From Corallococcus macrosporus DSM 14697 (GTDB lineage Bacteria; Myxococcota; Myxococcia; Myxococcales; Myxococcaceae): 64,000 nt of DNA. Under the pieces are notes generated by a model that ran no database searches, had not been told where the DNA came from, and saw nothing but the letters and a program-made list of their open reading frames with translations. The DNA lies in assembly GCF_002305895.1 (NCBI RefSeq), contig NZ_CP022203.1, positions 186,001-250,000 of the forward strand, read 5' to 3'. Below are positions 1 to 64,000 of this stretch, in pieces. Within the stretch, counting starts at the first letter, position 1. Every line of letters starts with the position of its first letter. The translations under genes were made by a program, and so were the position numbers.

Positions 1-2429
1 ACGGCCTTCTTCAGCCGCTCCAGCGCCCAGCCCTCGGCGGCGCGCTGCGCCAGCACCTCCACCGCGCGGTGGCGCAGGTCGGGGAAGCGGCCCGCCAGCG
101 CCCGGTCCAGCGCCTTCTCCGGCGCCTTCTCGTTCCAGGCCCACAGCGTGCGGAAGGCCTCGCCGCGCACCTTGCCGGACTCGTCCTCCAGCGCGTCGCC
201 CAGCAGCGGCTCGGCGCCCGGCGTGGACGGGCCCAGCTTCACCAGCCGGTCCAGGCCGCGCACGCGCACGTCCTCGTGGCCGGAGCGCAGGGCGGCCTCC
301 GCCGAGGAGAGCGGCGCGTCCCCGTCCAGCGCCACCACCGCGTCCAGCGCGGAGGCGCGCACGTCCGCGTTCTCGTCGTCCAGCATCCACACCAGGCGCT
401 CGCGGGCGCGCGGGTCCTGGAGGGCCTGGAGGGAGGAGGCGGCCACCCGGCGGATGGCGGGGTCCGGCTCGCGGGAGAGCTGGAGGAGCGCGCCCAGCGC
501 CCGCCCGTCACCGAGCTGCGCGAGCCCGCGCGCGCCGCGCACGGCCGTGTCTGGCGTGCGGCAGGCCATGGCGGCCAGCAGCGGCTCCAGGTCGCTCTCC
601 GTGATGGCCGCGCCCGTGGTGCCCTGCGCGGGCATCGCGGCGCGCGCGGCCTGGAGCTCCGCGTCGGTGATGGGCGGGGTGCCCGCGACGCCCTGCGCCC
701 GGCGCGCGTGCTGGACCAGCCAGCGGGACACCTCCTTGGTGCCGCGGGCGAAGTCCTCGTCACGCGACTCCAGCGCGTGGGCCAGCGCCCGGCGCTCCAT
801 CACCCGCACGGTGAAGGCGACCTGGCGCACGCTGGCGTCCGCGTCATCCAGCGCGCGGGCGGCCAGGGGCTGGAGCTGCGCGTGCCCGAGCAGCCCCTGC
901 GCCGTGGCGCGGACGAGCACATCGATTTTGAGCAGGGCCGGGCCGCGCTCGAAGGCGGTGCGCAGCGGCTCGGCGCCGTCACCCGGCATCACCTGGATGA
1001 GGGCGCCCAGCGCGGTCAGTCCGACCGCGCCATGGCTGTCCGCGAGCTGTCCGGCGATGAGGCCCGGCACCAGCGGAGACGTGCCGCCCAGCTTCGCCAG
1101 CAGCTCCAGGCCCAGCACGCGCACTTCCGGGTGCTGCGAGCCCAGCGCCGCGCGCGGCGCGGCCAGCGGGGACTCCGTCTCCAGCGTGACGAGCGCCTCC
1201 AGCGCGGCCTTGCGCACCATCGGGTGCGAGTCGTCCAGCCGCTCGCGCAGCCTGGGGCGCGCGGCGGTGCGGCCCTTGTCCGCCAGCTCGCGCACGGCCA
1301 GCCGCCGCACCTCCGCGTCCTTGTCGGAGGTGAGCACCTGGAAGAGGAAGTCCAGCGCCTCCGTCTCCTCCAGCGCGGCGGCCTCGCGCACCGCGGCCTC
1401 GCGGCGGGGGCGGCCCGCCTTGTGGGCCTCCGTCAGCAGGTCGATGCCGTGCTGGGACGTGTCGTGGTCGCCCGCGGGCGCGCCATCCGGAGAGAGGCCG
1501 AAGCGGTGCGTGCGGCGGTCATCCCCGCCCGTGAAGACGGAGCCCAGGGACGTCCGGGCCACCCGCGGGTTGGCGGGCGGCGCGAAGGCGAGCGCCTGCA
1601 CCGGCTTGCCGCCCGCGTCCAGCGTGCGCGGCTTGCGGCGCTGGTCCAGGCGCCAGACCTTGACCTGGCCGTCGCTGCCCGCGGACCACACGCGGTCACC
1701 GGGCTCTTCCTCGCCCGGCTTGGCGGGGGGCGTGGGCGGGAACAGCAGGGCGAGCACCGGGCCCGCGTGGCCGGTGTCCTTCTCTCCGCGGACCTCGAAC
1801 TCCACCGCGCCCACCAGGTACCAGATGCGCAGCTTGCCGTCGTCGCCCGCGGACACCAGCCGGCCGTCGCGCGGCGTGAAGGCCAGCGCGCGCACCGCGC
1901 CCTCGTGGCCCGGCATGTCGCGCCGCGCGCCCGTGGCCACGGTGAAGACGTGCACCACGCCGTCGTCACCCGCGCCCGCCGCGTAGGTGCCGGAGGGGTC
2001 AACCGCCACGGCGCGCAGGGGCTGCGTGGAGGCCGTCCACTCGTGCAGCTTGCGCGTGGACTCCCAGTCCCAGGCGCGCACCGCGCCGTCCGCGCCCGCG
2101 CTGAAGAGGAGCGCGCCGTCCGTGCTGGACGCCAGCGCCGTGACGCCGCCGGGGTGCACGTCATGGAGCTGGAACTGCACCTGCCCGTCGGACAGCGCGC
2201 CGATGCGCACGGTGCCATCCGCGCCGGCCGCGGCCCACTGGCCACCGGCCACGGCGAGCGCGTTCACCGCGGAGGGCAGCTCCGTGCTCCACAGCACCTT
2301 GTTGGTGCCCGGCTCGAACGCGGTGACACGGCTGACGGTGGACGCGCGAGCGCCGCCCACGAGCAGCAGGCGCGCGTTGGCCGCGAGTGCACGGACCTTC
2401 TCGATGTTGCCGATGGCGAGTACGGGCAT
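1..2429 (-). CDS. WD40 plus HEAT-repeat protein (3' end cut by window edge)
   Basis: Roughly the first 300 residues form a WD40-type beta-propeller, with repeated blade ends such as DGAVRAWDW, DGKLRIWYL and DGQVKVWRL. The remaining ~500 residues are HEAT/armadillo-like helical repeats (for example VRRLAVREL, VRKAALEAL, IRRVAASSL, VRASALDAV). No catalytic motif or signal peptide is visible, so it is probably a cytoplasmic scaffold. The ATG at 2429 is chosen because AGGAG lies four bases upstream; the GTG directly before it is too close to that site. It lies 84 bp downstream of the JmjC gene on the same strand, and a helical-repeat gene precedes that one. The frame is still open at base 1. The propeller/HEAT call is strong; the function is unknown. 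Confidence 0.85.
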   Translation of the reverse strand, partial: MPVLAIGNIEKVRALAANARLLLVGGARASTVSRVTAFEPGTNKVLWSTELPSAVNALAVAGGQWAAAGADGTVRIGALSDGQVQFQLHDVHPGGVTALASSTDGALLFSAGADGAVRAWDWESTRKLHEWTASTQPLRAVAVDPSGTYAAGAGDDGVVHVFTVATGARRDMPGHEGAVRALAFTPRDGRLVSAGDDGKLRIWYLVGAVEFEVRGEKDTGHAGPVLALLFPPTPPAKPGEEEPGDRVWSAGSDGQVKVWRLDQRRKPRTLDAGGKPVQALAFAPPANPRVARTSLGSVFTGGDDRRTHRFGLSPDGAPAGDHDTSQHGIDLLTEAHKAGRPRREAAVREAAALEETEALDFLFQVLTSDKDAEVRRLAVRELADKGRTAARPRLRERLDDSHPMVRKAALEALVTLETESPLAAPRAALGSQHPEVRVLGLELLAKLGGTSPLVPGLIAGQLADSHGAVGLTALGALIQVMPGDGAEPLRTAFERGPALLKIDVLVRATAQGLLGHAQLQPLAARALDDADASVRQVAFTVRVMERRALAHALESRDEDFARGTKEVSRWLVQHARRAQGVAGTPPITDAELQAARAAMPAQGTTGAAITESDLEPLLAAMACRTPDTAVRGARGLAQLGDGRALGALLQLSREPDPAIRRVAASSLQALQDPRARERLVWMLDDENADVRASALDAVVALDGDAPLSSAEAALRSGHEDVRVRGLDRLVKLGPSTPGAEPLLGDALEDESGKVRGEAFRTLWAWNEKAPEKALDRALAGRFPDLRHRAVEVLAQRAAEGWALERLKKA

Positions 2430-2513
2430 CACGCTCCTCAGTGGCCGACCTTCTTAGCACTGGCGCGCGGGATTACGGAGCGCGCAAAACGCGGCGCGCG
2501 CGCTCACGCGCTG

Positions 2514-3401
2514 TCAACGCCCGCTGCCCCGGATTCCCGTGGAGCGCAGATAGAATCGGGCCGTCTGCGCGAGGAAACGCAGCGGGTAGCCGGGCTCGGC
2601 GAGCTGGCGCTGCAGCTCACCGCTCAGCTCCGACAGCAGCGTGCGCAGCAGCTCCAGCTTTCTCGGGTCATCCAGCGTGGACGCGCGCCCCAGCGAGGGC
2701 ATCCGTCGCCGCCACACCGGGCTGCTGGCCAGCGTGGCCCTCACCCCGTCGAGCAGGTCCAGCAGCGTGGGCGGCATCAAGCCCATGGAGATGGACAGCG
2801 CCTCCTCGGGCGCCTGCGCCATGTGCCAGTACCCGCCCGGGATGTAGATGATGCCCCCGGCGCCCAGCGAGTGCGTCTCCACCGGCGTCTTCTCCTGCGC
2901 GGCCAGGGAGCCGCTGGGGACGGACTCCGGCAGGGGCACGGGGTGGAGCGTGTTCTCCCGCAGCAGGTACTCCTTGCGGCCCGCCGTCTGGAGGATGAAC
3001 ACCTCCTCCGGGTCGCAGTGCCAGCCGAAGCCGTGGTGCCCCGCGGGCGTGCAGTAGATGTGCAGGTTGATGCGGCCGTGCAGCTCCGAGCTGAAGGCGC
3101 GCGCGAGCTGCGCCAGCTCCGGGTGGTGCAGGTCCGGCTGCCGCAGCGCCAGCGTGTAGCCCTGCGCGAACAGCTCCCGCGCCGCCTTCGCCGTCGTCGG
3201 CCGCCCTCCCGGGTAGGGCACGCCCTGGCGCGCGAGCAGCACGTCGCAGGCCGTCTCCTCCACGAGGAAGTCGATGGTCTCCCACGTCCCCAGGCGCTGG
3301 AGGCGCTCCGCGGCGGAGGCGCCGGTGAAGGGACGCCGCTGGTAGTGCTCCTGGAGGAAGCGCTCCCGCGGAAAGCCATTCAGCAGTTCATCGAGCAGCA
3401 T
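2514..3401 (-). CDS. JmjC/cupin-fold 2-oxoglutarate Fe(II) oxygenase, ribosomal-oxygenase-like
   Basis: A 295-aa protein with a JmjC-type cupin. The iron-binding HxD is H128-C-D130 (GFGWHCDPEEVF) and the distal histidine is H193 (YIPGGYWHMA). K143 in GRKEYLL fits the usual 2-oxoglutarate contact. Size and layout resemble bacterial RoxA/YcfD-like protein hydroxylases, which oxidise a ribosomal-protein side chain, but the substrate here cannot be read from sequence. It starts 15 bp after the stop of the 910-aa helical-repeat gene and precedes the WD40/HEAT gene, so the three are probably co-transcribed. The oxygenase may act on, or be scaffolded by, those repeat proteins (inference). No signal peptide; cytoplasmic. 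Confidence 0.85.
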   Translation of the reverse strand: MLLDELLNGFPRERFLQEHYQRRPFTGASAAERLQRLGTWETIDFLVEETACDVLLARQGVPYPGGRPTTAKAARELFAQGYTLALRQPDLHHPELAQLARAFSSELHGRINLHIYCTPAGHHGFGWHCDPEEVFILQTAGRKEYLLRENTLHPVPLPESVPSGSLAAQEKTPVETHSLGAGGIIYIPGGYWHMAQAPEEALSISMGLMPPTLLDLLDGVRATLASSPVWRRRMPSLGRASTLDDPRKLELLRTLLSELSGELQRQLAEPGYPLRFLAQTARFYLRSTGIRGSGR

Positions 3402-3416
3402 GGGCTTTCAATCTGC

Positions 3417-6149
3417 TCAGGCGCCGCCGAGCTGCGCGTCCGGGTGCGCGGCCCGCAGCCGCACCAGCGAGGCGAGGCAGCTCTGCCACTCCCCCTTGGC
3501 CAACGAGCCGGTGAACTCCTCCAGCACCGGCGCCACCATGCGCGCGAAGGCCGCGTCCTCCAGGCCCAAGTCCCGCACCAGCTCGATGACGCGGCGCTTG
3601 GCCTCGCTGGCGGACAGGCGCTTCTGCACCTCGCCCTCGCGGGCCTCCTTGGCGCGGCCCGGTGGCAGGCCGAAGAGCATCTTCCGCAGGAAGGTGCGCA
3701 GCGCGTCCACGTCGGCGAAGCGCTCCGTGCCGCTGGCGGCCGGGGCCTGCGTGGCGCCCGCGGGCTTCCACCCCTCCGGCAGGTGCGTGGGCCGGTGCTT
3801 CTCCCAGAGCAGCCGCACCGCGAACAGGCCCACCTCGCGGTCCGCGCTCTGCATCAGCCACGCGAGCCGCTCGGCGCCGCCCAGCCGCGCGTAGTGCCGG
3901 CGGATGAGCTCCACCGCGACCTCGCGCGTGCCGCGCCGGGTGCTCTCCGTGAGGGAGAACACCTTCACCGCGTCCAACTCCTCCGGCAGCAGCGTGTGCC
4001 GGGCGTCCGCGCCGTCCTCGCCCGCGCGCAGCAGCGCGTCATAGGCCAGGTTGCGGACCTCCTTCGCCTCGGCGTCCGCCAGTTCGTACACGCGCGTGTG
4101 CCAGCCCCAGGCGCGCAGCTCCGCGCGGGCGATGGCCAGGGCGAAGCGGCGCACGTCGTCGCGCGAATCCATCAGCGCCGGCCACAGCAGCTCCGGCGTG
4201 TACGCCTTGCGCGGCGCGCGGGGCTTGAGGTTGTAGGACTTGGACTCCGGCTGCTCCGGCCCGATGACGGGGTGGTGGCAGCGCAGGTAGGTCTGCGCGA
4301 AGGCGCGCACCGGCACGGGCTGCTTCGCGCCCAGGGCCAGCTCGAAGAGGCGCGCCAGGCCCGCGGCCGCGTCACCTGAATCGCTGAAGTCCGCGGGGGC
4401 CACGTTCTCCAGCAGGTAGCGGTGCGCGAAGCCGTGCAGCTCCGGGTCGGCGCGGCGGGCCAGCGCCAGCAGCCAGGGCACGGTGAGCTGGCGCGCGGTG
4501 AACAGCTTGCGGTTGCCCAGCAGGGCCAGCGCCACGGGCCGGAACTTCGCGCTGAAGACGCGCGCCTTCACCTGCTCCACGTCCAGGCCGGGCAGGCTGT
4601 CCGCGCGCATGAGCCAGTGGCCCATCGCGTGCCCGATGCGCGAGTGGGCGCTCCGCTCCAGCAGCCACTCCGGGCCGATGGCCGCGGGCGGGTAGCCCGA
4701 CAGCGCCTTCAGCGCCAGCCCCTCCACGGGGTGGGGCTTCTTCTGCAGCCGCGGGTCGTCCAGCAGCGCCTTCCAGAAGTCCGCGGGCAGCTCGGCGGCG
4801 CCGTACTTCGTGGCGATGAAGCCCTTCACCCAGTTGAGCTGCTCGCCGCTGCCCAGGTACATGTCGCGCAGGAAGTCCCCGGGCAGCTCCGCCCGGTCGA
4901 ACGACTGCGCCAGCGCGCCCGCCGCGAAGGCCGAGGTGGGCTTGTACTGGAGCAGCCGCCCCAGCAGCGCCACGCCCAGCTCGCGCGGGTTGCGCTTCTC
5001 CAACGTGGCCGAGGCGAAGGCCTTCACGTCCGGGGCGCCCTGGGCCACCAGCTCCTCCAGGCGCTCCGCGGGCAGGTCCTGCGCCTGGGCGCGGGCGTAC
5101 TCGATGGCGTAGGCGCGGGCCTTGGTGCTGGGGGACAAGAGCAGCGCCAGCACCGCCTCGTGCAGGCCCAGCTCGCGCAGGCGGCCCTGGTGGAACTCAG
5201 GGGAGCCCTGCAGCGTCTCCACCAGGAAGTCGTGGGCGCTGCCCAGCGGACGGCGGGCGAGCCGGTCCAGCCACGCGGGCGTCACCTTGCGCAGCGCCTC
5301 CGGGAAGTCCTTGCGCAGGCCCTGGATGGCGAAGCTGGCGGCGGGGTCCGACTCACACACGTCCAGGAGGCGCATCAGCGCGTCCGGCGAGCGCTTCCAC
5401 GCGTCCGGGAAGGCGCGGTGCTTCACCATGTCGGCCGGCGGCGGCATGGCGAAGGAGTCCTGCGAGTACCTGCCGCTGCCGTGCGCCCAGATGTGGTGGG
5501 CCACCCAGACGCCGTACCAGGTGGTGTCCGGCGCGTAGTGGCGCAGCACCTCCACCGCGAACTGCGGGTAGAGCTCCGGCACGGCGGCGCCCAGGTGACG
5601 CAGGTAGCGCCAGGCGCGGCGGCGCAGGTAGGTGAGGGTGCCGCCGGAGACCTCGCGGCTGCCGCTGGGGCGGTGGCGCTCCACGTCGAAGCGCCAGGCC
5701 AGCACGCCGAACAGCTCCGCGTCGTGGTTGGCCTCCGCCAGCTTGTAGATGCGCTTGAGCCCACCCCACAGGCCGAAGCGCAGGTCCGCGCGGCGGGCCA
5801 CGTCCATCAGCGCCGCGCGCGAGGCCTGGGTGTTGCGTTGGTAGAGCGCCACCAGCAGGTCCGCCAGGGCCAGCCGGGGCGGGCGGGGCACGTCCTGCTG
5901 CGCCAGGTAGCGCTGCCACGCCTCGGAGGAGCCCTGCCGCCGCGTGTCCGAGTCGTAGTGCGCCCGGGCCTGGGTGAGCGTCCGCAGGAGGGCCTCGAAG
6001 GTGAAGGCGCCCTTCGGCAGGGGCTTCTCCGGCGTCTGCTCGGGCTGCTCGAGCAGGGCGAGGACGGCATCCGCCAGGTCAGGGGACTCGGCGCGGACCA
6101 GCCGCTCCAGGTCTGCCGCGCTCAGCGCATCGCTCGTGGACGTGGACAT
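3417..6149 (-). CDS. Large helical-repeat (HEAT-like) protein, 910 aa
   Basis: A 910-aa soluble protein built almost wholly of amphipathic helices, read as HEAT-like or related solenoid. It has no signal peptide, TM segment or nucleotide-binding motif. A conserved-looking N-terminal stretch, YLRRRAWRYLRHLG, lies near residue 170. I recall similar proteins beside WGR- or SWIM-domain genes in Planctomycetes and myxobacteria, but this was not checked. It follows the scramblase-like gene by 18 bp and precedes the JmjC gene by 15 bp, suggesting one operon. The start at 6149 gives the natural MSTSTSDAL N-terminus, although its ribosome-binding site is weak. Function unknown. Confidence 0.8.
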   Translation of the reverse strand: MSTSTSDALSAADLERLVRAESPDLADAVLALLEQPEQTPEKPLPKGAFTFEALLRTLTQARAHYDSDTRRQGSSEAWQRYLAQQDVPRPPRLALADLLVALYQRNTQASRAALMDVARRADLRFGLWGGLKRIYKLAEANHDAELFGVLAWRFDVERHRPSGSREVSGGTLTYLRRRAWRYLRHLGAAVPELYPQFAVEVLRHYAPDTTWYGVWVAHHIWAHGSGRYSQDSFAMPPPADMVKHRAFPDAWKRSPDALMRLLDVCESDPAASFAIQGLRKDFPEALRKVTPAWLDRLARRPLGSAHDFLVETLQGSPEFHQGRLRELGLHEAVLALLLSPSTKARAYAIEYARAQAQDLPAERLEELVAQGAPDVKAFASATLEKRNPRELGVALLGRLLQYKPTSAFAAGALAQSFDRAELPGDFLRDMYLGSGEQLNWVKGFIATKYGAAELPADFWKALLDDPRLQKKPHPVEGLALKALSGYPPAAIGPEWLLERSAHSRIGHAMGHWLMRADSLPGLDVEQVKARVFSAKFRPVALALLGNRKLFTARQLTVPWLLALARRADPELHGFAHRYLLENVAPADFSDSGDAAAGLARLFELALGAKQPVPVRAFAQTYLRCHHPVIGPEQPESKSYNLKPRAPRKAYTPELLWPALMDSRDDVRRFALAIARAELRAWGWHTRVYELADAEAKEVRNLAYDALLRAGEDGADARHTLLPEELDAVKVFSLTESTRRGTREVAVELIRRHYARLGGAERLAWLMQSADREVGLFAVRLLWEKHRPTHLPEGWKPAGATQAPAASGTERFADVDALRTFLRKMLFGLPPGRAKEAREGEVQKRLSASEAKRRVIELVRDLGLEDAAFARMVAPVLEEFTGSLAKGEWQSCLASLVRLRAAHPDAQLGGA

Positions 6150-6167
6150 GGAGCGGGATTTACCACG

Positions 6168-7022
6168 CTACCTCTTCCAGAACATCAACACGTCGAGCAG
6201 GTCCATCCCGGGGCCCACGGCGGAGCGGGAGCTGTTGTTCTCGAAGTACGTCAGGTCGACGAGCAGGGCGACGGCCAGCACGAGCTGCCGCAGCCGGAAG
6301 TCGGCGCACTGGGGCATGAAGTCGAGCGTGAAGGTGTCCGCGCTGCTGAAGGCCTCCTGGAAGAGGCCACTCCAGCGCTTGCGGACGACGGCCACTTCCA
6401 GGTCGTTCTGGAAGACGCGGAAGGTCCAGGGTCTGAGGAGCGGCCCCTTCACGGTGGCGATGACGGCGCCGCCGGGCGTGACGAGGTCCAACTGGCGCCC
6501 CAGCAGGGTGAAGCGCTGCTGGATGCGCGCCATCAACCTGCCGTCCCACGCGAAGATGTCCGCCTTCGTGAAGATGAAGCTCCACGGGCGCTCCACCACG
6601 AGCGCCACGATACCGCCAGGCGTCATGCACTCCATCCGGGCCTTGTAGAAGGGCCAGAAGGTCCGGCGGAGCATGGCGCCAAAGCCACGGGCCTCTTCCT
6701 CCACGTACAGCGCGACGCGCCCCATCTCGTCGCAGACCTCGTAGCGGTTGCGCGTCTGGGCCCCGAAGATGATCTCCATGCCCTCGCGGAACTGCCGCAT
6801 GCGCAGCCCTGGCGCCTCCATCATGTGCCGCAGGGCCAGGTTCAGCTCGGTGCTCATGTGGCGCGGGTCCCCCGGGAGCCCCTTGCCCGCGCCGGACGGC
6901 ACCTGGACCTCGGCCAGCGGCTCCAGGGCCGCGCTGGCGGGGCCCTCCTGCTTGCGGGGCTCGCGCCCGCGCCAGTCCAGCTCCAGCTCGGTGGTGTCCG
7001 CCAGGGAGGGCTTGTCGCTCAT
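6168..7022 (-). CDS. Phospholipid scramblase-related / LURP-one-fold protein
   Basis: A 284-aa protein. After a charged ~70-residue N-terminus it shows a tubby/LURP-like beta-barrel pattern, with repeats such as NRYEVCDEMGRVALYVEE, RPWSFIFTKADIFAWDG and GPLLRPWTFRVFQNDLEVA. The C-terminus has a hydrophobic helix (LVLAVALLVDLTYF) as in scramblase-family proteins. In bacteria this family is usually annotated scramblase-related; a lipid-flipping role is unproven. The open frame extends further upstream, but the ATG at 7022 (MSDKPSLADT) is preferred because the extension is Trp/Arg-rich and overlaps the neighbour. It is followed after 18 bp by the helical-repeat gene. Confidence 0.75.
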   Translation of the reverse strand: MSDKPSLADTTELELDWRGREPRKQEGPASAALEPLAEVQVPSGAGKGLPGDPRHMSTELNLALRHMMEAPGLRMRQFREGMEIIFGAQTRNRYEVCDEMGRVALYVEEEARGFGAMLRRTFWPFYKARMECMTPGGIVALVVERPWSFIFTKADIFAWDGRLMARIQQRFTLLGRQLDLVTPGGAVIATVKGPLLRPWTFRVFQNDLEVAVVRKRWSGLFQEAFSSADTFTLDFMPQCADFRLRQLVLAVALLVDLTYFENNSSRSAVGPGMDLLDVLMFWKR

Positions 7023-7074
7023 TCGCTTCACTCTAAGCGTGGGCCGGGCGCCGCGATAATCGCCCCCCCCGTGC

Positions 7075-10000
7075 TCAGGGGAGCAGACGCGGCGCCACCT
7101 GGATGTCACGCTCCAGCGTCCCCCCCTCCTCCAGGTAGAGGGGTTCCCGGTGGACGGCGTACCGAGGGGGCCTCCCCGCCTCCGCCACCATGACGACGAA
7201 CGTGTACTCCCCACCTGGGAGGTTCTCGTACACCACTGTGTCCGCGTGGCTCCGGGTGGAGGCGCGGAGGTCTCCGAAGCGCAGCCGGGAGCGGAGCTGC
7301 TGGGCGGACAGGTTGGGGGGCAAGGTCCCCGCCAGCAGCGCCTGGTACTGCTCCGAGCCAGGAGGGCGCGGCGGCAGCCGGATGCCGAGCCGCATCGTGC
7401 CGGTGCCGGTGCTCTCGGTGAGCGCGAACGTCACCGTCCCCATGGGCGGAAGCTGCACGCGCCGCGGGTGGATGGTGACGAGGCGGCCGTCCAGCGTCTG
7501 GGCGCTGGAGGCGGACAGCGTGTAGGTCCCCGCCCGGACGTTCGTGGCATGGAACGTCCCGGGCGCCGCTTCGACGCCAACGGACATGTCGATGCCGTCG
7601 GGCACGAGCTGGACCAGGGCCTCCACCGGCTGTCCATGCCGGTCCGTCAAGGTGCCTTCCACCCGCGCGCCTGGATACACCCGGAGCTCCAGGTTCTCGT
7701 CGCCGCTGCCAATGCGTTGGCGAAACCAGGGATGCCCCCGATTCGTGCGGACCCGCACGTCCAGGGGGCGTGCCTCCAACGGGGCGAAGGCGAAGGTGCC
7801 GTCCTTGCCGGTGACCTCCGCGGCCACGGGCGCGACCTCCCCCCACGGGTCGTCATCCCCGGGGAGGTGGAGCTCGACGACGGCCTCCTCGAGCGGGCGC
7901 GAGGTCTCCGCGTCCACCACCCGGCCTCGGATGAGGCGTCCAGCCTCCAACCGGATCTCGCCCAGGTCCACGTCCTCGCCCTCGGCGACCTGCACCTCGC
8001 GCACCGCCCGCGTCAGCCCGGGGGCCTCGAAGGTCAGCCGCTGGAGCCCCGCGCGCTCGATGGCGACGTGGAAGGCGCCCTCGGGGTCCCGGAAGGTCTG
8101 CTCGCCGAGCGTGAAGCGGGTGATGGGCGAGCCATCCCGACGCACCACCCGGCCCCGGATGTGGCCCAGGCTTCGCAGCACCAGCCGCACGTCCTGCGCG
8201 CCAGACCGCGCGAGGCCCTGGCTCAAGATGCTGTGTCGTCCCGGGGTCCGGCCGTCTTCGAACACATAGCCGTCCTTCGAGGCGCGCAACCAGCAGTCGC
8301 CCTCCATGAGGTGGTGCAGGGTGAAGCGGCCCTCCGCGTCCGTGTGGGTGGCGAGGGAGGTGCCGTCCAATTGTGTTGGGAGGTTGTCCGCATCCACCAT
8401 GGCGTCCGCCACCGGGCGTCCGTGCTCGTCCACGACGATGCCGGACACCGAAGCGCCTGTTTCGAGCCGGAGCGATGCGTCCACCGTCTCCGTCCCCCGC
8501 ACGGTGACGGTGCGCAGCACCTCGGGCGTGCTGGCGCCAGTGTGCATCCCGGCAATCAGGTTGTAGGTGCCCGGGGCCACGCTGGTGATGACGAAGTGGC
8601 CCTCCGCGTCGGTGTCGGCGAACTGCCTGGGCTGCTCCCCGCGGCCGTCCACCAGGCTGAGCATCATGTCGGGGATGGGCAGGCCCTGGCGGTTGGTGAC
8701 GGTGCCCTCCACCCGGGCCGCCCCACGAAGTGTCACGCGGATTTCCGGGCCGGGCGTCTTCACCTCCACCCGCTCCTCCAGGTGGTCGTCGTGGGTGATG
8801 ACGAGCGTGTAGCTGCCGGGGTCGATGAACGTGAGCTCGAAGCGGCCGTGCTCGTCCGAGACGGCGGGGTCGACTTCCTCGCGGAAGAGGTCGGCCTCGG
8901 CCTGCGTCTCGTCATCCACGTCGATGTACGCACCGGGCACGGGCTTGCCCTGGGCATCGGTGACGAGGCCTTGGAGCGGGTGCGCGGGGATGAGGGTGAA
9001 GTCCAGGCGTTCGCCAGGTGCGGCGACCGCGTCACGCAGCTGGCCACGGTAGCCGGGGGCCAGGACGTTGAAGATGTAGGCCTCCCGCCGCAGGGGGCCC
9101 AGCCGGAACAGGCCGTCCTGCGCGGTGAAGGCGTAGTCCACCGGAGGCGATTGTCCCCGGGGCGGGGCCGCGCCCACCTGGGCGCGGGCGATGGGGCGCC
9201 CGGATTCGTCGCGCACGCTGCCTTCCAGATAGATGAGCGTGCCCAGCCGCACGGTGGCCTCGGCGTCTCCGCCTTCCTCGGTCAAGGTCGCCATGGTGAA
9301 GCCGTGTTCGCCCTGGTGCTCCGCGCGCACCTCGTAGTCGCCTGGCGACAATGAATCGAAGGCGAAGCGGCCCGCGTCGTCCGTCACGGTGACCTGCGAC
9401 GTGTGCTCCACGTGGACTTCCGCGCCAGGGACTGGCTGCTCCTGCGCGAGCACGCGGCCGGACAGCCGCCGCGGCGGGTGGAGCACGATGGGGTCGAGCT
9501 CCTCCGCCTCCACCGACTGGAGCGAGTCGGTGAGCAGGCCTTCGTGGGTGGCGACGACGGTGTATTCGCCCGGTGGCAGGGGGCCGAAGGTGAAGCGGCC
9601 GTCCGCGCCGGCACGGGTTTCAAAGAAGCGGGCGTGGTCCTGGTGGAAGAGCGTCAGCCGCGCGCCGGGCAGCGGCGTGGCGGACTCGGCGATGACGCGG
9701 CCCGGGAGGAAGAGGCCTGCCTTGAGCACGAGCTGCACGTCCCGCGCGTCGGTGCGGACCGCGGGGGTCCAGGTGGCGTGCCGCTCGCTGGCGGCCCACA
9801 GCGCCACCGTGCCCTCGGGGAGGTCCTTGAGCAGGAACGTCCCGTCCGCCGAGGTGACGGCCTGGGCCACCACGGGCGCCGCGCCATGGCCGGCCTCGAC
9901 GAGCTCCCGCACCAGCTCCTCGGGCTCGCCAATGCACTCGCCGGAGGACAGCGGCAGCTCGAGTTCGAGGGTGTCGCAGGGGCGCGCGGACAGGGACTCG

Positions 10001-10248
10001 CCGGGCATGTCGCGCGTGGCGATGACCTGGATGTCCGCGGCGGGACGGCGCTGGGCGTCGAGCACGCGCCCTTGGAGCGAGTGATTGCCACGCGGTGGGG
10101 GCGTCGGAGGGGCGAGGCGGCGCGGCGACGGGCCGTGTCGGGCGGGGGCGGGCCTCGGGGCCGGGCTGCCCTGTCCACGGACGAGCGCCAGGGCCGCCAC
10201 GAGCGCGAGCGCGCCGAGGGTCACCATGACTGCGGGCTGCTTGCGCAT
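7075..10248 (-). CDS. Carboxypeptidase-regulatory-like repeat protein, 1057 aa
   Basis: Starts with a hydrophobic helix (VTLGALALVAALALV, about residues 9-23) that serves as signal or membrane anchor, then a Pro-rich linker. The rest is a string of about ten carboxypeptidase D regulatory-like / CNA-B-like beta-sandwich domains. Each carries variants of GRVVDAETSRPLEEAVVEL, DGTFAFAPL and PGTYTL. Such proteins are typically exported and are abundant in myxobacteria; no enzyme domain is present. It is read here as a surface or periplasmic structural/adhesive protein (inference). It stands between the PlsC and scramblase-like genes on the same strand, with 92 and 52 bp gaps. Confidence 0.85.
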   Translation of the reverse strand: MRKQPAVMVTLGALALVAALALVRGQGSPAPRPAPARHGPSPRRLAPPTPPPRGNHSLQGRVLDAQRRPAADIQVIATRDMPGESLSARPCDTLELELPLSSGECIGEPEELVRELVEAGHGAAPVVAQAVTSADGTFLLKDLPEGTVALWAASERHATWTPAVRTDARDVQLVLKAGLFLPGRVIAESATPLPGARLTLFHQDHARFFETRAGADGRFTFGPLPPGEYTVVATHEGLLTDSLQSVEAEELDPIVLHPPRRLSGRVLAQEQPVPGAEVHVEHTSQVTVTDDAGRFAFDSLSPGDYEVRAEHQGEHGFTMATLTEEGGDAEATVRLGTLIYLEGSVRDESGRPIARAQVGAAPPRGQSPPVDYAFTAQDGLFRLGPLRREAYIFNVLAPGYRGQLRDAVAAPGERLDFTLIPAHPLQGLVTDAQGKPVPGAYIDVDDETQAEADLFREEVDPAVSDEHGRFELTFIDPGSYTLVITHDDHLEERVEVKTPGPEIRVTLRGAARVEGTVTNRQGLPIPDMMLSLVDGRGEQPRQFADTDAEGHFVITSVAPGTYNLIAGMHTGASTPEVLRTVTVRGTETVDASLRLETGASVSGIVVDEHGRPVADAMVDADNLPTQLDGTSLATHTDAEGRFTLHHLMEGDCWLRASKDGYVFEDGRTPGRHSILSQGLARSGAQDVRLVLRSLGHIRGRVVRRDGSPITRFTLGEQTFRDPEGAFHVAIERAGLQRLTFEAPGLTRAVREVQVAEGEDVDLGEIRLEAGRLIRGRVVDAETSRPLEEAVVELHLPGDDDPWGEVAPVAAEVTGKDGTFAFAPLEARPLDVRVRTNRGHPWFRQRIGSGDENLELRVYPGARVEGTLTDRHGQPVEALVQLVPDGIDMSVGVEAAPGTFHATNVRAGTYTLSASSAQTLDGRLVTIHPRRVQLPPMGTVTFALTESTGTGTMRLGIRLPPRPPGSEQYQALLAGTLPPNLSAQQLRSRLRFGDLRASTRSHADTVVYENLPGGEYTFVVMVAEAGRPPRYAVHREPLYLEEGGTLERDIQVAPRLLP

Positions 10249-10340
10249 GCGGCCGTGTCCCCCCGGGCCTCGCGAGATTCCGGCTCGGGCCTCGGGTGGC
10301 CATCTTCCACCAGGGGTTCGCTCAGACGGAAGAGGGGCGC

Positions 10341-11093
10341 CTATGCGCCGGGCGTCAGCGCTTCGATGCGCGCTTTTTCCGAGACGATGAGATTCCGGAC
10401 GTGCTCACGCAGGGAGGCCACGTCGGTGAAGCCGCTGGGGTCGACGGGGGGCATGACCTGCACGTGGCAGCGGGCGGTGGTCTCCAGCACCAGGCCGTGC
10501 TTGGGCAGGGTGCGCGCGGTGCCGGTGAGGACCACGGGGATGATGGGGCAGCGCTGCTTCAGGGCCAGCGCGAAGGCGCCATCCTTGAAGGGCTTCACGA
10601 CGCCGTCCTCGGAGCGCGTGCCTTCGGGGAACATGAGGATGGGCACGCCGCGAGACAGCCAGTATTCGCAGTCCGCCATCATCTTCATGATGCTCGTCTT
10701 GTCGCCGCGCACCAGGGGGACATAGCGGTTGAGCCGCATGTTCCAGCCGATGAGGGGCAGCTTGAAGTTCGACGCCTTGGAGACCCACTTGAAGGGGCGG
10801 TAGAGGCCGAAGAGGACCAGGATGTCGCCGAGCGACTCGTGGTTGGATACGAGCACGGCCGGGCCGCGCCAGGGCAGGTGTTCGCGGCCGTCGACCTTCA
10901 GGTGCCACAGCGGGTTGACGTAGAAGTAGAGCTGCGCCCAGAAGCACGAATACAGGTGCAGGACGCGCCCGTTCCGGTCGAACGGCAGCGTGACGGCCCA
11001 CACCAGCACGGCGCCGATGAAGAGCGCGGTGCTGGAGAGCAGCAGGAACGACCAGAAGACGATGGAGAAGAGGAGTCGAATGGCGCGCGGCAG
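10341..11093 (-). CDS. plsC: 1-acyl-sn-glycerol-3-phosphate acyltransferase (PlsC family)
   Basis: An inner-membrane LPLAT-family acyltransferase that would acylate lysophosphatidic acid in phospholipid synthesis. The N-terminal TM segment LLFSIVFWSFLLLSSTALF is followed by the catalytic HX4D motif in VSNHESLGD and the acyl-acceptor motif MFPEGTRS. The C-terminal region has PIIPVVLTGTART, typical of the family. The open frame reaches an ATG at 11237, but that would overlap the preceding gene by 95 bp and add an unrelated Arg/Ser-rich leader. A CTG at 11093 gives the natural family N-terminus (PRAIRLLFS). No in-frame ATG/GTG lies nearby, so the start remains uncertain. Confidence 0.85.
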   Translation of the reverse strand: MPRAIRLLFSIVFWSFLLLSSTALFIGAVLVWAVTLPFDRNGRVLHLYSCFWAQLYFYVNPLWHLKVDGREHLPWRGPAVLVSNHESLGDILVLFGLYRPFKWVSKASNFKLPLIGWNMRLNRYVPLVRGDKTSIMKMMADCEYWLSRGVPILMFPEGTRSEDGVVKPFKDGAFALALKQRCPIIPVVLTGTARTLPKHGLVLETTARCHVQVMPPVDPSGFTDVASLREHVRNLIVSEKARIEALTPGA

Positions 11094-11142
11094 TGTGCCA
11101 CAGGCCCGCGACGTGTGGGGTTGTACTTGGAGGTGCCCGCGC

Positions 11143-11712
11143 CTACGTCTGAAGTCTCGGACGCATCGTGAATCCGCGGAGGATGCGAACCCCGTTGGCG
11201 ATGACGCCGAGCGCCAGGAGCGCGACCGTCGCGACACTGCTGAGCGCCAGTAGCCCCTTGATGGCGCGGTGCTGAAGCAGGGCCCACTCGACGATGCCCG
11301 CGAGCTCGGGAGGGGGGATCCACGTCACTCGGACATATTCGAGGTGAGACGCGCCCTGCTGAGCCAGGAGCAGGAGGGTGTTCAAGGCAGGGATGAATGC
11401 CAACAGGGCCACTGTACGTGAGGACTTCACGACATGAGCCCAGAGCCCTGCGATGAGCATGACCAGCGACAGCCCGGTGACTAGCGGCGTGAAGGCGTTC
11501 ACGTTGCCCTTGAGCTGATGGTAGATGATTCGTTCGAAGGGGGAGTTCGGGAAGAAGAGTCCGTTGGGCTGGACCGGCGTGCCGTCGATGACGAACACCT
11601 CGCAGCCGTAGCCCAGTATCAGGGGCGCGGAGAGGACGAGCCCAAGCCCGAGGCCGCCGAGCAGCGGCACCCACTTGCTCTGGCATGCTTCGACGCAGCG
11701 CTCAATCCACAT
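11143..11712 (-). CDS. Hypothetical four-TM membrane protein, 189 aa
   Basis: Not recognised. The protein has four predicted TM segments: about residues 14-35 (WVPLLGGLGLGLVLSAPLIL), 75-95, 100-118 and 155-178. An extracytoplasmic loop follows the first segment (FVIDGTPVQPNGLFFPNSPF). It contains Cys6, Cys10 and Cys37 but no known motif. It lies 47 bp after the alpha/beta hydrolase gene and just before the PlsC gene on the same strand. The coding call rests on a coherent hydropathy pattern and on less extreme codon use than neighbours; slightly lower local GC may indicate acquisition. Confidence 0.6.
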   Translation of the reverse strand: MWIERCVEACQSKWVPLLGGLGLGLVLSAPLILGYGCEVFVIDGTPVQPNGLFFPNSPFERIIYHQLKGNVNAFTPLVTGLSLVMLIAGLWAHVVKSSRTVALLAFIPALNTLLLLAQQGASHLEYVRVTWIPPPELAGIVEWALLQHRAIKGLLALSSVATVALLALGVIANGVRILRGFTMRPRLQT

Positions 11713-11759
11713 GGAGACTAGTCTGCTTCAGTTCGCGGCCGGCTGGAAAGCCGCGGGGC

Positions 11760-12629
11760 TTACCGGGCAAACAGTGATGTGAGAATGGACTCGGCATGTG
11801 TCCACAGCAGCGCGCCCCCTGCGTCTGGGACCACATGGCGCCGTGCCGTGGGAATCCTCGATGCGAGTGCCTGTCCATGGTCGGGTGAGTGAACGGTGCT
11901 GGTATCGAGTGCGCCGTACCAGAGGTCCACCGGCACGGTGAGGGACTCGAGTTCGAAGGGCCAGCGGGACATGGCCAGCACGGTGTCTCGTGCGTAGCCC
12001 GCAGTCCCTTGGGAGAAGGCTTCGTCGAGCGCGCGCCGGTAGGCCTCGGCGAAACGCGGCTCGGTGTACACGGCGCGGTCGGCTTCATGGCTCATGCCGA
12101 TGACCATGTTCCACATCAGCTCAGCGCTCATCCCCGCGAAGAACGCCTCGGCCTGCGCGGGGTCCGTGGCGGTGAGCGCAACCAGCTTCGCGACGTCCGG
12201 ATGAAGCAAAGCACGCATGGCGGGGTGTGCCAGCTCGTCGCCACCTGAAACAATCGCGACGCCCTCCACCACCCGTGCGGCCGCGCAGGCGAGCGCGAAG
12301 GGCGCGCCCTGGGAGAAGCCCACCGCGCGGAGCCCGCTCAGTGCCTGGGTCGCGCTGAAGTGCCGGAGGTCCGTGGCCCAGTCCAGGAGGCTCCGCCCTG
12401 GCAGGGGCGTGGAAGCTCCCAGCCCCGGCCGGTCCACGGAGATGAGCCGGACGCCAGCCTCCGCCAACACCGCCGCGCCGAAGCCCAGCCAGCGGCTGGT
12501 CGCCGCTCCCGGGCAGAGCAACACGGGCCTCCCGGTGAGAGGCCCCCATTCACTCCAGCCCAGCACGCGTCCGTCGGGCAGCTTCGTCGTTCCTTGTCGC
12601 TCGGGGGCCTGGATGTCGGGAGGTGTCAT
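11760..12629 (-). CDS. Alpha/beta hydrolase with doubtful catalytic histidine
   Basis: A 289-aa alpha/beta-hydrolase fold: oxyanion-loop strand VLLCPGAATSRW, strand LISVDRPGLGAST, and nucleophile elbow GFSQG at 104-108 (Ser106). The acid region is WYGALDTSTVHS. At the usual catalytic-His position (PxAGHxxP) the sequence reads VPDAGGALLWTH, so the canonical Gly-His pair is Gly-Gly. The His of WTH five residues later might substitute, or the protein may be non-hydrolytic. Substrate unknown. Transcribed towards the small membrane-protein gene. Confidence 0.75.
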   Translation of the reverse strand: MTPPDIQAPERQGTTKLPDGRVLGWSEWGPLTGRPVLLCPGAATSRWLGFGAAVLAEAGVRLISVDRPGLGASTPLPGRSLLDWATDLRHFSATQALSGLRAVGFSQGAPFALACAAARVVEGVAIVSGGDELAHPAMRALLHPDVAKLVALTATDPAQAEAFFAGMSAELMWNMVIGMSHEADRAVYTEPRFAEAYRRALDEAFSQGTAGYARDTVLAMSRWPFELESLTVPVDLWYGALDTSTVHSPDHGQALASRIPTARRHVVPDAGGALLWTHAESILTSLFAR

Positions 12630-12704
12630 GTCGCGAAGAGTCGCTGCGGGGGCCGGAACCTGACAGTGCCTTCCATCTGATAGGCTCCAAGCACGGCAAC
12701 CTGG

Positions 12705-15700
12705 CTACCCGGCCTTCAGCACGGACACCGGCGCGGGCGCGGGGGATTCACCCTGCGTGGCGTCCAGCGTCTGCACGCGCGCGCCCTCCGCGGCGAAGGC
12801 GTCCCGCAGCCAGGGGTGGCAGGTGAAGGCGATGACCTGCTGGTGCTCGGACAGCTTCGCCAGCAGGTGGATGGCGCCGCGCGCCCGCTCCGGGTCGAAG
12901 TTCACCAGCACGTCATCGACGATGAGCGGCAGCGCCCCGCGCGTCTCTCCGAAGTCCCGCACCACCGCCAGCCGGAACGCGAGGTAGAGCTGTTCGCGCG
13001 TCCCCCGGGAGAGCTGCGCCGCGCTCCAGTCACGCTGGCCGTCGCCCACGCGCAGCTCGCGCTCCTCGCCCGTGGGGATGAAGACGCGCTGGTAGCGTCC
13101 CTGCGTGAGCGTGGCGAAGTGCTCCGAGGCGAGCTGCACCACGCGCGGCTGCTGCTCCTCCTCGAAGCGGCGCCGGGCCCGGGCCAGCAGCGCCAGCGTC
13201 AGCCGGTCCGCCGCGTACTGCATCGCCAGCTCGGCGGCCCGGGCGCGCAGGGACTCCTCGACGATGCGCAGCTTCGCCAGCGCGTCGTCGTTCTCCCACT
13301 GCTCTAGCTGGTGACTCAGGGCGCCGCGCTCCGTGAGCACCGCCTTCAGCCGCTCCTGGGCCTCCGCCTGCCTGGCGCGCAGTGACTCCAGCTCCACGCG
13401 CAGGCCCTGCTCGCCGCCGACGTCGATGAGCGCTTGGCGCGCCGGCGTCTCCGACAAGCCCGTCCGCGCCTCGATGCGATGCGACAGCTCCCGCGTCCGG
13501 CCCGTCAGCTCCACATACCGGCGCGCCTGCGCGGCGCGGCGGCGGAAGGTCTCCTCGTCGGCGCTGCCACCTTCGGCCAGCAGCGTCGCCAGCGCGGCTT
13601 CCTCGTCGCGGCTCAGCCCGTCCAGCCGCGCCTTCTCCGCCCGCTGCTCGTGCCACTTCTCCTCGAGCGTCCTGCGCTCCAGGCTCCGCGCGCGCTCCGC
13701 CTCCAGCGCCGCCACCACGCGCGACGCCAGGGGCTCCATGACGCCGGCGTCCAGCTCGCGGGCCTCCGTTGCACCGGGGACGAGCTCCGCCACCACGGCC
13801 TCCGCCCACAGCCGTGACGTCACCAGCGCGCAGGACTGTGCGTCCGCCGAGAGCGCGGCCTCCTCCGCGCCCACGTCCAGGAGTCGCTGGCGGAGCGCCG
13901 CCGCGTCCCGCCACAACGCCAGCGCCGCGGACGCGGCCAGCGTGGTGGGGAAGCGCCGCTCGGACAGCAGGGCCGCCAGCTCCGCGCCCAACTGCTCCTG
14001 CCGCGCCTCCGCCTCGCCCACGGCTTCACTCGCGCGGTGCTCCTCGCGCCGCGCGGCGGTGTGCTCGGCGTGCAGTTGCTCCCGCTCCCGTTGGAGCTGC
14101 TCGCGCCGCCCCGCCCGCTCCAGCGCATCCGCCAGCGCCGCCTCCCGGGCCGCCATGTCCGCCGCCGTGGCCACCAGGTTGAGCCCGGCCTCGGACGCCG
14201 CGGACAGCAGCTCGCGATGCAGCACCTCCTCCCGCGCGGCCAGCCCCATCAAGGCCGAGCGCAGCCGCTCCTCCTCCTGCTGGCGCCAGCGCTGGCGCTC
14301 GCGATGGGCCTCCACGTCCGCGTCGCGCGCCGTCTCCACGCGCCGCCGGGCCAGCTCCAGGACGCCCGTCAGCAGCAACCCCCCCACGAGGCACAGCGCG
14401 CCCACCAGGTTCCCCGCCAGCAGCCACGCCGTCACCGCGAGCACCACCACCACCGCCGCGACGGCCGGCACCCACCACGCGGGCAGCACCGCCGCCGTCA
14501 CCTGCGGCTCACCCTGCGTGCGGACGCCCTCGAAGTGCCGGTGCAGCTCGGCCCGCTGCTCCGACAGGCGCTCCAGCTCCGCGCGCACGGTGCGCAGCCG
14601 CCCCAGCCCCGCCTGTTGCTGGCGGATCCGCGACGCCCGCTCCTCCGGCAGCGTCGACAGCTCTCCGTCCACTCGCGCCAGCGCGCCGTCCAGCCGCTCC
14701 CGCTCCGAGACGGCCCGCGCCCACGCGCCCTCCGCCTCGCGATGCGCGACCTCGGCCGTGCCCAGCCGGAGCGCCAGCTCCTCCAGCGTCACGCGGACGC
14801 TCACGCTCAGGTCCAACGCCAGCAGGCCGGGCCCATCCACCGGCAGGCCCAGCTCGCGCAGCGCCAGCTCCACCTGCCGCTGCTTCTCCGCCAGGGCGGC
14901 CCGGCGGGAGGGCAGGGCGCGCAGCAGCGCGGCGCCCTCGGTGTACGCCGCCAGGGCCTGGCCCAGCGCCTCCTCGCGTCCACGGACGCCAGACGGCGCG
15001 GACAGCCGCTCCAGCCCGGCCTCCACCGTGGCCAGCCGCTCCGCCAGCCGGGCCCCCTCCGCGCGGTAGCTCCGGCGCCGGTGCAGGCTGTCCTCCAGCC
15101 GCGACTCTCCCGCCTCGGGGAAGGTCTCCAGCGCGGGCAGCGTCGCCAGCTCCGCGCGGGCCTGCGCCAGCGCCGCCACGTCCCCGAGCGCCGCCTCCAG
15201 CCGCGTCAGCCGCTCCAGCGCGGTCCCCGTCTCCTGGAGCGCCGCTTCCAGCGTGCGTTGCTCCTCCCCCAGCGCGCCCAGCCGCTCCTTCTCCGCGAAG
15301 TAGCGCGCGGGCCGGTCCCCCTCCTGCCGCAGCCGGGCCTGGACGTCCTCCAGGGCCTTCAGCGTCTCGTTGAGGGACGGCTTCACGCCGTTGGGCTTGT
15401 AGATGCCCTCCGTGCTCTTGCGGAGCTGGTCCATGACCTCCGGCAGCCGGCGCGCGCCGCGCATGCTGGCTGCGACCAGCGCCTCGGAGGCGCCTCGCTG
15501 CTCCGTGAGCCGCTCGAAGCCGGCCAGCTCGTCCAGGCGGAAGGCGAACACGTCGAAGAACAGCTCGCGGGACACGTGGGCCAGCGCGCCCTCCAGCCAC
15601 TCCTTGGACAGCTCCTGTCCGTCCGCGTCCCGTACCAGGAGCTCGCCCTCGGACGCGCGTCGGCTCGCGATGCGGCGCACCAGAAGCGGGCCCGCGCTGG

Positions 15701-15935
15701 TGGTCAGCGTCAGCTCGCCGCCGAACGCGCCGCCGTGGGCGGGCTCGTAGCGCTCCGGCTGCCCGCGCTTCTCGAAGCCGAACAGCATGCTGCGCAGGAA
15801 GGCCAGCAGCGTGCTCTTCCCCGCCTCGTTGGGGCCGTACAGCAGGTGCAGCCCCGGGCCCAGCTCGCGCGTGAGGCCGGCGAAGCGGCCAAAGCCGAGC
15901 ACGCGCAGCGCGTCGATGCGCAGTCCGGGCTTCAT
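12705..15935 (-). CDS. YhaN-like AAA/SMC-type ATPase (Rad50/SbcC relative)
   Basis: A 1076-aa Rad50/SbcC-like ATPase. Walker A is GPNEAGKST (34-42), in the family context LHLLYGPNEAGKSTLL. Long coiled coils occupy most of 170-900, interrupted near residue 480 by two adjacent hydrophobic helices (WWVPAVAAVVVVLAVTAWLL and the next), as in YhaN proteins. The C-terminal ABC signature is in AAQLSRGTREQLYLAFRLA and Walker B in LPLIVDDVLVNFD. It should drive DNA end processing with the nuclease encoded just upstream; the TM pair suggests membrane attachment. The ATG at 15935 overlaps the nuclease stop as ATGA, implying translational coupling. A longer upstream open frame is antisense-like, Gly/Arg-rich and rejected. 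Confidence 0.9.
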   Translation of the reverse strand: MKPGLRIDALRVLGFGRFAGLTRELGPGLHLLYGPNEAGKSTLLAFLRSMLFGFEKRGQPERYEPAHGGAFGGELTLTTSAGPLLVRRIASRRASEGELLVRDADGQELSKEWLEGALAHVSRELFFDVFAFRLDELAGFERLTEQRGASEALVAASMRGARRLPEVMDQLRKSTEGIYKPNGVKPSLNETLKALEDVQARLRQEGDRPARYFAEKERLGALGEEQRTLEAALQETGTALERLTRLEAALGDVAALAQARAELATLPALETFPEAGESRLEDSLHRRRSYRAEGARLAERLATVEAGLERLSAPSGVRGREEALGQALAAYTEGAALLRALPSRRAALAEKQRQVELALRELGLPVDGPGLLALDLSVSVRVTLEELALRLGTAEVAHREAEGAWARAVSERERLDGALARVDGELSTLPEERASRIRQQQAGLGRLRTVRAELERLSEQRAELHRHFEGVRTQGEPQVTAAVLPAWWVPAVAAVVVVLAVTAWLLAGNLVGALCLVGGLLLTGVLELARRRVETARDADVEAHRERQRWRQQEEERLRSALMGLAAREEVLHRELLSAASEAGLNLVATAADMAAREAALADALERAGRREQLQREREQLHAEHTAARREEHRASEAVGEAEARQEQLGAELAALLSERRFPTTLAASAALALWRDAAALRQRLLDVGAEEAALSADAQSCALVTSRLWAEAVVAELVPGATEARELDAGVMEPLASRVVAALEAERARSLERRTLEEKWHEQRAEKARLDGLSRDEEAALATLLAEGGSADEETFRRRAAQARRYVELTGRTRELSHRIEARTGLSETPARQALIDVGGEQGLRVELESLRARQAEAQERLKAVLTERGALSHQLEQWENDDALAKLRIVEESLRARAAELAMQYAADRLTLALLARARRRFEEEQQPRVVQLASEHFATLTQGRYQRVFIPTGEERELRVGDGQRDWSAAQLSRGTREQLYLAFRLAVVRDFGETRGALPLIVDDVLVNFDPERARGAIHLLAKLSEHQQVIAFTCHPWLRDAFAAEGARVQTLDATQGESPAPAPVSVLKAG

Positions 15936-17185
15936 GACGGCTCCTCCTCGTGCAGCGACTCCACGCCCTGCATCGCCGCCTGCACCACCCACTCCGCGCG
16001 CGGCGTCTCCAGCGCGTCCACGCCCAGGCGCTTCAACCGCTGACTCAGCGTGCCCAGCGCCTCCTCCTCCCACAGCCGCGCCAGCGCCGCCGGGTCCTCC
16101 GCGAGGAAGCCCACCTCGTCCAGCAGCGTGCGCGCGAAGCCGCCCGCCGCGCACACCGCCTCCAGGTCCACCTCCGGCCGGCTGCCGTCCCGCAGCGACT
16201 CCAGCAGCACGGGCGGGTGGCCCTTCGCGAGCTGTTCGCGCAGGTCCCCCTCCAACTGCGCCAGCGCGCCGGGCCGGGCCAGCTCGCGGTGCAGCGGGCC
16301 CCTGCCGGTGAGGGTGAGCCGCACCGCGTGGCCGTCCAGCTCCGGAGCGCAGCGCGCCTCCACGCCTTCCAGCGCGCTGGCCAGCAGCCCGTCCAGCGTG
16401 CTGATGCCGGACAGCGGCACCTCCAGCTTGTGCCAGCGCACGCCATCCACCGGGATGAAGCGCCGCCGCATGCCGCCGTCCTCCACCTCCACCAATATGC
16501 AGCCGCGCGGACCGGTTTCATGCGCGTGCCGGCCCTGCGGGTTGCCCGGGTACACCGCCACGCCCCCGCCGGGGAGCAGGTGCTCGGCGCGCGTGTGGAC
16601 GTGGCCCAGCGCCCAGTAGTCCAGCCCGCGCGAGCCCAGGCCCGCGGTGGTGCAGGGCGCGTAGTTGGCGTGGCCCTCCGCGCCGCCCAGGTTGGCGTGC
16701 AGCAGCCCCACGCTGAAGCCGTCCCCGGTGCGGCGGAAGCGCGCGGAGAGGTCGTCGCGCACCTCCACGTCCGGATAGGAGATGCCCTGCACGCGGCACA
16801 GGCGCCGGCCCTCGCGCTTCACCTCCACCTCTTCCCAGTCCGGGCCGAACACCTTCACCGAGGCGGGCAGCCCCAGCGCGCCGGAGTCTCCGCTCAGCGG
16901 GTCATGGTTGCCGTGGACGATGAAGGTGGAGATGCCCGCGGCGTCCAGCCGGCCCAGCTCGCGCCGCAGCGCCAGCCGCGCGCGCACCGAGCGGTCCTTC
17001 ACGTCGAAGAGGTCGCCAGCGAGCAGCAGGAAGGCCACCCGTTCACGCAGGCAGACCTCCGTGATGCGCGTGAGCGCGCGGAACGTCGAGTCCTGGAAGC
17101 GCCCCAGGAGCGGCCCCTGGGTGGCGACGCCCCGGAAAGGCGTGTCCAGGTGCAGGTCGGCGGCATGAACGAACTTGAAGGGCAT
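15932..17185 (-). CDS. Mre11/SbcD-like DNA exonuclease (YhaO family)
   Basis: A 417-aa metallophosphoesterase with the Mre11 motif series: D10-x-H12 (AADLHLD), G57-D58 (LLLAGDLFD), G92NHD95 (VHGNHD), LLHANLG and ALGHVHTR. The Mn-dependent two-metal site therefore appears complete. The C-terminal third forms the YhaO cap. It pairs with the downstream YhaN-like ATPase through an ATGA overlap, as in Rad50-Mre11 type repair complexes. The start at 17185 (MPFKFVHAADLH) places the first metal ligand where the family has it. A further ~86 codons of open frame upstream are Arg/Pro-rich and not family-like. Confidence 0.92.
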   Translation of the reverse strand: MPFKFVHAADLHLDTPFRGVATQGPLLGRFQDSTFRALTRITEVCLRERVAFLLLAGDLFDVKDRSVRARLALRRELGRLDAAGISTFIVHGNHDPLSGDSGALGLPASVKVFGPDWEEVEVKREGRRLCRVQGISYPDVEVRDDLSARFRRTGDGFSVGLLHANLGGAEGHANYAPCTTAGLGSRGLDYWALGHVHTRAEHLLPGGGVAVYPGNPQGRHAHETGPRGCILVEVEDGGMRRRFIPVDGVRWHKLEVPLSGISTLDGLLASALEGVEARCAPELDGHAVRLTLTGRGPLHRELARPGALAQLEGDLREQLAKGHPPVLLESLRDGSRPEVDLEAVCAAGGFARTLLDEVGFLAEDPAALARLWEEEALGTLSQRLKRLGVDALETPRAEWVVQAAMQGVESLHEEEPS

Positions 17186-17394
17186 GGCGCGGGGTCCACC
17201 GTACCCGATGCGGCCAGGGGACCCGACATTCCGGCCCGGCCGCCCGGTCGCTGGCCGACAGCCGCTCGCCCCTGGGTTCGCGGGGGACGTCGAGTCGCGA
17301 CCAGACCGGGTGTTGCGGGGCGGACAGAGCGCATGCCCGCGCGGCACCGCCCCGGGCCCGGGGGGCTCACCAGCCAGGTTGTCCCGTGCGGGGT

Positions 17395-17430
17395 CAAAAG
17401 CGGACCGGGGCCCGGGAAGCGCCCCGGACC
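17395..17430 (-). terminator. Probable intrinsic terminator of the Gly-rich lipoprotein gene
   Basis: On the minus strand, an about 10-bp stem (arms at 17421-17430 and 17402-17411, one mismatch) encloses a GC-rich loop. It is followed by GCTTTTG, a short U-run. It sits about 35 nt downstream of the lipoprotein stop codon. Confidence 0.5.
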
Positions 17431-17464
17431 CCAGTGGCTTCACGCTCGCGGCGTGACGAGGCGG

Positions 17465-17785
17465 CTACTGCTGGCCTTCCGGGCTGTGCGTCCCGGGGTC
17501 CATGGTGTCGTCATCCATCATCCCGGAGCCGCCGGTGCCCGCGTCATCCATCATCCCGGAGCCGCCGGTGCCCGCGTCATAGCCCTGAATCTCCTGGCCG
17601 CCGCCGCCGGTGCCGCCCATGTCCTCACTGGGGGTCTGATAGCCGCCCTGACCGCTGCCACCCGTGCCCTCCATGCCCGGCGTCGTCGTGGTCCCCTGCT
17701 GGTCACGGTTCTGTTCCCTGCATCCCGTGACGGACATGGCCACCGCCACCGCGCCCAGCACCATCCACCGATTGAGAGCCTGCAT
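17465..17785 (-). CDS. Small Gly-rich lipoprotein with duplicated 11-residue unit
   Basis: A 106-aa protein. The N-terminus MQALNRWMVLGAVAVAMSVT leads into a lipobox (SVTG-Cys22), so it should be a lipidated envelope protein. The mature part is unstructured, rich in Gly, Thr, Ser, Asp and Met. An 11-aa unit, DAGTGGSGMMD, is present twice in direct succession from an exact 33-bp DNA duplication. The ATG at 17785 is preceded by AGGAGG at good spacing. No enzymatic motif; role unknown. It is flanked by the nuclease gene downstream and the methyltransferase operon upstream, with its own apparent terminator. Confidence 0.75.
   Translation of the reverse strand: MQALNRWMVLGAVAVAMSVTGCREQNRDQQGTTTTPGMEGTGGSGQGGYQTPSEDMGGTGGGGQEIQGYDAGTGGSGMMDDAGTGGSGMMDDDTMDPGTHSPEGQQ
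17512..17577. repeat. Perfect 33-bp tandem duplication
   Basis: Two identical copies (17512-17544 and 17545-17577), beginning CATCCATCATCCC and ending GTGCCCGCGT. They stay in frame in the lipoprotein gene and encode the doubled DAGTGGSGMMD unit. Identity at every base implies a recent event and possible length polymorphism. Confidence 0.95.
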
Positions 17786-17930
17786 CGAGATTCCTCCTGA
17801 GTAGCGACTGGCCCAAGGCTGGGGGCGCTCTCCGCCCGGCGCACCTCGCCCCTTCGGACGTTGCGCATGCCCGCCCGCTCACCGGCCGGACGGCCAGGGG
17901 CTCGCGTCACCCAGGCGTCGCCGCCCGGCC

Positions 17931-18818
17931 TCAGTCCGCGCGGCGCAGCACGAGCAGCCCGTACTCCAGGCTCCCATCCATCAACGCCTGTTGCAGGCGC
18001 AGGTGCGCGCGGCAGGACTCGCCGCGGCCTGCCTGGGCGAGCGCGCGCAGCGGGTGCTGGGTGAGGTGCGCCGAGGCCGAGGCGCGCTCGTGGACCATCA
18101 GCTCCAACGTCAGCGACCAGAAGCCCACCACGCGCGAGGACACGTCATCCCGCACCTCCAGCTCCAGCCCCGCGGCGTGCGCGGCGGACAGGTACTCGTC
18201 GAGCGAGCCGATGTTCGTGCGCCAGTACCGGTTGAACCCGGCCGCCAGCTCCGGGCGGCGGAGGAAGCAGTCGGCGATGGCCACCACGCCTCCTGGCTTC
18301 AGCAAGGCCCGCGTGCGGCGGAACCACTCCGCGCGAGGCAGGTAGCAGGCGCTCTCCACCGCGACCACCGCGTCGAACGCCGCGCGGCCCGGGACGGACA
18401 GGGCGTCACAGAGCATGGGCCGCACCCGCGCGCCCACGCCCGCGGCCTCCGCGAAGCCGCGCACCAGCGCGACATGCGACGGCACGTTCGTCACCGCCGT
18501 CACCCGCGCCTGGTGCTCGGCGGCCCAGTACAGCGCGCCGCCGCCCAGGCCGCAGCCCACGTCCAGCACGTCTCCGCCGTCCGGGAAGCGGCCCACGGCG
18601 CGTGACAGCTCCATCATCAGGGCTTCCTGCGCGGCGTGGATGCTGGTGCGCAGCGCGGCCCGCGGCGCGCCGGGCGGCGGCACCCCGTCCACCAGGCCGG
18701 AGTGGTAGTGCACGCGCGGGCCTGGCCCGTAGCGCTGGAGCAGCCGCTCCGTCTTCGCCTCGTAGTACGCGCTCACCTCGTCGCGTCTCCAGACGGGTTG
18801 CGCGGCTTCGGCCCTCAT
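17931..18818 (-). CDS. SAM methyltransferase resembling GPP C-methyltransferases
   Basis: A 295-aa class I methyltransferase; motif I is VLDVGCGLGG (84-93). Beyond the core fold it resembles geranyl-diphosphate 2-C-methyltransferases as I remember them: RALLKPGGVVAIADCF, the NRYWRTNIGSLDEYL stretch (family N-I-x-S-x-x-E-Y-L) and a C-terminal DGSLEYGLLVL (family DGS-F/L-x-Y). It is last in a four-gene run, and its ATG overlaps the stop of the isoprenoid-synthase-like gene as ATGA. The likely role is methylation of an isoprenyl diphosphate or derived terpenoid made by the neighbour. General methyltransferase assignment is secure; the isoprenoid substrate is inference. Confidence 0.8.
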   Translation of the reverse strand: MRAEAAQPVWRRDEVSAYYEAKTERLLQRYGPGPRVHYHSGLVDGVPPPGAPRAALRTSIHAAQEALMMELSRAVGRFPDGGDVLDVGCGLGGGALYWAAEHQARVTAVTNVPSHVALVRGFAEAAGVGARVRPMLCDALSVPGRAAFDAVVAVESACYLPRAEWFRRTRALLKPGGVVAIADCFLRRPELAAGFNRYWRTNIGSLDEYLSAAHAAGLELEVRDDVSSRVVGFWSLTLELMVHERASASAHLTQHPLRALAQAGRGESCRAHLRLQQALMDGSLEYGLLVLRRAD

Positions 18819-19552
18819 GACTCCCCCTCTGGCAGCATCGGTTCGATGCGGCGTAGCGCCGCGTCCAGGCAGCGCAGGTCTTGTTGGCGCAGCGCCTGCG
18901 TGGCGGCGCGCGCCCAGTCCACCACCACGTCACGGTCCGCCTGGGGCATGCTGGTGAAGCGGACGTCGCGCGTGCGGATGTCCTCCGCCACGTGCGCCGC
19001 CACGCCCAGCGCCCGGCCCGCCGCCGCCGCGCGCGGCTCCAGCACCGTGCCCGCCCACAACACCCGCAGGTACGCGGCCCACTGCTGGCCGGCGATGCCC
19101 TCCGCCACCTGGCGGAACAGCGGCGCCGTCCAAGTGCTGGCGCGCACCTCCAGCGCCTGCGGGCCCGCGGCCATCGCCAGCGTGCGCACCGCGTCCTCCA
19201 GCACCGGGCCGGGAACCCGCGCCCGCGCGCCACACAGCGTGGCGAAGGCCAGGTTCTGGAGGATGAACTGCACGCACGGCCCCACGCGGATGGGCGGGTC
19301 GTGGTACGTGCACTCGCCGTCGATGAGGTCGTCGGCGAGGTTGCCCGCGCTGAAGCTGAGGAAGAGCCCGGCGCCGCGCGCCAGCAGGGCGTCGCGGGGC
19401 AGGCCGGCCTCCGCGCCCGCTTCATAGAAGAGCGCCAGGGGCCCGGGCTGCGCCGCCTCCAGCGCCGCGAGCACGTCCCGCTCCGACGCCTCCGGCAAGG
19501 CGAGCCGGCGCAGCGTCCGGAGGGACTCCTGGTACAGGGCGCCGCCGCTCAT
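18815..19552 (-). CDS. DDxxD isoprenoid-synthase-like protein (all-alpha, polyprenyl-synthetase type)
   Basis: A 245-aa, nearly all-helical protein. It carries an Asp-rich motif DDLID at 74-78 (SAGNLADDLIDGE), the Mg-diphosphate-binding DDxxD of polyprenyl synthetases and terpene synthases. A second acidic site, AEDIRTRD (189-196), lies where the second Asp-rich motif would be. It is shorter than housekeeping GGPP/FPP synthases (about 300 aa), nearer ComQ-type isoprenyl transferases in size. The true start is the ATG at 19552, overlapping the kinase stop as ATGA. Its stop likewise overlaps the methyltransferase start. Operon context suggests a dedicated terpenoid rather than primary metabolism. 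It could also be a catalytically altered relative. Confidence 0.7.
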   Translation of the reverse strand: MSGGALYQESLRTLRRLALPEASERDVLAALEAAQPGPLALFYEAGAEAGLPRDALLARGAGLFLSFSAGNLADDLIDGECTYHDPPIRVGPCVQFILQNLAFATLCGARARVPGPVLEDAVRTLAMAAGPQALEVRASTWTAPLFRQVAEGIAGQQWAAYLRVLWAGTVLEPRAAAAGRALGVAAHVAEDIRTRDVRFTSMPQADRDVVVDWARAATQALRQQDLRCLDAALRRIEPMLPEGES

Positions 19553-20907
19553 CGGTACTCCCTGGGCAGGAGCATGCGCAGCACGGCCCCGCCCCCGGCC
19601 GCGTTCTGCCGGTGCAGCATGCCGCCGCTGGCGCGCAACAGGCACTCGCTGGTGTAGAGGCCCAGGCCCGTCGCGTGGGGCTTGCTGGTGTACAGCGCCT
19701 CCGTGGGGCGGCCGAGCTGGCCGGGCGGGAAGCCGGGGCCGTCATCCGTGATGGTGACCTCCAGGCGCCCGCTGAGCGGCTCCACGCGCGCGTGGATGTG
19801 GACGCGGGCCGCGCCCTCCTCGCCGTTGCCCTCGCAGGCGTTGAGCACCAGGTTCTCCACCACGCGGCGCAGCGTGGGGGCGCCGCCGCGCATCAGCGCG
19901 CGCGGGGGCGGGGCGGGCTGCTCCACCTCCACCTGGATGTCCACGTCCGGGAAGCGCAGGCCCACGCTGGCCTGCACCGCGTCCAGCACCGGCGCCAGCT
20001 CCACGGGCTCCGGCTCCGCGCCGGCGTGGCGCCGCCCCTTGGCGCGGGCGTCCATCACCATGTCCCGTATCTGCGCCAGGGTTTCGTTGAGCTGGCGGAG
20101 CAGGTCGTCGAACTCGGTGCGGCCGGGCCCCGGGCGGTGCGCGCCCACCACGCCCAGCATGTCCGCCACGCTGCCCGCGGCCATCAGCGCGTTGTCGATG
20201 TCGTGGTGGTAGCCCAGGATTTCCGACAGGGCCTGGGACAGGCGGCCCACGTCGCGCTCCTGCTGCTCCAGGAGCTGCGCGTGCACGGCGGCCCGCAGGC
20301 GCTCCGCGTCCGCGCGGGCCCGGTCATGCTGCACGGCGAAGGTCCCCAGGTAGAGCTGGGCGGTGAGCGCCGCGGGGCCGATGACGCCGAAGAGGGCCAG
20401 GTGCTCGTCGCCGCCGCGCAGGGGCAACGCCAGCGCCAGGGCCAGCGCGGTGCCCAGGGCGAGGAAGGGCTGGCGCGGCGTCACCCGGTGCAGGCGGCCG
20501 TGGAAGGCGGTGGTGAAGAGGAAGAGCGAGGCGATGACGGTGGCGCCGGGCAGCGCCGACAGCGCCATCAGCGCGGCCACGAAGAAGTGCATGGCGGCCA
20601 CGCCCGCGGCCAGCCACACCCAGCCCCAGGGCTCCACGCGGCGGCGGCGCCGGTGGACCAGCGAGAAGAGCACGCCGCTGGCCAGCATGGGCACGGCGCA
20701 CAGCAGCGCCGTGCCGAAGGGGAGGCCGAAGAAGCTCCGCGCGCCGGGGGCCCAGGCCATCATGGCGAGCAGCGCGGGGACGAAGGCGCAGAGCGCCAGC
20801 CACGCGCCCAGCCCCGAGGCGGCCATCACCTCCGCCGCATCCTGGGCGCGCGTCCATCGCCGGAACGAGGCCAGGAGGGCCTGGCGCCCGGCGGAGGCCG
20901 CGCTCAT
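19549..20907 (-). CDS. Six-TM sensor histidine kinase in an isoprenoid operon
   Basis: A 452-aa kinase. Residues 1-195 hold about six TM helices (near 32-52, 62-84, 96-116, 120-136, 148-165, 170-190) with short loops and no periplasmic domain, suggesting it senses a membrane-soluble ligand. A coiled linker leads to the phospho-acceptor region LGYHHDIDNAL (His234/His235, an HDxxN pattern). The ATPase has an N box in VVENLVLNACEGN, a G1 box in ITDDGPGFPPG and a G2 box in ATGLGLYTSECLL. It overlaps both neighbours by 4 bp (ATGA). No response regulator lies nearby, so its partner is unknown. Polytopic sensor plus isoprenoid enzymes recalls ComP/ComQ, though homology is not claimed. Confidence 0.85.
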   Translation of the reverse strand: MSAASAGRQALLASFRRWTRAQDAAEVMAASGLGAWLALCAFVPALLAMMAWAPGARSFFGLPFGTALLCAVPMLASGVLFSLVHRRRRRVEPWGWVWLAAGVAAMHFFVAALMALSALPGATVIASLFLFTTAFHGRLHRVTPRQPFLALGTALALALALPLRGGDEHLALFGVIGPAALTAQLYLGTFAVQHDRARADAERLRAAVHAQLLEQQERDVGRLSQALSEILGYHHDIDNALMAAGSVADMLGVVGAHRPGPGRTEFDDLLRQLNETLAQIRDMVMDARAKGRRHAGAEPEPVELAPVLDAVQASVGLRFPDVDIQVEVEQPAPPPRALMRGGAPTLRRVVENLVLNACEGNGEEGAARVHIHARVEPLSGRLEVTITDDGPGFPPGQLGRPTEALYTSKPHATGLGLYTSECLLRASGGMLHRQNAAGGGAVLRMLLPREYR

Positions 20908-21248
20908 ACGGTGGCGGACAGGGTGTCATCCGCCGTGTCGAGGGTGGAGGACTCCTCGGTGGCGCGCTCGGCCCGGAGGTTCAGCTCGTCGACGAGGTCC
21001 GCGTTGCCGCGCTGGAGGATGTGCACCGACACCTCGCCGCCGGCGAGGACGTGGTGGAGGGCCTCCAGCACCGGCCGGAGCGCGGGGTTGAGCACGCGCG
21101 CGCCCAGCGGCCCCTCCACCGCCCCCAGCTCGCGGCCGCGGGCCAGGTAGTCCGCCAGCGCGCGGGCCCTTGGGACGTCGCCGTGCGGGCTGTCAGGCGC
21201 CGCCCGGGCCGTCCGGTTTCGGGGCCTGGGCGCCGCGGGCGCGCCCAT
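20904..21248 (-). CDS. Small hypothetical protein leading the kinase/isoprenoid operon
   Basis: A 114-aa protein if started at the ATG at 21248; the frame stays open to 21374. The N-terminal 30 residues are basic, Pro/Ala-rich and probably disordered. The rest (ARALADYLARGRELG, ALRPVLEALHHVLAGGEVSVHILQRGN) looks folded and helical, ending in an acidic Ser/Thr-rich tail. There is no Trp or Cys, so it does not look like a ComX-type prenylated peptide precursor. Its stop overlaps the kinase start as ATGA, which argues that it is translated. Function unknown; it may be a regulatory partner of the kinase. Confidence 0.6.
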   Translation of the reverse strand: MGAPAAPRPRNRTARAAPDSPHGDVPRARALADYLARGRELGAVEGPLGARVLNPALRPVLEALHHVLAGGEVSVHILQRGNADLVDELNLRAERATEESSTLDTADDTLSATV

Positions 21249-21500
21249 GCGGGCATCCCAGCGCGGTGGGCATTCTCGTCGCGTGCGGAGTGGATGGAAC
21301 CGGATTTCTCGGACTCTTGGCGTCATGCTGGCTTCCCCCCCGGGGCCCGGCACAGTCGTTTCACCCCCGAGCAAAGCGAATGCGCGCGCGCGCCGTCAAA
21401 CTCCCGGCCAGGCGAGTGTTGTCCAGCGTGTTCTCTTCACCCTTCAGGGCAGCCGGGTGATACGGGAAGGACATCGGGCGCGGCGGAAGAGGTGCGCGGT

Positions 21501-22391
21501 ATGTCTCGAAGGTTGACGAAGCCGGGGCCGGTGACGGTGGCCGTCCTCACGTTGCTCGTCGCGATGGCCTCCATCCAGACGGGCGCTTCGCTGGCCAAGC
21601 GCGTCTTCCCGGTGCTGGGCGCGGCGGGGGCCACGGCGCTCCGCGTGTTCTTCGCGGCGCTCATCCTGGCGGCGGTGTTCCGGCCCTGGCGCCAGCGGCT
21701 CACCCGCCAGGAGCTGCTGTCCGTGCTCATCTACGGCGCGGCGCTGGGGGGGATGAACCTGACCTTCTACCTGGCGCTGGAGCGCATCCCGCTGGGCATC
21801 GCCGTCGCCATCGAGTTCACCGGGCCGCTCGCCCTGGCCATCCTCTCCACGCGCCGGCCCATCGACTTCCTGTGGGCGCTGCTGGCCGTGGCCGGCATCC
21901 TGTTGATTCTGCCGCTGACGGAGACCTCCGGCGCGCTGGACTGGCTGGGCGTCTTCTGGGCGCTGGTGGCCGCCACCTGCTGGGCGCTGTACATCCTCTT
22001 CGGTCAGCGGGCCGGAGGCGCCGTCCACGGTGGCACGGCGGCGTCCCTGGGCATGCTCACCGCGGCGGTGCTCGTCCTGCCCTTCGGCGTGGCGCACGCG
22101 GGCGCGAAGCTGCTGGACGTGTCGCTGCTGCCCATCATCCTGGGCGTCGCGGTGCTGTCGAGCGCGCTGCCGTACTCCCTGGAGATGTACGCGCTCAAGG
22201 CGCTCCCCACGCGCACGTTCGGCATCCTGATGAGCGTGGAGCCGGCGCTGGCGGCGCTGTCCGGGTTGCTGCTGTTGAACGAGCGGCTGTCCGGAACGCA
22301 GTGGGCGGCCATCGGCTGCATCGTCCTGGCCTCCGTGGGCAGCGCCGCGACGTCCCGCGGGCCGGCGGAGGTCGCCGCGGCCGCGAGCTGA
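21501..22391 (+). CDS. rhtA: EamA-family exporter, RhtA-like (threonine/homoserine efflux)
   Basis: A 296-aa protein with ten TM helices in two EamA repeats. The segment LTFYLALERIPLGIAVAIEFTG and the SSALPYSLEMYALK motif are typical of the RhtA/YbiF subgroup, which exports threonine, homoserine and related amino acids across the inner membrane. The ATG at 21501 gives the family N-terminus; upstream codons of the open frame are antisense to the divergent operon and not family-like. The intergenic space to the kinase operon (21249-21500) must hold both promoters, but I saw no convincing elements there. Confidence 0.85.
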   Translation: MSRRLTKPGPVTVAVLTLLVAMASIQTGASLAKRVFPVLGAAGATALRVFFAALILAAVFRPWRQRLTRQELLSVLIYGAALGGMNLTFYLALERIPLGIAVAIEFTGPLALAILSTRRPIDFLWALLAVAGILLILPLTETSGALDWLGVFWALVAATCWALYILFGQRAGGAVHGGTAASLGMLTAAVLVLPFGVAHAGAKLLDVSLLPIILGVAVLSSALPYSLEMYALKALPTRTFGILMSVEPALAALSGLLLLNERLSGTQWAAIGCIVLASVGSAATSRGPAEVAAAAS

Positions 22392-22506
22392 GGGCCGTGC
22401 TCCGTCCGGTGCTGGATGGGCGCGTCCCCGGAGGACGCGGGGCCCGGGAGGGGCCGGTGTGTTCGTGCTCGCCTTCGGGCGCGGCGCCGCGCTAGAGGAC
22501 GGCTCC

Positions 22507-23163
22507 ATGCGTGACCGAATCCAGGCCGTGCTCCGCCAACTCGTCCAGACGCCCGAGCTGGAGGCGCGCTGGCTGCACACCGTGTCCCTGATGGAGTTCA
22601 TCGGCGCGCGGAAGATTTCGCGCACCGTGGCGGACCGGCACCCGTCGCTGGAGGTGTTGGGGCACCTGGCCGATGAGACGCGCCACGCCTTCGCCTTCAA
22701 GCGCCTGTCGGCCGAGGTCGCCGGCGCGGAAATCACCACCTTCCTCTGCCATGAGGCGGCGGGCCGCTACTTCCAGGCGCTGGACCACGCGCTGGCCACC
22801 TGGGCCACGTCCTTCACCGGCGCGCCGGACGTCTACCTGCACTACCTGCTCACGACGACGGCCATCGAGCGGCGCGCCATGGTGCTGTATCCGCTCTACA
22901 AGGCGGCGTCCCGCCACCCGGCCGTGCGCGAGGAGCTGGGGCGCGTCGTCACCGAGGAGCAGAGCCACCGGCGCTCCATCGAGGACGCGTGTGTCGAGCG
23001 GCTCACCGCCGTGGGCGCCTCGCTGGAGGACGCGCTGGCGCTGGAGGAGCGGCTCTTCGCGGCCTTCATCGGCGAGCTGGAGGCCACCGTGGCGCGGGAG
23101 CTGGCCGCCTTCGTCCCGGCGGAGGGTGACGGCGCCGCCGCGCGCACCGAAGCGGTGAAGTAG
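22507..23163 (+). CDS. Ferritin-like four-helix protein, putative carboxylate di-iron site
   Basis: A 218-aa all-helical protein. Candidate metal ligands occur in pairs: LADETRHAF (E..H), TAIERRAM and TEEQSHRRSIE (E..H). This is the E-x-x-H layout of ferritin-like di-iron proteins. No signal peptide. The ATG at 22507 has AGAGGA eight bases upstream and is preferred to a GTG at 22459. It converges on the methyltransferase gene with 17 bp between stops. Substrate and role unknown; it could be an oxygenase or merely a ferritin-like fold. Confidence 0.65.
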   Translation: MRDRIQAVLRQLVQTPELEARWLHTVSLMEFIGARKISRTVADRHPSLEVLGHLADETRHAFAFKRLSAEVAGAEITTFLCHEAAGRYFQALDHALATWATSFTGAPDVYLHYLLTTTAIERRAMVLYPLYKAASRHPAVREELGRVVTEEQSHRRSIEDACVERLTAVGASLEDALALEERLFAAFIGELEATVARELAAFVPAEGDGAAARTEAVK

Positions 23164-23180
23164 CGCCGCCTTCGTTCCGG

Positions 23181-23927
23181 CTACAGCCCGTCCTCTTCGC
23201 TCTCGCTCCCGGGCGCGCCCGTGCCGTGGGCGCCGCTCAGGACGAGCGTGCCCTCTGTCATCTCCGCGCGCAGGTTGCGGGCCTTGCGCGCCCGCTTGCG
23301 GCTGAGCTCCACGCCCACCGAGTCCAGCCCCAGCGCGTTGGCCACGGCCAGCACGGTGCCGTGGCCGCAGAAGGGGTCCACCACCGTGCGCGTCCGCGTG
23401 TGCTCCAGGATGAAGCGGCACGCGATGAGGCACGCCTCCACGCCCATGCCGCGCGTCCACGTCACCTCGCCCGCTTCGGGCAGCACGTCCGGCGTGGACT
23501 TCGCCAGGTCCACGCGGACGCCGCGCGAGAAACACAGCATGTGGGAGTACGCGGGCCGGCCGAACGTCACGGTCCCCGGAGGCCGCCGGCACACCACCTT
23601 GTGCCAGAGCAGCTCCACGCCCACCTCCTCCGCGGCGCGAGACACCAGGTAGCCCTTGTCCACCCAGGTGCCCTCTTCCTTCACGTCCGTCTGGTAGAAG
23701 ATGGCCACGCCCTCGGGCGGCACGCGCGCCAGGATGAGCGCCGCGGCGCGGATGAACCACGCCTTCCAGTCCGCCAGCGACAGCGACGGGAACTCCGACC
23801 AGTCCGGCAGCGACGCGATGGCCGAGCTGCCCGCCAGCGCTGGCCGCGCTTCCAGCCACACGAGTGCGTCTTCGCAGTACACCGTGCGCTTTGCTGCGCC
23901 CGCGGCGCCTTCCCGTTCGTCCACCAT
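23181..23927 (-). CDS. SAM methyltransferase with permuted DNA-methylase-like layout
   Basis: A 248-aa protein. The AdoMet-binding motif I, TVVDPFCGHGTVLAVAN (DPFCGHGT at 184-191), sits in the C-terminal third, followed by LDSVGVELSRKRARKARN. This is the order seen in beta-class N4/N6 DNA methylases. At the position of the catalytic (D/N/S)PP(Y/F/W) motif, however, the sequence is SLPDW (39-43). It may modify another substrate or be a divergent orphan methylase; no restriction gene is nearby. The ATG at 23927 (MVDEREGAAG) is favoured; an upstream ATG at 23981 adds an Arg/Ser-rich leader. Confidence 0.7.
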   Translation of the reverse strand: MVDEREGAAGAAKRTVYCEDALVWLEARPALAGSSAIASLPDWSEFPSLSLADWKAWFIRAAALILARVPPEGVAIFYQTDVKEEGTWVDKGYLVSRAAEEVGVELLWHKVVCRRPPGTVTFGRPAYSHMLCFSRGVRVDLAKSTPDVLPEAGEVTWTRGMGVEACLIACRFILEHTRTRTVVDPFCGHGTVLAVANALGLDSVGVELSRKRARKARNLRAEMTEGTLVLSGAHGTGAPGSESEEDGL

Positions 23928-23995
23928 GCGGTGGCGGAGTCTGCCAGAGCCGCGCGCACTCCGCGTCGGGCTGGTCAACACGCCGAAACCGTGGC

Positions 23996-24024
23996 TTGCT
24001 TGCGCTCCCCTAGATTTCTACAAT
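23996..24024 (+). promoter_or_regulatory. Candidate sigma-70 promoter of the hydrolase gene
   Basis: TTGCTT (23996-24001), a 17-bp spacer, then TACAAT (24019-24024), in a conspicuously AT-rich patch 33 bp upstream of the ATG. The -10 matches consensus at five of six positions; the -35 is weaker. Confidence 0.5.
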
Positions 24025-24056
24025 CCTGTTTTATCTAGTTGCATCGGAGATACAGA

Positions 24057-24842
24057 ATGGCCTCGACTTCAGCGAAAGACGGGACTTCACTCCATTATCG
24101 CGTCGTGGGCGAGGGGCCGCGCACGGTCATCCTGGTCCACGGGTGGATGGTGTCCGGCGCGGTCTGGGACGCGCTGGTGGAGCGCCTGGACCTGACGGGC
24201 CTGCGGCTGGTGATTCCGGACATGCGCGGCGCGGGGCAGTCGGGCCGGCCGGAGACGGGCTACAGCCTGGAGACGCTGGCGAACGACGTCCTGTCGGTGG
24301 CGGACGCGGCGGACGCGCGGCGCTTCACGCTGGTGGGGCACAGCATGGGCGGCCAGCTCGTGAAGTGGGTCGCCGCGCAGGCGCCGGAGCGCGTGGAGGG
24401 GCTGGTGCTCCTCAACACCGTGCCCGCCGCGGGCCTGCCGCTGCCGCCGGACGCGGCGGGGCTGTTCCGCACGTCGGCGGGGAGCCGTGAGCAGAAGCAG
24501 ACCATCCTCGGCCTCGCGTGCAAGCAGTTGTCGCCGGAGGCCCAGGAGGCGTTGGTGAAGGACTCGATGGACGTCAGCAAGGCCGCCATCGAGCAGGTCT
24601 TCGACGCGTGGACGGCGGGTGGCTTCGCCGACAAGCTGGCCGCGATTACGGCGCCCACGCTGGTGGTGGCCACGGACGACGCCTTCCTGCCGGCGGCCTT
24701 CCTGCGCGAGGCGGTGGTGTCGAAGATTCGCGGCGCGCGCCTGGCGTACCTGCCCGGCCCCGGCCATTACCCCCAGGTGGAGCGCCCGGCGGAGACGGCG
24801 GCGCTGGTGTCCGCCTTCCTCGCCGGCTCCCTACCGGCCTGA
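24057..24842 (+). CDS. Alpha/beta hydrolase (haloperoxidase/esterase-like)
   Basis: A 261-aa canonical alpha/beta hydrolase. HGWMVSGAVWDAL is the oxyanion region, IPDMRGAGQSGRP the strand-4 loop, and VGHSMGGQLV the nucleophile elbow. VVATDDAFLP supplies the acid and LPGPGHYPQVERP the catalytic His, so the triad is complete. Substrate unknown. The ATG at 24057 follows GGAGA at good spacing; an earlier ATG at 24039 lacks a site. The gene lies 25 bp before the STAS-like gene, probably one transcript from the promoter noted upstream. Confidence 0.85.
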   Translation: MASTSAKDGTSLHYRVVGEGPRTVILVHGWMVSGAVWDALVERLDLTGLRLVIPDMRGAGQSGRPETGYSLETLANDVLSVADAADARRFTLVGHSMGGQLVKWVAAQAPERVEGLVLLNTVPAAGLPLPPDAAGLFRTSAGSREQKQTILGLACKQLSPEAQEALVKDSMDVSKAAIEQVFDAWTAGGFADKLAAITAPTLVVATDDAFLPAAFLREAVVSKIRGARLAYLPGPGHYPQVERPAETAALVSAFLAGSLPA

Positions 24843-24867
24843 GCGCACGCGTCGAGGAGGCAGCACG

Positions 24868-25302
24868 ATGGCCTGGAACATGTCCTTCGAGTACGACGCG
24901 CAGAACGACGTCGTCACCGCGTACTTCACCGACTGCATCCTGGTGAGTGAGGCGGACGTCCTTCGCTGGCGGAAGGAAGTCGAGGAACACCTCTCCAAGT
25001 ACCCGTCCAAGGTGGACCTCCTCATCAACCTGGACGGGCTGGTGGTGAAGTTCACCGCCGGCCGCGTCTTCGGCAAGGAGCGCCGCGAGGTGCTGGAGCG
25101 CTACACGCACCGCTCGTATCGCTTCGGCGGCGACGACATGACGCAGATGTTCGTGCTCACCAGCGGCGCCATCAACGGCGCGGCCGTCAACCACTACGCC
25201 ACCCGGGATGAAGCACTGGCCGCGCTCCAGGCCGAGCGCGAGGCGCTCCGCAAGCGGGGCTTCTCGCCTTTCAGCGGAGGCTTCCTCGGCAGCAAGGCCT
25301 GA
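24868..25302 (+). CDS. Hypothetical STAS/SpoIIAA-like protein, 144 aa
   Basis: A soluble alpha/beta protein with the pattern FEYDAQNDVVTAYFTDCI, then a helix, then KVDLLINLDGLVVKFTAG. This resembles small STAS/SpoIIAA-like domains in which a short strand-helix unit surrounds a (D/N)-L-(D/S) loop; the match is structural impression only. A strong site (GAGGAGG at 24854-24860) precedes the ATG. It follows the hydrolase by 25 bp, so the two are probably co-expressed. Role unknown. Confidence 0.6.
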   Translation: MAWNMSFEYDAQNDVVTAYFTDCILVSEADVLRWRKEVEEHLSKYPSKVDLLINLDGLVVKFTAGRVFGKERREVLERYTHRSYRFGGDDMTQMFVLTSGAINGAAVNHYATRDEALAALQAEREALRKRGFSPFSGGFLGSKA

Positions 25303-25314
25303 GGCTCGGGCGGC

Positions 25315-26010
25315 TCACACCCCCGCGAACCACTCATAGCCGCGGTCCTCCCAGTAGCCGCCGGTGGGCTCCGGGAGGAAGTTCACCTCGGTGAGGTACT
25401 TCACCATCTTGTAGCCCAGCTTCACGCCTGAATAGAGGCGCAGGGGCGCGCCGTGTCCGGGCGTCAGCGGTTGGCCGTTCATCCCGTAGGCCAGAATCGT
25501 CTGCGGATGGAAGGCGCTGGGCCGGTCCCAGGACGAGTAATAGCCGGCGTCGAACGAGCGCAGCTCCACGTAGCCGGCGCGCGTGTCCGCGCCCACATGC
25601 CGGGCCAGCTCGCTCAAGCGCACGCCATGCCAGGACGCCACCGCGCTCCAGCCCTCCACACAGTGGTGGCGGACGCGCAAATCCGTGCGCGGCAGGCGCT
25701 GGAGCTCCTCCAGCGTCATCACGCCGGGCCGCGCCACCCGTCCGCCCACGCGGAGCGCCCAGCCCGCGGGCGCCAGCGGCACCGTGTCGGAGATGAAGTA
25801 CTCGGGGAACTTCCCCGGGGGCGTCGTCTCCTCGGGGGGCAGCTCCGGCGCCAGCCGGCGTTCGTCGAACAGCGCGGCCTGGAAGCGTGCGTTGAAGCGC
25901 TCCATGACGCCCAGGAAGCCCTCGCGCGGGCGGCTGCTGTCGCAGGCGCTGGTGGTGAGCGCGGTGGTGCCCAGCAGCGTCGCGCGCCGCGTGAGGAGGT
26001 GTCTAGGCAT
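25315..26010 (-). CDS. Molybdopterin-dependent oxidoreductase, sulfite-oxidase fold
   Basis: A 231-aa SUOX-fold protein. The N-terminus LLTRRATLLGTTALTTSAC combines a twin-Arg motif with a possible lipobox (Cys23), so it is probably Tat-exported. The molybdenum-ligating cysteine is C117 in RVRHHCVEGWSAVASW, and PLTPGHGAPLRLYSG is the cofactor-binding signature. It resembles MsrP/YedY-type enzymes but is shorter and has a cytochrome b partner. Its start overlaps the stop of the cytochrome b gene by 8 bp, so electron transfer from that membrane subunit is likely. Substrate unknown. Confidence 0.85.
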   Translation of the reverse strand: MPRHLLTRRATLLGTTALTTSACDSSRPREGFLGVMERFNARFQAALFDERRLAPELPPEETTPPGKFPEYFISDTVPLAPAGWALRVGGRVARPGVMTLEELQRLPRTDLRVRHHCVEGWSAVASWHGVRLSELARHVGADTRAGYVELRSFDAGYYSSWDRPSAFHPQTILAYGMNGQPLTPGHGAPLRLYSGVKLGYKMVKYLTEVNFLPEPTGGYWEDRGYEWFAGV

Positions 26011-26680
26011 CCGGCCGCCTTCCGCCCGTCACCATCTCCGCCAGGCTCCGGGGATGGAGCAGCACCAGCACGATGTGGCCCACGGTGAAGAGGGCGAGCA
26101 GCGCCAGCACGATGAGGTGGACGGCGCGCGCCGAGTCGTACCCGCCCAGCAGTGAGGTGAGCGCGCCGAGCTGCACCGGCTTGTAGAGGACCAGCCCGGA
26201 GAGCACCGCGAGCAGGCCCAGCGCCAGCGTGCCCGTGTACGCCAGCCGCTGGAGGCCGTTGTAGAACCCCTGGGCAGGCGCGTGTCGTCGCACCCGCAGG
26301 TAGAAGGCGAGCGTGTCCAGCGCGTTGCGCGTGTCGCGACGGGGTAGGAAGAGGCGGCGGCGCCACTCACCGCTGAGGGCCAGGTAGAGCACGTACGCCA
26401 CGCCGTTGAGCGTGAGGAACCACGCGAAGGCGAAGTGCCAGTGGCGGGCTCCGGCCAGCCAGTCTCCCAGCCGCATCCACTCCGGCGGAGGGATGCCCTG
26501 GAAGGGATACCACCCGTAAGGCCGACCCTGTGGCCCGAGCATGGGGTAGGCGACCCAGATTTGAAGGCCACTGGCCGCCATGATGAGCAGCAGCGGCACG
26601 TTGAGCCAGTGCGTGACACGGATGAGCCACGGCTGAGGCCTGCGTCGTTCAGGAGCTTGCACGCGCGCGGAAGTAAGCAC
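26003..26680 (-). CDS. Membrane cytochrome b subunit (cytochrome b561-like)
   Basis: A 225-aa protein with four TM helices and histidines suited to haem b: H24 in RVTHWLNVPLLLIM, GARHWHFAFAWF, and AVHLIVLALLALFTVGHIVL. This is the pattern of di-haem cytochromes b that feed periplasmic oxidoreductases. It is translationally coupled to the molybdopterin enzyme downstream. The start is a GTG at 26680; an alternative GTG lies about six codons later, both before the first helix. Distinct from MsrQ in sequence, but likely the same role of passing quinol electrons to the Mo enzyme. Confidence 0.8.
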   Translation of the reverse strand: MLTSARVQAPERRRPQPWLIRVTHWLNVPLLLIMAASGLQIWVAYPMLGPQGRPYGWYPFQGIPPPEWMRLGDWLAGARHWHFAFAWFLTLNGVAYVLYLALSGEWRRRLFLPRRDTRNALDTLAFYLRVRRHAPAQGFYNGLQRLAYTGTLALGLLAVLSGLVLYKPVQLGALTSLLGGYDSARAVHLIVLALLALFTVGHIVLVLLHPRSLAEMVTGGRRPDA

Positions 26681-26830
26681 CCGGCGTCACGTGGCGTGGG
26701 CGCGCCGTGGCTCGCGTTGGTGGACAGCCGTCATTCAGGCGGGGGGCCGCGCGCCGGTGCGTCGCGCCGCGGACGACGCCCTGGGCCCGGAGGGCATCCG
26801 GCGTGGGTGAGAGGGTGACGGGGGCTCCGC

Positions 26831-27245
26831 CTCTTCGCGGGCCTCAACGCGCGCGTGTGGCTCACGGAGCCCGTGGCGCTGGCGGCCTTCGTGGTGGGGC
26901 TGCTCGCGTCGCAGTCGCTGACGCACCGGGCGCTGCGGCGGGTGTCGGGGTTGTCGCAGCAGCCTGGGCGAGCTGCTCCAGGCCCGGGCCGCGTCGCAGA
27001 CGGCGGCGGAGGAGCGTGTGGGCCAGTTGCCGAAGCAGGTGGGGGTTGGACGTGGACCCGGAGCGGCTGGGGTTGGTGCTGGGGAACCTGGTGGGCAACC
27101 GGGTGAAGCACACGCCCACGGGCGCAGAGGTGCGGGACACGGGGGAGGGGATTGCCCCGGTGCAGCAGGCGCGCAGCTTCGAGAAGTTCTACCGGGCACC
27201 CGGCGCGCCAGCGGGAGGCGCGGGGCTGGGCCGGTGGGAGCGTGA
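26831..27245 (+). pseudogene. Remnant of a membrane sensor histidine kinase
   Basis: Kinase-like segments are spread over different frames. LFAGLNARVWL and a TM helix (VALAAFVVGLLASQSL) are in one frame. SLGELLQARAASQTAAEE continues in another from about 26962. An ATPase N box, DPERLGLVLGNLVGN, followed by RDTGEGIAPVQQA, FEKFYRAPGAP and GGAGLG, occurs in a third arrangement. The His box and G2 region are missing. Frameshifts and an internal deletion therefore destroyed the gene. The remaining 26681-26830 and 27246-27403 show no coding features. Confidence 0.75.
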
Positions 27246-27403
27246 TGTCGCGTCGCGAGGAGCATCCGCCCCAATAGGGCGTGTCAGAGGCCCCGGGTAC
27301 TTTCGTGCTGCACGGGGCCCGCGTCACCTGCAGGGTAGGCCCAACGCCCATGGCTTCGGGCGCTTGGGAAATCACTTGTGCACGTCGAGGGGCGTTGTTA
27401 GTG

Positions 27404-27424
27404 AACTTGCGGTCACCGCAAGTT
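27404..27424. promoter_or_regulatory. Perfect 21-bp palindrome, probable toxin-antitoxin operator
   Basis: Arms AACTTGCGGT (27404-27413) and ACCGCAAGTT (27415-27424) are exact reverse complements around a central C. It lies 39 bp upstream of the toxin start. MqsA/Xre-type antitoxins autorepress by binding palindromes at such positions. Confidence 0.7.
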
Positions 27425-27463
27425 TCATGGCGGTCGGGCTGCAACACGGGGGAGTGCAGGGCG

Positions 27464-27763
27464 TTGAGCAAGGAACCCTTCAAGCGTTTCGAGGCGCTCA
27501 AGTTCTCCCGGCGCCTCTTGAATGAGGGCTCGTTGGTTCTCAAGCAGCACGCGAAGGACCGCATGAAGGAGCGGAAGCTCGCGACCACGGACATCGAGAA
27601 CATCATCGAAGGCGGGGCCATCAACAACGAGGGAGAGCAGCAGGGCGGCCGGTGGACCTACGTCATCGAGACCCCTCGCATGGGGCTGGCGGTAGCCTTT
27701 CGCTGTGACGAAGCGGGCGAACCTTCCGAATTGGTCATCGTGTCGGTCTGGAGGAAGTCATGA
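27464..27763 (+). CDS. DUF4258-type toxin of a type II toxin-antitoxin pair
   Basis: A 99-aa protein from a TTG at 27464 (no in-frame ATG/GTG fits; GGGGGAG lies about 10 bases upstream). The DUF4258 signature LKQHAKDRMKERKLATTDIE is followed by ENIIEGGAINNEG and strand-rich YVIETPRMGLAVAFR. DUF4258 proteins often belong to toxin-antitoxin modules and are thought to share the RelE/MqsR-like fold of mRNA interferases. The stop overlaps the antitoxin ATG as ATGA. Toxin first, antitoxin second is the MqsRA order. Codon use is less GC-rich than the surroundings, consistent with transfer. The start is uncertain. Confidence 0.75.
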   Translation: MSKEPFKRFEALKFSRRLLNEGSLVLKQHAKDRMKERKLATTDIENIIEGGAINNEGEQQGGRWTYVIETPRMGLAVAFRCDEAGEPSELVIVSVWRKS

Positions 27764-28269
27764 AGTGTGAGAGCTGCGGCGGGAAGGTCTTGGAGACAGG
27801 ACTCGACAGCTACCACTTCGACGAGAGTGGCCTGGAGGACGTCATCCTCGTGGGGGTGGTCGAGCGCCGGTGTGAGCGCTGTGACGAGCGTGAGGTCGTG
27901 ATTCCGAAGTTGAAGGAGCTGCACCGGACCATCGCGAAGGCCCTGTCCGCGAAGAGCAGCCTGCTGACGCCGCCGGAGGTGCGCTTCCTGCGCAAACACC
28001 TGGGGTTCTCACAGGCTGACTTCGCGAAGCGCATCAACGTCCGGTCCGAGGCTGTGTCCCGCTGGGAGACCGGCGCCGAGGAGCTCAGTTGGCATTTCGA
28101 GCTGCTTCTTCGCTTGATGGTGCTGCTGGAGCTTCACGAACGGAACTACACCGTGAAGTCCTTCGACGAAGTCCAGGAGAAGAGGGTGACTGTCCCTGTC
28201 CGCATCTTCGCCGAGAAGACGACCTGGCGGCCGGATAGCACCAACATGCTGGCTGCCGCTGTCTCTTGA
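27760..28269 (+). CDS. MqsA-like antitoxin: YgiT-type zinc finger plus Xre HTH
   Basis: A 169-aa protein. The N-terminal zinc site is C3-x2-C6 ... C38-x2-C41 (MKCESCGGK, RRCERCDE), as in YgiT/MqsA antitoxins. Residues ~69-120 form an HTH_XRE domain (TPPEVRFLRKHLGFSQADFA and VRSEAVSRWETG). It should neutralise the DUF4258 toxin and repress its own operon through the upstream palindrome. It is translationally coupled to the toxin. The C-terminal ~45 residues extend beyond the HTH and have no assigned function. Confidence 0.85.
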   Translation: MKCESCGGKVLETGLDSYHFDESGLEDVILVGVVERRCERCDEREVVIPKLKELHRTIAKALSAKSSLLTPPEVRFLRKHLGFSQADFAKRINVRSEAVSRWETGAEELSWHFELLLRLMVLLELHERNYTVKSFDEVQEKRVTVPVRIFAEKTTWRPDSTNMLAAAVS

Positions 28270-28344
28270 AGAGCGACGCGTCGTGCGGCAACACCGAGCA
28301 CCCACGGGAGGGCGCTGTGCCCCCCGTGAGCCGGACGGAGGCCC

Positions 28345-28812
28345 TCAGGCGTTCGCCTGCCCCTGGAGCTTCTGCATCTCCTCACGCCGGACCTCGGACG
28401 CCGTGCGGACGATGTCCTTGCACGACATGCCCAGGTCCTGCTCGGTGACCTTCTGGCCGAGCTGGGGCAGCACGTCCCGCTCCTCCATCGTGACGTGGTC
28501 CTTCACCACCTTCTCCAGCTCGCCGAACAGGGCCACGAGCTTGTCCGGGTCGTTGCGCGAGCGAATCATCTGGGCGATGAGCTCCGTCATCTTCCCGTGC
28601 TCCTCCATGGAGTCCTGAATCAGCTCCTCCCCCACCACCCGGCGCGCGGCGGGGTACACCCAGCGCTCTTCAATCGTGGTGTGCAACGTGAGCGCCTCCG
28701 CGAGCTGGATGCCGAGCTCCTTCCTGCTCGCGTCGTCCTTCGCCGCGCGACAGGCGTCGAACAGCGCCTCCACCTCACGGTGCTGCTGAATCAACAGGTC
28801 AATCACGTCCAC
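28345..28812 (-). CDS. Hemerythrin-domain protein
   Basis: A 155-aa four-helix bundle with the hemerythrin ligand series: QQHREVEALFD (H11), ALTLHTTIEERWVYP (H44, E48), EEHGKM (H73) and KDHVTMEERDVLP (H107, E111). It should bind a non-haem di-iron centre and respond to O2 or NO; the HHE-family sequence suits a cytoplasmic stress protein. Translation starts at the GTG at 28812, with AAGGAG seven bases upstream. The frame extends much further upstream but overlaps response-regulator debris. It converges on the antitoxin gene. Confidence 0.85.
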   Translation of the reverse strand: MDVIDLLIQQHREVEALFDACRAAKDDASRKELGIQLAEALTLHTTIEERWVYPAARRVVGEELIQDSMEEHGKMTELIAQMIRSRNDPDKLVALFGELEKVVKDHVTMEERDVLPQLGQKVTEQDLGMSCKDIVRTASEVRREEMQKLQGQANA

Positions 28813-28971
28813 GTCCGCGCTCCTTGGAATCGGTTCGGTGTCCTCCAATGCTCCGCATGCGCGTAGGACGCCGCAATCACCGCTCCGGGCGCGCGGCGGA
28901 GCCCTGCCCGGTCCGCTCCCGTGGGACACCGTGGGCACACGCCGGGCGCACGTGTGCTCGCGGGTCCGCGC

Positions 28972-29174
28972 TCAGCCCTCGCCCAGCCGCTCGAACCGCT
29001 TCTCGCCGTGCCCAGCCGCAGGTCGACGAAGGCCAGGTCGGCGGGGCCCTGCGCCAGCGCCGCCAGCGCGGCCTCGGGCGTGGCGGCCTCCCGGACCTCG
29101 CGGCCGAAGCCCTCCAGGCACACGCGCAGGGTGGGGCGGATGTTCCGCTCGTCGTCGACCACCAGCACCCGCAT
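28972..29174 (-). pseudogene. Truncated response-regulator receiver domain
   Basis: From the ATG at 29174, [17 protein letters not shown] through LAFVDLRLG is a clear receiver domain (acidic DDE pocket and phosphorylatable Asp in VDLRLG). Homology stops at about residue 56. A shift of frame there reads GEKRFERLGEG and a stop at 28972, which looks like the C-terminus of some gene joined by deletion. The rest of the receiver and any output domain are missing. The flanks (28813-28971 and 29175-29332) show no other gene. Confidence 0.7.
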
Positions 29175-29332
29175 GGGGCGCGCTCGCACGTCCCCGTGGC
29201 TCCCCCCGCGCGTCCCGCCTCCGCCTGGCGTGCGGGAGCACACGCCAGGCCCGCCCCGATGTTGGCGGTTGCCGCACACCCGTCACACACCGTGCTGGCA
29301 TTGCCCGCCGGATTGGGATGGAACAGGGGCGT

Positions 29333-29722
29333 ATGCGCTTGATTGGGATGATGACTGGCGGCACCCCGCCCGGAGATGGGGAAGAGGAGAACGTCTTCTC
29401 CCGGGCCCGAGGCCCGTCGCCGGAGGAGCAGCGGACCCGCAAGGCCGTGCTGCTGGGGCTCGTGCTGTTGCTGCTGGTCAGCGTGTGGCTGTACGTCCGG
29501 GGCGGGGAGAACCGGGCGCTGAACGCGCTGTCTCCCATGCAGCGGGCCTCGCTCTTCCAGGAGACGCGGGACTCCTTCCGGGAGATGTGCACGGGCGACG
29601 CGGGCACCCGCCGCTTTCCGAAGCGCTGCGCGCAGATGGCGGAGTTCCTCACCCGCTTCACCGAGTGCGACGCCCCCTGCCGCGAGGAGATCGCCCCCGC
29701 CCTCCCTCCACCCTCACGCTGA
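29333..29722 (+). CDS. Small single-TM hypothetical protein
   Basis: A 129-aa protein. A charged cytoplasmic N-terminus (about 40 residues) precedes one TM helix, AVLLGLVLLLLVSVWLYV, and an extracytoplasmic domain with four cysteines (EMCTGDAG, KRCAQM, TECDAPCREE) that could form two disulfides. Not recognised. The ATG at 29333 is preceded by CAGGGG; an ATG at 29318 in the same frame is an alternative. It stands alone between the response-regulator remnant and the MCP gene. Confidence 0.6.
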   Translation: MRLIGMMTGGTPPGDGEEENVFSRARGPSPEEQRTRKAVLLGLVLLLLVSVWLYVRGGENRALNALSPMQRASLFQETRDSFREMCTGDAGTRRFPKRCAQMAEFLTRFTECDAPCREEIAPALPPPSR

Positions 29723-30078
29723 GACAGGACGCGGAGTCCAGGCAAGGCATGGCCCGCCTCCCTGCCCGGAGAGCACGGTGAAAGCAGGGCAAACGGAATG
29801 TTTTCCCGGGGTGGGGTCGGCTCACACCCCTTGGGTACGCCTCCCCGTGTCCGCGCGGATGGGACGGGGCGTGAGAGTTACCAGCCCGGGAACAGTTGGC
29901 TATCCTACGACGCACCAATGTGCGGCTCCCTCAGGAGTCCACGGAAGGATGGCGACATGTGCTGGCGCAGCGTGCCCCGGAAAACGGGGCGGCTCTTCAA
30001 CAGCCGGATTCAGGCCGCGGCGCGCGGTGTGGATGCGCGGACGTTGAAGGGGGCTCAGGGTAGCGGGGAGGCCAGCGG
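29723..30078. other. Intergenic region before the chemotaxis receptor gene
   Basis: About 356 bp. A short open frame on the plus strand (29778-30047) has no recognisable protein pattern and no good start. The only clear signal is GGGGAGG at 30065-30071, the ribosome-binding site for the GTG start of the MCP. No convincing terminator or sigma factor site was identified. Confidence 0.5.
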
Positions 30079-31674
30079 GTGCGTCTGAAGCTCAAGCAGA
30101 AGATGATGTTGCTGCCAGCGGTCGTCGCGCTGTTCCTGGTGGCCATCCTGGTGGCGTTCTTCACCCTGGGGGCGCGCTCCGGTGGCGTGTACGCGCGCAT
30201 CAGCAGCTCGCACGTGCCCACCATCGAGCTGAGCCGCGAGGTGATGCACCGCTACCCGGGCCTGCACCGCAACGTGGCGGCGGCGGTGACGGGGAAGCTG
30301 GCGGGAGGGCTGGAGCCGGTGCGCGCGGAGGTGAGCGAGCTCCAGGCGAAGCTCGACCTCGCGCGGGGAGTGCCCGGGGCGAACACCGAGCGGACGGACG
30401 CGCTCAAGGCGGCGCTGACCGCGTACTGGACGGCCGCAGAACAGGCGCTGGCCTTCGCGGTGGCGGGGGACGCGCGGGCGGAGGCCACGTTCGCGGCGGT
30501 GGAGGCCCAGGCGGCCGCGCTGCGCGAGGCGCTCCAGAAGGCCGTGGACGAGGACGCCCAGGCCATTGGCCGCTCCTACGAGGAGGTGGCCGGGCTGCAC
30601 AGCGCCAGCATCTGGGCCGTGAGCGGGCTGGTGCTGCTGTGCATCGCGCTGACGGTGGGGCTGGCCATCTGGCTGCACCGCGAGGTGACGCTGCCGCTGG
30701 CGAAGCTGACCCACGTGGCCACGCGCATCGCGGAGAAGGGCGACCTGACGCAGGAGCTCGACGTGAGCGCCCACGACGAGGTGGGCGAGCTGGCGCGCGG
30801 CTTCCAGGTCATGGTGACGCGGCTGCGCAACGTGCCCACCACCATCCAGGCGGTGGTGACGGACCTCACGACGGCGGCGAAGACGCTGACGCAGGCCAGC
30901 CAGGAGCAGGTGAACTTCCTCACCAACCAGTCCCGCAGCCTCACCGAGGCCAGCACCACCATCGCCGAAATCGCGCAGACGTCCAGCATGGCCGCCAGCC
31001 GCGCGGAGATGGTGCTCCGCGTCGCCGGGCAGGCGGACGCGTTCAGCGTCTCCGGCCAGGAGTCCATCGAGAAGAGCGCCGAGGGCCTCCAGCAGATTCG
31101 TCAGCGCGTGGGCGCGCTGGTGGGCAGCATCGGGCACCTGAGCGACCAGGCGGTGCACGCCGGGGAAATCATCGGCAGCGTGAAGGATTTGGCGGACCAG
31201 TCCAACGTGCTCGCGCTCAACGCGGCCATCGAGGCGGCGCGCGCCGGGGAGCAGGGCCGGGGCTTCGCGGTGGTGGCGCGGGAGATGCGTTCACTCAGCG
31301 GCCAGTCGCTGCAGAGCACCCAGCGCATCGGGAAGATTCTCCTCGAAATCAACCAGGCCATCCGCCAGACGGTGGGCATCGCCGAGGGCGACAGCGAGAA
31401 GATGGAGGAGGGCATCGAGCAGGTGCTCGCCTCGGCCAACACGCTGAAGGAAATCACCACCGTGGTGCAGGAGAGCAGCCAGGCCGCGCGCCAGATCGTG
31501 GCCTCCGTCACCCAGCAGAACGCGGGCATCGCGCAGATGACCGAGGTGATGACCTCGCTGTCCGCCATGATGGCGGACGTGGTGACGGCCACCATGACGG
31601 CCGAGCAGGCGGTGACGCAAATCAACACGTCACTGGGACAGCTCGAGGCGCTGTCCACCGGCTTCCGCGTCTGA
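30079..31674 (+). CDS. Methyl-accepting chemotaxis protein
   Basis: A 531-aa class I receptor. TM1 is MMLLPAVVALFLVAILVAFF, followed by a helical four-helix-bundle-type periplasmic domain (about 32-175) and TM2 VSGLVLLCIALTVGLAIWL. HAMP is at LPLAKLTHVATRIAEKGDLT. The signalling hairpin tip is NVLALNAAIEAARAGEQGRG, the invariant MCP core. There is no C-terminal CheR/CheB pentapeptide. No che genes are adjacent, so it probably joins a remote Frz-, Dif- or Che-type array (inference). The GTG start at 30079 has GGGGAGG seven bases upstream. Confidence 0.92.
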   Translation: MRLKLKQKMMLLPAVVALFLVAILVAFFTLGARSGGVYARISSSHVPTIELSREVMHRYPGLHRNVAAAVTGKLAGGLEPVRAEVSELQAKLDLARGVPGANTERTDALKAALTAYWTAAEQALAFAVAGDARAEATFAAVEAQAAALREALQKAVDEDAQAIGRSYEEVAGLHSASIWAVSGLVLLCIALTVGLAIWLHREVTLPLAKLTHVATRIAEKGDLTQELDVSAHDEVGELARGFQVMVTRLRNVPTTIQAVVTDLTTAAKTLTQASQEQVNFLTNQSRSLTEASTTIAEIAQTSSMAASRAEMVLRVAGQADAFSVSGQESIEKSAEGLQQIRQRVGALVGSIGHLSDQAVHAGEIIGSVKDLADQSNVLALNAAIEAARAGEQGRGFAVVAREMRSLSGQSLQSTQRIGKILLEINQAIRQTVGIAEGDSEKMEEGIEQVLASANTLKEITTVVQESSQAARQIVASVTQQNAGIAQMTEVMTSLSAMMADVVTATMTAEQAVTQINTSLGQLEALSTGFRV

Positions 31675-31693
31675 AGCCGTCGCCGGGCCGCGC

Positions 31694-31719
31694 GGGTGCC
31701 ACCGTCCCGGGTGGCACCC
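31694..31719. terminator. Perfect hairpin between convergent MCP and fhs genes
   Basis: GGGTGCCACC (31694-31703), a 6-nt loop, and GGTGGCACCC (31710-31719) form a perfect 10-bp stem midway between the two stop codons. There is no U-run, so it may act as a bidirectional barrier rather than a textbook terminator. Confidence 0.55.
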
Positions 31720-31734
31720 CGGCCCGCGTCCGGC

Positions 31735-33390
31735 TCACTCCCCCTGCATCAGCCCGGTGACGCGCCCGTCGTCGTGGACGGTGACGCGCCGGGCGGCCGG
31801 CTCTCGCGGCAGGCCGGGCATGGTGAGGAGGTCGCCGGTGAGCGCCACCATGAAGCCCGCGCCCGCGGACAGGCGCACCTCTCTCACGGTGAGCGTGAAG
31901 CCGCGCGGCCGCCCCGGCTTCGTGGGGTCATCCGACAGCGACAGGTGCGTCTTCGCCATGCACACCGGCAGGCCCGCGCCGCCCAGCTCGCGGATGGCCT
32001 CCAGGTCCTTCTTCGCGTTCGAGGTGAAGGCCACGTCGTCCGCGCCGTACACGGTGCGGGCGATGGCGGCCACCTTCTCCTCGGGCGACTGCGCCACGTC
32101 GTAGAGGAAGCGCGGCTGGGGCGGCGCGGCGTCCGTGCCGTCCAGCATCTCCAGCACGCGGTCGGCCAGCTCCAGCGAGCCGTCACCGCCCCGCGAGTAG
32201 CCGTCACACACCGCCAGCTCCACGCCGCGCGCCCTGCCGAAGGCGCGCAGCTCCTCCAGCTCCGCCTCGGTGTCCTGCGGGAAGCGGTTGACGCACAGCA
32301 CCGCCGGCAGGCCGAAGGCGGCCACCGACTCCAGGTGCTTCTCCAGGTGGGCGAAGCCGCGCACCAGGGCCTCGCGGTCCGGCTCGGCCACGCGCGCGGG
32401 GGCGGCGCCGCCGTGGTGCTTCAGCGCGCGCAGCGTCACCACCAGCACCACGCCCCGGGGCCACAGCCCGGCGCCGCGGCACTTGATGTCCAGGAACTTC
32501 TCCGCGCCCAGGTCGAAGCCGAAGCCCGCCTCCGTGATGACCTCGTCCGCATAGGCCAGCCCCATGCGCGTGCCCAGCACGGAGCTGCACCCGTGGGCGA
32601 TGTTGGCGAAGGGCCCCGCGTGCACCAGCGCCGGGCCGCCCTCGCGCGTCTGGGCCAGGTTGGGCATCAGCGCGTCCTTGAGCAGCGCCACCATGGCCGC
32701 CGCCGCGTCCACGTCCCGGGCGCGCACCGGCTGGCCGTCCCGGGTGTGTCCGATGATGACGCGGCCCAGCCGCGCCTCCAGGTCCTTCAGGCCCTCCGCG
32801 AGCGCGAGGATGGCCATGACCTCGCTGGCGGCGGTGATGTCGAAGTGGTCCTCGCGCGGCACGCCCTGCGCCTTGCCGCCCAGGCCGACGATGACGTTGC
32901 GCAGGAAGCGGTCGTTCATGTCCATGGCGCGCCGCCAGCGCACGCGCGTGGCGTCCAGGGCCACCGGCTGCCCGTAGAAGACGGCGTTGTCCACCAGCGC
33001 GGACAGCAGGTTGTTGGCGCTGGTGATGGCGTGCAGGTCCCCGGTGAAGTGCAGGTTGATGTCCGCCGCGGGCTCCAGGCTGGCCTGCCCGCCGCCGGTG
33101 CCGCCGCCCTTCACGCCGAAGACGGGCCCCAGCGACGGCTCCCGCAGGGCCGCCACCGCCCGGCGCCCGCGCTTGCGCAGGCCCATGGCCAGCGACACGG
33201 ACATGGTCGTCTTGCCCTCGCCCGGCGGCGTGGGGTTGATGGCGGACACCAGCACCAGCCGCCCCTGCCGGCCGCCGCGTCTGCCCAGCGCGTCCAGCGA
33301 CACCTTGGCCCGGTGGGTTCCCCACGGCAGCACGTCCTCGGGAGACAGGCCCAGCTCGGCGCCCACGTCGGTCATGGCTCTCAGCGTCAT
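31735..33390 (-). CDS. fhs: Formate-tetrahydrofolate ligase
   Basis: A 551-aa formyl-THF synthetase (formate + THF + ATP to 10-formyl-THF). The P-loop is PTPPGEGKTT (53-62); family blocks include REPSLGPVFGVKGGGTGGG, INLHFTGDLHAITSANN, HGCSSVLGTRMGLAYADE and TEAGFGFDLGAEKF. The length is normal and the enzyme looks complete. It provides one-carbon units for purine and related synthesis in the cytoplasm. No other folate genes are adjacent. Divergent from the TPR-like gene, with only about 50 bp between starts. Confidence 0.97.
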   Translation of the reverse strand: MTLRAMTDVGAELGLSPEDVLPWGTHRAKVSLDALGRRGGRQGRLVLVSAINPTPPGEGKTTMSVSLAMGLRKRGRRAVAALREPSLGPVFGVKGGGTGGGQASLEPAADINLHFTGDLHAITSANNLLSALVDNAVFYGQPVALDATRVRWRRAMDMNDRFLRNVIVGLGGKAQGVPREDHFDITAASEVMAILALAEGLKDLEARLGRVIIGHTRDGQPVRARDVDAAAAMVALLKDALMPNLAQTREGGPALVHAGPFANIAHGCSSVLGTRMGLAYADEVITEAGFGFDLGAEKFLDIKCRGAGLWPRGVVLVVTLRALKHHGGAAPARVAEPDREALVRGFAHLEKHLESVAAFGLPAVLCVNRFPQDTEAELEELRAFGRARGVELAVCDGYSRGGDGSLELADRVLEMLDGTDAAPPQPRFLYDVAQSPEEKVAAIARTVYGADDVAFTSNAKKDLEAIRELGGAGLPVCMAKTHLSLSDDPTKPGRPRGFTLTVREVRLSAGAGFMVALTGDLLTMPGLPREPAARRVTVHDDGRVTGLMQGE

Positions 33391-33441
33391 GCCGGGAATC
33401 TCCGCGTGAACCTGGCGGCGGTCAACGGCGCAGACGCCCGC

Positions 33442-34239
33442 ATGTTAGCCTTCACGGCCGTGAAGACTTTCGCTCGCGTGTCTGGAGTCCTGCTGCTCTG
33501 CCTCGGCGGTGCCAGCCCCGTCCTGGCCGCCGCGCCAGACGCCAACGTCCAGGGCTTCAAGGCCTACGAAAAGGGAGACATCCGCAAGGCGCATGGCCTC
33601 TTCGAGAAGGCCTTGAAGAAGGACCCCGCCAATCCCTACGCACGGCTCAACCGGGCGCGGACCACCACCCTGCTCGAGCACAAGCGGGACGTGGACGACG
33701 CCTGCGACTTCGGTAGCAACTGGGTGTACCTGGCGCTGGCGGACCTGTCGGAGGCCGTGAAGGCCAACCGCGCCGCCATCCTCCCGAAGATTGACGAGGA
33801 CCAGAAGGGCCTGAAGGCCCTCAAGGCGCTCGACGAGTACAAGAAGTGGCGCACGGCGGTGTCCGTCCTCGCGGAGGAGAAGGGCGCGGTGGACGGACTC
33901 ATCGGCGTGGGCACCACGTCGGATTGGCTGTACGTGCAGCCAGCCCAGGTGCCCGTGCACGTCACCCTGGTGGGGGACGAGCGCGTCGTGGAGACGCGGC
34001 CCGACACGGGGGACAGCACCCCGGCGAAGTGGACGCGCTCCGGTGCGGGCGTGAAAATCACCCCGGAGAAGGCGCCGGCTCAGTCCTGGAGGCTGCAGGT
34101 CCGCGAGACCTTCTTCAACCAGGGCAAGTCCTTCTTCTACGAGCTCGTGCTGGTGCCGGAGGGCGACGTGCCCGAGCCCGCGTCGGAATGGATGTCGGGC
34201 CCGCTGGTCGCCGGTCCGCTCACCGCCGATTGTTCATAG
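33442..34239 (+). CDS. Secreted TPR-like hypothetical protein
   Basis: A signal peptide (VSGVLLLCLGGASPVLA, cleavage before AAPD) leads a 265-aa protein. The first mature segment is a single TPR-like helical pair (GFKAYEKGDIRKAHGLFEKALKKDPANPYARLNRA). A C-terminal beta-rich region contains VPVHVTLVGDERVVET and GKSFFYELVLVPEGD. It is probably periplasmic, with a scaffolding role by analogy only. The ATG at 33442 or the GTG at 33460 could start it; neither has a strong site. It is followed by the convergent CC-motif lipoprotein, with 6 bp between stops. Confidence 0.7.
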   Translation: MLAFTAVKTFARVSGVLLLCLGGASPVLAAAPDANVQGFKAYEKGDIRKAHGLFEKALKKDPANPYARLNRARTTTLLEHKRDVDDACDFGSNWVYLALADLSEAVKANRAAILPKIDEDQKGLKALKALDEYKKWRTAVSVLAEEKGAVDGLIGVGTTSDWLYVQPAQVPVHVTLVGDERVVETRPDTGDSTPAKWTRSGAGVKITPEKAPAQSWRLQVRETFFNQGKSFFYELVLVPEGDVPEPASEWMSGPLVAGPLTADCS

Positions 34240-34245
34240 CCCGCG

Positions 34246-34677
34246 TCAGTCCAGGCGGAAGCCCTCGGGGGCGCGCGGGTCCTTGCGCTCATACATGTTG
34301 AGGTACAGCGTCACCGGCGCCTCCAGGCCGTCATAGGTGACGTCGTACACGTCGAGCAGGCCGCTGCCGAAGGGCGAGTCCGGCGACTCGAAGAAGCAGC
34401 AGCTCCCCCGCCGCTCATAGCGGACCTTCTGCCCCTGCGGTCCCCGCAGGTGCTCCAGGTATTCGTGCTCCCCGTTGACACCGCCTCCCACGTGGATGGG
34501 GTCCTCGCTGCTGTAGCCATAGCCCAGGGCAGCGCCATCCTCGCGGGGCGGCGGCTCGCCGTGGGGCGCCGGCTTCTCCTCGGCGGGCTCGGGCGGCCGG
34601 GTGGCGCTGGCGGTGGAGGCGCAGCCCGTGGCCAACACGGGCATCAGGAAGAGCATCGCGAGGCGTGAGGTCGTCAT
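34246..34677 (-). CDS. CC-motif lipoprotein, paralogue of the gene at 48181-48621
   Basis: A 143-aa protein. LAMLFLMPVLATGCAS is a lipoprotein signal with lipid-bearing Cys19, followed by a Pro/Glu-rich linker. The folded part runs from EDPIHVGGGVNGEHEYLEHL through LRGPQGQKV, GSCCFFESPDSPFGSGLLDV, YDVTYDGLEAPVTLYLNMY to PEGFRLD. I recall the same block in short proteins of Bacteroidetes that databases sometimes mislabel as an aldolase. No enzyme motif supports that name. Much longer frame sequence upstream is antisense to the kinase gene. Divergent from that kinase. Function unknown. Confidence 0.75.
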   Translation of the reverse strand: MTTSRLAMLFLMPVLATGCASTASATRPPEPAEEKPAPHGEPPPREDGAALGYGYSSEDPIHVGGGVNGEHEYLEHLRGPQGQKVRYERRGSCCFFESPDSPFGSGLLDVYDVTYDGLEAPVTLYLNMYERKDPRAPEGFRLD

Positions 34678-34830
34678 GGCGGCGGAGCCTACTGCTTTCG
34701 AACGGCGGGCGGCGTCGGAGTCGGAGCCCCTCCGCCGGTGGCGGCCGAGCAGGGTGGCCCCTTTCACGCCCTTGTCGGGCGCCGCATCTTTGCGCCGGAC
34801 CTGTCCCGCCAGCGGTGCCGAGGAGCGCCT

Positions 34831-36375
34831 ATGTCGAAGGCTCACATCCACGAGCAAGAACGGAGCGGATGGGGCGCGCCGGGGGCCGCCGAGGCCCCTC
34901 ACCCGAGCGAGCCCGTCTTCGCTCCGGCGCTGCTGCGCCTGGGCCGGGGGCTCCAGGCGGCCCTCATCGTCGACGCGCAGGGGCGCGTGGCCTGGATGGA
35001 CGAGGCGCTGACCCACGCCACCGGCCCGCATGGCGAGCCCTACGAAGGTCGTCCGCTGGAGGAGGTGCTCGCCCGGCTGCCGTGGCTCGCGCGGGCGATG
35101 CGGCCGGCGCTCCACGGCAAGGCGGGTGTCCACGAGGAGCAGGGACTCAAGGCCTTCGTCCTGCCCGTGTTCGACGAGCAGGGGCGCATGCTGGGCGCCT
35201 GCGCGCGCCTCCAAATCCCCGACCCGGTGGCGACGCACGGCGCCGAGGGCGGCGTGACGCGGCACGCGCCGGAGACGCTGGCGCACATGAACTCGGTGCT
35301 GCGCGCCACCTTCGACTCGATTGCGGAAGGCGTCATCGTGGTGGACCTGCACAAGCGCGTCACGGCCTTCAACAAGCGCTTCCTCGACATGTGGGGGCTG
35401 ACGGAGGAGATGATGGTGGACCGCGACGCGGAGCGGGTGCTGGCGCGCGCGGCGAGCGACGTGAAGCACCCGGAGTGGTTCACCTCGCGCATCCGGGAGC
35501 GCTTCGAGCCCTCCGAGACGGTGGACGTGGAGACGGTGGAGCTGCTGGACGGGCGCATCCTGGAGCGCAAGTCGCTGCCGCAGCGGTTGGGCGGCGCCAT
35601 CATCGGCCGCGTGTGGAGCTACCGCGAGGTGACGGCGGAGCGGCGGGCCGACGCCGAGCGCGAACGGCTGCTGAACGAGGCCCGGGAGGCCATCCGCGTG
35701 CGGGATGACTTCCTGTCCATCGCCGCGCACGAGCTGAAGACGCCGCTCACGCCGCTGAAGCTCCATCTCCAGATGCTGCGGCACCAGGCGCCGCGGGGGG
35801 ACGGCGGCTCCGCCCGGCACGTCGACAAGTCGCTGACGCAGGTGGGCCGCCTCACGGGCCTCGTGAATGACTTGCTGGACACCTCGCGCATCCAGGAGGG
35901 GCGGCTGACGCTGAAGCACGGGCCCATCCCCCTCCAGGCGCTGGCCCACGACGTCATCTCCGAGATGCGCCTGTCCAGCGCGCACCACCAGGTGGAATAC
36001 GAGGCGCCGGAGGCGTCCCTGGTCGTCCTGGGCGACGCGGACCGGCTCGCGCAGGTGTTGGTGAACCTGATGGAGAACGCCTTCAAATACAGCCCCAGCG
36101 GGGGACGGGTCCGCGTCCGGGTGGAGCAGGTGGACAGCCACGTCCGCGTCTCCGTCGCGGACGACGGCATGGGCATCCCGAAGGACCAGCAGGCGCGCCT
36201 CTTCGAGCGCTACTTCCGCGCGCGCAACGCGCCCATCTCCGGCTTCGGGGGCCTGGGGCTGGGGCTCTACATCTGCCGGGACATCGTGGAGCGGCACGGG
36301 GGCCGCTTGTGGGTGGAGAGCGAGCTGGGCATCGGCTCCACCTTCCACTTCACGGTGCCGCTGGCGTCCGCGTGA
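34831..36375 (+). CDS. Soluble PAS-domain sensor histidine kinase
   Basis: A 514-aa protein without TM helices. Two PAS-like regions: residues ~35-130 (AALIVDAQGRVAWMDEALTH) and ~150-265 (TFDSIAEGVIVVDLHKRVTA). HisKA has FLSIAAHELKTPLTPLKLH. The ATPase has a VNLMENAFKYSPSG N box, ADDGMGIPKDQQ, and GGLGLGLYICRDIVERHGG. All catalytic boxes appear intact. The ATG at 34831 follows GAGGAG; upstream codons are not kinase-like. No response regulator is adjacent. The His-box region is close to those of the kinases at 59918 and 61647, suggesting expansion of one family. Confidence 0.9.
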   Translation: MSKAHIHEQERSGWGAPGAAEAPHPSEPVFAPALLRLGRGLQAALIVDAQGRVAWMDEALTHATGPHGEPYEGRPLEEVLARLPWLARAMRPALHGKAGVHEEQGLKAFVLPVFDEQGRMLGACARLQIPDPVATHGAEGGVTRHAPETLAHMNSVLRATFDSIAEGVIVVDLHKRVTAFNKRFLDMWGLTEEMMVDRDAERVLARAASDVKHPEWFTSRIRERFEPSETVDVETVELLDGRILERKSLPQRLGGAIIGRVWSYREVTAERRADAERERLLNEAREAIRVRDDFLSIAAHELKTPLTPLKLHLQMLRHQAPRGDGGSARHVDKSLTQVGRLTGLVNDLLDTSRIQEGRLTLKHGPIPLQALAHDVISEMRLSSAHHQVEYEAPEASLVVLGDADRLAQVLVNLMENAFKYSPSGGRVRVRVEQVDSHVRVSVADDGMGIPKDQQARLFERYFRARNAPISGFGGLGLGLYICRDIVERHGGRLWVESELGIGSTFHFTVPLASA

Positions 36376-36382
36376 CGGCGCC

Positions 36383-37267
36383 TCACCGGGGGAGGACCCG
36401 CGCGGCGTCCTGCTGTTGGCGCGCCACGCGCAGGCGCCACCACGCCGTCGCGGGGATGGCCATGGCCAGGAAGAGCGTGCTCACCAGCCACGGGTCCGCG
36501 GCGTGGACTCGCTCCCGCAGCGGCGCGGGCGCTTGCGCGCTCAGGAGCAAGGCGGCGGTGGTCAGCACGAAGAGGGCGAAGCCCTTGCGCAGCGTCGCGG
36601 GCGGCACGTGCCCCGCCAGCTTTCCTCCCAGGAAGCTGCCCGCCATCGCGGCCAGGAGAATCTCGCCGGTGAGCACCCAGGGCAGCTCGAGGTGGCTCAA
36701 GTGCCCCACGAGCCCCGCGGCGCACTGGAGTGAGATGACCACCAGCGACGTGGCGGCGGCGGCCGGCGTGGACAGGCCCGCCAGCGTCAGCGCGGGGACG
36801 ATGAGGAAGCCGCCTCCCGCGCCCACCAGCCCCGACAGCACGCCCACCCCGGCGCCCTGCGCGAGCACGCGTGGGATGGGGAGCGCGGCGCCGCCGCCGG
36901 CGGGGGGCTCGGCTTCGCGGCGGCGCAGCATGGCCACGGCGGCGGCCACCATGACGCACGCGAACAGGAGCAGCAGCGTGTCCGGCGCGAGGTAGGGGTT
37001 GAGCTGGCCTCCGATGAAGGCGCCGCCCATGCCACCCGCGCCGAACACGAGCGCGGTGCGCCATTGGACACGGCCCTCGCGCGCGTGGAGGAGCGCCCCG
37101 CTGGCGCTGGTGACGCCCACCACCACCAGGGACATGGCGATGGCGGTCCGCGGCTCGACGTCCAGGACGTACACGAGCAGCGGCACGGTGAGGATGGAGC
37201 CGCCGCCTCCGAGCAGGCTCAGCAGCACACCCACGAGCAGGGAACCGGCGATGCCCGCGTACAGCAT
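36383..37267 (-). CDS. TSUP (TauE/SafE) family membrane permease
   Basis: A 294-aa protein with about eight TM helices and two TSUP repeat cores: LLSLLGGGGSILTVPLLVYV and GLVGAGGGFLIVPALTLAG. TSUP proteins move sulfite, sulfonates or related anions. As the last gene after rhodanese and persulfide dioxygenase it probably exports sulfite or thiosulfate formed by sulfide oxidation (context inference). The ATG at 37267 shares one base with the rhodanese stop (TGATG), so the genes are translationally coupled. The longer open frame upstream is read as non-coding. Confidence 0.85.
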   Translation of the reverse strand: MLYAGIAGSLLVGVLLSLLGGGGSILTVPLLVYVLDVEPRTAIAMSLVVVGVTSASGALLHAREGRVQWRTALVFGAGGMGGAFIGGQLNPYLAPDTLLLLFACVMVAAAVAMLRRREAEPPAGGGAALPIPRVLAQGAGVGVLSGLVGAGGGFLIVPALTLAGLSTPAAAATSLVVISLQCAAGLVGHLSHLELPWVLTGEILLAAMAGSFLGGKLAGHVPPATLRKGFALFVLTTAALLLSAQAPAPLRERVHAADPWLVSTLFLAMAIPATAWWRLRVARQQQDAARVLPR

Positions 37268-37878
37268 CACGACCCGCTTTCCAGGCGAGCCACGGCGAGC
37301 TGGTCCCGGCACATGCGCAGCAGTCGTTCAAAGGCGGCGATGTCGCGGACGCCTGGAGGTCGCGCCGCCTGGAGCGCGTCGAGCACGGCGGTGAGTGCTT
37401 CGCGAGAGGGGTTCGTCATGGGCGGCAGCGTGGGGCCTTCATGGGGCGGTGGTGTCAGGGCGAGGTGGAGGCCGTCCATCAAGCCGTCCTGTACCAGGCT
37501 CAAGGTCGGCAAGGGGTGGGGCGCGGTGCGCACGACGGGCAGCCTCGCGGTGTTCCACGCGAGCATTCCGCCCTGCAGGTTCATCACCCGGCTGAAGCCC
37601 AGCGCGGCCAGGGCCGTGGCGGCGCTCGACGAGCGCGCGCCGGAGCGGCACACCAGCACCAGGTCCGTGTCACGAGGCCAGGCGCCGACGGCGTCCCTCA
37701 CCGTGGCCAGCGGTGCGTGCCGGATGCCCGCGATGTGACCCAGGATGCCGTCGAGCTCGTCGGGCTCCCGCACGTCGAGGACCGTGAGCGAGGAGGGCAG
37801 GTGGGCCGCGAGCAGTCCCGCGTCCACCTCCCGGTAGCCGGAAGGATGCGGCGTGGCGCGGTCGAAGAGCGGATGCAT
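37267..37878 (-). CDS. Rhodanese-domain sulfurtransferase with C-terminal extension
   Basis: A 203-aa protein. Residues ~14-115 form a rhodanese domain with the active-site loop VCRSGARSSS (persulfide-carrying Cys77) and LDVREPDE. The ~80-residue C-terminal part (from HPLPTLSLVQDGL to VARLESGS) is not rhodanese and is unassigned. It should transfer sulfane sulfur, here between SQR or dioxygenase products and sulfite or thiols. It lies 7 bp after the dioxygenase gene and overlaps the TSUP start, so it is the middle gene of the operon. Confidence 0.88.
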   Translation of the reverse strand: MHPLFDRATPHPSGYREVDAGLLAAHLPSSLTVLDVREPDELDGILGHIAGIRHAPLATVRDAVGAWPRDTDLVLVCRSGARSSSAATALAALGFSRVMNLQGGMLAWNTARLPVVRTAPHPLPTLSLVQDGLMDGLHLALTPPPHEGPTLPPMTNPSREALTAVLDALQAARPPGVRDIAAFERLLRMCRDQLAVARLESGS

Positions 37879-37885
37879 GACGGGG

Positions 37886-38590
37886 TCAGACCTGGAGGGA
37901 GCGCGGGAGCAGCGGGTGTCCGCAGGCCCGGTTGGCGGGGACGGCGACGTCCAGCTTCCGGGGCGGTGGCAACCGGAGGCCCTGCATCAAGAAGATGAAG
38001 TCCTCGCGCGAGCGCCCCGCCAGCCGGGGGTTGTGCCGCTTCTCCTCGCCCACCGTGGACACGGTGTGCCCGGCGTAGTCGTGGCCGGGGTACACCTCCG
38101 TGTCCTCGGGGAGGCGGAAGAGGACGCGGGTGATGGCGTCGTAGAGCTGCCCCGGGTCGCCGTTCTGGAAGTCCGTCCGCCCGGTGCCCCGGATGAGCAG
38201 CGCGTCACCCGTGAAGAGGCGGCCGTCACACAGGAAGCTCAGGCTGTCGTCGGTGTGGCCGGGCGTTTCGAGGACGTGGAGTTCGAGGCCGCCCACGCGC
38301 ACGAGGTCGCCGTGGCGGACCATCCGGTCCACGCACGGCGCCCCCCGGGGGGAGGCCACCACGGCGGCGCCCGTGCGTTCGCGGAGCACCCCCGCGCCGG
38401 TGACGTGGTCGGCGTGGACGTGGGTCTCCAGCACCACGGACAGCGTGAGCCCCCGCTCGCGGAGGAGCTTCAGGTCGCGCTCCACCTGCTCCAGCACCGG
38501 GTCGATGAGCGCCGCGGCGCCCGTGGCCGCGTCGGCCAGCAGGTACGTGTACGTCGAGGTCTCCGCGTCGAAGAGCTGTCGGAAGAGCAT
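37886..38590 (-). CDS. Persulfide dioxygenase (ETHE1-like metallo-beta-lactamase fold)
   Basis: A 234-aa MBL-fold enzyme. The motif ETHVHADHVTG carries H57, H59, D61 and H62; TPGHTDDS has H112, FTGDALLIRGTGRTDFQ has D129, and YPGHDYAG has H170. ETHE1 enzymes use two His and one Asp as mononuclear Fe ligands, here read as H57, H112 and D129. GRTDFQ and the EEKRHNPRL tail segment are ETHE1 hallmarks. It oxidises glutathione persulfide to sulfite. First gene of the operon behind the sigma-54 promoter and upstream dyads; rhodanese and TSUP genes follow. Confidence 0.92.
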   Translation of the reverse strand: MLFRQLFDAETSTYTYLLADAATGAAALIDPVLEQVERDLKLLRERGLTLSVVLETHVHADHVTGAGVLRERTGAAVVASPRGAPCVDRMVRHGDLVRVGGLELHVLETPGHTDDSLSFLCDGRLFTGDALLIRGTGRTDFQNGDPGQLYDAITRVLFRLPEDTEVYPGHDYAGHTVSTVGEEKRHNPRLAGRSREDFIFLMQGLRLPPPRKLDVAVPANRACGHPLLPRSLQV

Positions 38591-38627
38591 CGTCCGCCTC
38601 CGCGTGGGATGGGGGCGAGGCCGTCAT

Positions 38628-38643
38628 TGCCATGGACGTGCCA
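38628..38643 (-). promoter_or_regulatory. Sigma-54 (-24/-12) promoter for persulfide dioxygenase operon
   Basis: The minus strand reads TGGCACGTCCATGGCA. This matches the consensus TGGCACG-N4-TTGCW with correct GG-N10-GC spacing; the only deviation from the fixed bases is TGGC for TTGC. It lies about 38 bp upstream of the start codon. Confidence 0.75.
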
Positions 38644-38732
38644 AGGGGCCTGTCTCCCGGGGAGGGCGCCTCGTATCGAGGGGGCGCAGGCCGGCGGCGC
38701 CTTGGTGCCGGCCCTCCGGTCCGACGGCCTGG

Positions 38733-38771
38733 GTGTTTCAGATGAACGCTCGTGAAACACCGGCTGAAACA
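38733..38771 (-). promoter_or_regulatory. Upstream activating sequence: dyad plus third half-site
   Basis: GTGTTTCA (38733-38740) and TGAAACAC (38753-38760) form an exact 8-bp inverted repeat with a 12-bp spacer. A further TGAAACA half-site is at 38765-38771. It is centred about 100-125 bp upstream of the -24 element, the usual enhancer distance for a sigma-54 activator. Confidence 0.65.
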
Positions 38772-38820
38772 GCGCCGGGGGGGCGGGCGCCTCGCGCTGC
38801 ATCCAGCCCTGGAGCGCGGC

Positions 38821-40119
<1,299 letters not shown>

Positions 40120-40162
40120 CGTCAGGGCCGTGAGGGCCTTGTATAGCCCGGCTCCCGGCGCC

Positions 40163-41434
40163 TCAGGCGAGGCCCCGCATCATGAACGCCCAATAGAAGA
40201 GCGGCAGCCCGTACTTCTTCAGCAGCCACAGGTCGCTCCGCTCCTGGAAGGTGTCGATGAAGGGGAGGGTGGGCGCGGGCTTGCCGTCGTAGTCGAACTC
40301 GGCGAGCAGCAGCCGTCCGTAGCCGGTGGTGAGGGGACAGGACGCGTAGCCGTCATAGCGCGCGGGCAGCGGCTGGTCCTTCATGGCTGCGAGGAGGTTG
40401 GCCACCAGCACCGGCGCCTGCTTGCGCACGGCGGCGCCCGTGCGGCTGGTGGGCAGGTCTGACGCGTCGCCCAGCGCGAAGACGTTGGGATGGTCCGGGT
40501 GCTGGAGCGTGTACTTGTCCGCCTTCACCCAGCCGGCGTTCGGTCCCTCCTTCCAGGAGAGGGGGCTGCGCTTGATGAAGTCCGGCGCGCTCTGGGGCGG
40601 GGTGACGTGCATCACGTCATAGGACAGGGTGATGCGCTCCGGCTGGCCGTCGCGCGGGCGCTCGAAGGTGGCCTCGCGCCGCTCGCCGTCCACCGCGACG
40701 AGGTCGTGCTGGAAGCGGGGGGTGATGCCGTAGCGCTGCGCCACGCCCTCCAGCACGGCGGCGAAGGGCTTCACGCCGAAGAGGGCCTTCCCGCCGGAGC
40801 CGAAGACGACGCTGGTGCGCTCCAGCACGCCGGTGCGGCGGAAGTGGTCCGCGGCCAGGTACATGATTTTCTGCGGAGCCCCGGCGCACTTCACGGGCGT
40901 GGCGGGGTGGGTGAAGAGCGCGGTGCCACCCTTGAAGCCCTGGAGCATCCGCCACGTCTTGGGCGCGAGCTGGACGTCGTAGTTGCTGCTGACGTGCGGC
41001 GTCTTCAGGGCCTCGCGGAGGCCCGTCACCTTGTCCCAGTCGAGCTGGATGCCCGGGGCGACGACGAGGAAGTCATAGCCCAGCCGCAGGCCGCCGCGGG
41101 TGCGGACCTCCCGGGCCTCCGGGTCGATTTCGGTGGCGGCGTCGCGCACCCACTTCACGCCGCGAGGGATGAGGCGCGCCTCGTTGCGCACGGTGTCCTC
41201 GATGCGGGCCTCTCCAGCGCCCACCAGCGTCCACAGGGGCTGGTAGTAGTGGTGCTGGGAGGGCTCGAGGACGGCGACGCCCTTCTGTCCGGCGCGGGCC
41301 AGCCGGGCGGCCACCGCGATTCCGGCCGTGCCGCCACCGATGATGAGGACCCGGTGGTGTTCACGCACCGGCGTCACCGCCGGGCTGGACGGCGTCTCTG
41401 AACCTTCGCGGCCGAGGTCCTCGCTCGTTTGCAT
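40163..41434 (-). CDS. sqr: Sulfide:quinone oxidoreductase, SQOR-like (type II)
   Basis: A 423-aa FAD-dependent membrane-associated enzyme oxidising sulfide to persulfide and passing electrons to quinone. The FAD motif is VLIIGGGTAGIAVAARLARAG. Both redox cysteines of the mitochondrial-type group are present in context: C183 in VKCAGAPQKIMYL and C366 in YASCPLTTGYGR. QHHYYQPLWTLVGAG and LGDASDLPTSRTGAAVRKQ are further family blocks. The ATG at 41434 follows AAGGGAG. It precedes the sigma-54 activator gene, and persulfide dioxygenase lies beyond, giving a complete sulfide-to-sulfite route. Confidence 0.92.
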   Translation of the reverse strand: MQTSEDLGREGSETPSSPAVTPVREHHRVLIIGGGTAGIAVAARLARAGQKGVAVLEPSQHHYYQPLWTLVGAGEARIEDTVRNEARLIPRGVKWVRDAATEIDPEAREVRTRGGLRLGYDFLVVAPGIQLDWDKVTGLREALKTPHVSSNYDVQLAPKTWRMLQGFKGGTALFTHPATPVKCAGAPQKIMYLAADHFRRTGVLERTSVVFGSGGKALFGVKPFAAVLEGVAQRYGITPRFQHDLVAVDGERREATFERPRDGQPERITLSYDVMHVTPPQSAPDFIKRSPLSWKEGPNAGWVKADKYTLQHPDHPNVFALGDASDLPTSRTGAAVRKQAPVLVANLLAAMKDQPLPARYDGYASCPLTTGYGRLLLAEFDYDGKPAPTLPFIDTFQERSDLWLLKKYGLPLFYWAFMMRGLA

Positions 41435-41501
41435 GTCGCGCGCTCCCTTGTGACACGTGAAACGTGCAGGAAGCCCTAGCGGGGCGCGCGCCACACTCGT
41501 C

Positions 41502-41520
41502 CCCGGGGGCAGACCCCGGG
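41502..41520 (-). terminator. Possible hairpin terminator after the AsmA-like gene
   Basis: CCCGGGG (41502-41508), a 5-nt loop and CCCCGGG (41514-41520) form a 7-bp all-GC stem 18 bp downstream of the AsmA-like stop. No U-run follows, so this is weak. Confidence 0.3.
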
Positions 41521-41537
41521 TGACGAGGTGAACATCC

Positions 41538-44240
41538 CTACTTCCCGAAGAGGCCGCGCAGGCGCTTCTTCGCTTCCTCTTCGGCGCGCTTCTTGGCCTC
41601 GGCCTCCAGGCGCGCCTTCTCCTCGGCGGCCTTGGCCTCCAACTCCTTGCGTTTGGCCTCTGCCTCGGCGCGAAGCTTGTCCTCGCCGCCTTCGATGAGG
41701 CCCTGCACCTGCTGGCCGCGCTCGCCGCCAATCAGGCTGCCCGCCAGCGACGAGGCCGCCAGCTTCGCGATTTGCGTCACCGCCGGCTTCACGTCCAGGC
41801 TGGTGACCTCCGGCTTCCACGCAGGGCCCGTCAGCTTCAGGCCCACGGGGATGGCGGCCGGCGGCGTCACCTTGCCCAGCGTCAGCGTCTTCACCGTGGA
41901 CGGCGTCAGCGACACCTGGCCCGTCAAATCCAGCGAGCCATCCAGCCGGATGCCGCCGTCGAAGCTCAGCTCCGCCTCCGGCCGCGTCCACGTCAGCGGC
42001 TTGGAGAGCTGCGCCACGCCGTCCTTGATTTGCACGCTGAAGGGCAAATCTCCGCCCAGCTTCGTCACCTGCTCGTTCTTCAGGCCCTTGGCCGCGATGG
42101 GCAGCGCCTTGGCGAGCGGCTCGGACACCGCCGCCACCAGGTCCTTGCCCAGCAGCTCACCGTCCAGCAGGTCGCCGTTGATGCCCCCGAGCAGCGTCTG
42201 CTTGAGCTTGTCGGGCGTGTAGCCCACGCCCTTCACGTCCACGTTGCCGTTGAACTTGCCCGTCACGGCCTTCTGCGGGGTGAACTGTGTCAGCGCCTCC
42301 TCCACCGCCACGCCCTCCATCTTCACCTTGGCCTCGAAGGGGCGCTGCTCCGGCAGGGGCCCCAGGCGGATGGTGGTGCCGTCCGCGACGATGCGCCCGC
42401 CGTAGACGCCCGTGGAGAACTGCTCCACCGCGATGAGGTCGTCGGTCATCTTCACCACGCCCGTCACGTTGGACATGTCGATGTCCAGGTAGCGCAGCGT
42501 GCCCACCGCGAAGCGGATGTCACCGCGGTAGCCGTTGAAGCGCGTGGGGTCGTCCGACGGCGGCTCCTCCGGCGGGGGGCCTCCGCGCGCCTGGACCTCT
42601 TCCTCGCTCATCATCAGCGCGTCCGCGTCCAGCTTCTGGCTCTTGAGGTTCGCGGAGAACGTCGTGGTCTGCTGCTTCCCCGAGCCCGCGAGCGCGAAGG
42701 ACGCGGTGCCCGTCATCGTGTCCTCGAGGATGTTCGCGGTGAGCTTGGAGACGTCCACCTTCATCCCGGAGCCCTTGCCGGGCGCGTAGGTGCCCGCGGC
42801 GCTCAGGTCCATCCGCTGTCCCGGCGCCTTGTCCACCAGCAGGCCGGGCCGCAGGTCGACGCCGGCCAGGTCCGCCTTCGCGTCGAAGCGCAGGGAGCCG
42901 CCGCTGGCCGCCGCGCCGGAGACGCGCGCGGAGAGCTTCATGGCGCCGCCCGCGTCCTTGGTGAGCTGGGCCGGCACGCGCAGCCGCACCGGCGTCAGGT
43001 CCACGTTGACGTCCAGGGCCTGCGCGTCCTGCGTGCCGCTGCCGCGCACGTCCAGGCCGATGGGGCCGGCAATCATCCCGTTGAGCTGCTTGCGCAGCGG
43101 CGGGTAGTACCCGGCGAGCACGGCGGGGTCCAGGTTGCGCCCCGTCAGCTCGAAGCCCTCCACCGCGGGCTTGTCGGTGAGCAGGCCCTTCACGCTGCCC
43201 TTGCCGGTGAGGCTCGCGGGGCCCAGGTCCACCTTCAGCTTGTTGAGGGCCAGGTCGCCCGAGGTGACGTCACCCGCGATGTCGGTGTCCACCACCACGT
43301 CCAGCGCCTTGCCGCCCTCGGAGCCGGTGAAGCTCAGGCCCAGGGCCTTGATGATGCCCACCAGCTTCGTGGGGCCCTGGCCGCCGGGGACGGCGCCGCC
43401 CAGGTCCGCCTGCCAGTCCGCGTCCAGCGTGCCCGCCTTCAGGCCGATGTCCGGCGGGAGGAAGGGGCCCAGGGGCGCGAGGTCGATTTTCTGCGCCTTC
43501 AGCGTCACGCGCTCGGGCGTGGGGATGAGGGTGGCCGGCAGCGGCGCGGCGTGCAGGGACACCTGGAGGTTCTGCGTGTCCGCGAGCACGGCGGCGGCCA
43601 GGTTGACCACCAGCGGCTTGCCCACGCGCAGGTCCTTCACCTCGATGTCCAGGTCCTTCACGCCCAGCTCGCGGCCCTGCTGTCCCTCGCCGCGGTCCAC
43701 GAAGCGGATGGCGCCGTCGGTGAGGGCCGCGCGCTCCACGTGGACGCCGGAGAGGTCCAGGGGCTGGGACTCTTCCGCCGGGGCCTCCTCTTCCTTGGGC
43801 TGCTGCTCCTCCAGCCGCTGGAGCAGGCGCTGCACGTTGGTGGTGCCGTCGGGGAAGCGGACCAGGTTGACGGTGAGGCCGGAGACCTCGGCGTTCTTCA
43901 CCTGGATGTCCTTGCCGCTGGAGGACAGGAGCGGGCCCGCGGCGACGCGGACGTCAATCAAGGCCAGTTGGGCCAGCGGCAGGTCCTCACCCTCGGCGGG
44001 GCCCACGGTGACGTTCTCCACCTGGGCGCCGATGGTGGGGAACAGCTTGGTGGAGATGTCCCCGATTTCAATGGGACGGCCCAGGAGCTGGGAATAGGTG
44101 GCGGCCTGGTCGCGGGCCGTCTTCAGCAGGATGGCGTCCAGCCGCCAGAGGGCCACGGCCACGATGATGACGAGGAGCGCGAAGACTCCTCCGAGGACGT
44201 AGGGCCAACGGCGCTTCTTCTTCACCACGGTGTCGGACAT
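41538..44240 (-). CDS. AsmA-family inner-membrane-anchored protein
   Basis: A 900-aa protein with one N-terminal TM helix (YVLGGVFALLVIIVAVALWRL). The AsmA signature follows: TYSQLLGRPIEIGDISTKLF, then long beta-rich repeats resembling bridge-like lipid-transfer proteins (AsmA/TamB class). The end is a charged coiled coil (KRKELEAKAAEEKARLEAEA) before a short basic tail. Such proteins sit in the inner membrane, span the periplasm and support phospholipid transport to the outer membrane. Residues 140-160 are an acidic low-complexity insert. It is apparently monocistronic. Confidence 0.88.
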   Translation of the reverse strand: MSDTVVKKKRRWPYVLGGVFALLVIIVAVALWRLDAILLKTARDQAATYSQLLGRPIEIGDISTKLFPTIGAQVENVTVGPAEGEDLPLAQLALIDVRVAAGPLLSSSGKDIQVKNAEVSGLTVNLVRFPDGTTNVQRLLQRLEEQQPKEEEAPAEESQPLDLSGVHVERAALTDGAIRFVDRGEGQQGRELGVKDLDIEVKDLRVGKPLVVNLAAAVLADTQNLQVSLHAAPLPATLIPTPERVTLKAQKIDLAPLGPFLPPDIGLKAGTLDADWQADLGGAVPGGQGPTKLVGIIKALGLSFTGSEGGKALDVVVDTDIAGDVTSGDLALNKLKVDLGPASLTGKGSVKGLLTDKPAVEGFELTGRNLDPAVLAGYYPPLRKQLNGMIAGPIGLDVRGSGTQDAQALDVNVDLTPVRLRVPAQLTKDAGGAMKLSARVSGAAASGGSLRFDAKADLAGVDLRPGLLVDKAPGQRMDLSAAGTYAPGKGSGMKVDVSKLTANILEDTMTGTASFALAGSGKQQTTTFSANLKSQKLDADALMMSEEEVQARGGPPPEEPPSDDPTRFNGYRGDIRFAVGTLRYLDIDMSNVTGVVKMTDDLIAVEQFSTGVYGGRIVADGTTIRLGPLPEQRPFEAKVKMEGVAVEEALTQFTPQKAVTGKFNGNVDVKGVGYTPDKLKQTLLGGINGDLLDGELLGKDLVAAVSEPLAKALPIAAKGLKNEQVTKLGGDLPFSVQIKDGVAQLSKPLTWTRPEAELSFDGGIRLDGSLDLTGQVSLTPSTVKTLTLGKVTPPAAIPVGLKLTGPAWKPEVTSLDVKPAVTQIAKLAASSLAGSLIGGERGQQVQGLIEGGEDKLRAEAEAKRKELEAKAAEEKARLEAEAKKRAEEEAKKRLRGLFGK

Positions 44241-44616
44241 CGCTTGAAACCTCCTCCAGCGAGCGGGCCGCAGGCGCCGGCCTGGTGTGCGGGACCCGGG
44301 GAGCAGGCAGACGCTTAGCCCAGCCCTGGCCCGTCCGCACGCGTCAGCCGCGCTGGCCCGCAGCGGGACAGCAGAATGTCAGTTCTGCCGAAGAGGACGC
44401 TGCGGGCGGGAGGAAATGCACGGAGGCGTACATTTGGGGGGACGGTCGGCTGCTCCGGGGGCACGAAAAATGGGGGCGCCAGCCGGCTCCTGGCGCCCCC
44501 AGCCACTCGACTGTTCTTCGATGTGGCCACGCGCGGCCAGGAGGGGAAGGGGGCCAACGCCGTCCCGGCTGGCCCCTGGGGGCTGGCCGCGCCGGGGGCG
44601 AGCAGGCGCCGGGTGC
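44241..44616. other. Intergenic region between AsmA-like and ELWxxDGT genes
   Basis: A 376-bp non-coding stretch. It contains the terminator annotated at 44466-44500 and, nearer the AsmA-like gene, a weak dyad CAGAA-N6-TTCTG near 44370-44390. The part between the terminator and 44240 should hold the AsmA-like promoter, but no clear -35/-10 was found. Short open frames here lack protein-like patterns. Confidence 0.5.
44466..44500 (-). terminator. Strong intrinsic terminator downstream of the ELWxxDGT gene
   Basis: On the minus strand, a perfect 11-bp stem (44490-44500 with 44472-44482, outer bases GGGGGCGCCAG) closes a 7-nt loop and is followed by ATTTTTC. It lies about 116 nt past the stop codon. 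Confidence 0.8.
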
Positions 44617-46131
44617 TCAGCGCCCGCCGTTGCCGCCCGGGTTGCACATGCCGGCCGGCCGCATGCGCAGCGCGCGCAGCTCGCGGCCGTAGTCGGCGCT
44701 GTCGCTGGCGACGAAGTAGAGGTCCCAGCCCGAGCGCACGAAGTGGCTCGGGTCGGAGTGCATGGCCCCCGGCGCGATGCCCTGCACCTCGAACGCGCCC
44801 GTCTCCCGGACGTCGCTCACCCAGGCCTCGCGGCCGCCCGCCTCCGTGTGGGCGCTGAAGAAGAGGAACTCCTCCACCGCCGTCAGCTCCGCGGGCTCCG
44901 AGCTTGCCGCGCCCACGGCGAGGTCGGCGTGGAGCTGCGTCCCCGCGCCCGTCCCGTCGCTGCTCCACAGCTCGCGGCCGTGCACCCCGTCATCCGCGGT
45001 GAAGAAGAGCCGGTCCTTCACCACCGTCAGGTTCTCCGGCCGCGACGGCACCACGCCCGGGTAGATGTCCTTCACCCGCACGGTGCCCGACGTCGTCCCA
45101 TCGCTGCGCCACAGCTCGAAGTCCTGCCCCGCCACGCCGTTCGCCGCGCTCAGGTAGAGCCTGCCCTTGTACCCGGTCAGGCCCGACGGCGTCCCGGTGA
45201 ACGTGTACACGAAGCGCGCCCAGCCGGACGTGCCGCTGGTGACGTAGAGCCGCGTCTCCGGCGCGTCGAGGTTCCAGGTGAAGAACAGCTTGTCCCCCAC
45301 CGGCGTCAGGTCATCCAGCGTGTTGTCCTCCGGTCCGTCCGCCAGCCGGACGAAGTGGGTGCCGTTGGTCCGGTAGAGCTGCACCCGGCTCATGCTGCTG
45401 CTCGAAGGCGCGTAGACATTCACCTGCACGAAGAGCGCGTTCGACCCCGCCACCAGCTCGAAGTGGTTGGAGACCTGGTCGCCCTCGGTGCTGAAGTCAC
45501 GCAGCAGGTAGGTGCCCTCCTCCGTGCCGTCGCTGCGCCACAGCTCGCGGCCATTCACGCCGTCGTTCGCCGTGAAGTACAGGATGCCGTCGAAGAAGGT
45601 CAGGTGGTCCGGGTCCGAGCCCAACGGCCCCGGCGCGATGTCCCGCACCAGCACCGTGCCCTCGAGGGTGCCGTCCGTCTTCCACAGCTCACGGCCATGC
45701 ACGCTGTTCCTCGCGGCGAAGTACGTCGTCGCCCCGCCTTGGAGGAAGGGGCCCGCGTCCGACCCCTGGCCGCCCGAGTGAAGGTCCAGCAGCGGGCGCG
45801 TGTTCGACATCACCCCCGAGCTCATCCAGGGCTCGCGGCCCCACACGCCATCCGAGGCGGAGAAGAGGAGGACGTCGTTGCCGTGGGTGAGGTCCAGGGG
45901 GTCGGAGTGCCCCGCGCCCGGGACGATGTCGCGCACGAGCCGGGCGGTGGTGTCGCACAGCTCCCAGCCGTAGGGCGCGTCCGGGCGCGCGGCGTCTTCA
46001 CGGCTGGCGGCGGCTTCCGCCTCCCCGTGCTCCAGGCGAACCGGGTAGGGGGCTTCGATGCCGCATCCGAGGGTGGCGATGCCTGAGACGGCGGACAACA
46101 GCAAAGGAAGGCTCTGTGCGCGAAGACGCAT
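44617..46131 (-). CDS. ELWxxDGT-repeat lipoprotein
   Basis: A 504-aa protein with an N-terminal signal ending in a lipobox (GIATLGC, Cys23). The mature part is a series of ELWxxDGT repeats, recurring as GRELWKTDGT, GRELWRSDGT, FELWRSDGT and GRELWSSDGT, each paired with LYFTANDGVNG-like strands. These form a beta-propeller-like fold common in myxobacterial and other secreted proteins; the function of the family is not established. The ATG at 46131 follows GGAGTGAG. A strong terminator lies downstream, so it is probably monocistronic and surface- or periplasm-located. Confidence 0.9.
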   Translation of the reverse strand: MRLRAQSLPLLLSAVSGIATLGCGIEAPYPVRLEHGEAEAAASREDAARPDAPYGWELCDTTARLVRDIVPGAGHSDPLDLTHGNDVLLFSASDGVWGREPWMSSGVMSNTRPLLDLHSGGQGSDAGPFLQGGATTYFAARNSVHGRELWKTDGTLEGTVLVRDIAPGPLGSDPDHLTFFDGILYFTANDGVNGRELWRSDGTEEGTYLLRDFSTEGDQVSNHFELVAGSNALFVQVNVYAPSSSSMSRVQLYRTNGTHFVRLADGPEDNTLDDLTPVGDKLFFTWNLDAPETRLYVTSGTSGWARFVYTFTGTPSGLTGYKGRLYLSAANGVAGQDFELWRSDGTTSGTVRVKDIYPGVVPSRPENLTVVKDRLFFTADDGVHGRELWSSDGTGAGTQLHADLAVGAASSEPAELTAVEEFLFFSAHTEAGGREAWVSDVRETGAFEVQGIAPGAMHSDPSHFVRSGWDLYFVASDSADYGRELRALRMRPAGMCNPGGNGGR

Positions 46132-46388
46132 TCTCACTCCGTGTTCCGGTGGCTGGCTGCGGTGGGGTGCCGCGGTCGCGCAATCTGGCCGGGATGTGAC
46201 GAAACCCAACCCGTCCCCGAGTCGGCCCAGGGCTGTCATTGCGTGACAGTCCTCCGCCCGGGGCGCCTCGGCGTACGAGGCCGGGGACGCCCAGGCGACA
46301 CCCGGGACGCTCGCTGTTCGACGGAGCATCCGCCAGAACGCGCTTCCCGCTTTCCGAACCGCGGGCCCAGCACGAGACTCGACGCGCC

Positions 46389-48167
46389 ATGCGTATCCGC
46401 TCCGCAGTCATCCTGTTGGCCTGTGTCTCCGCTTGCGCCTCGCGCCCGGGGCCCGGGCCGGAGTCGTCCCCGGTCATGCCCACCGCTTCAGCCTCCGCCG
46501 CGGATGCCAACTACGCCGTCCTGGTCCGCGAGTACCTGGACTGGTACGCGGCCGCGAACCCCACGCGGGCCACGCGGCTCGGCTACCACATGCATGACGC
46601 CCACCTGCCGGACGTGTCGTCCGGCGCGCTGAAGCGCAAGGGCGAGGCGCTGCGCGGCTGGCTGACGCGCCTGGAGCAGGTGGACCGCGCGGGCCTGTCG
46701 GGCGACGCCGCCGTGGACGTGCGCGTGCTGGAGAACGCGATGCGCGCCGACCTGCTGGAGCTGGAGGAGGTGCGTCCCTGGGAGCGCAACCCGGGCTTCT
46801 ACGTGGGCCTCATCGCCAGCGGGCTGGACGGCCTGTCGTCGCGCGAGTTCGCCCCCGTGGCCGACCGCATGCGCGCCATGCGCTCCCGGATGGCGCGCAT
46901 CCCCGGCGTGCTCGACGCGGCCCAGTTCAACCTGAGCGGCGTGCCGAGGCTGTGGGCGGAGTACGCCGTGCGCGACGCGAAAGGCACCGTGGCCTATCTG
47001 CGCACGGATTTGCCGCGGGCCCTGGACGCGCAGGGCTACGCGAAGGTGCCGCTGAGCGAGCGCGCCGCCTTCACCGCCGCGCGCGAGGAGGCCGCCCGGC
47101 AGATGGAGGCCTTCGCGGTGTGGCTGGAGCGGGAGCTGCTGCCCAAGGCGGACGGCGACTTCCGCCTGGGCCGCGAGCGCTTCGAGAAGAAGCTGGCGCT
47201 GGAGGAGCACGTGGCGCTGGGCGCGGACGCGCTGCGCGACATCAACGAGCGCGCCATCCGCGACTACAAGGCCTGGGTGGCGCGCGAGGCCGCGCGGGTG
47301 GACCCGACGAAGACGCCCGAGCAGGTGATGGCCGCGCTGGTGAAGGACCACCCGAAGGCGGAGGAGCTGGTGGCCTCGGCGCGGGCGCAGCTCGTGGCGC
47401 TCCAGCGCTTCGTGCGCGAGCGGGACATCCTCACGCTGCCGTCGGACCGGCTGCCCGTGGTGCGGGAGACGCCGCCCTATGCGCGGCTGGGCTTCGCGTC
47501 CATGGACACGCCCGGCCCCTTCGAGACGAAGGCCACCGAGGCCTTCTACAACATCACCAACGTGGAGCCCGGCTGGACGCCCGAGCAGAAGGCGCAGCAC
47601 CTGACGTACTTCAACCGCGCGGGCCTGCTGGGCATCACCGTCCACGAGGCCATGCCCGGCCACTTCGTGCAGTTGCTCTACGGCGCGCGGATTCCCACTG
47701 ACGTGCGCAAGGTCTTCACGCCCGCGTCGCTGGTGGAGGGCTGGGCGCACTACTCCGAGCAGATGATGGTGGATGAGGGCCTGGGCGACGGCGACCCGGT
47801 GGTGCGGCTGGGGCAGCTCCGCCGCGCGCTCCAGCGGCACGCGCGCTGGTACGCGGCGCTGGCGCTGCACGTGTACGGCGAGCCTTTGGAGGCGGTGGCG
47901 AAGCGCTACGCGGAGATTGCGTACTTCGAGCCCTTCCCCGCGCTGCGCGAGGTGGAGCGCGGGACGCTGGACCCGACGTACCTGTATTACGCCGTGGGGC
48001 GGATGCAGATTTTCAAGCTGCGCGACGACTACCGCCGCCACCTGGAGGCGCGCGGCAAGACGTGGGTGCTGAAGGACTTCCACGACCGGCTCCTCCAGCT
48101 CGGGCTGCCGGTGTCGCTCGCGCGGGAGGTCTTCCTGCCGGGCGACACCGCGCCGTCGCTGGAGTGA
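46389..48167 (+). CDS. DUF885 lipoprotein, putative zinc-dependent hydrolase
   Basis: A 592-aa protein. The N-terminus RSAVILLACVSACAS is a lipoprotein signal (lipidated Cys12 or Cys16). The main domain is DUF885, whose conserved HExxxGH-type motif is HEAMPGH at 419-425. Downstream come VEGWAHYSEQMM and PTYLYYAVGRMQI, also typical. The motif suggests a metallopeptidase-like fold; substrates are not known for most members. It starts at the ATG at 46389, although the frame is open from 46239. Divergent from the ELWxxDGT gene. Confidence 0.85.
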   Translation: MRIRSAVILLACVSACASRPGPGPESSPVMPTASASAADANYAVLVREYLDWYAAANPTRATRLGYHMHDAHLPDVSSGALKRKGEALRGWLTRLEQVDRAGLSGDAAVDVRVLENAMRADLLELEEVRPWERNPGFYVGLIASGLDGLSSREFAPVADRMRAMRSRMARIPGVLDAAQFNLSGVPRLWAEYAVRDAKGTVAYLRTDLPRALDAQGYAKVPLSERAAFTAAREEAARQMEAFAVWLERELLPKADGDFRLGRERFEKKLALEEHVALGADALRDINERAIRDYKAWVAREAARVDPTKTPEQVMAALVKDHPKAEELVASARAQLVALQRFVRERDILTLPSDRLPVVRETPPYARLGFASMDTPGPFETKATEAFYNITNVEPGWTPEQKAQHLTYFNRAGLLGITVHEAMPGHFVQLLYGARIPTDVRKVFTPASLVEGWAHYSEQMMVDEGLGDGDPVVRLGQLRRALQRHARWYAALALHVYGEPLEAVAKRYAEIAYFEPFPALREVERGTLDPTYLYYAVGRMQIFKLRDDYRRHLEARGKTWVLKDFHDRLLQLGLPVSLAREVFLPGDTAPSLE

Positions 48168-48180
48168 GCGGGCGCCGCGG

Positions 48181-48621
48181 CTACAGCTCGATGACCCGGG
48201 GCGTCTCCTCCTGTTCCACTTCTGGCCGGGAGGCGAGCCCCTGGAGGTTGAAGCCGTTGGGCGCGTGCACCGCGCCCGCGGTGTTCGGGTCCAGGTAGAG
48301 GCTCACCGGCGCGGCGAGTCCGTCGTACGTCACCTCGAAGACCTCCAGCTCGGTGGGCACGCCCGCGCCGCAGCAGGGCCCCACGCGGCGCCAGGCGATG
48401 CGCTGGCCCTGGGGCCCTCGCAGCAGCTCCAGGAAGGCCATCATGCCCCGGTCGCCCCAGCCGACGCGGACCGGGTCCTTCGGGTGGAAGCCGTACTCCA
48501 CCACTTCCACTCGCGGCGCCGTGGACGCCGAGGCGCGGGGCTCGGGCACCGCGGACTTGTTGGTTGATGCACACGCCGCCAGGAACACCATCCCGGCGCA
48601 AGCAGCTCGAAGCAGCGTCAT
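48181..48621 (-). CDS. CC-motif lipoprotein, paralogue of the gene at 34246-34677
   Basis: A 146-aa protein. LLRAACAGMVFLAACAS gives a lipoprotein signal (Cys15), then a Ser/Ala/Pro linker. The core aligns with the gene at 34246: KDPVRVGWGDRGMMAFLELL, LRGPQGQRI, GPCCGAGVPTELEVFEVTYDG, LAAPVSLYLDP and APNGFNL. The CC pair, LRGPQGQ and VTYDGL-x-APV-x-LYL are shared almost unchanged. The ATG at 48621 has GGGGGA upstream. Its stop faces that of the DUF885 gene 13 bp away. Function unknown. Confidence 0.75.
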   Translation of the reverse strand: MTLLRAACAGMVFLAACASTNKSAVPEPRASASTAPRVEVVEYGFHPKDPVRVGWGDRGMMAFLELLRGPQGQRIAWRRVGPCCGAGVPTELEVFEVTYDGLAAPVSLYLDPNTAGAVHAPNGFNLQGLASRPEVEQEETPRVIEL

Positions 48622-48737
48622 TCCCCCACCCTCCCCACACCACCACCGTCCCACGGGGAAGATGGGGACGGGTGGGGGCGGGTGCATCCCGGTAGCGGGG
48701 ACGGCCGTTCACCGCCAGACGTTGCCCGGGCCGGACG

Positions 48738-49715
48738 TCACGGCTGCTTCGTCGCCCCGCCCGACATTTCGCGGATGAAGACGCGGTCGATGCCGTGGAT
48801 GCGCAGGGACACCAGCTCGTCCGGCGTGACGTTGGGGTAGCCCGCCTCGCGCATCTGCTTCACGAAGTCCGGGGTGACGCCGTGGATGCGGAAGGCCACG
48901 GCCTGCTCCTGCGTGAGGTCCTTGAGGCCCAGCTCACGCAGCTGCTTCACGAAGTCGGGCGTGACGCCGTGGATGCGGAAGGCGATGACGTCGTCCGCGT
49001 CCGTGCCCTGGAAGCCCAGGCCGCGCAGCGCCTTCACGAAGTCGGGCGTGACGCCGTGGATGCCCATGGCCGTCAGCTTCTGCCAGGGCAGCCTGGTGAA
49101 GCCGACGCTGGCCAGCTCCTTCACGCGCTGGGGCGTGACGCGGTGGATGCGGCCCTCGACGAGCTGCTGGAACGTCAGGTTCGCGTAGCCCGCGTCGGCC
49201 AGCTCGCGGGCGTACTCGGGCGTCACGTCGAAGATGCCCGACTGGAGGAGTTCGTCCGTGCTGAGCTGCTTGTAGCCCAGCGCGGCCAGGCCCTTGATGC
49301 GAGCAGAGGTGACGTGGGTCGCCGCCATCTGGAACTGCGCCTCCGGGGTGATGTCCGAGTAGCCCAGCGTGGCCAGCGTCTTGAGGAAGGCGCTGCTGGC
49401 GTCGAAGCGGAAGTGTCCCGCGCCCTCGCCGTCCTGGAACTGGCCCTCGAAGCGGAAGGTGCCGGCCTCTCGCGGCAGGGTGAAGGTGGTTGCGCCGTTC
49501 GCCGTGGACAGGCCCTGGAAGGAGGCCAGGGGCTCGGTGAAGCCCATGTTGCGGCGCGGCCCCTGGCGGAGCTGGAGGTTCAGGGTGCGCGGCTCCGCGT
49601 CCCGGGACGAGGCGGACCAGGTGCCGCGAGGTTCGAACGCCGAGGAGGCCGCGGCGGCGGAGGTGGCCAGCAGCAACAAGGCCACGAGGGACAGACGTGA
49701 CGACACGGGACGCAT
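48738..49715 (-). CDS. Secreted 29-residue-repeat protein
   Basis: A 325-aa protein. The signal peptide RLSLVALLLLATSAAAASSA is followed by a ~90-residue beta-rich domain (TWSASSRDAEPRTLNLQLR, GTFRFEGQFQDGEGAGHF). From residue 120 come six full 29-residue repeats and a partial seventh. The best-preserved have FRIHGVTPDFVKQLRELG and a linker such as KDLTQEQAVA. No catalytic motif. It lies 93 bp downstream of the M56 protease, whose extracytoplasmic tail bears the same repeat, in the BlaI-headed operon. It may be a binding partner, competitor or reporter for that sensor (inference). Confidence 0.8.
   Translation of the reverse strand: MRPVSSRLSLVALLLLATSAAAASSAFEPRGTWSASSRDAEPRTLNLQLRQGPRRNMGFTEPLASFQGLSTANGATTFTLPREAGTFRFEGQFQDGEGAGHFRFDASSAFLKTLATLGYSDITPEAQFQMAATHVTSARIKGLAALGYKQLSTDELLQSGIFDVTPEYARELADAGYANLTFQQLVEGRIHRVTPQRVKELASVGFTRLPWQKLTAMGIHGVTPDFVKALRGLGFQGTDADDVIAFRIHGVTPDFVKQLRELGLKDLTQEQAVAFRIHGVTPDFVKQMREAGYPNVTPDELVSLRIHGIDRVFIREMSGGATKQP
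48765..49358 (-). repeat. 87-bp coding repeats (29 aa each), six full plus one partial
   Basis: Three copies of the CTTCACGAAGTC block begin at 48858, 48945 and 49032, exactly 87 bp apart. More diverged copies extend to 49358. The protein consensus is about [FL]R-x-x-G-V-T-P-x-[FY]-[VI]-[KR]-x-L. Confidence 0.85.
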
Positions 49716-49808
49716 GGTGGGCTCCTTCGGATGGACGTCTCCCGTGCGGCGCGCGTCCGGTGGGACGCGGCCGTGTGGGAGACAGTGGAGGGGAGGGGGA
49801 CGCGCGGC

Positions 49809-52163
49809 CTACTTCGCGCCGTTGCCGCGCAGCTTCCGGATGACGTCGGCGTCCACGCCGCCGGTGCGCAGCCGCACCAGCTCGTCGACGGAGAGGTCCT
49901 TCATGCCCGCGTCGTGCAGCTCGCGGATGAAGCCGGGGTCCACGCCCGTGGCGCGGAGGCGCTGGAGGGCGGACACATCCGTCGTCCGCACGCCCGCCGC
50001 GCGCATGCCGGCGAGCCAGCCGCCGGAGACGCCCACGGCGCGCAGCCGCGTCAGCTCCTGGACCTTCATCTTGGACAGGCCGTGCTTGTTCAGCTCGCGG
50101 ATGTACTCGGGGCTCACCCCCACCGCGCGCAGGCGGGCGAGCTCCTCCAGCGACACGTCCGTGTAGCCGGCATCCTTGAGGCCGCGGATGAAGTCCCCAT
50201 CCACGCCGACGGCGCGCACGTGGGCCAGGGCCTTGGGGTCATCGACGTTGAAGCCCGCGGCCTTGAGCGACTGGATGTACTCCGGGGTGACGCCCAGGTG
50301 CTTCATGCGCGTCAGCTCCTCCGCCTCCAGCTTCCGGCCGAAGCGCGTGTTCATCTCCTGGACGTAGCCAGGGGTGACGCCCGCGTGGCTCATCGTCACG
50401 AGGTTGGACACCGTCGGCGCGTAGCCCATGGCCGTGAGCTGCTGCACGCGCTCCGGCGTGATGCCCGCCGTCTTCAGCGCGATGAGCTGGTCCACGGAGA
50501 GCGACTGGCCAGCGCCGACGCGCGTCTGCTGGTCCCGCTCACGCTGGGCACGCGAGCCCAGGCCCCGCGGCGAGGGCGCGGGAGCCGGGGCGGGGACAGG
50601 CGCGGCCTGAGCCGCCACGGCCGCGACACTGACCGGGAGCGCTGGGAGCGCTGGGGGCGCAGGGAGTGCGGCGGGCGCGGCGGGCGCGGGGAACGCAGGG
50701 AGCGCGGCGGGCGCGGGGAACGCGGCGGGCGCGGGGAACGCAGGGAGCGCGGCGGGCGCTGGGGGCGCGGGCGGTGCCATGGGCGCGGGCGGTGCCATGG
50801 GCGGCGGCGGCACTGGCGCGGCGCGACCGGGCACGGGGAGGCCGTGGGGCATCTGGAGCGCCGGGATGGGCGGGACGGGGTGGTGCACGACTTCCTCGTC
50901 CGGCTGTCCCTGAAGGAGCAACGTCAGCGGCGGGACCGGGAGGTGCCGCACGGCCTCGTCCTCCGGCTGCGCCGAGTCGCTCAACTGTCCCAGCATGAGC
51001 GACGTCAGCGGCGCGGCCACGGCGAGGCTGCTGACCAGGGTGAGCACGGAGGCGCCCGCCGCCCAGCGCGAGGCGCAGCGCGACGTGGGCATCGAGATGA
51101 GCCGCCGTACCCGCTCCGGCAGCGAGCCACCCAGCGCGGACATCGCGGGGCTCGTCGTGCTTGGGAACACGCGGAGGGCCTCGAGCGCCGTGAGCGCCCG
51201 GGCGTAGGAGACGGAGTTCCCGCTGGCGGCCACCGCGACGTCGTCACAGCAGTGCTCCCGCTCCACGCGGATGACGTGGGAAATCCAGCGGACGGCGGGG
51301 TGGAAGAAGAGCAGCGTCTCCACCAGCACCTGCGCCAGGTTCACCGCGAAGTCATGGCGGCGGATGTGGGCCAGCTCATGGGCCAGCACCATCTCCAGTT
51401 GCCGCGCGGGCAGGCCGGAAAGGGTGGACACGGGCAGCAGCACCACGGGCGACAGCCAGCCCACCGCGGCGGGCACGTCCACGTCATACGTCTGGAGCAG
51501 CCGCACCGCGCGGCGCAGGCCCAGCCGAGCGGCCAGGGTGTCCAGCCGCTCCTGCCAGGCGTCAGGCGCGGGCACGGCGCGGTCCGCGAGCCGGCGCAGC
51601 TTCATCCACTCCGCCGCCATCCGCCCCGAGCACAGGGCCACGCCGGCCACCCAGGCCAGCACCAGCCAGTGCAGGTGCGCCTCCACCTGGGAGAGCGCGC
51701 GCTGCGCCAGCAGCCCCGCCGCCACCAGGAGCGAGCCCAGCCCCGTGAGCATCGTGCTCTCGAAGCCGTCCGCCATGCCGTCCTCGGCCCGGTCCGCGTC
51801 AATCCACGCCGCCGGCGCCGCGCCAGGGGCCATGACCCAGGCAGGACGCGCCGCCGGCGCCACGTTCACCTCCAGGTGCCGCGGGCCAAAGGTGAGCGCC
51901 AGCATCCGCGGGCGCGGCATGGCGGTGGTCTCCAGCGCCGCCGCGGGCGTGCGCGCGGGCTCGCTCTGGAAGTGCTTCCACCCCGAGGCCACCGGCAGCG
52001 CGAGCGCCAGCACCAGCGCCCCACAGGCCAGCGCGTAACGCGCGTGCGCCGCGCGCCGCCCCACCGTGAGGAGCGCCGCCGCCAGCAGCAGCGCCACCAG
52101 CGTGCCCTGCCAGAGCGAGTGCAGCAGGGCCCACCCCAGCGACTCCATCAGCAGCCGGCTCAT
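49809..52163 (-). CDS. M56 (BlaR1-like) membrane metalloprotease with repeat-bearing sensor tail
   Basis: A 784-aa protein. The N-terminal ~390 residues are the M56 domain with several TM helices and zinc motif H262ELAH266 (AHELAHIRRHDF), plus VEREHCCDDVAVA. After the last TM helix comes a long Ala/Pro low-complexity linker with PAFPAPAA units. The C-terminus carries about nine 29-residue repeats (RLRAVGVSPEYIRELNKHG and similar). In BlaR1/MecR1 this position holds the beta-lactam sensor, which is absent, so the repeats probably replace it. Its ATG overlaps the BlaI-type repressor stop (ATGA). Proteolysis would relieve repression on sensing an unknown signal. Confidence 0.88.
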   Translation of the reverse strand: MSRLLMESLGWALLHSLWQGTLVALLLAAALLTVGRRAAHARYALACGALVLALALPVASGWKHFQSEPARTPAAALETTAMPRPRMLALTFGPRHLEVNVAPAARPAWVMAPGAAPAAWIDADRAEDGMADGFESTMLTGLGSLLVAAGLLAQRALSQVEAHLHWLVLAWVAGVALCSGRMAAEWMKLRRLADRAVPAPDAWQERLDTLAARLGLRRAVRLLQTYDVDVPAAVGWLSPVVLLPVSTLSGLPARQLEMVLAHELAHIRRHDFAVNLAQVLVETLLFFHPAVRWISHVIRVEREHCCDDVAVAASGNSVSYARALTALEALRVFPSTTSPAMSALGGSLPERVRRLISMPTSRCASRWAAGASVLTLVSSLAVAAPLTSLMLGQLSDSAQPEDEAVRHLPVPPLTLLLQGQPDEEVVHHPVPPIPALQMPHGLPVPGRAAPVPPPPMAPPAPMAPPAPPAPAALPAFPAPAAFPAPAALPAFPAPAAPAALPAPPALPALPVSVAAVAAQAAPVPAPAPAPSPRGLGSRAQRERDQQTRVGAGQSLSVDQLIALKTAGITPERVQQLTAMGYAPTVSNLVTMSHAGVTPGYVQEMNTRFGRKLEAEELTRMKHLGVTPEYIQSLKAAGFNVDDPKALAHVRAVGVDGDFIRGLKDAGYTDVSLEELARLRAVGVSPEYIRELNKHGLSKMKVQELTRLRAVGVSGGWLAGMRAAGVRTTDVSALQRLRATGVDPGFIRELHDAGMKDLSVDELVRLRTGGVDADVIRKLRGNGAK
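49815..50498 (-). repeat. 29-residue repeat region in the M56 protease tail
   Basis: About nine consecutive units, for example RLRAVGVSPEYIRELNKHGL, RLRAVGVSGGWLAGMRAAGV and RLRATGVDPGFIRELHDAGM. Period and consensus are the same as in the downstream secreted protein. Confidence 0.8.
50640..50815. repeat. Low-complexity GC repeats encoding an Ala/Pro linker
   Basis: Imperfect tandem 12-24-bp units such as GCGGCGGGCGCGGGGAACGC and GGCGGTGCCATGGGC. In frame they encode PALPAFPAPAA-like and MAPPAP units between the last TM helix and the repeat domain of the M56 protease. Confidence 0.85.
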
Positions 52164-52555
52164 TCCTCGCCTCCTTCCAGCGTGTCCAGCAGCCGGCGCA
52201 GCTCCGCCAGCTCCTCGGGACGCGTCTTCTTCGACGACAGCGCCTGCATCGCCAGCCGCGCCGGAGAGCCACCGAAGGCGCGGTCCACCAGGTCCGTCAC
52301 CAACTGCCGCTGGGTGCGCTGCTCCGTGGCCCGGGCGCGGTAGACGTGCGCGCGCTGGGACTCGTCGCGCTCCACCAGCCCCTTCTCCGTCATGATTTGC
52401 ATCAGCTTCAGCACCGTCGTGTACCCGGTGCCCTCCGGCTCGTCGCGGGTGAGTGCCGCGTGCACCTCGCGCACCGTGCTGTCGCCACGCGCCCAGAGGA
52501 CCCGCAGGATGGCCAGCTCCCCATCCGTGGGGCGCGGCAGCTTCGTCTCGCTCAT
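52160..52555 (-). CDS. BlaI/MecI-family transcriptional repressor
   Basis: A 131-aa winged-helix repressor. The N-terminal DNA-binding part contains LPRPTDGELAILRVLWARG, then the hallmark GTGYTTVLKLMQIMTEKGL. The C-terminal helix pair forms the dimerisation/cleavage region. It is coupled to the M56 protease by an ATGA overlap, the standard repressor-protease pair. The promoter upstream contains two inverted repeats and a near-consensus sigma-70 core, so autoregulation is very likely. No beta-lactamase gene is present here; the regulated target may be this operon itself. Confidence 0.93.
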   Translation of the reverse strand: MSETKLPRPTDGELAILRVLWARGDSTVREVHAALTRDEPEGTGYTTVLKLMQIMTEKGLVERDESQRAHVYRARATEQRTQRQLVTDLVDRAFGGSPARLAMQALSSKKTRPEELAELRRLLDTLEGGEE

Positions 52556-52588
52556 GACGCTCCCTCAGTGACTCGATTGCCCAGGCCT

Positions 52589-52629
52589 ATATTACGAACG
52601 CATTCGTAGATGTCAACGAAGCCCTTCGT
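52589..52629 (-). promoter_or_regulatory. Sigma-70 promoter with two repressor dyads
   Basis: On the minus strand, TTGACA (52611-52616), a 16-bp spacer and TAATAT (52589-52594) make a near-consensus core. Dyad 1, TACGAA-N4-TTCGTA (52593-52608), fills the spacer up to the -10. Dyad 2, ACGAA-N4-TTCGT (52616-52629), abuts the -35. Dyad centres are 22 bp apart, about two helical turns. Binding by the BlaI-type repressor would block RNA polymerase. Confidence 0.85.
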
Positions 52630-52696
52630 AGATGCGGCCCGTCAAAAGCCCCCTGCCTCTGGGTGAGGGAGGGGGCTCCAGGCGGGCGGCGGGCCG

Positions 52697-53518
52697 TCAG
52701 CCCTCCTGGCGCTGGGCGGGCTCGGGCGTGGCTGGGGCGGCGGCCTGGGCGGGGTTCTCCCAGAAGCGGCGCGGGTGGCCGTCACCGCGGGTGCCGCCGG
52801 AGAGGCGGTCCACCCAGGGGTAGCGCTGGGCCTCCTCGGCGGTGTAGCCCAGGTTGAAGACGGTGGGGCTCTTGGGCCTGTCACCGGACTTCTCGTAGAA
52901 GGTCCCGAAGAGGCGGTCCCAGAAGTAGTTGGTGATGCCGTAGTTGCCCTGCTCGTTGTGGAAGTGGTGCGACAGGTGCAGCCGCTTGATGTCCTTCAGG
53001 AACCGGGACTTGGGCGTGTAGTTGAGGTGCTGGATGCAATGGCAGAACTCGTAGAAGCACGTAATCACCATGGCCCAGCCCAGCGCGGCGGCCGCGCCCG
53101 CCTTGCCGCCAATCAGATAGCCGATGGGCGCAATCACGCCGCCCACGGTGGGCAGCACGTTGGCCAGCGCGCCGAAGAGCACGCGCAAGTCATGCGGGTC
53201 CTGGTGGTGGTCGAAGTGGATGCGCTTCCACGTCGCCGCGGTGAGCGGTGACTTGTAGAGGAAGCGGCTGTGCAGGATGTGCTTGTGCACCAGGTACCAG
53301 CCGAAGGGGAACGCCACGCTGGCGGCGAGCATGGCCAGCAGCATGCGCAGCGGGTGCTCGAACCACTTCACCGCCAGGGCCAGGCTGATGAGGCCCACGG
53401 TGATGTAGGCCACCACCGCGTAGTAGGTGAAGAACGAGTAGACCAGGTCGCCCAGCGTCATCCGGTCCAGGTTGTGCTTGCGGTTCTTCAGGAACGAAAA
53501 GGGTGCGCTGGCTGCCAC
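52697..53518 (-). CDS. Fatty-acid hydroxylase / sterol-desaturase-family membrane protein
   Basis: A 273-aa integral membrane protein with a His-rich di-iron motif set: HKHILHSRFLY, RIHFDHHQDPHD, HCIQHLNY and HLSHHFHNEQGNYG. This is the pattern of the fatty-acid hydroxylase superfamily, which hydroxylates or desaturates lipids. At least three to four TM helices. The GTG at 53518 with GAGG upstream is chosen; the frame runs further but is Arg-rich there. The C-terminal ~30 residues are a Pro/Ala-rich tail. Lipid substrate unknown. Confidence 0.88.
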   Translation of the reverse strand: MAASAPFSFLKNRKHNLDRMTLGDLVYSFFTYYAVVAYITVGLISLALAVKWFEHPLRMLLAMLAASVAFPFGWYLVHKHILHSRFLYKSPLTAATWKRIHFDHHQDPHDLRVLFGALANVLPTVGGVIAPIGYLIGGKAGAAAALGWAMVITCFYEFCHCIQHLNYTPKSRFLKDIKRLHLSHHFHNEQGNYGITNYFWDRLFGTFYEKSGDRPKSPTVFNLGYTAEEAQRYPWVDRLSGGTRGDGHPRRFWENPAQAAAPATPEPAQRQEG

Positions 53519-53796
53519 GGTATCCTCGCGGGAGGTCGCTGCCCCCCGCGGAGGCAGGCGAAACGGAAGGTGGGTGCGCGCCGTGCCCACCGGCCCTGGG
53601 GCATACGGCGGTGCTGTCAGTACCAGCGGCGCCTGAAATTGCCGCATTCGGTGGGAGGCGCCCTAGCGTTTTTCTGGAGCAGGCGAGAAGCAAGCCTGTT
53701 GAATGAACAGACGGCACCTCGCCCGCCCGCCCAGGAGCCAGCCCAGGCACGGGCTTCCTTCAGGTCCGACAGCAGCCCACTTTCCTGGAAGCCAGG

Positions 53797-54147
53797 ATGA
53801 CTTTCCGGGAGGCGCGGATGGCGGAGCACGAAGGGCAGCAGGCACCCAGGGCGAAGGTACGCAGGCGCAGGTCAAAGTCACCCACGTCCAGGACAGTGCG
53901 CACGAGTGAACGGAGCGCAGCGCCGGACCGGGGCAGCATCGCGCTGCGCCGCACGGTGTCGGAGTACCGGGCCACGGCGGAGGAGCAGGCGGCGCGCGTG
54001 CGGGAGGAAATCGAGGCGGCGCTGGTCCAGGCCCGCGGCACCCGCGAGGCCATCGAGCAGCGCATCGCGGATCAACTCCACGCGCCGCCGGTCAGCCGGA
54101 AGCCCGCGCCGCGCCGCAAGCGCGCCAGCCGGCCTTCGCGGAAGTAG
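53797..54147 (+). CDS. Small basic hypothetical protein
   Basis: A 116-aa, strongly basic protein. The N-terminal half is Arg/Lys/Ser-rich (RAKVRRRRSKSPTSR) and the C-terminus is RKPAPRRKRASRPSRK. They flank one predicted helix, EYRATAEEQAARVREEIEAALVQARG, with coiled-coil periodicity. A nucleic-acid-binding role would fit but is only a guess from composition. Starts at 53797 or at ATG 53818; neither has a strong site. It converges on the coiled-coil membrane protein. The upstream 53519-53796 shows no other gene. Confidence 0.45.
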   Translation: MTFREARMAEHEGQQAPRAKVRRRRSKSPTSRTVRTSERSAAPDRGSIALRRTVSEYRATAEEQAARVREEIEAALVQARGTREAIEQRIADQLHAPPVSRKPAPRRKRASRPSRK

Positions 54148-54155
54148 CGCTTCGT

Positions 54156-55259
54156 TCAGGGGGTGACACGCGTGGGGTGGGGCGCGGCCACCGGGGCGAG
54201 GTCCTCCGGCGCCGCGCTGGAGGCCGGCTCCCCCAGTTGTTTCAGCTTGCGCGCCAGGTCGGCGGCCTGCGCGCCCTTGGCTCCCAGCTCGCTGCCCTGC
54301 GCGCCAATGAAGGACACCCGGGCCCGCTCCAGCAGCGCCACCTGCGCGTGCAACTGGGCGAGCAGGCGCTCCTTGCGGCGGTTCAGCACGTCCAGGTGGT
54401 TGAGCTCCTCGCCCAGCGAGGACGCGGCCAGCTCCAACTGCCGCCGGGCCACCGGGTCCTGCGTGGCGGCGGCGCGCTCCCGCAGCTCACGCACCTGGGC
54501 GTCCACGTCGTTGGCCACCACCGAGCCGAGCTGCGCCTCCAGCCCGAAGTGGGCCTCCGCCAGCGAGAAGCTGTCGCCCGTCATCTTCTCCAGCACGCCC
54601 AGCAGCTCCGCGCGCCCGGCGCTGGGCGGCATCTTCTTCACCACCGCCTTGCACTGGCGGTAGAGCGCCAGCGCCCTCGCGGCCAGCGTCTGGGATTCAC
54701 CCTTGAACGTGTCCTCCAGCTGACGGCCCCGCGCCTCCACCGCGTCCAGCTCCACGCGCAGGTTGGCCGGCAGCGTGCCGATGCTCCAGAAGAGGCCCAC
54801 GACGAGGAAGCCCACCAGCGCGGACAGCAGGCCGGTGCCCTCCAGGAAGCGCGCCTCCAGCACCTGCTGGACGTAGAGGCCCAGCGGGACGAACACGCCC
54901 GCGGCGGCGGCGCTGGTGGCCACCGCGGCGGGCGGGCCCGGCTGCTCGCGCCCATGGCCCAGCCAGGCCACCAGCGCGGCGGCGAGCGCGCCCGCGAGGC
55001 TCAGGGGCAGCGGCTCCGGGGCCCGGAAGAAGTAGGGCAGGGCGGGCAACACCACCAGCGCCATGCGCAGCGCCAGGGGGTGCACCCCCGTGGGCTTCAC
55101 GCACGCCTGCGCCGCGGCCACCACGGCGAGGTACTCCGGCGTCAGGTGCAGGTCCGGGAGGGCCCCCGCGACCAGGCCCATGCAGGCGGCGCCTCCCAGC
55201 GCGCGAAGCGTGCGGGACTCGAACTCCTCGCGGTGGAAGTACTGCACGGAGAGGGCCAT
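54156..55259 (-). CDS. Membrane protein with cytoplasmic coiled coil
   Basis: A 367-aa protein, not recognised. The N-terminal half has about five or six TM helices (GGAACMGLVAGALP, LALRMALVVLPALPYFF, LSLAGALAAALVAWLG, GVFVPLGLYVQQVL, LLSALVGFLVVGLFW). The rest is helical with coiled-coil stretches (ELNHLDVLNRRKERLLAQLHA), ending in a Pro-rich tail. It follows the vWA gene by 16 bp, so the two probably form an operon. Possibly a partner or membrane platform for the vWA protein (inference). Confidence 0.7.
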   Translation of the reverse strand: MALSVQYFHREEFESRTLRALGGAACMGLVAGALPDLHLTPEYLAVVAAAQACVKPTGVHPLALRMALVVLPALPYFFRAPEPLPLSLAGALAAALVAWLGHGREQPGPPAAVATSAAAAGVFVPLGLYVQQVLEARFLEGTGLLSALVGFLVVGLFWSIGTLPANLRVELDAVEARGRQLEDTFKGESQTLAARALALYRQCKAVVKKMPPSAGRAELLGVLEKMTGDSFSLAEAHFGLEAQLGSVVANDVDAQVRELRERAAATQDPVARRQLELAASSLGEELNHLDVLNRRKERLLAQLHAQVALLERARVSFIGAQGSELGAKGAQAADLARKLKQLGEPASSAAPEDLAPVAAPHPTRVTP

Positions 55260-55275
55260 GGGTTCACCGCCTTGG

Positions 55276-56712
55276 CTAGTACGTATTGTTCTGGCCGAAG
55301 TTCCGGATGGACTTCTTGAGGAGGTTGCGCGACTCGGCCTGCGTCTCCTCCGCGCTGGAGGCTCCGGCCAAGGCTGCCTGGGAGCGGCTCACGTCCGCAA
55401 GCTCCCCGGACAGCGCTTCCGCGGAGGAGCCGAAAATGGCCCGGGCGTTGTCCAGCAGGCCACGGGCCTTCACCTTGTTGCCGCGCTTCATCTCCTCCGC
55501 GGCGGCCACCATCTGCTGGGTGCCCAACGCCCGCACCGCGTGGACCCGCACCTCCTTGTCCAGGTGCTCGCGCACGCGGGCCGTGTCGCCCGTCACCTCC
55601 GCGGTGAGCCGCAGCGCCGTGTCCGCCGGCAGGTCGCGGGCCACGTCGACGTAGTGCAGCCGGGCGTTCAGCAGGGCGAGCGTGCCGGACGTCTTGCCGG
55701 TGTCCAGCGTCAGCTTCGCCACCACGCGCACCGTCTGGGCGCCGGCCATGTCGTACAGCGGCACCTTCAGCACGTTGCCCTCGCGGAAGGAGGCCATGCC
55801 CATGACCTCCAGGTGGCGCACCTCGGGCGGGACGTCCAGCCGCAGCTCCACCAGGCGCGCCACGGTGCGGGTGGCCTGGTCCAGCTCGCGGGAGAAGACC
55901 TCCGCCAGCCGCTCCGAGTCGTCGATGAAGCCGGAGAAGCCGCCGCCCTGCTCGGCCATGCCGCGCATCAGCGTCTCCTGGTAGTCCCGGCCCACGCCCA
56001 GCGCGCTGACGGTGATGCCGTCGCGGCGCAGGCGGGCGACCTGGTCCAGCAGGCCCGGCTCGGACACGATGCCCGTGGTGGGCTGGCCGTCGCTGAGCAG
56101 GATGGCGCGGCTGACGCGGTACTCGCGCAGGTGGGGCCGCAGGGCGCTGGCCGCGCTGTCGAGCGCGCCGCTGATGTTGGTGCTGCCCTCGTCCCGCAGC
56201 TCGGAGATGAGGGCCAGCAGCTCCGCGCGCGCCTCGTCCGTCATCCGCCGGCTGGGCTGCACCCGCACGTCCGTGCCGTAGTCGATGAAGGCCAGCCGGT
56301 CCTCGGGCGTCAGGCGCCGCACCAGCTCCGCGGCGGCGCGGCGGGCGTCCTCCAGCTTCTTGCCGTTCATGGAGCCGGAGCGGTCCAGCACCAGCGCCAG
56401 GTTGACGGGCACGCGCTGGCCGGCCTCCGCCGGGCGCGCCTTCAGCTCCAGCCACGCGAAGGCCTCGCTGGGGCCCGTCTGCACGTACGCGCCGGACAGC
56501 TTGCCCGCCATGGAGAGGGCGCCGTCCTCCGGCCGGGACGTCACCAGCGGCAGCGTCCGGGTGGCGGGCGGGTCCTCCGCGCGCCGCACCGTGTGGCTGG
56601 TGTCCGTGACGACGGGGGGCGGCGGGGCGGGGGGCTCGGGCGGCGTGCCCAGCAGGAGGGCACCCACGGCGAGCACTCCAGTCGCGGCGACCAGCAGCAG
56701 CGTGCGGTTCAT
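55276..56712 (-). CDS. vWA-domain protein with complete MIDAS
   Basis: A 478-aa protein. An N-terminal TM/signal segment (LLLVAATGVLAVGALLLG) is followed by a Pro-rich linker and a vWA domain. Its MIDAS motif is D110RSGS114 (LALVLDRSGSMNGKK), with the later Thr and Asp in ILLSDGQPTTG. This is the inter-alpha-trypsin-inhibitor/YfbK-like layout of exported vWA proteins that mediate metal-dependent protein binding. The C-terminal ~150 residues are helical. First gene of a two-gene operon with the coiled-coil membrane protein. Partner unknown. Confidence 0.88.
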   Translation of the reverse strand: MNRTLLLVAATGVLAVGALLLGTPPEPPAPPPPVVTDTSHTVRRAEDPPATRTLPLVTSRPEDGALSMAGKLSGAYVQTGPSEAFAWLELKARPAEAGQRVPVNLALVLDRSGSMNGKKLEDARRAAAELVRRLTPEDRLAFIDYGTDVRVQPSRRMTDEARAELLALISELRDEGSTNISGALDSAASALRPHLREYRVSRAILLSDGQPTTGIVSEPGLLDQVARLRRDGITVSALGVGRDYQETLMRGMAEQGGGFSGFIDDSERLAEVFSRELDQATRTVARLVELRLDVPPEVRHLEVMGMASFREGNVLKVPLYDMAGAQTVRVVAKLTLDTGKTSGTLALLNARLHYVDVARDLPADTALRLTAEVTGDTARVREHLDKEVRVHAVRALGTQQMVAAAEEMKRGNKVKARGLLDNARAIFGSSAEALSGELADVSRSQAALAGASSAEETQAESRNLLKKSIRNFGQNNTY

Positions 56713-56826
56713 TCAAGGCCTCGGGGTTGGAATCCAGGCGGCACACTCGCCTGGAGCGCGCCGGGGCCGCATCGGTCACCGGGAGGAGGGTCCCCCCGTT
56801 GTCCGATGCGACGTAGGGCCACCCGC

Positions 56827-59685
<2,859 letters not shown>

Positions 59686-59850
59686 GATGGAACTCGAGAA
59701 AGGTGGCCGCACGGGTGGACGCAAGGTCACCCGGATGCGCTACAAAGGGCCAGAGAATCTGGATTTCCAGGCGGGCAGGCAAGGGGGCTTCGATGACCCT
59801 GGTTGGCGCGGGATGGGGTCTACGCCCCTTCAGTTGTTGTGTGGAAACAC

Positions 59851-59888
59851 GGGGACTCTCTTTCTTCCAAGAAAGCGAGCGTGTCCCC
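59851..59888. promoter_or_regulatory. Long inverted repeat in the leader of the GAF-type kinase
   Basis: GGGGAC plus TCTCTTTCTT (59851-59866) pairs with 59869-59888 through a perfect CTTTCTT-CC-AAGAAAG core. There is one mismatch, a 4-nt bulge and an outer GGGGAC/GTCCCC clamp. It ends 29 bp before the ATG at 59918. It could be an operator or an RNA hairpin. Confidence 0.55.
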
Positions 59889-59917
59889 ATGCTGCCTCTG
59901 CTTGCGGGAAGTCTCTC

Positions 59918-61642
59918 ATGGCCTCTGGAAGCGCCCCGCTTTCGATGACGCATCTGGACTCCGAAGAGGCGGACGCCCTGCTGAAGGAAGGGGTCCTCCG
60001 GTTGCTGCTCGAGCAGGCGAGCGAGGCGCTCGTGCTGGTGGATGTCACCGGGCGTGTGCTCGCATTCAACGTGGAGGCTGGGCGCAACTTCCGCATGAGC
60101 CAGCCGGAGCGCGCCGAGCAGGGCTGGCTGCCCGGCTGTGTGTGGATGCGTGCCGAGGACGCGTCCATGTCGGTGGAGGTGCCGCCCCTGGCGCGCGCGC
60201 TCACGGGCGAGTGGGTGGCGGAGTCCCGCTGGCGGGTGCGCCGGCCGGACGGGACGCACGTGGTGCTGCGGGCCTCCGCGGTGCCGCTGGAGCACCAGGC
60301 GGGGCTGACGGCCGGCGCGCTGCTGCGCGCGTGCGAGGTGGCCGCGTCCCCGGCGCTGGACGCGGTGGACTCCGCGCGGCTGCTGGCGGAGGCGGGCGCG
60401 TTGCTTGGCGCCGCGTTCGACGAGGAGGCGGCGCCCCGGCTGCTGCGCCTGCTGGTGCCCGCGCTGGCGGACGCGGCGGTGCTGTACCTGGGCCTGCCCG
60501 GCGAGCCGCCGCGGCCGGTGACGGCGCTGCACACCGAGCCGGAGCGCCACGCGCTGCTCCAGGAGCTGCTGCGCCGCTACCCGCTGCCGCCCGAGCGGGT
60601 GCTGCCGCTGTTCGGCGCCGGCCAGCCGGAGCGGCTGCGGGTGACGGAGGCCCACCTGGAGGCCGCCGCGCGGGACGCGGAGCACGCGCGGATGCTGCGC
60701 GGCCTGGGCCTGCGTTGCTACCTGGGCGTGCCGCTGGTGGCGCGCGAGCGCGTCATCGGCGCGCTGGCCCTCTTCCGCGCGGACGAGGCCCGGGACTTCA
60801 CCGGGGAGGAGGCGCGGCTGGCGGAGGAGGTGGCCCGCCGCACCGCGCTCTCCGTGGACAACGCGCGGCTCCTCCAGGAGGCGCGCGAGGCGGTGCGCCT
60901 GCGCGACGAGTTCCTGGGCATCGCCAGCCACGAGCTGAAGACGCCGCTGACGCCGCTGCACCTCAAGGTGCAGCTCCTCCAGAAGCAGGTGGACGGGATG
61001 GCGGCGCACCACCAGCCGGTGTCCGCCGAGCGCGTGTCGGAGACGCTGGAGGTGGTGCAGCGCCAGGTGCGCAAGCTGACGAGCCTGGTGGACAACCTGC
61101 TGGACGTGTCGCGCATCACCGCGGGCCGCCTGAAGCTGGAGGTGGAGGAGATGGACCTGGCCAGCGTGGCCGCGGAAATCCTCTACCGCTTCGCGCCGTC
61201 CGCCTCGCAGCTCCAGTGCGAGCTGGAGCTGCACGCGCCGGTGCCCGTCATGGGCCGGTGGGACCGGCTGCGGCTGGAGCAGGTGGTGACCAACCTGCTG
61301 TCCAACGCGCTGAAGTACGGCGCGGGCCACCCGGTGCGGGTGGCGGTGGAGGCGGAGGGGCTCACCGCGCGGCTCACCGTGCGCGACGGCGGCATCGGCA
61401 TCTCCGCGGAGGACCTGCCGCGCATCTTCGAGCGCTTCGAGCGCGCGGTGAGTGACAGGCACTACGGTGGCCTGGGCCTGGGGCTCTACATCACCCGGCA
61501 AATCGTGGAGGCCTTCGGCGGCACGGTGCGCGCCACCAGCGAGCCGGGGCAGGGCTCCGTCTTCGTCCTGGAGCTGCCGCGCGGCGACATCCCCGAGGAG
61601 TGGCTGACGGCGCACGGCGCGCCGGAGCCGTCCACGTCCTGA
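59918..61642 (+). CDS. Soluble GAF-domain sensor histidine kinase
   Basis: A 574-aa protein without TM helices. A PAS-like N-terminus (ALVLVDVTGRVLAFNVEAGR), then a GAF domain about 155-320 (LLRLLVPALADAAVLYLG, YLGVPLVARERVIGALALF). HisKA is FLGIASHELKTPLTPLHLK. The ATPase has VTNLLSNALKYGAG, VRDGGIGISAEDL and GGLGLGLYITRQIVEAFGG. Complete kinase core; no receiver and no cognate regulator nearby. The ATG at 59918 (MASGSAPLSMT) has GGGAAG upstream; the frame extends to 59666 but overlaps the divergent gene. Its stop is 4 bp from the convergent kinase stop. Confidence 0.9.
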   Translation: MASGSAPLSMTHLDSEEADALLKEGVLRLLLEQASEALVLVDVTGRVLAFNVEAGRNFRMSQPERAEQGWLPGCVWMRAEDASMSVEVPPLARALTGEWVAESRWRVRRPDGTHVVLRASAVPLEHQAGLTAGALLRACEVAASPALDAVDSARLLAEAGALLGAAFDEEAAPRLLRLLVPALADAAVLYLGLPGEPPRPVTALHTEPERHALLQELLRRYPLPPERVLPLFGAGQPERLRVTEAHLEAAARDAEHARMLRGLGLRCYLGVPLVARERVIGALALFRADEARDFTGEEARLAEEVARRTALSVDNARLLQEAREAVRLRDEFLGIASHELKTPLTPLHLKVQLLQKQVDGMAAHHQPVSAERVSETLEVVQRQVRKLTSLVDNLLDVSRITAGRLKLEVEEMDLASVAAEILYRFAPSASQLQCELELHAPVPVMGRWDRLRLEQVVTNLLSNALKYGAGHPVRVAVEAEGLTARLTVRDGGIGISAEDLPRIFERFERAVSDRHYGGLGLGLYITRQIVEAFGGTVRATSEPGQGSVFVLELPRGDIPEEWLTAHGAPEPSTS

Positions 61643-61646
61643 CGCT

Positions 61647-64000
61647 TCAGGCCGCGCTCGCCGGCCTCGCGGGCGCGGCGCCGCGGGGCAGCCGGACGTG
61701 GAAGCTGCTGCCGCGCTGGGGCCCGGGGCTCTCCGCCCAGATGGTGCCGCCGTGGCGCTCCACGATTTCGCGGCAGATGAAGAGGCCCAGCCCCAGCCCG
61801 CCGTAGTGGCGCGCCTGCGCGTTGGACGCGCGGGCGAAGGGCCGGAACAGGTCCGCCACGTTCTCCGGCGGGATGCCGATGCCCTCGTCCCGCACGCGCA
61901 GCAGCACCTGCTCCTCCCCCGCCTCCAGCGACAGGCGCACCGCGCCGCCGTGGGGGGAGTAGCGCACGGCGTTGCTGACCAGGTTGGTGAGCACCTGCTC
62001 CAGGCGCAGCGCGTCCCAGTCCCCCTCCACGGGGTGGCCCGGCACCTCCAGCGCGAAGGTGACGCCGGACTCGGTGCGCAGCTCGAAGCGCTCCATCACC
62101 TCGCGCAAGAGCGGCACCAGGTCCAGGCGCTGGCGCTCCAGCTCCAGCCGCCCGCCCTGGATGCGGGCGGTGTCCAGCAGGTCGTCCACCAGCCGCGTCA
62201 GCCGCTCCGTCTGCCGGGCCATGGAGCGCAGCGCCTTGAGCAGCCGCTCGCGCTCCGGGAAGTCGCCGCCCCTCTCCAGCCGCTGGAGGGTGAGCGCGGC
62301 GAAGCCCTTGAGCGGGGTGAGCGGCGTGCGCAGCTCGTGGCTGGCCACGCTGAGGAACTCCTCGCGCGCGCGCACCGCCTCCTTCAGCTCCGTCTGGGTG
62401 GCGCCCGTGCGGGCCGCCATCTCGTTGAAGCCGCGGGCCAGCTCGCCCAGCTCGTCGTCCTCCTCCACCTCCACGCGCTGCGCCCAGTCCCCCGCCGCCA
62501 GCGCGGCGGTGGCGGCGCGCAGGTGGTCCAGGCGGCGGATGACGTCGCGGGCCACGAGCTGCGACAGCAGCAGGGCCATGAGGACGCCCAGCAGCACCAG
62601 CCCCACCACCGCGGCGCTCATGCGTGTAATCGCCGCGTAGGCCACCACCAGCTCCTGCGTCACCAGCACGCTCCACTCCGTGCCCTCCACGGGGGCCTCG
62701 GCGGCGAGCATGCGGCGGTCGGCCGCGTCGAAGGCCTCCAGCACGCCGATGCCGGGACGCCGCAGCTCCTGGTTGAGCGCTGCCGGCAGGTGCGCCTCGC
62801 CCAGCAGGGGCGCGCCGGGTGAGGTGTCGCGCAGCACCTTGAGGCCGCGCCGGTCCAGCACCTGCACGCGGAAGCGCCGCGACGCCGGCGTGGTGGCCTG
62901 GCTCAGGCGCTCCAGGGACAGGAGGCCCACCAGCATGCCCCGCACCTCGCCGTCCTCGCGGAAGGGCTGCGTCACCGCGACCAGCGGCTGGCCCGGCGGG
63001 CGGATGAAGGGCGGGGACACCTCCGCGCCACGGGTGAAGGCCGCGGGCAGGAAGTCTCGCGGCTTCAAGTCCCACCCCGCCACGCCGGGGGACGCGGCCA
63101 GGATGTGGCCCTGGGTGTCCACCGCGAGCGCCGCGTCGAAGGCGCGCGCCTGGGCCGCCAGGTTCACCAGGTAGGGCTCCAGCCGCTGGGGCGAGGCCGC
63201 GGCGAAGGCGGCGCGGAAGCCGGGAGACTCCAACATCAGCGCCAGGGACTCGCCCGCGTCGTCCAGGTAGCGCCGCAGGAAGTCGGCCTCGCCCGCGGCG
63301 GCGCGCTGCGTGTCGTCGCGCACCTGCTGTTCAATGGCGTTCTGCGCCAGGTACGCCGCCAGGCCGCCCAGCGCCAGCAGCGGCACCAGCCCCGCGAAGG
63401 CCAGCCCGCGCAGCAGCTTCCACCCCACGGTGCGCGGCGCGCGCGGGCGCCAGTCCAGCGCCTGCGCCACGCAGGCCAGCGTCAGCACCGCGTACACGCT
63501 GGCGCCCAGCCAGGACGTGCCGCGGCCCAGCGCGTAGGCCAGCAGGGCGAAGGGCACCGCCAGCACGCCCATGAAGAGGGCCGGCAGCCGGCGGTGCAGC
63601 CGGTGGGAGGGCAGCAGCATGCCCGCGCCGCAGACGGCGAAGAGCACGCCCACCAGGGGCCGCAGCGGAGCCAGGTGCGCGTAGACGGACAGCGGGAAGC
63701 GCTCGGGCACCAGCAGCATGGCCACGCCGAACGCCGCGCCGGTGAGCGCCGCGAAGGTGCGCAGCACGGGCCGCTGGCGCATGGCGGGCCACGCCTCCAG
63801 CACCACGCCGCCGAAGAGCACCGGGTAGAGGATGATGCCCGTGAAGCTGCCCGGCAGGACGTTGAGCACCCACCAGTACAGCGCCACGGCCGCGCCCAGC
63901 AGCACGCGCCCCGTGACGTCCAGCCAGCGCGGCGCGCGCGGGTACAGCAGCGCGCCCATGAGCAGGATGCTGCCCGTCAGGTACGTGAGGCCCAGCACGC
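61647..64000 (-). CDS. Membrane sensor histidine kinase with extracytoplasmic sensor and HAMP (5' end beyond window)
   Basis: At least 783 aa. The N-terminal portion has six to seven TM helices (VLLGAAVALYWWVLNVLPG, LPALFMGVLAVPFALLAYAL and others). Then comes a Cache-like extracytoplasmic domain between TM LLRGLAFAGLVPLLALGGL and TM VVGLVLLGVLMALLLSQLV. Next are HAMP (RLDHLRAATAALAAGDWAQR), HisKA FLSVASHELRTPLTPLKGF, and ATPase boxes VLTNLVSNAVRYSPHGG and GGLGLGLFICREIVERHGG. A GTG at 63998 is the first in-frame start inside the window, but the gene may begin upstream. No regulator adjacent. Confidence 0.88.
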   Translation of the reverse strand, partial: VLGLTYLTGSILLMGALLYPRAPRWLDVTGRVLLGAAVALYWWVLNVLPGSFTGIILYPVLFGGVVLEAWPAMRQRPVLRTFAALTGAAFGVAMLLVPERFPLSVYAHLAPLRPLVGVLFAVCGAGMLLPSHRLHRRLPALFMGVLAVPFALLAYALGRGTSWLGASVYAVLTLACVAQALDWRPRAPRTVGWKLLRGLAFAGLVPLLALGGLAAYLAQNAIEQQVRDDTQRAAAGEADFLRRYLDDAGESLALMLESPGFRAAFAAASPQRLEPYLVNLAAQARAFDAALAVDTQGHILAASPGVAGWDLKPRDFLPAAFTRGAEVSPPFIRPPGQPLVAVTQPFREDGEVRGMLVGLLSLERLSQATTPASRRFRVQVLDRRGLKVLRDTSPGAPLLGEAHLPAALNQELRRPGIGVLEAFDAADRRMLAAEAPVEGTEWSVLVTQELVVAYAAITRMSAAVVGLVLLGVLMALLLSQLVARDVIRRLDHLRAATAALAAGDWAQRVEVEEDDELGELARGFNEMAARTGATQTELKEAVRAREEFLSVASHELRTPLTPLKGFAALTLQRLERGGDFPERERLLKALRSMARQTERLTRLVDDLLDTARIQGGRLELERQRLDLVPLLREVMERFELRTESGVTFALEVPGHPVEGDWDALRLEQVLTNLVSNAVRYSPHGGAVRLSLEAGEEQVLLRVRDEGIGIPPENVADLFRPFARASNAQARHYGGLGLGLFICREIVERHGGTIWAESPGPQRGSSFHVRLPRGAAPARPASAA

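What the first reader, a model, noticed from the sequence alone, without database searches (positions are those of the whole stretch)
17931..21248. Four-gene ATGA-coupled operon joins a 6-TM histidine kinase to isoprenoid synthesis and methylation
Seen: small protein, polytopic kinase, DDxxD isoprenoid-synthase-like protein and methyltransferase, each overlapping the next by 4 bp. Known: the methyltransferase resembles GPP C-methyltransferases (NIxSxxEYL, C-terminal DGSxxY), and ComQ/ComP in Bacillus pairs an isoprenyl transferase with a polytopic kinase. Inference: the enzymes make a methylated isoprenoid that the kinase, with no periplasmic domain, senses in the membrane. This would be a self-contained signalling module not, to my knowledge, described in myxobacteria. 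The operon has no ComX-like peptide and no response regulator.
Basis: partly seen in the sequence, partly recalled or inferred. Interest (0 to 1): 0.8.

Follow-up and report, generated by a model that had tools for sequence, protein, structure and literature searches.

The report
Kinase-coupled isoprenoid gene module in myxobacteria
A set of four overlapping genes, kept together across myxobacteria, joins a membrane sensor kinase to a stripped-down isoprenoid-synthase-like protein and an enzyme of the family that adds a methyl group to isoprenoids, so these bacteria may make and sense their own modified terpene, but neither the chemical nor the signal has been shown.

Summary
Four minus-strand genes (small protein, polytopic histidine kinase, 245-aa DDxxD protein, methyltransferase) overlap by ATGA at all three junctions. 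The 245-aa protein matches no Pfam family. Its AlphaFold model (pLDDT 94) matches isoprenyl diphosphate synthases over its full length (Z up to 23). It keeps DDxxD but has lost the isopentenyl-diphosphate site and all but the second Asp of the second motif, as described for ComQ. The methyltransferase is 44% identical to BezA and 38% to the C6-FPP methyltransferase, with their catalytic Glu and Phe-Trp.

The genes are conserved together: 27 of 27 genomes of the genus have all but part of one small gene. The protein and methyltransferase are fused in two MAG lineages. Deep relatives keep small-kinase-synthase-like and add a receiver domain. Where parts are lost, the rest often loses active-site residues.

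No product, ligand or response regulator is known in Myxococcus. My best explanation is a ComQ-like non-elongating prenyl-diphosphate enzyme, with methylation in most Myxococcaceae, functionally tied to a six-TM receptor kinase.

The parts
20904..21248 (-). Small protein (114 aa as called; conserved part from about residue 26-34), first gene of the operon
   Evidence: 19 homologues, invariant Y34, L41, G42, A63, H65, A69-G71, G81, L89; no Pfam match; found in 46 of 193 Myxococcota genomes, nearly only where the DD protein also is (vs 38)
19549..20907 (-). Polytopic sensor histidine kinase (452 aa), five or six TM segments, HATPase_c
   Evidence: (PF02518 6e-16)
20200..20202 (-). Putative phospho-acceptor His236 of the kinase (GYHHDIDN)
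   Evidence: Alignment; Q, E or N in several other lineages
18815..19552 (-). DD protein (245 aa): isoprenyl-diphosphate-synthase fold, IPP site lost
   Evidence: pLDDT 94.3; Z up to 23.4 over residues 1-238
19319..19333 (-). DDLID motif (D74-D78), first aspartate-rich motif
   Evidence: D74, D75, D78 invariant down to relatives of 17-21% identity; lost only in Citreicoccus
18980..18985 (-). E190-D191, pseudo second aspartate-rich motif with only the second Asp conserved
   Evidence: hhalign places it on the first two Asp (DD of QDDILD) of the second motif of the FPP synthases; D191 invariant
17931..18818 (-). SAM-dependent methyltransferase (295 aa) of the C6-prenyl-diphosphate C-methyltransferase family
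   Evidence: (BezA 7fbh 6e-53; C6-FPP-MT 9tb4 4e-52)
18354..18356 (-). Catalytic-base Glu155 of the methyltransferase (Glu165 of 9tb4, Glu170 of BezA)
   Evidence: role from PMC12929941

Best explanation
A kinase-coupled isoprenoid module. Shown: the DD protein has the trans-isoprenyl-diphosphate-synthase fold, keeps the metal-binding DDxxD, and lacks the IPP-binding residues, so it should not elongate chains. Inferred: like ComQ, it binds an allylic diphosphate (GPP or FPP size) through Mg2+ and DDxxD, and ionises and transfers, cyclises or hydrolyses the prenyl group. Where the methyltransferase is present, it works in sequence or in complex with DD on a C6-methylated prenyl diphosphate, as terpene cyclases do with their methyltransferases. 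Inferred and least certain: the lipophilic product is perceived in the membrane by the six-TM kinase, which is translationally coupled to DD; in Myxococcus the kinase would signal to an unlinked response regulator. The small protein is probably a cytoplasmic partner of the kinase or of DD.
For: Fold: model pLDDT 94.3, Foldseek E down to 3.6e-5 and Z 21-23 over residues 1-238/243 against FPP and GGPP synthases; hhalign E 5e-4. D74, D75, D78, E135, W141, G155, D191, D196 and R198 are invariant in the deep alignment. GGKRxRP, RRG and the KT lysine are replaced. Methyltransferase: 44% identity to BezA and 38% to C6-FPP-MT, with Tyr30, Tyr/Phe38, Glu155, Phe233 and Trp234 kept (roles in PMC12929941). 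Linkage: conserved gene order, small protein tracking DD (vs 38), DD-MT fusions in L043/L071 and L048/L074, and HK-DD kept next to each other in relatives at 17-21% identity with a receiver gene nearby. Co-erosion: genus g6 lost DD and small, and its methyltransferase lost motif I glycines and the Tyr30/Tyr38 equivalents in part or all; Citreicoccus lost kinase and small, and DD lost DDxxD.
Against: No activity, product or ligand is known. Loss of the basic residues that hold the diphosphate in true synthases could mean no catalysis at all. The methyltransferase is absent in Archangium, in G121 and in the two deep loci, so methylation is not essential. The kinase His is lost in 13 of the f1 loci compared, with further ATP-box decay in L035 and L036, while DD stays intact. 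A MAG of another phylum has small-DD-MT with no kinase. g6 keeps kinase and methyltransferase under purifying selection (omega about 0.3) without DD. Within the family the site is syntenic, so co-conservation there is partly shared ancestry.
Confidence: 0.4

Rival explanations
1. A homoterpene pathway with its own regulator: methyltransferase plus DD (as a divergent terpene cyclase or phosphatase) make a methylated terpenoid used for something else, and the kinase merely controls expression without sensing the product.
For: Characterised homoterpene pathways pair such a methyltransferase with an adjacent class I cyclase (PMC12723460, PMC12929941); DD-MT fusions; DyP peroxidase genes beside the module in Archangium, Citreicoccus and a MAG could be tailoring enzymes.
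Against: HK-DD coupling without the methyltransferase is older and wider than DD-MT; no NSE/DTE motif or RY pair was recognised in DD; the kinase gene is coupled to DD by ATGA throughout the family.
Confidence: 0.27
2. DD is a catalytically dead prenyl-diphosphate-binding protein that reports the cell's isoprenoid pool to the kinase; the methyltransferase modifies or drains the bound ligand.
For: All IPP-site and diphosphate-clamp basic residues are gone while the Asp residues remain; heteromeric plant prenyltransferases with a non-catalytic small subunit (mint GPPS, entry 3krf among the matches) are a precedent; gene coupling to the kinase.
Against: Full DDxxD plus invariant E135, D191, D196, R198 over very distant relatives is more than binding usually needs; DDxxD and its partner residues are lost together only where the kinase is lost.
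Confidence: 0.18
3. A ComQXPA-type pheromone system: DD prenylates the small protein, or a peptide from it, which is secreted and sensed by the kinase.
For: Same cast: IDS-fold protein with FARM and a pseudo-SARM keeping only the second Asp, small ORF, polytopic kinase, and in deep relatives a receiver protein (PMC5331326).
Against: Small protein has no Trp or Cys, is conserved rather than hypervariable and has no visible export signal; the ComQ N/G-D requirement in the pseudo-SARM is not met (E-D here, variable elsewhere).
Confidence: 0.07

Closest known systems
ComQXPA of Bacillus (ComQ isoprenyl transferase, ComX, ComP polytopic kinase, ComA)
   Same: IDS-fold protein with intact FARM and only the second Asp of the SARM, encoded next to a polytopic histidine kinase and a small ORF with gene overlaps; two deep relatives also have a receiver protein nearby
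   Different: No ComX-like Trp peptide; first pseudo-SARM residue is not N or G; kinase has five or six TM segments and no PF07730 match; a methyltransferase is added; no response regulator in Myxococcus; a 2014 census found ComQXPA only in Firmicutes (PMC4008528)
C6-prenyl-diphosphate methyltransferases BezA (7fbh) and C6-FPP-MT/SvaMT (9tb4)
   Same: Homologous over nearly the whole length; catalytic Glu, Phe-Trp pair and GPGPR-x-H-[YF]-H region kept
   Different: Pocket residues differ: His194 to Cys184, Ile205 (Trp in BezA) to Phe195, Tyr209 (Phe in BezA) to Trp199; partner is an IDS-like protein, not a recognised terpene cyclase
Trans-isoprenyl diphosphate synthases (PF00348)
   Same: Full-length fold and DDxxD
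   Different: No Pfam match for the window protein; GGKRxRP, RRG, KT lysine and first SARM Asp lost; 245 aa, shorter than usual
Homoterpene clusters (2-methylisoborneol, sodorifen, kantenol)
   Same: Methyltransferase next to a class I isoprenoid-fold protein
   Different: Kinase and small protein in the same operon; DD lacks a recognisable second metal motif of cyclases

Membership tests
Trans-isoprenyl diphosphate synthase (PF00348) | Isoprenoid synthase type I fold over the whole chain | tested here: met
   Z up to 23.4, rmsd 2.6, 232 residues aligned
Trans-isoprenyl diphosphate synthase (PF00348) | Recognised by the Pfam model | tested here: not met
   No PF00348 match at E up to 10; one deep relative only 0.18
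Trans-isoprenyl diphosphate synthase (PF00348) | First aspartate-rich motif DDxxD | tested here: met
   D74, D75, D78
Trans-isoprenyl diphosphate synthase (PF00348) | Second aspartate-rich motif and IPP-binding GGKRxRP / RRG | tested here: not met
   Only second Asp kept; basic motifs replaced
ComQXPA system | IDS-like ComQ with FARM and pseudo-SARM keeping the second Asp | tested here: met
   criterion from PMC5331326
ComQXPA system | Pseudo-SARM begins N-D or G-D | tested here: not met
   E-D in Myxococcus; K, A, I, Q, S elsewhere
ComQXPA system | ComX pre-peptide with Trp near the C terminus | tested here: not met
   No Trp in the small protein
ComQXPA system | ComP-like kinase (PF07730 and PF02518, 8-10 TM) | tested here: not met
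   PF02518 only, no PF07730; five or six TM segments
ComQXPA system | ComA-like response regulator next to the kinase | tested here: not met
   None by the operon; deep relatives have receiver-only proteins with no match to a DNA-binding domain; no close homologue in Myxococcus
C6-prenyl-diphosphate C-methyltransferase | Homology to BezA and C6-FPP-MT above other SAM methyltransferases | tested here: met
   6e-53 and 4e-52, next best 2e-15
C6-prenyl-diphosphate C-methyltransferase | Catalytic Glu and Phe-Trp pair | tested here: met
   E155, F233, W234
C6-prenyl-diphosphate C-methyltransferase | Methylates GPP or FPP at C6 | not testable with these tools
   Needs an enzyme assay
Class I terpene cyclase partner of a homoterpene methyltransferase | DDxxD plus NSE/DTE triad and RY pair | tested here: inconclusive
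   DDxxD present; D191xxxxDxR is invariant but does not match the NSE spacing
Sensor histidine kinase | Phospho-acceptor His and N, G1, G2 boxes | tested here: met
   Met in this window; His lost in several relatives

The most novel reading that the evidence does not exclude
Myxobacteria have an intracellular or membrane-borne isoprenoid signal (C6-methylated in most Myxococcaceae) made by a ComQ-like non-elongating synthase and perceived by a loop-less six-TM histidine kinase. It would be the first peptide-free isoprenoid two-component signalling system and a new family of isoprenoid-synthase-fold enzymes.
Probability: 0.28. Interest if true: 0.85.

Novelty: new variant of a known kind. Interest (0 to 1): 0.62.

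Why it matters
Terpene methylation is a young field with no known physiological role for most products. Here the methyltransferase is welded to a sensor kinase and to an unclassified isoprenoid-fold protein that resembles ComQ in its key motif pattern but lacks a ComX. If the product is a signal, myxobacteria would have an isoprenoid-based signalling module in addition to A- and C-signalling, and the DD family would show how an isoprenyl synthase is converted to a regulatory enzyme. The fused, truncated and eroded versions give natural controls for testing which part does what.

Tried and rejected
Pfam, NCBIfam and PDB sequence searches with the DD protein alone gave nothing usable; only fold comparison and profile alignment placed it. 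A plasmid search gave no match. The small protein's model is only moderate (pLDDT 76.5) and matched no solved structure with E below 1, so no fold is claimed. A search for the deep relatives' receiver protein in Myxococcus, Archangium and a g8 genome gave no match at E <= 1e-6. Considered and rejected: chance clustering (order kept in distant families and two DD-MT fusions); a non-isoprenoid helical fold (Z 21-23 to IDS); a Myxococcus-only oddity (found in at least two other families and one MAG of another phylum). 'Genes lost in step because they are pseudogenes' was checked: omega in g6 is about 0.3, higher than in Myxococcus but still purifying, so these look like altered proteins rather than dead genes. 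Papers: no report linking a histidine kinase with an IDS-like gene in myxobacteria was found in the open-access library.
Full report
OBSERVATION. The operon is as described. Small (21248-20904), kinase (20907-19549), DD protein (19552-18815) and methyltransferase (18818-17931) lie on the minus strand and overlap by ATGA three times. The window is G000:C1:186001-250000 of an 8.97-Mb single-contig genome, a Myxococcus-type genome by its neighbours. g6 as Corallococcus is my inference.

METHYLTRANSFERASE. Against all PDB chains it hits BezA (7fbh, 6e-53) and C6-FPP methyltransferase (9tb4, 4e-52), then drops to 2e-15. Identity is 44% and 38%. The residues that PMC12929941 shows to be needed in 9tb4 map as follows: Glu165 to E155, Phe243-Trp244 to F233-W234, Tyr37 to Y30, Phe45 to Y38 (Tyr47 in BezA): kept. 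His194 is C184 (Val in BezA), Ile205 is F195 (Trp in BezA), Tyr209 is W199 (Phe in BezA). The two bulky pocket residues lean towards a GPP-sized substrate, because in BezA the W210A change opens the pocket to FPP (PMC10881772); this is inference.

DD PROTEIN. No Pfam, NCBIfam or PDB sequence match. AlphaFold gives pLDDT 94.3 and pTM 0.91. Foldseek's top 50 are isoprenyl diphosphate synthases or prenyltransferases, and VIA-align gives Z 21-23 over residues 1-238/243. Profile-profile alignment to five true synthases gives E 5e-4 and aligns DDLID with the first aspartate-rich motif and E190-D191 with the first two Asp of the second. GGKRxRP, RRG and the KT lysine, invariant in the true synthases, are gone. 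Invariant even with relatives at 17-21% identity: G4, L11, G50, D74, D75, D78, Q95, E135, W141, G155, D191, D196, R198. The genome has three ordinary polyprenyl synthases for chain elongation. PMC5331326 describes ComQ in the same terms: first motif intact and needed, second motif reduced to a lone second Asp that is critical, with N or G before it. The DD family shares the lone Asp but not the N/G rule.

KINASE AND SMALL PROTEIN. The kinase has HATPase_c, an H-box (GYHHDIDN, H236) and intact N, G1 and G2 boxes in the window. In 5 of 27 genomes of the window's genus and in all eight g8/g9 genomes compared, the acceptor His is Gln, Glu or Asn; two g8 genomes (L035, L036) also lose N-box and G-box residues. 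DD keeps DDxxD in all of these. The small protein is conserved (ten invariant residues in 19 sequences), has no Trp or Cys, and its model matches no known fold.

DISTRIBUTION AND ORDER. DD is in 48 of 145 genomes of the order and all 27 of the genus, and in 50 of 195 of the phylum by profile. Small: 46 of 193, almost exactly where kinase and DD are; the match in G112 is partial. Methyltransferase orthologues: 56 of 193. Observed layouts: small-HK-DD-MT in g1, g8 and g9; small-HK-DD without MT in Archangium and G121, confirmed by a whole-genome search that found only generic methyltransferases there; HK-MT with DD and small missing in g6; DyP-DD-MT without HK and small in Citreicoccus; DD-MT fused into one ORF in L043/L071 (550 aa) and L048/L074 (about 523 aa), both with small and HK in the same locus; small-DD-MT without HK in L070, from a genome of another phylum in which no other of 395 genomes searched has DD. 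In deep relatives L094 (order) and L093 (class) the set is small-HK-DD with a receiver-domain gene beside it and no methyltransferase. The kinase and DD are thus the oldest pair, with the small protein; the methyltransferase is an accessory of DD.

CO-EROSION. In five g6 genomes examined, which lack DD, the methyltransferase keeps E155 and FW but has lost one or more motif I glycines in most and the Tyr38 equivalent in all (Cys), with Tyr30 lost in three. Three of the five kinases also read HHQ at the acceptor. In Citreicoccus, which lacks the kinase, DD has lost DDxxD and the Q..E motif and the methyltransferase match starts only at residue 26. Pairwise omega stays at 0.12-0.41 everywhere, g6 methyltransferase 0.31-0.37 against 0.12-0.21 in Myxococcus, with g8 also 0.28-0.38, so the signal is motif loss, not clear neutral decay. 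Within the family the locus is syntenic between sbcCD and a DNA-methylase-like gene, so shared ancestry explains part of the co-conservation; the distant loci have other neighbours and are the independent evidence.

MECHANISM. Shown: fold, motif content, family of the methyltransferase, gene coupling, fusions. Inferred: DD acts on an allylic diphosphate without elongating it; the methyltransferase supplies or modifies that substrate; the membrane kinase responds to the result. That the kinase can lose its His while DD and methyltransferase stay intact means that in those lineages the six-TM protein, if still a receptor, works without autophosphorylation at that site, or through a partner kinase. 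I put 0.4 on the ComQ-like enzyme-plus-receptor reading, 0.27 on a kinase-regulated homoterpene pathway, 0.18 on a dead prenyl-diphosphate sensor and 0.07 on a ComX-like peptide.

COMPARISON. It works somewhat like ComQXPA but is not a member: three defining ComQXPA features were tested and not met (N/G-D, ComX, ComP type), and no ComA is present. It resembles homoterpene MT-cyclase pairs, but DD has no recognised cyclase second motif. The DD family is a new divergent branch of the isoprenoid synthase fold.

Noticed in passing
L068:4933-5901, L071:4018-4917, L072:6832-7833: A DyP-type peroxidase gene (PF20628; below cut-off in L072) sits beside the module in Archangium, a Myxococcaceae MAG and Citreicoccus, but not in Myxococcus; possibly a tailoring enzyme.
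   Followed up: partly
L034-L038, L028-L030, L018, L020, L023, L025, L026: The kinase has lost its phospho-acceptor His (Q, E or N), and in L035/L036 also ATP-binding box residues, while the neighbouring enzymes stay intact: a natural pseudokinase series.
   Followed up: partly
L105-L109: At the same chromosomal site genus g6 (probably Corallococcus) keeps kinase and methyltransferase only; DD and small are cleanly missing, with about 110 bp between the aligned ends of kinase and methyltransferase.
   Followed up: yes
L054 (BNCN01000009.1): A public record titled 'Comamonas sp. KCTC 72670' carries the operon at 88% identity and its genome falls in the window's genus; the record name is probably wrong.
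   Followed up: no
17465-17785: Putative lipoprotein with Gly/Ser-rich GTGGSG repeats just downstream of the operon, conserved in position in most relatives; no Pfam match.
   Followed up: no
22495-23163: Conserved 222-aa protein with no Pfam match, next to the operon in several genera, beside a DNA methylase-like gene at 23181-23981.
   Followed up: no
L070:2062-4050: A MAG from another phylum carries small-DD-MT without a kinase; horizontal transfer of a sub-cassette or a binning error.
   Followed up: partly
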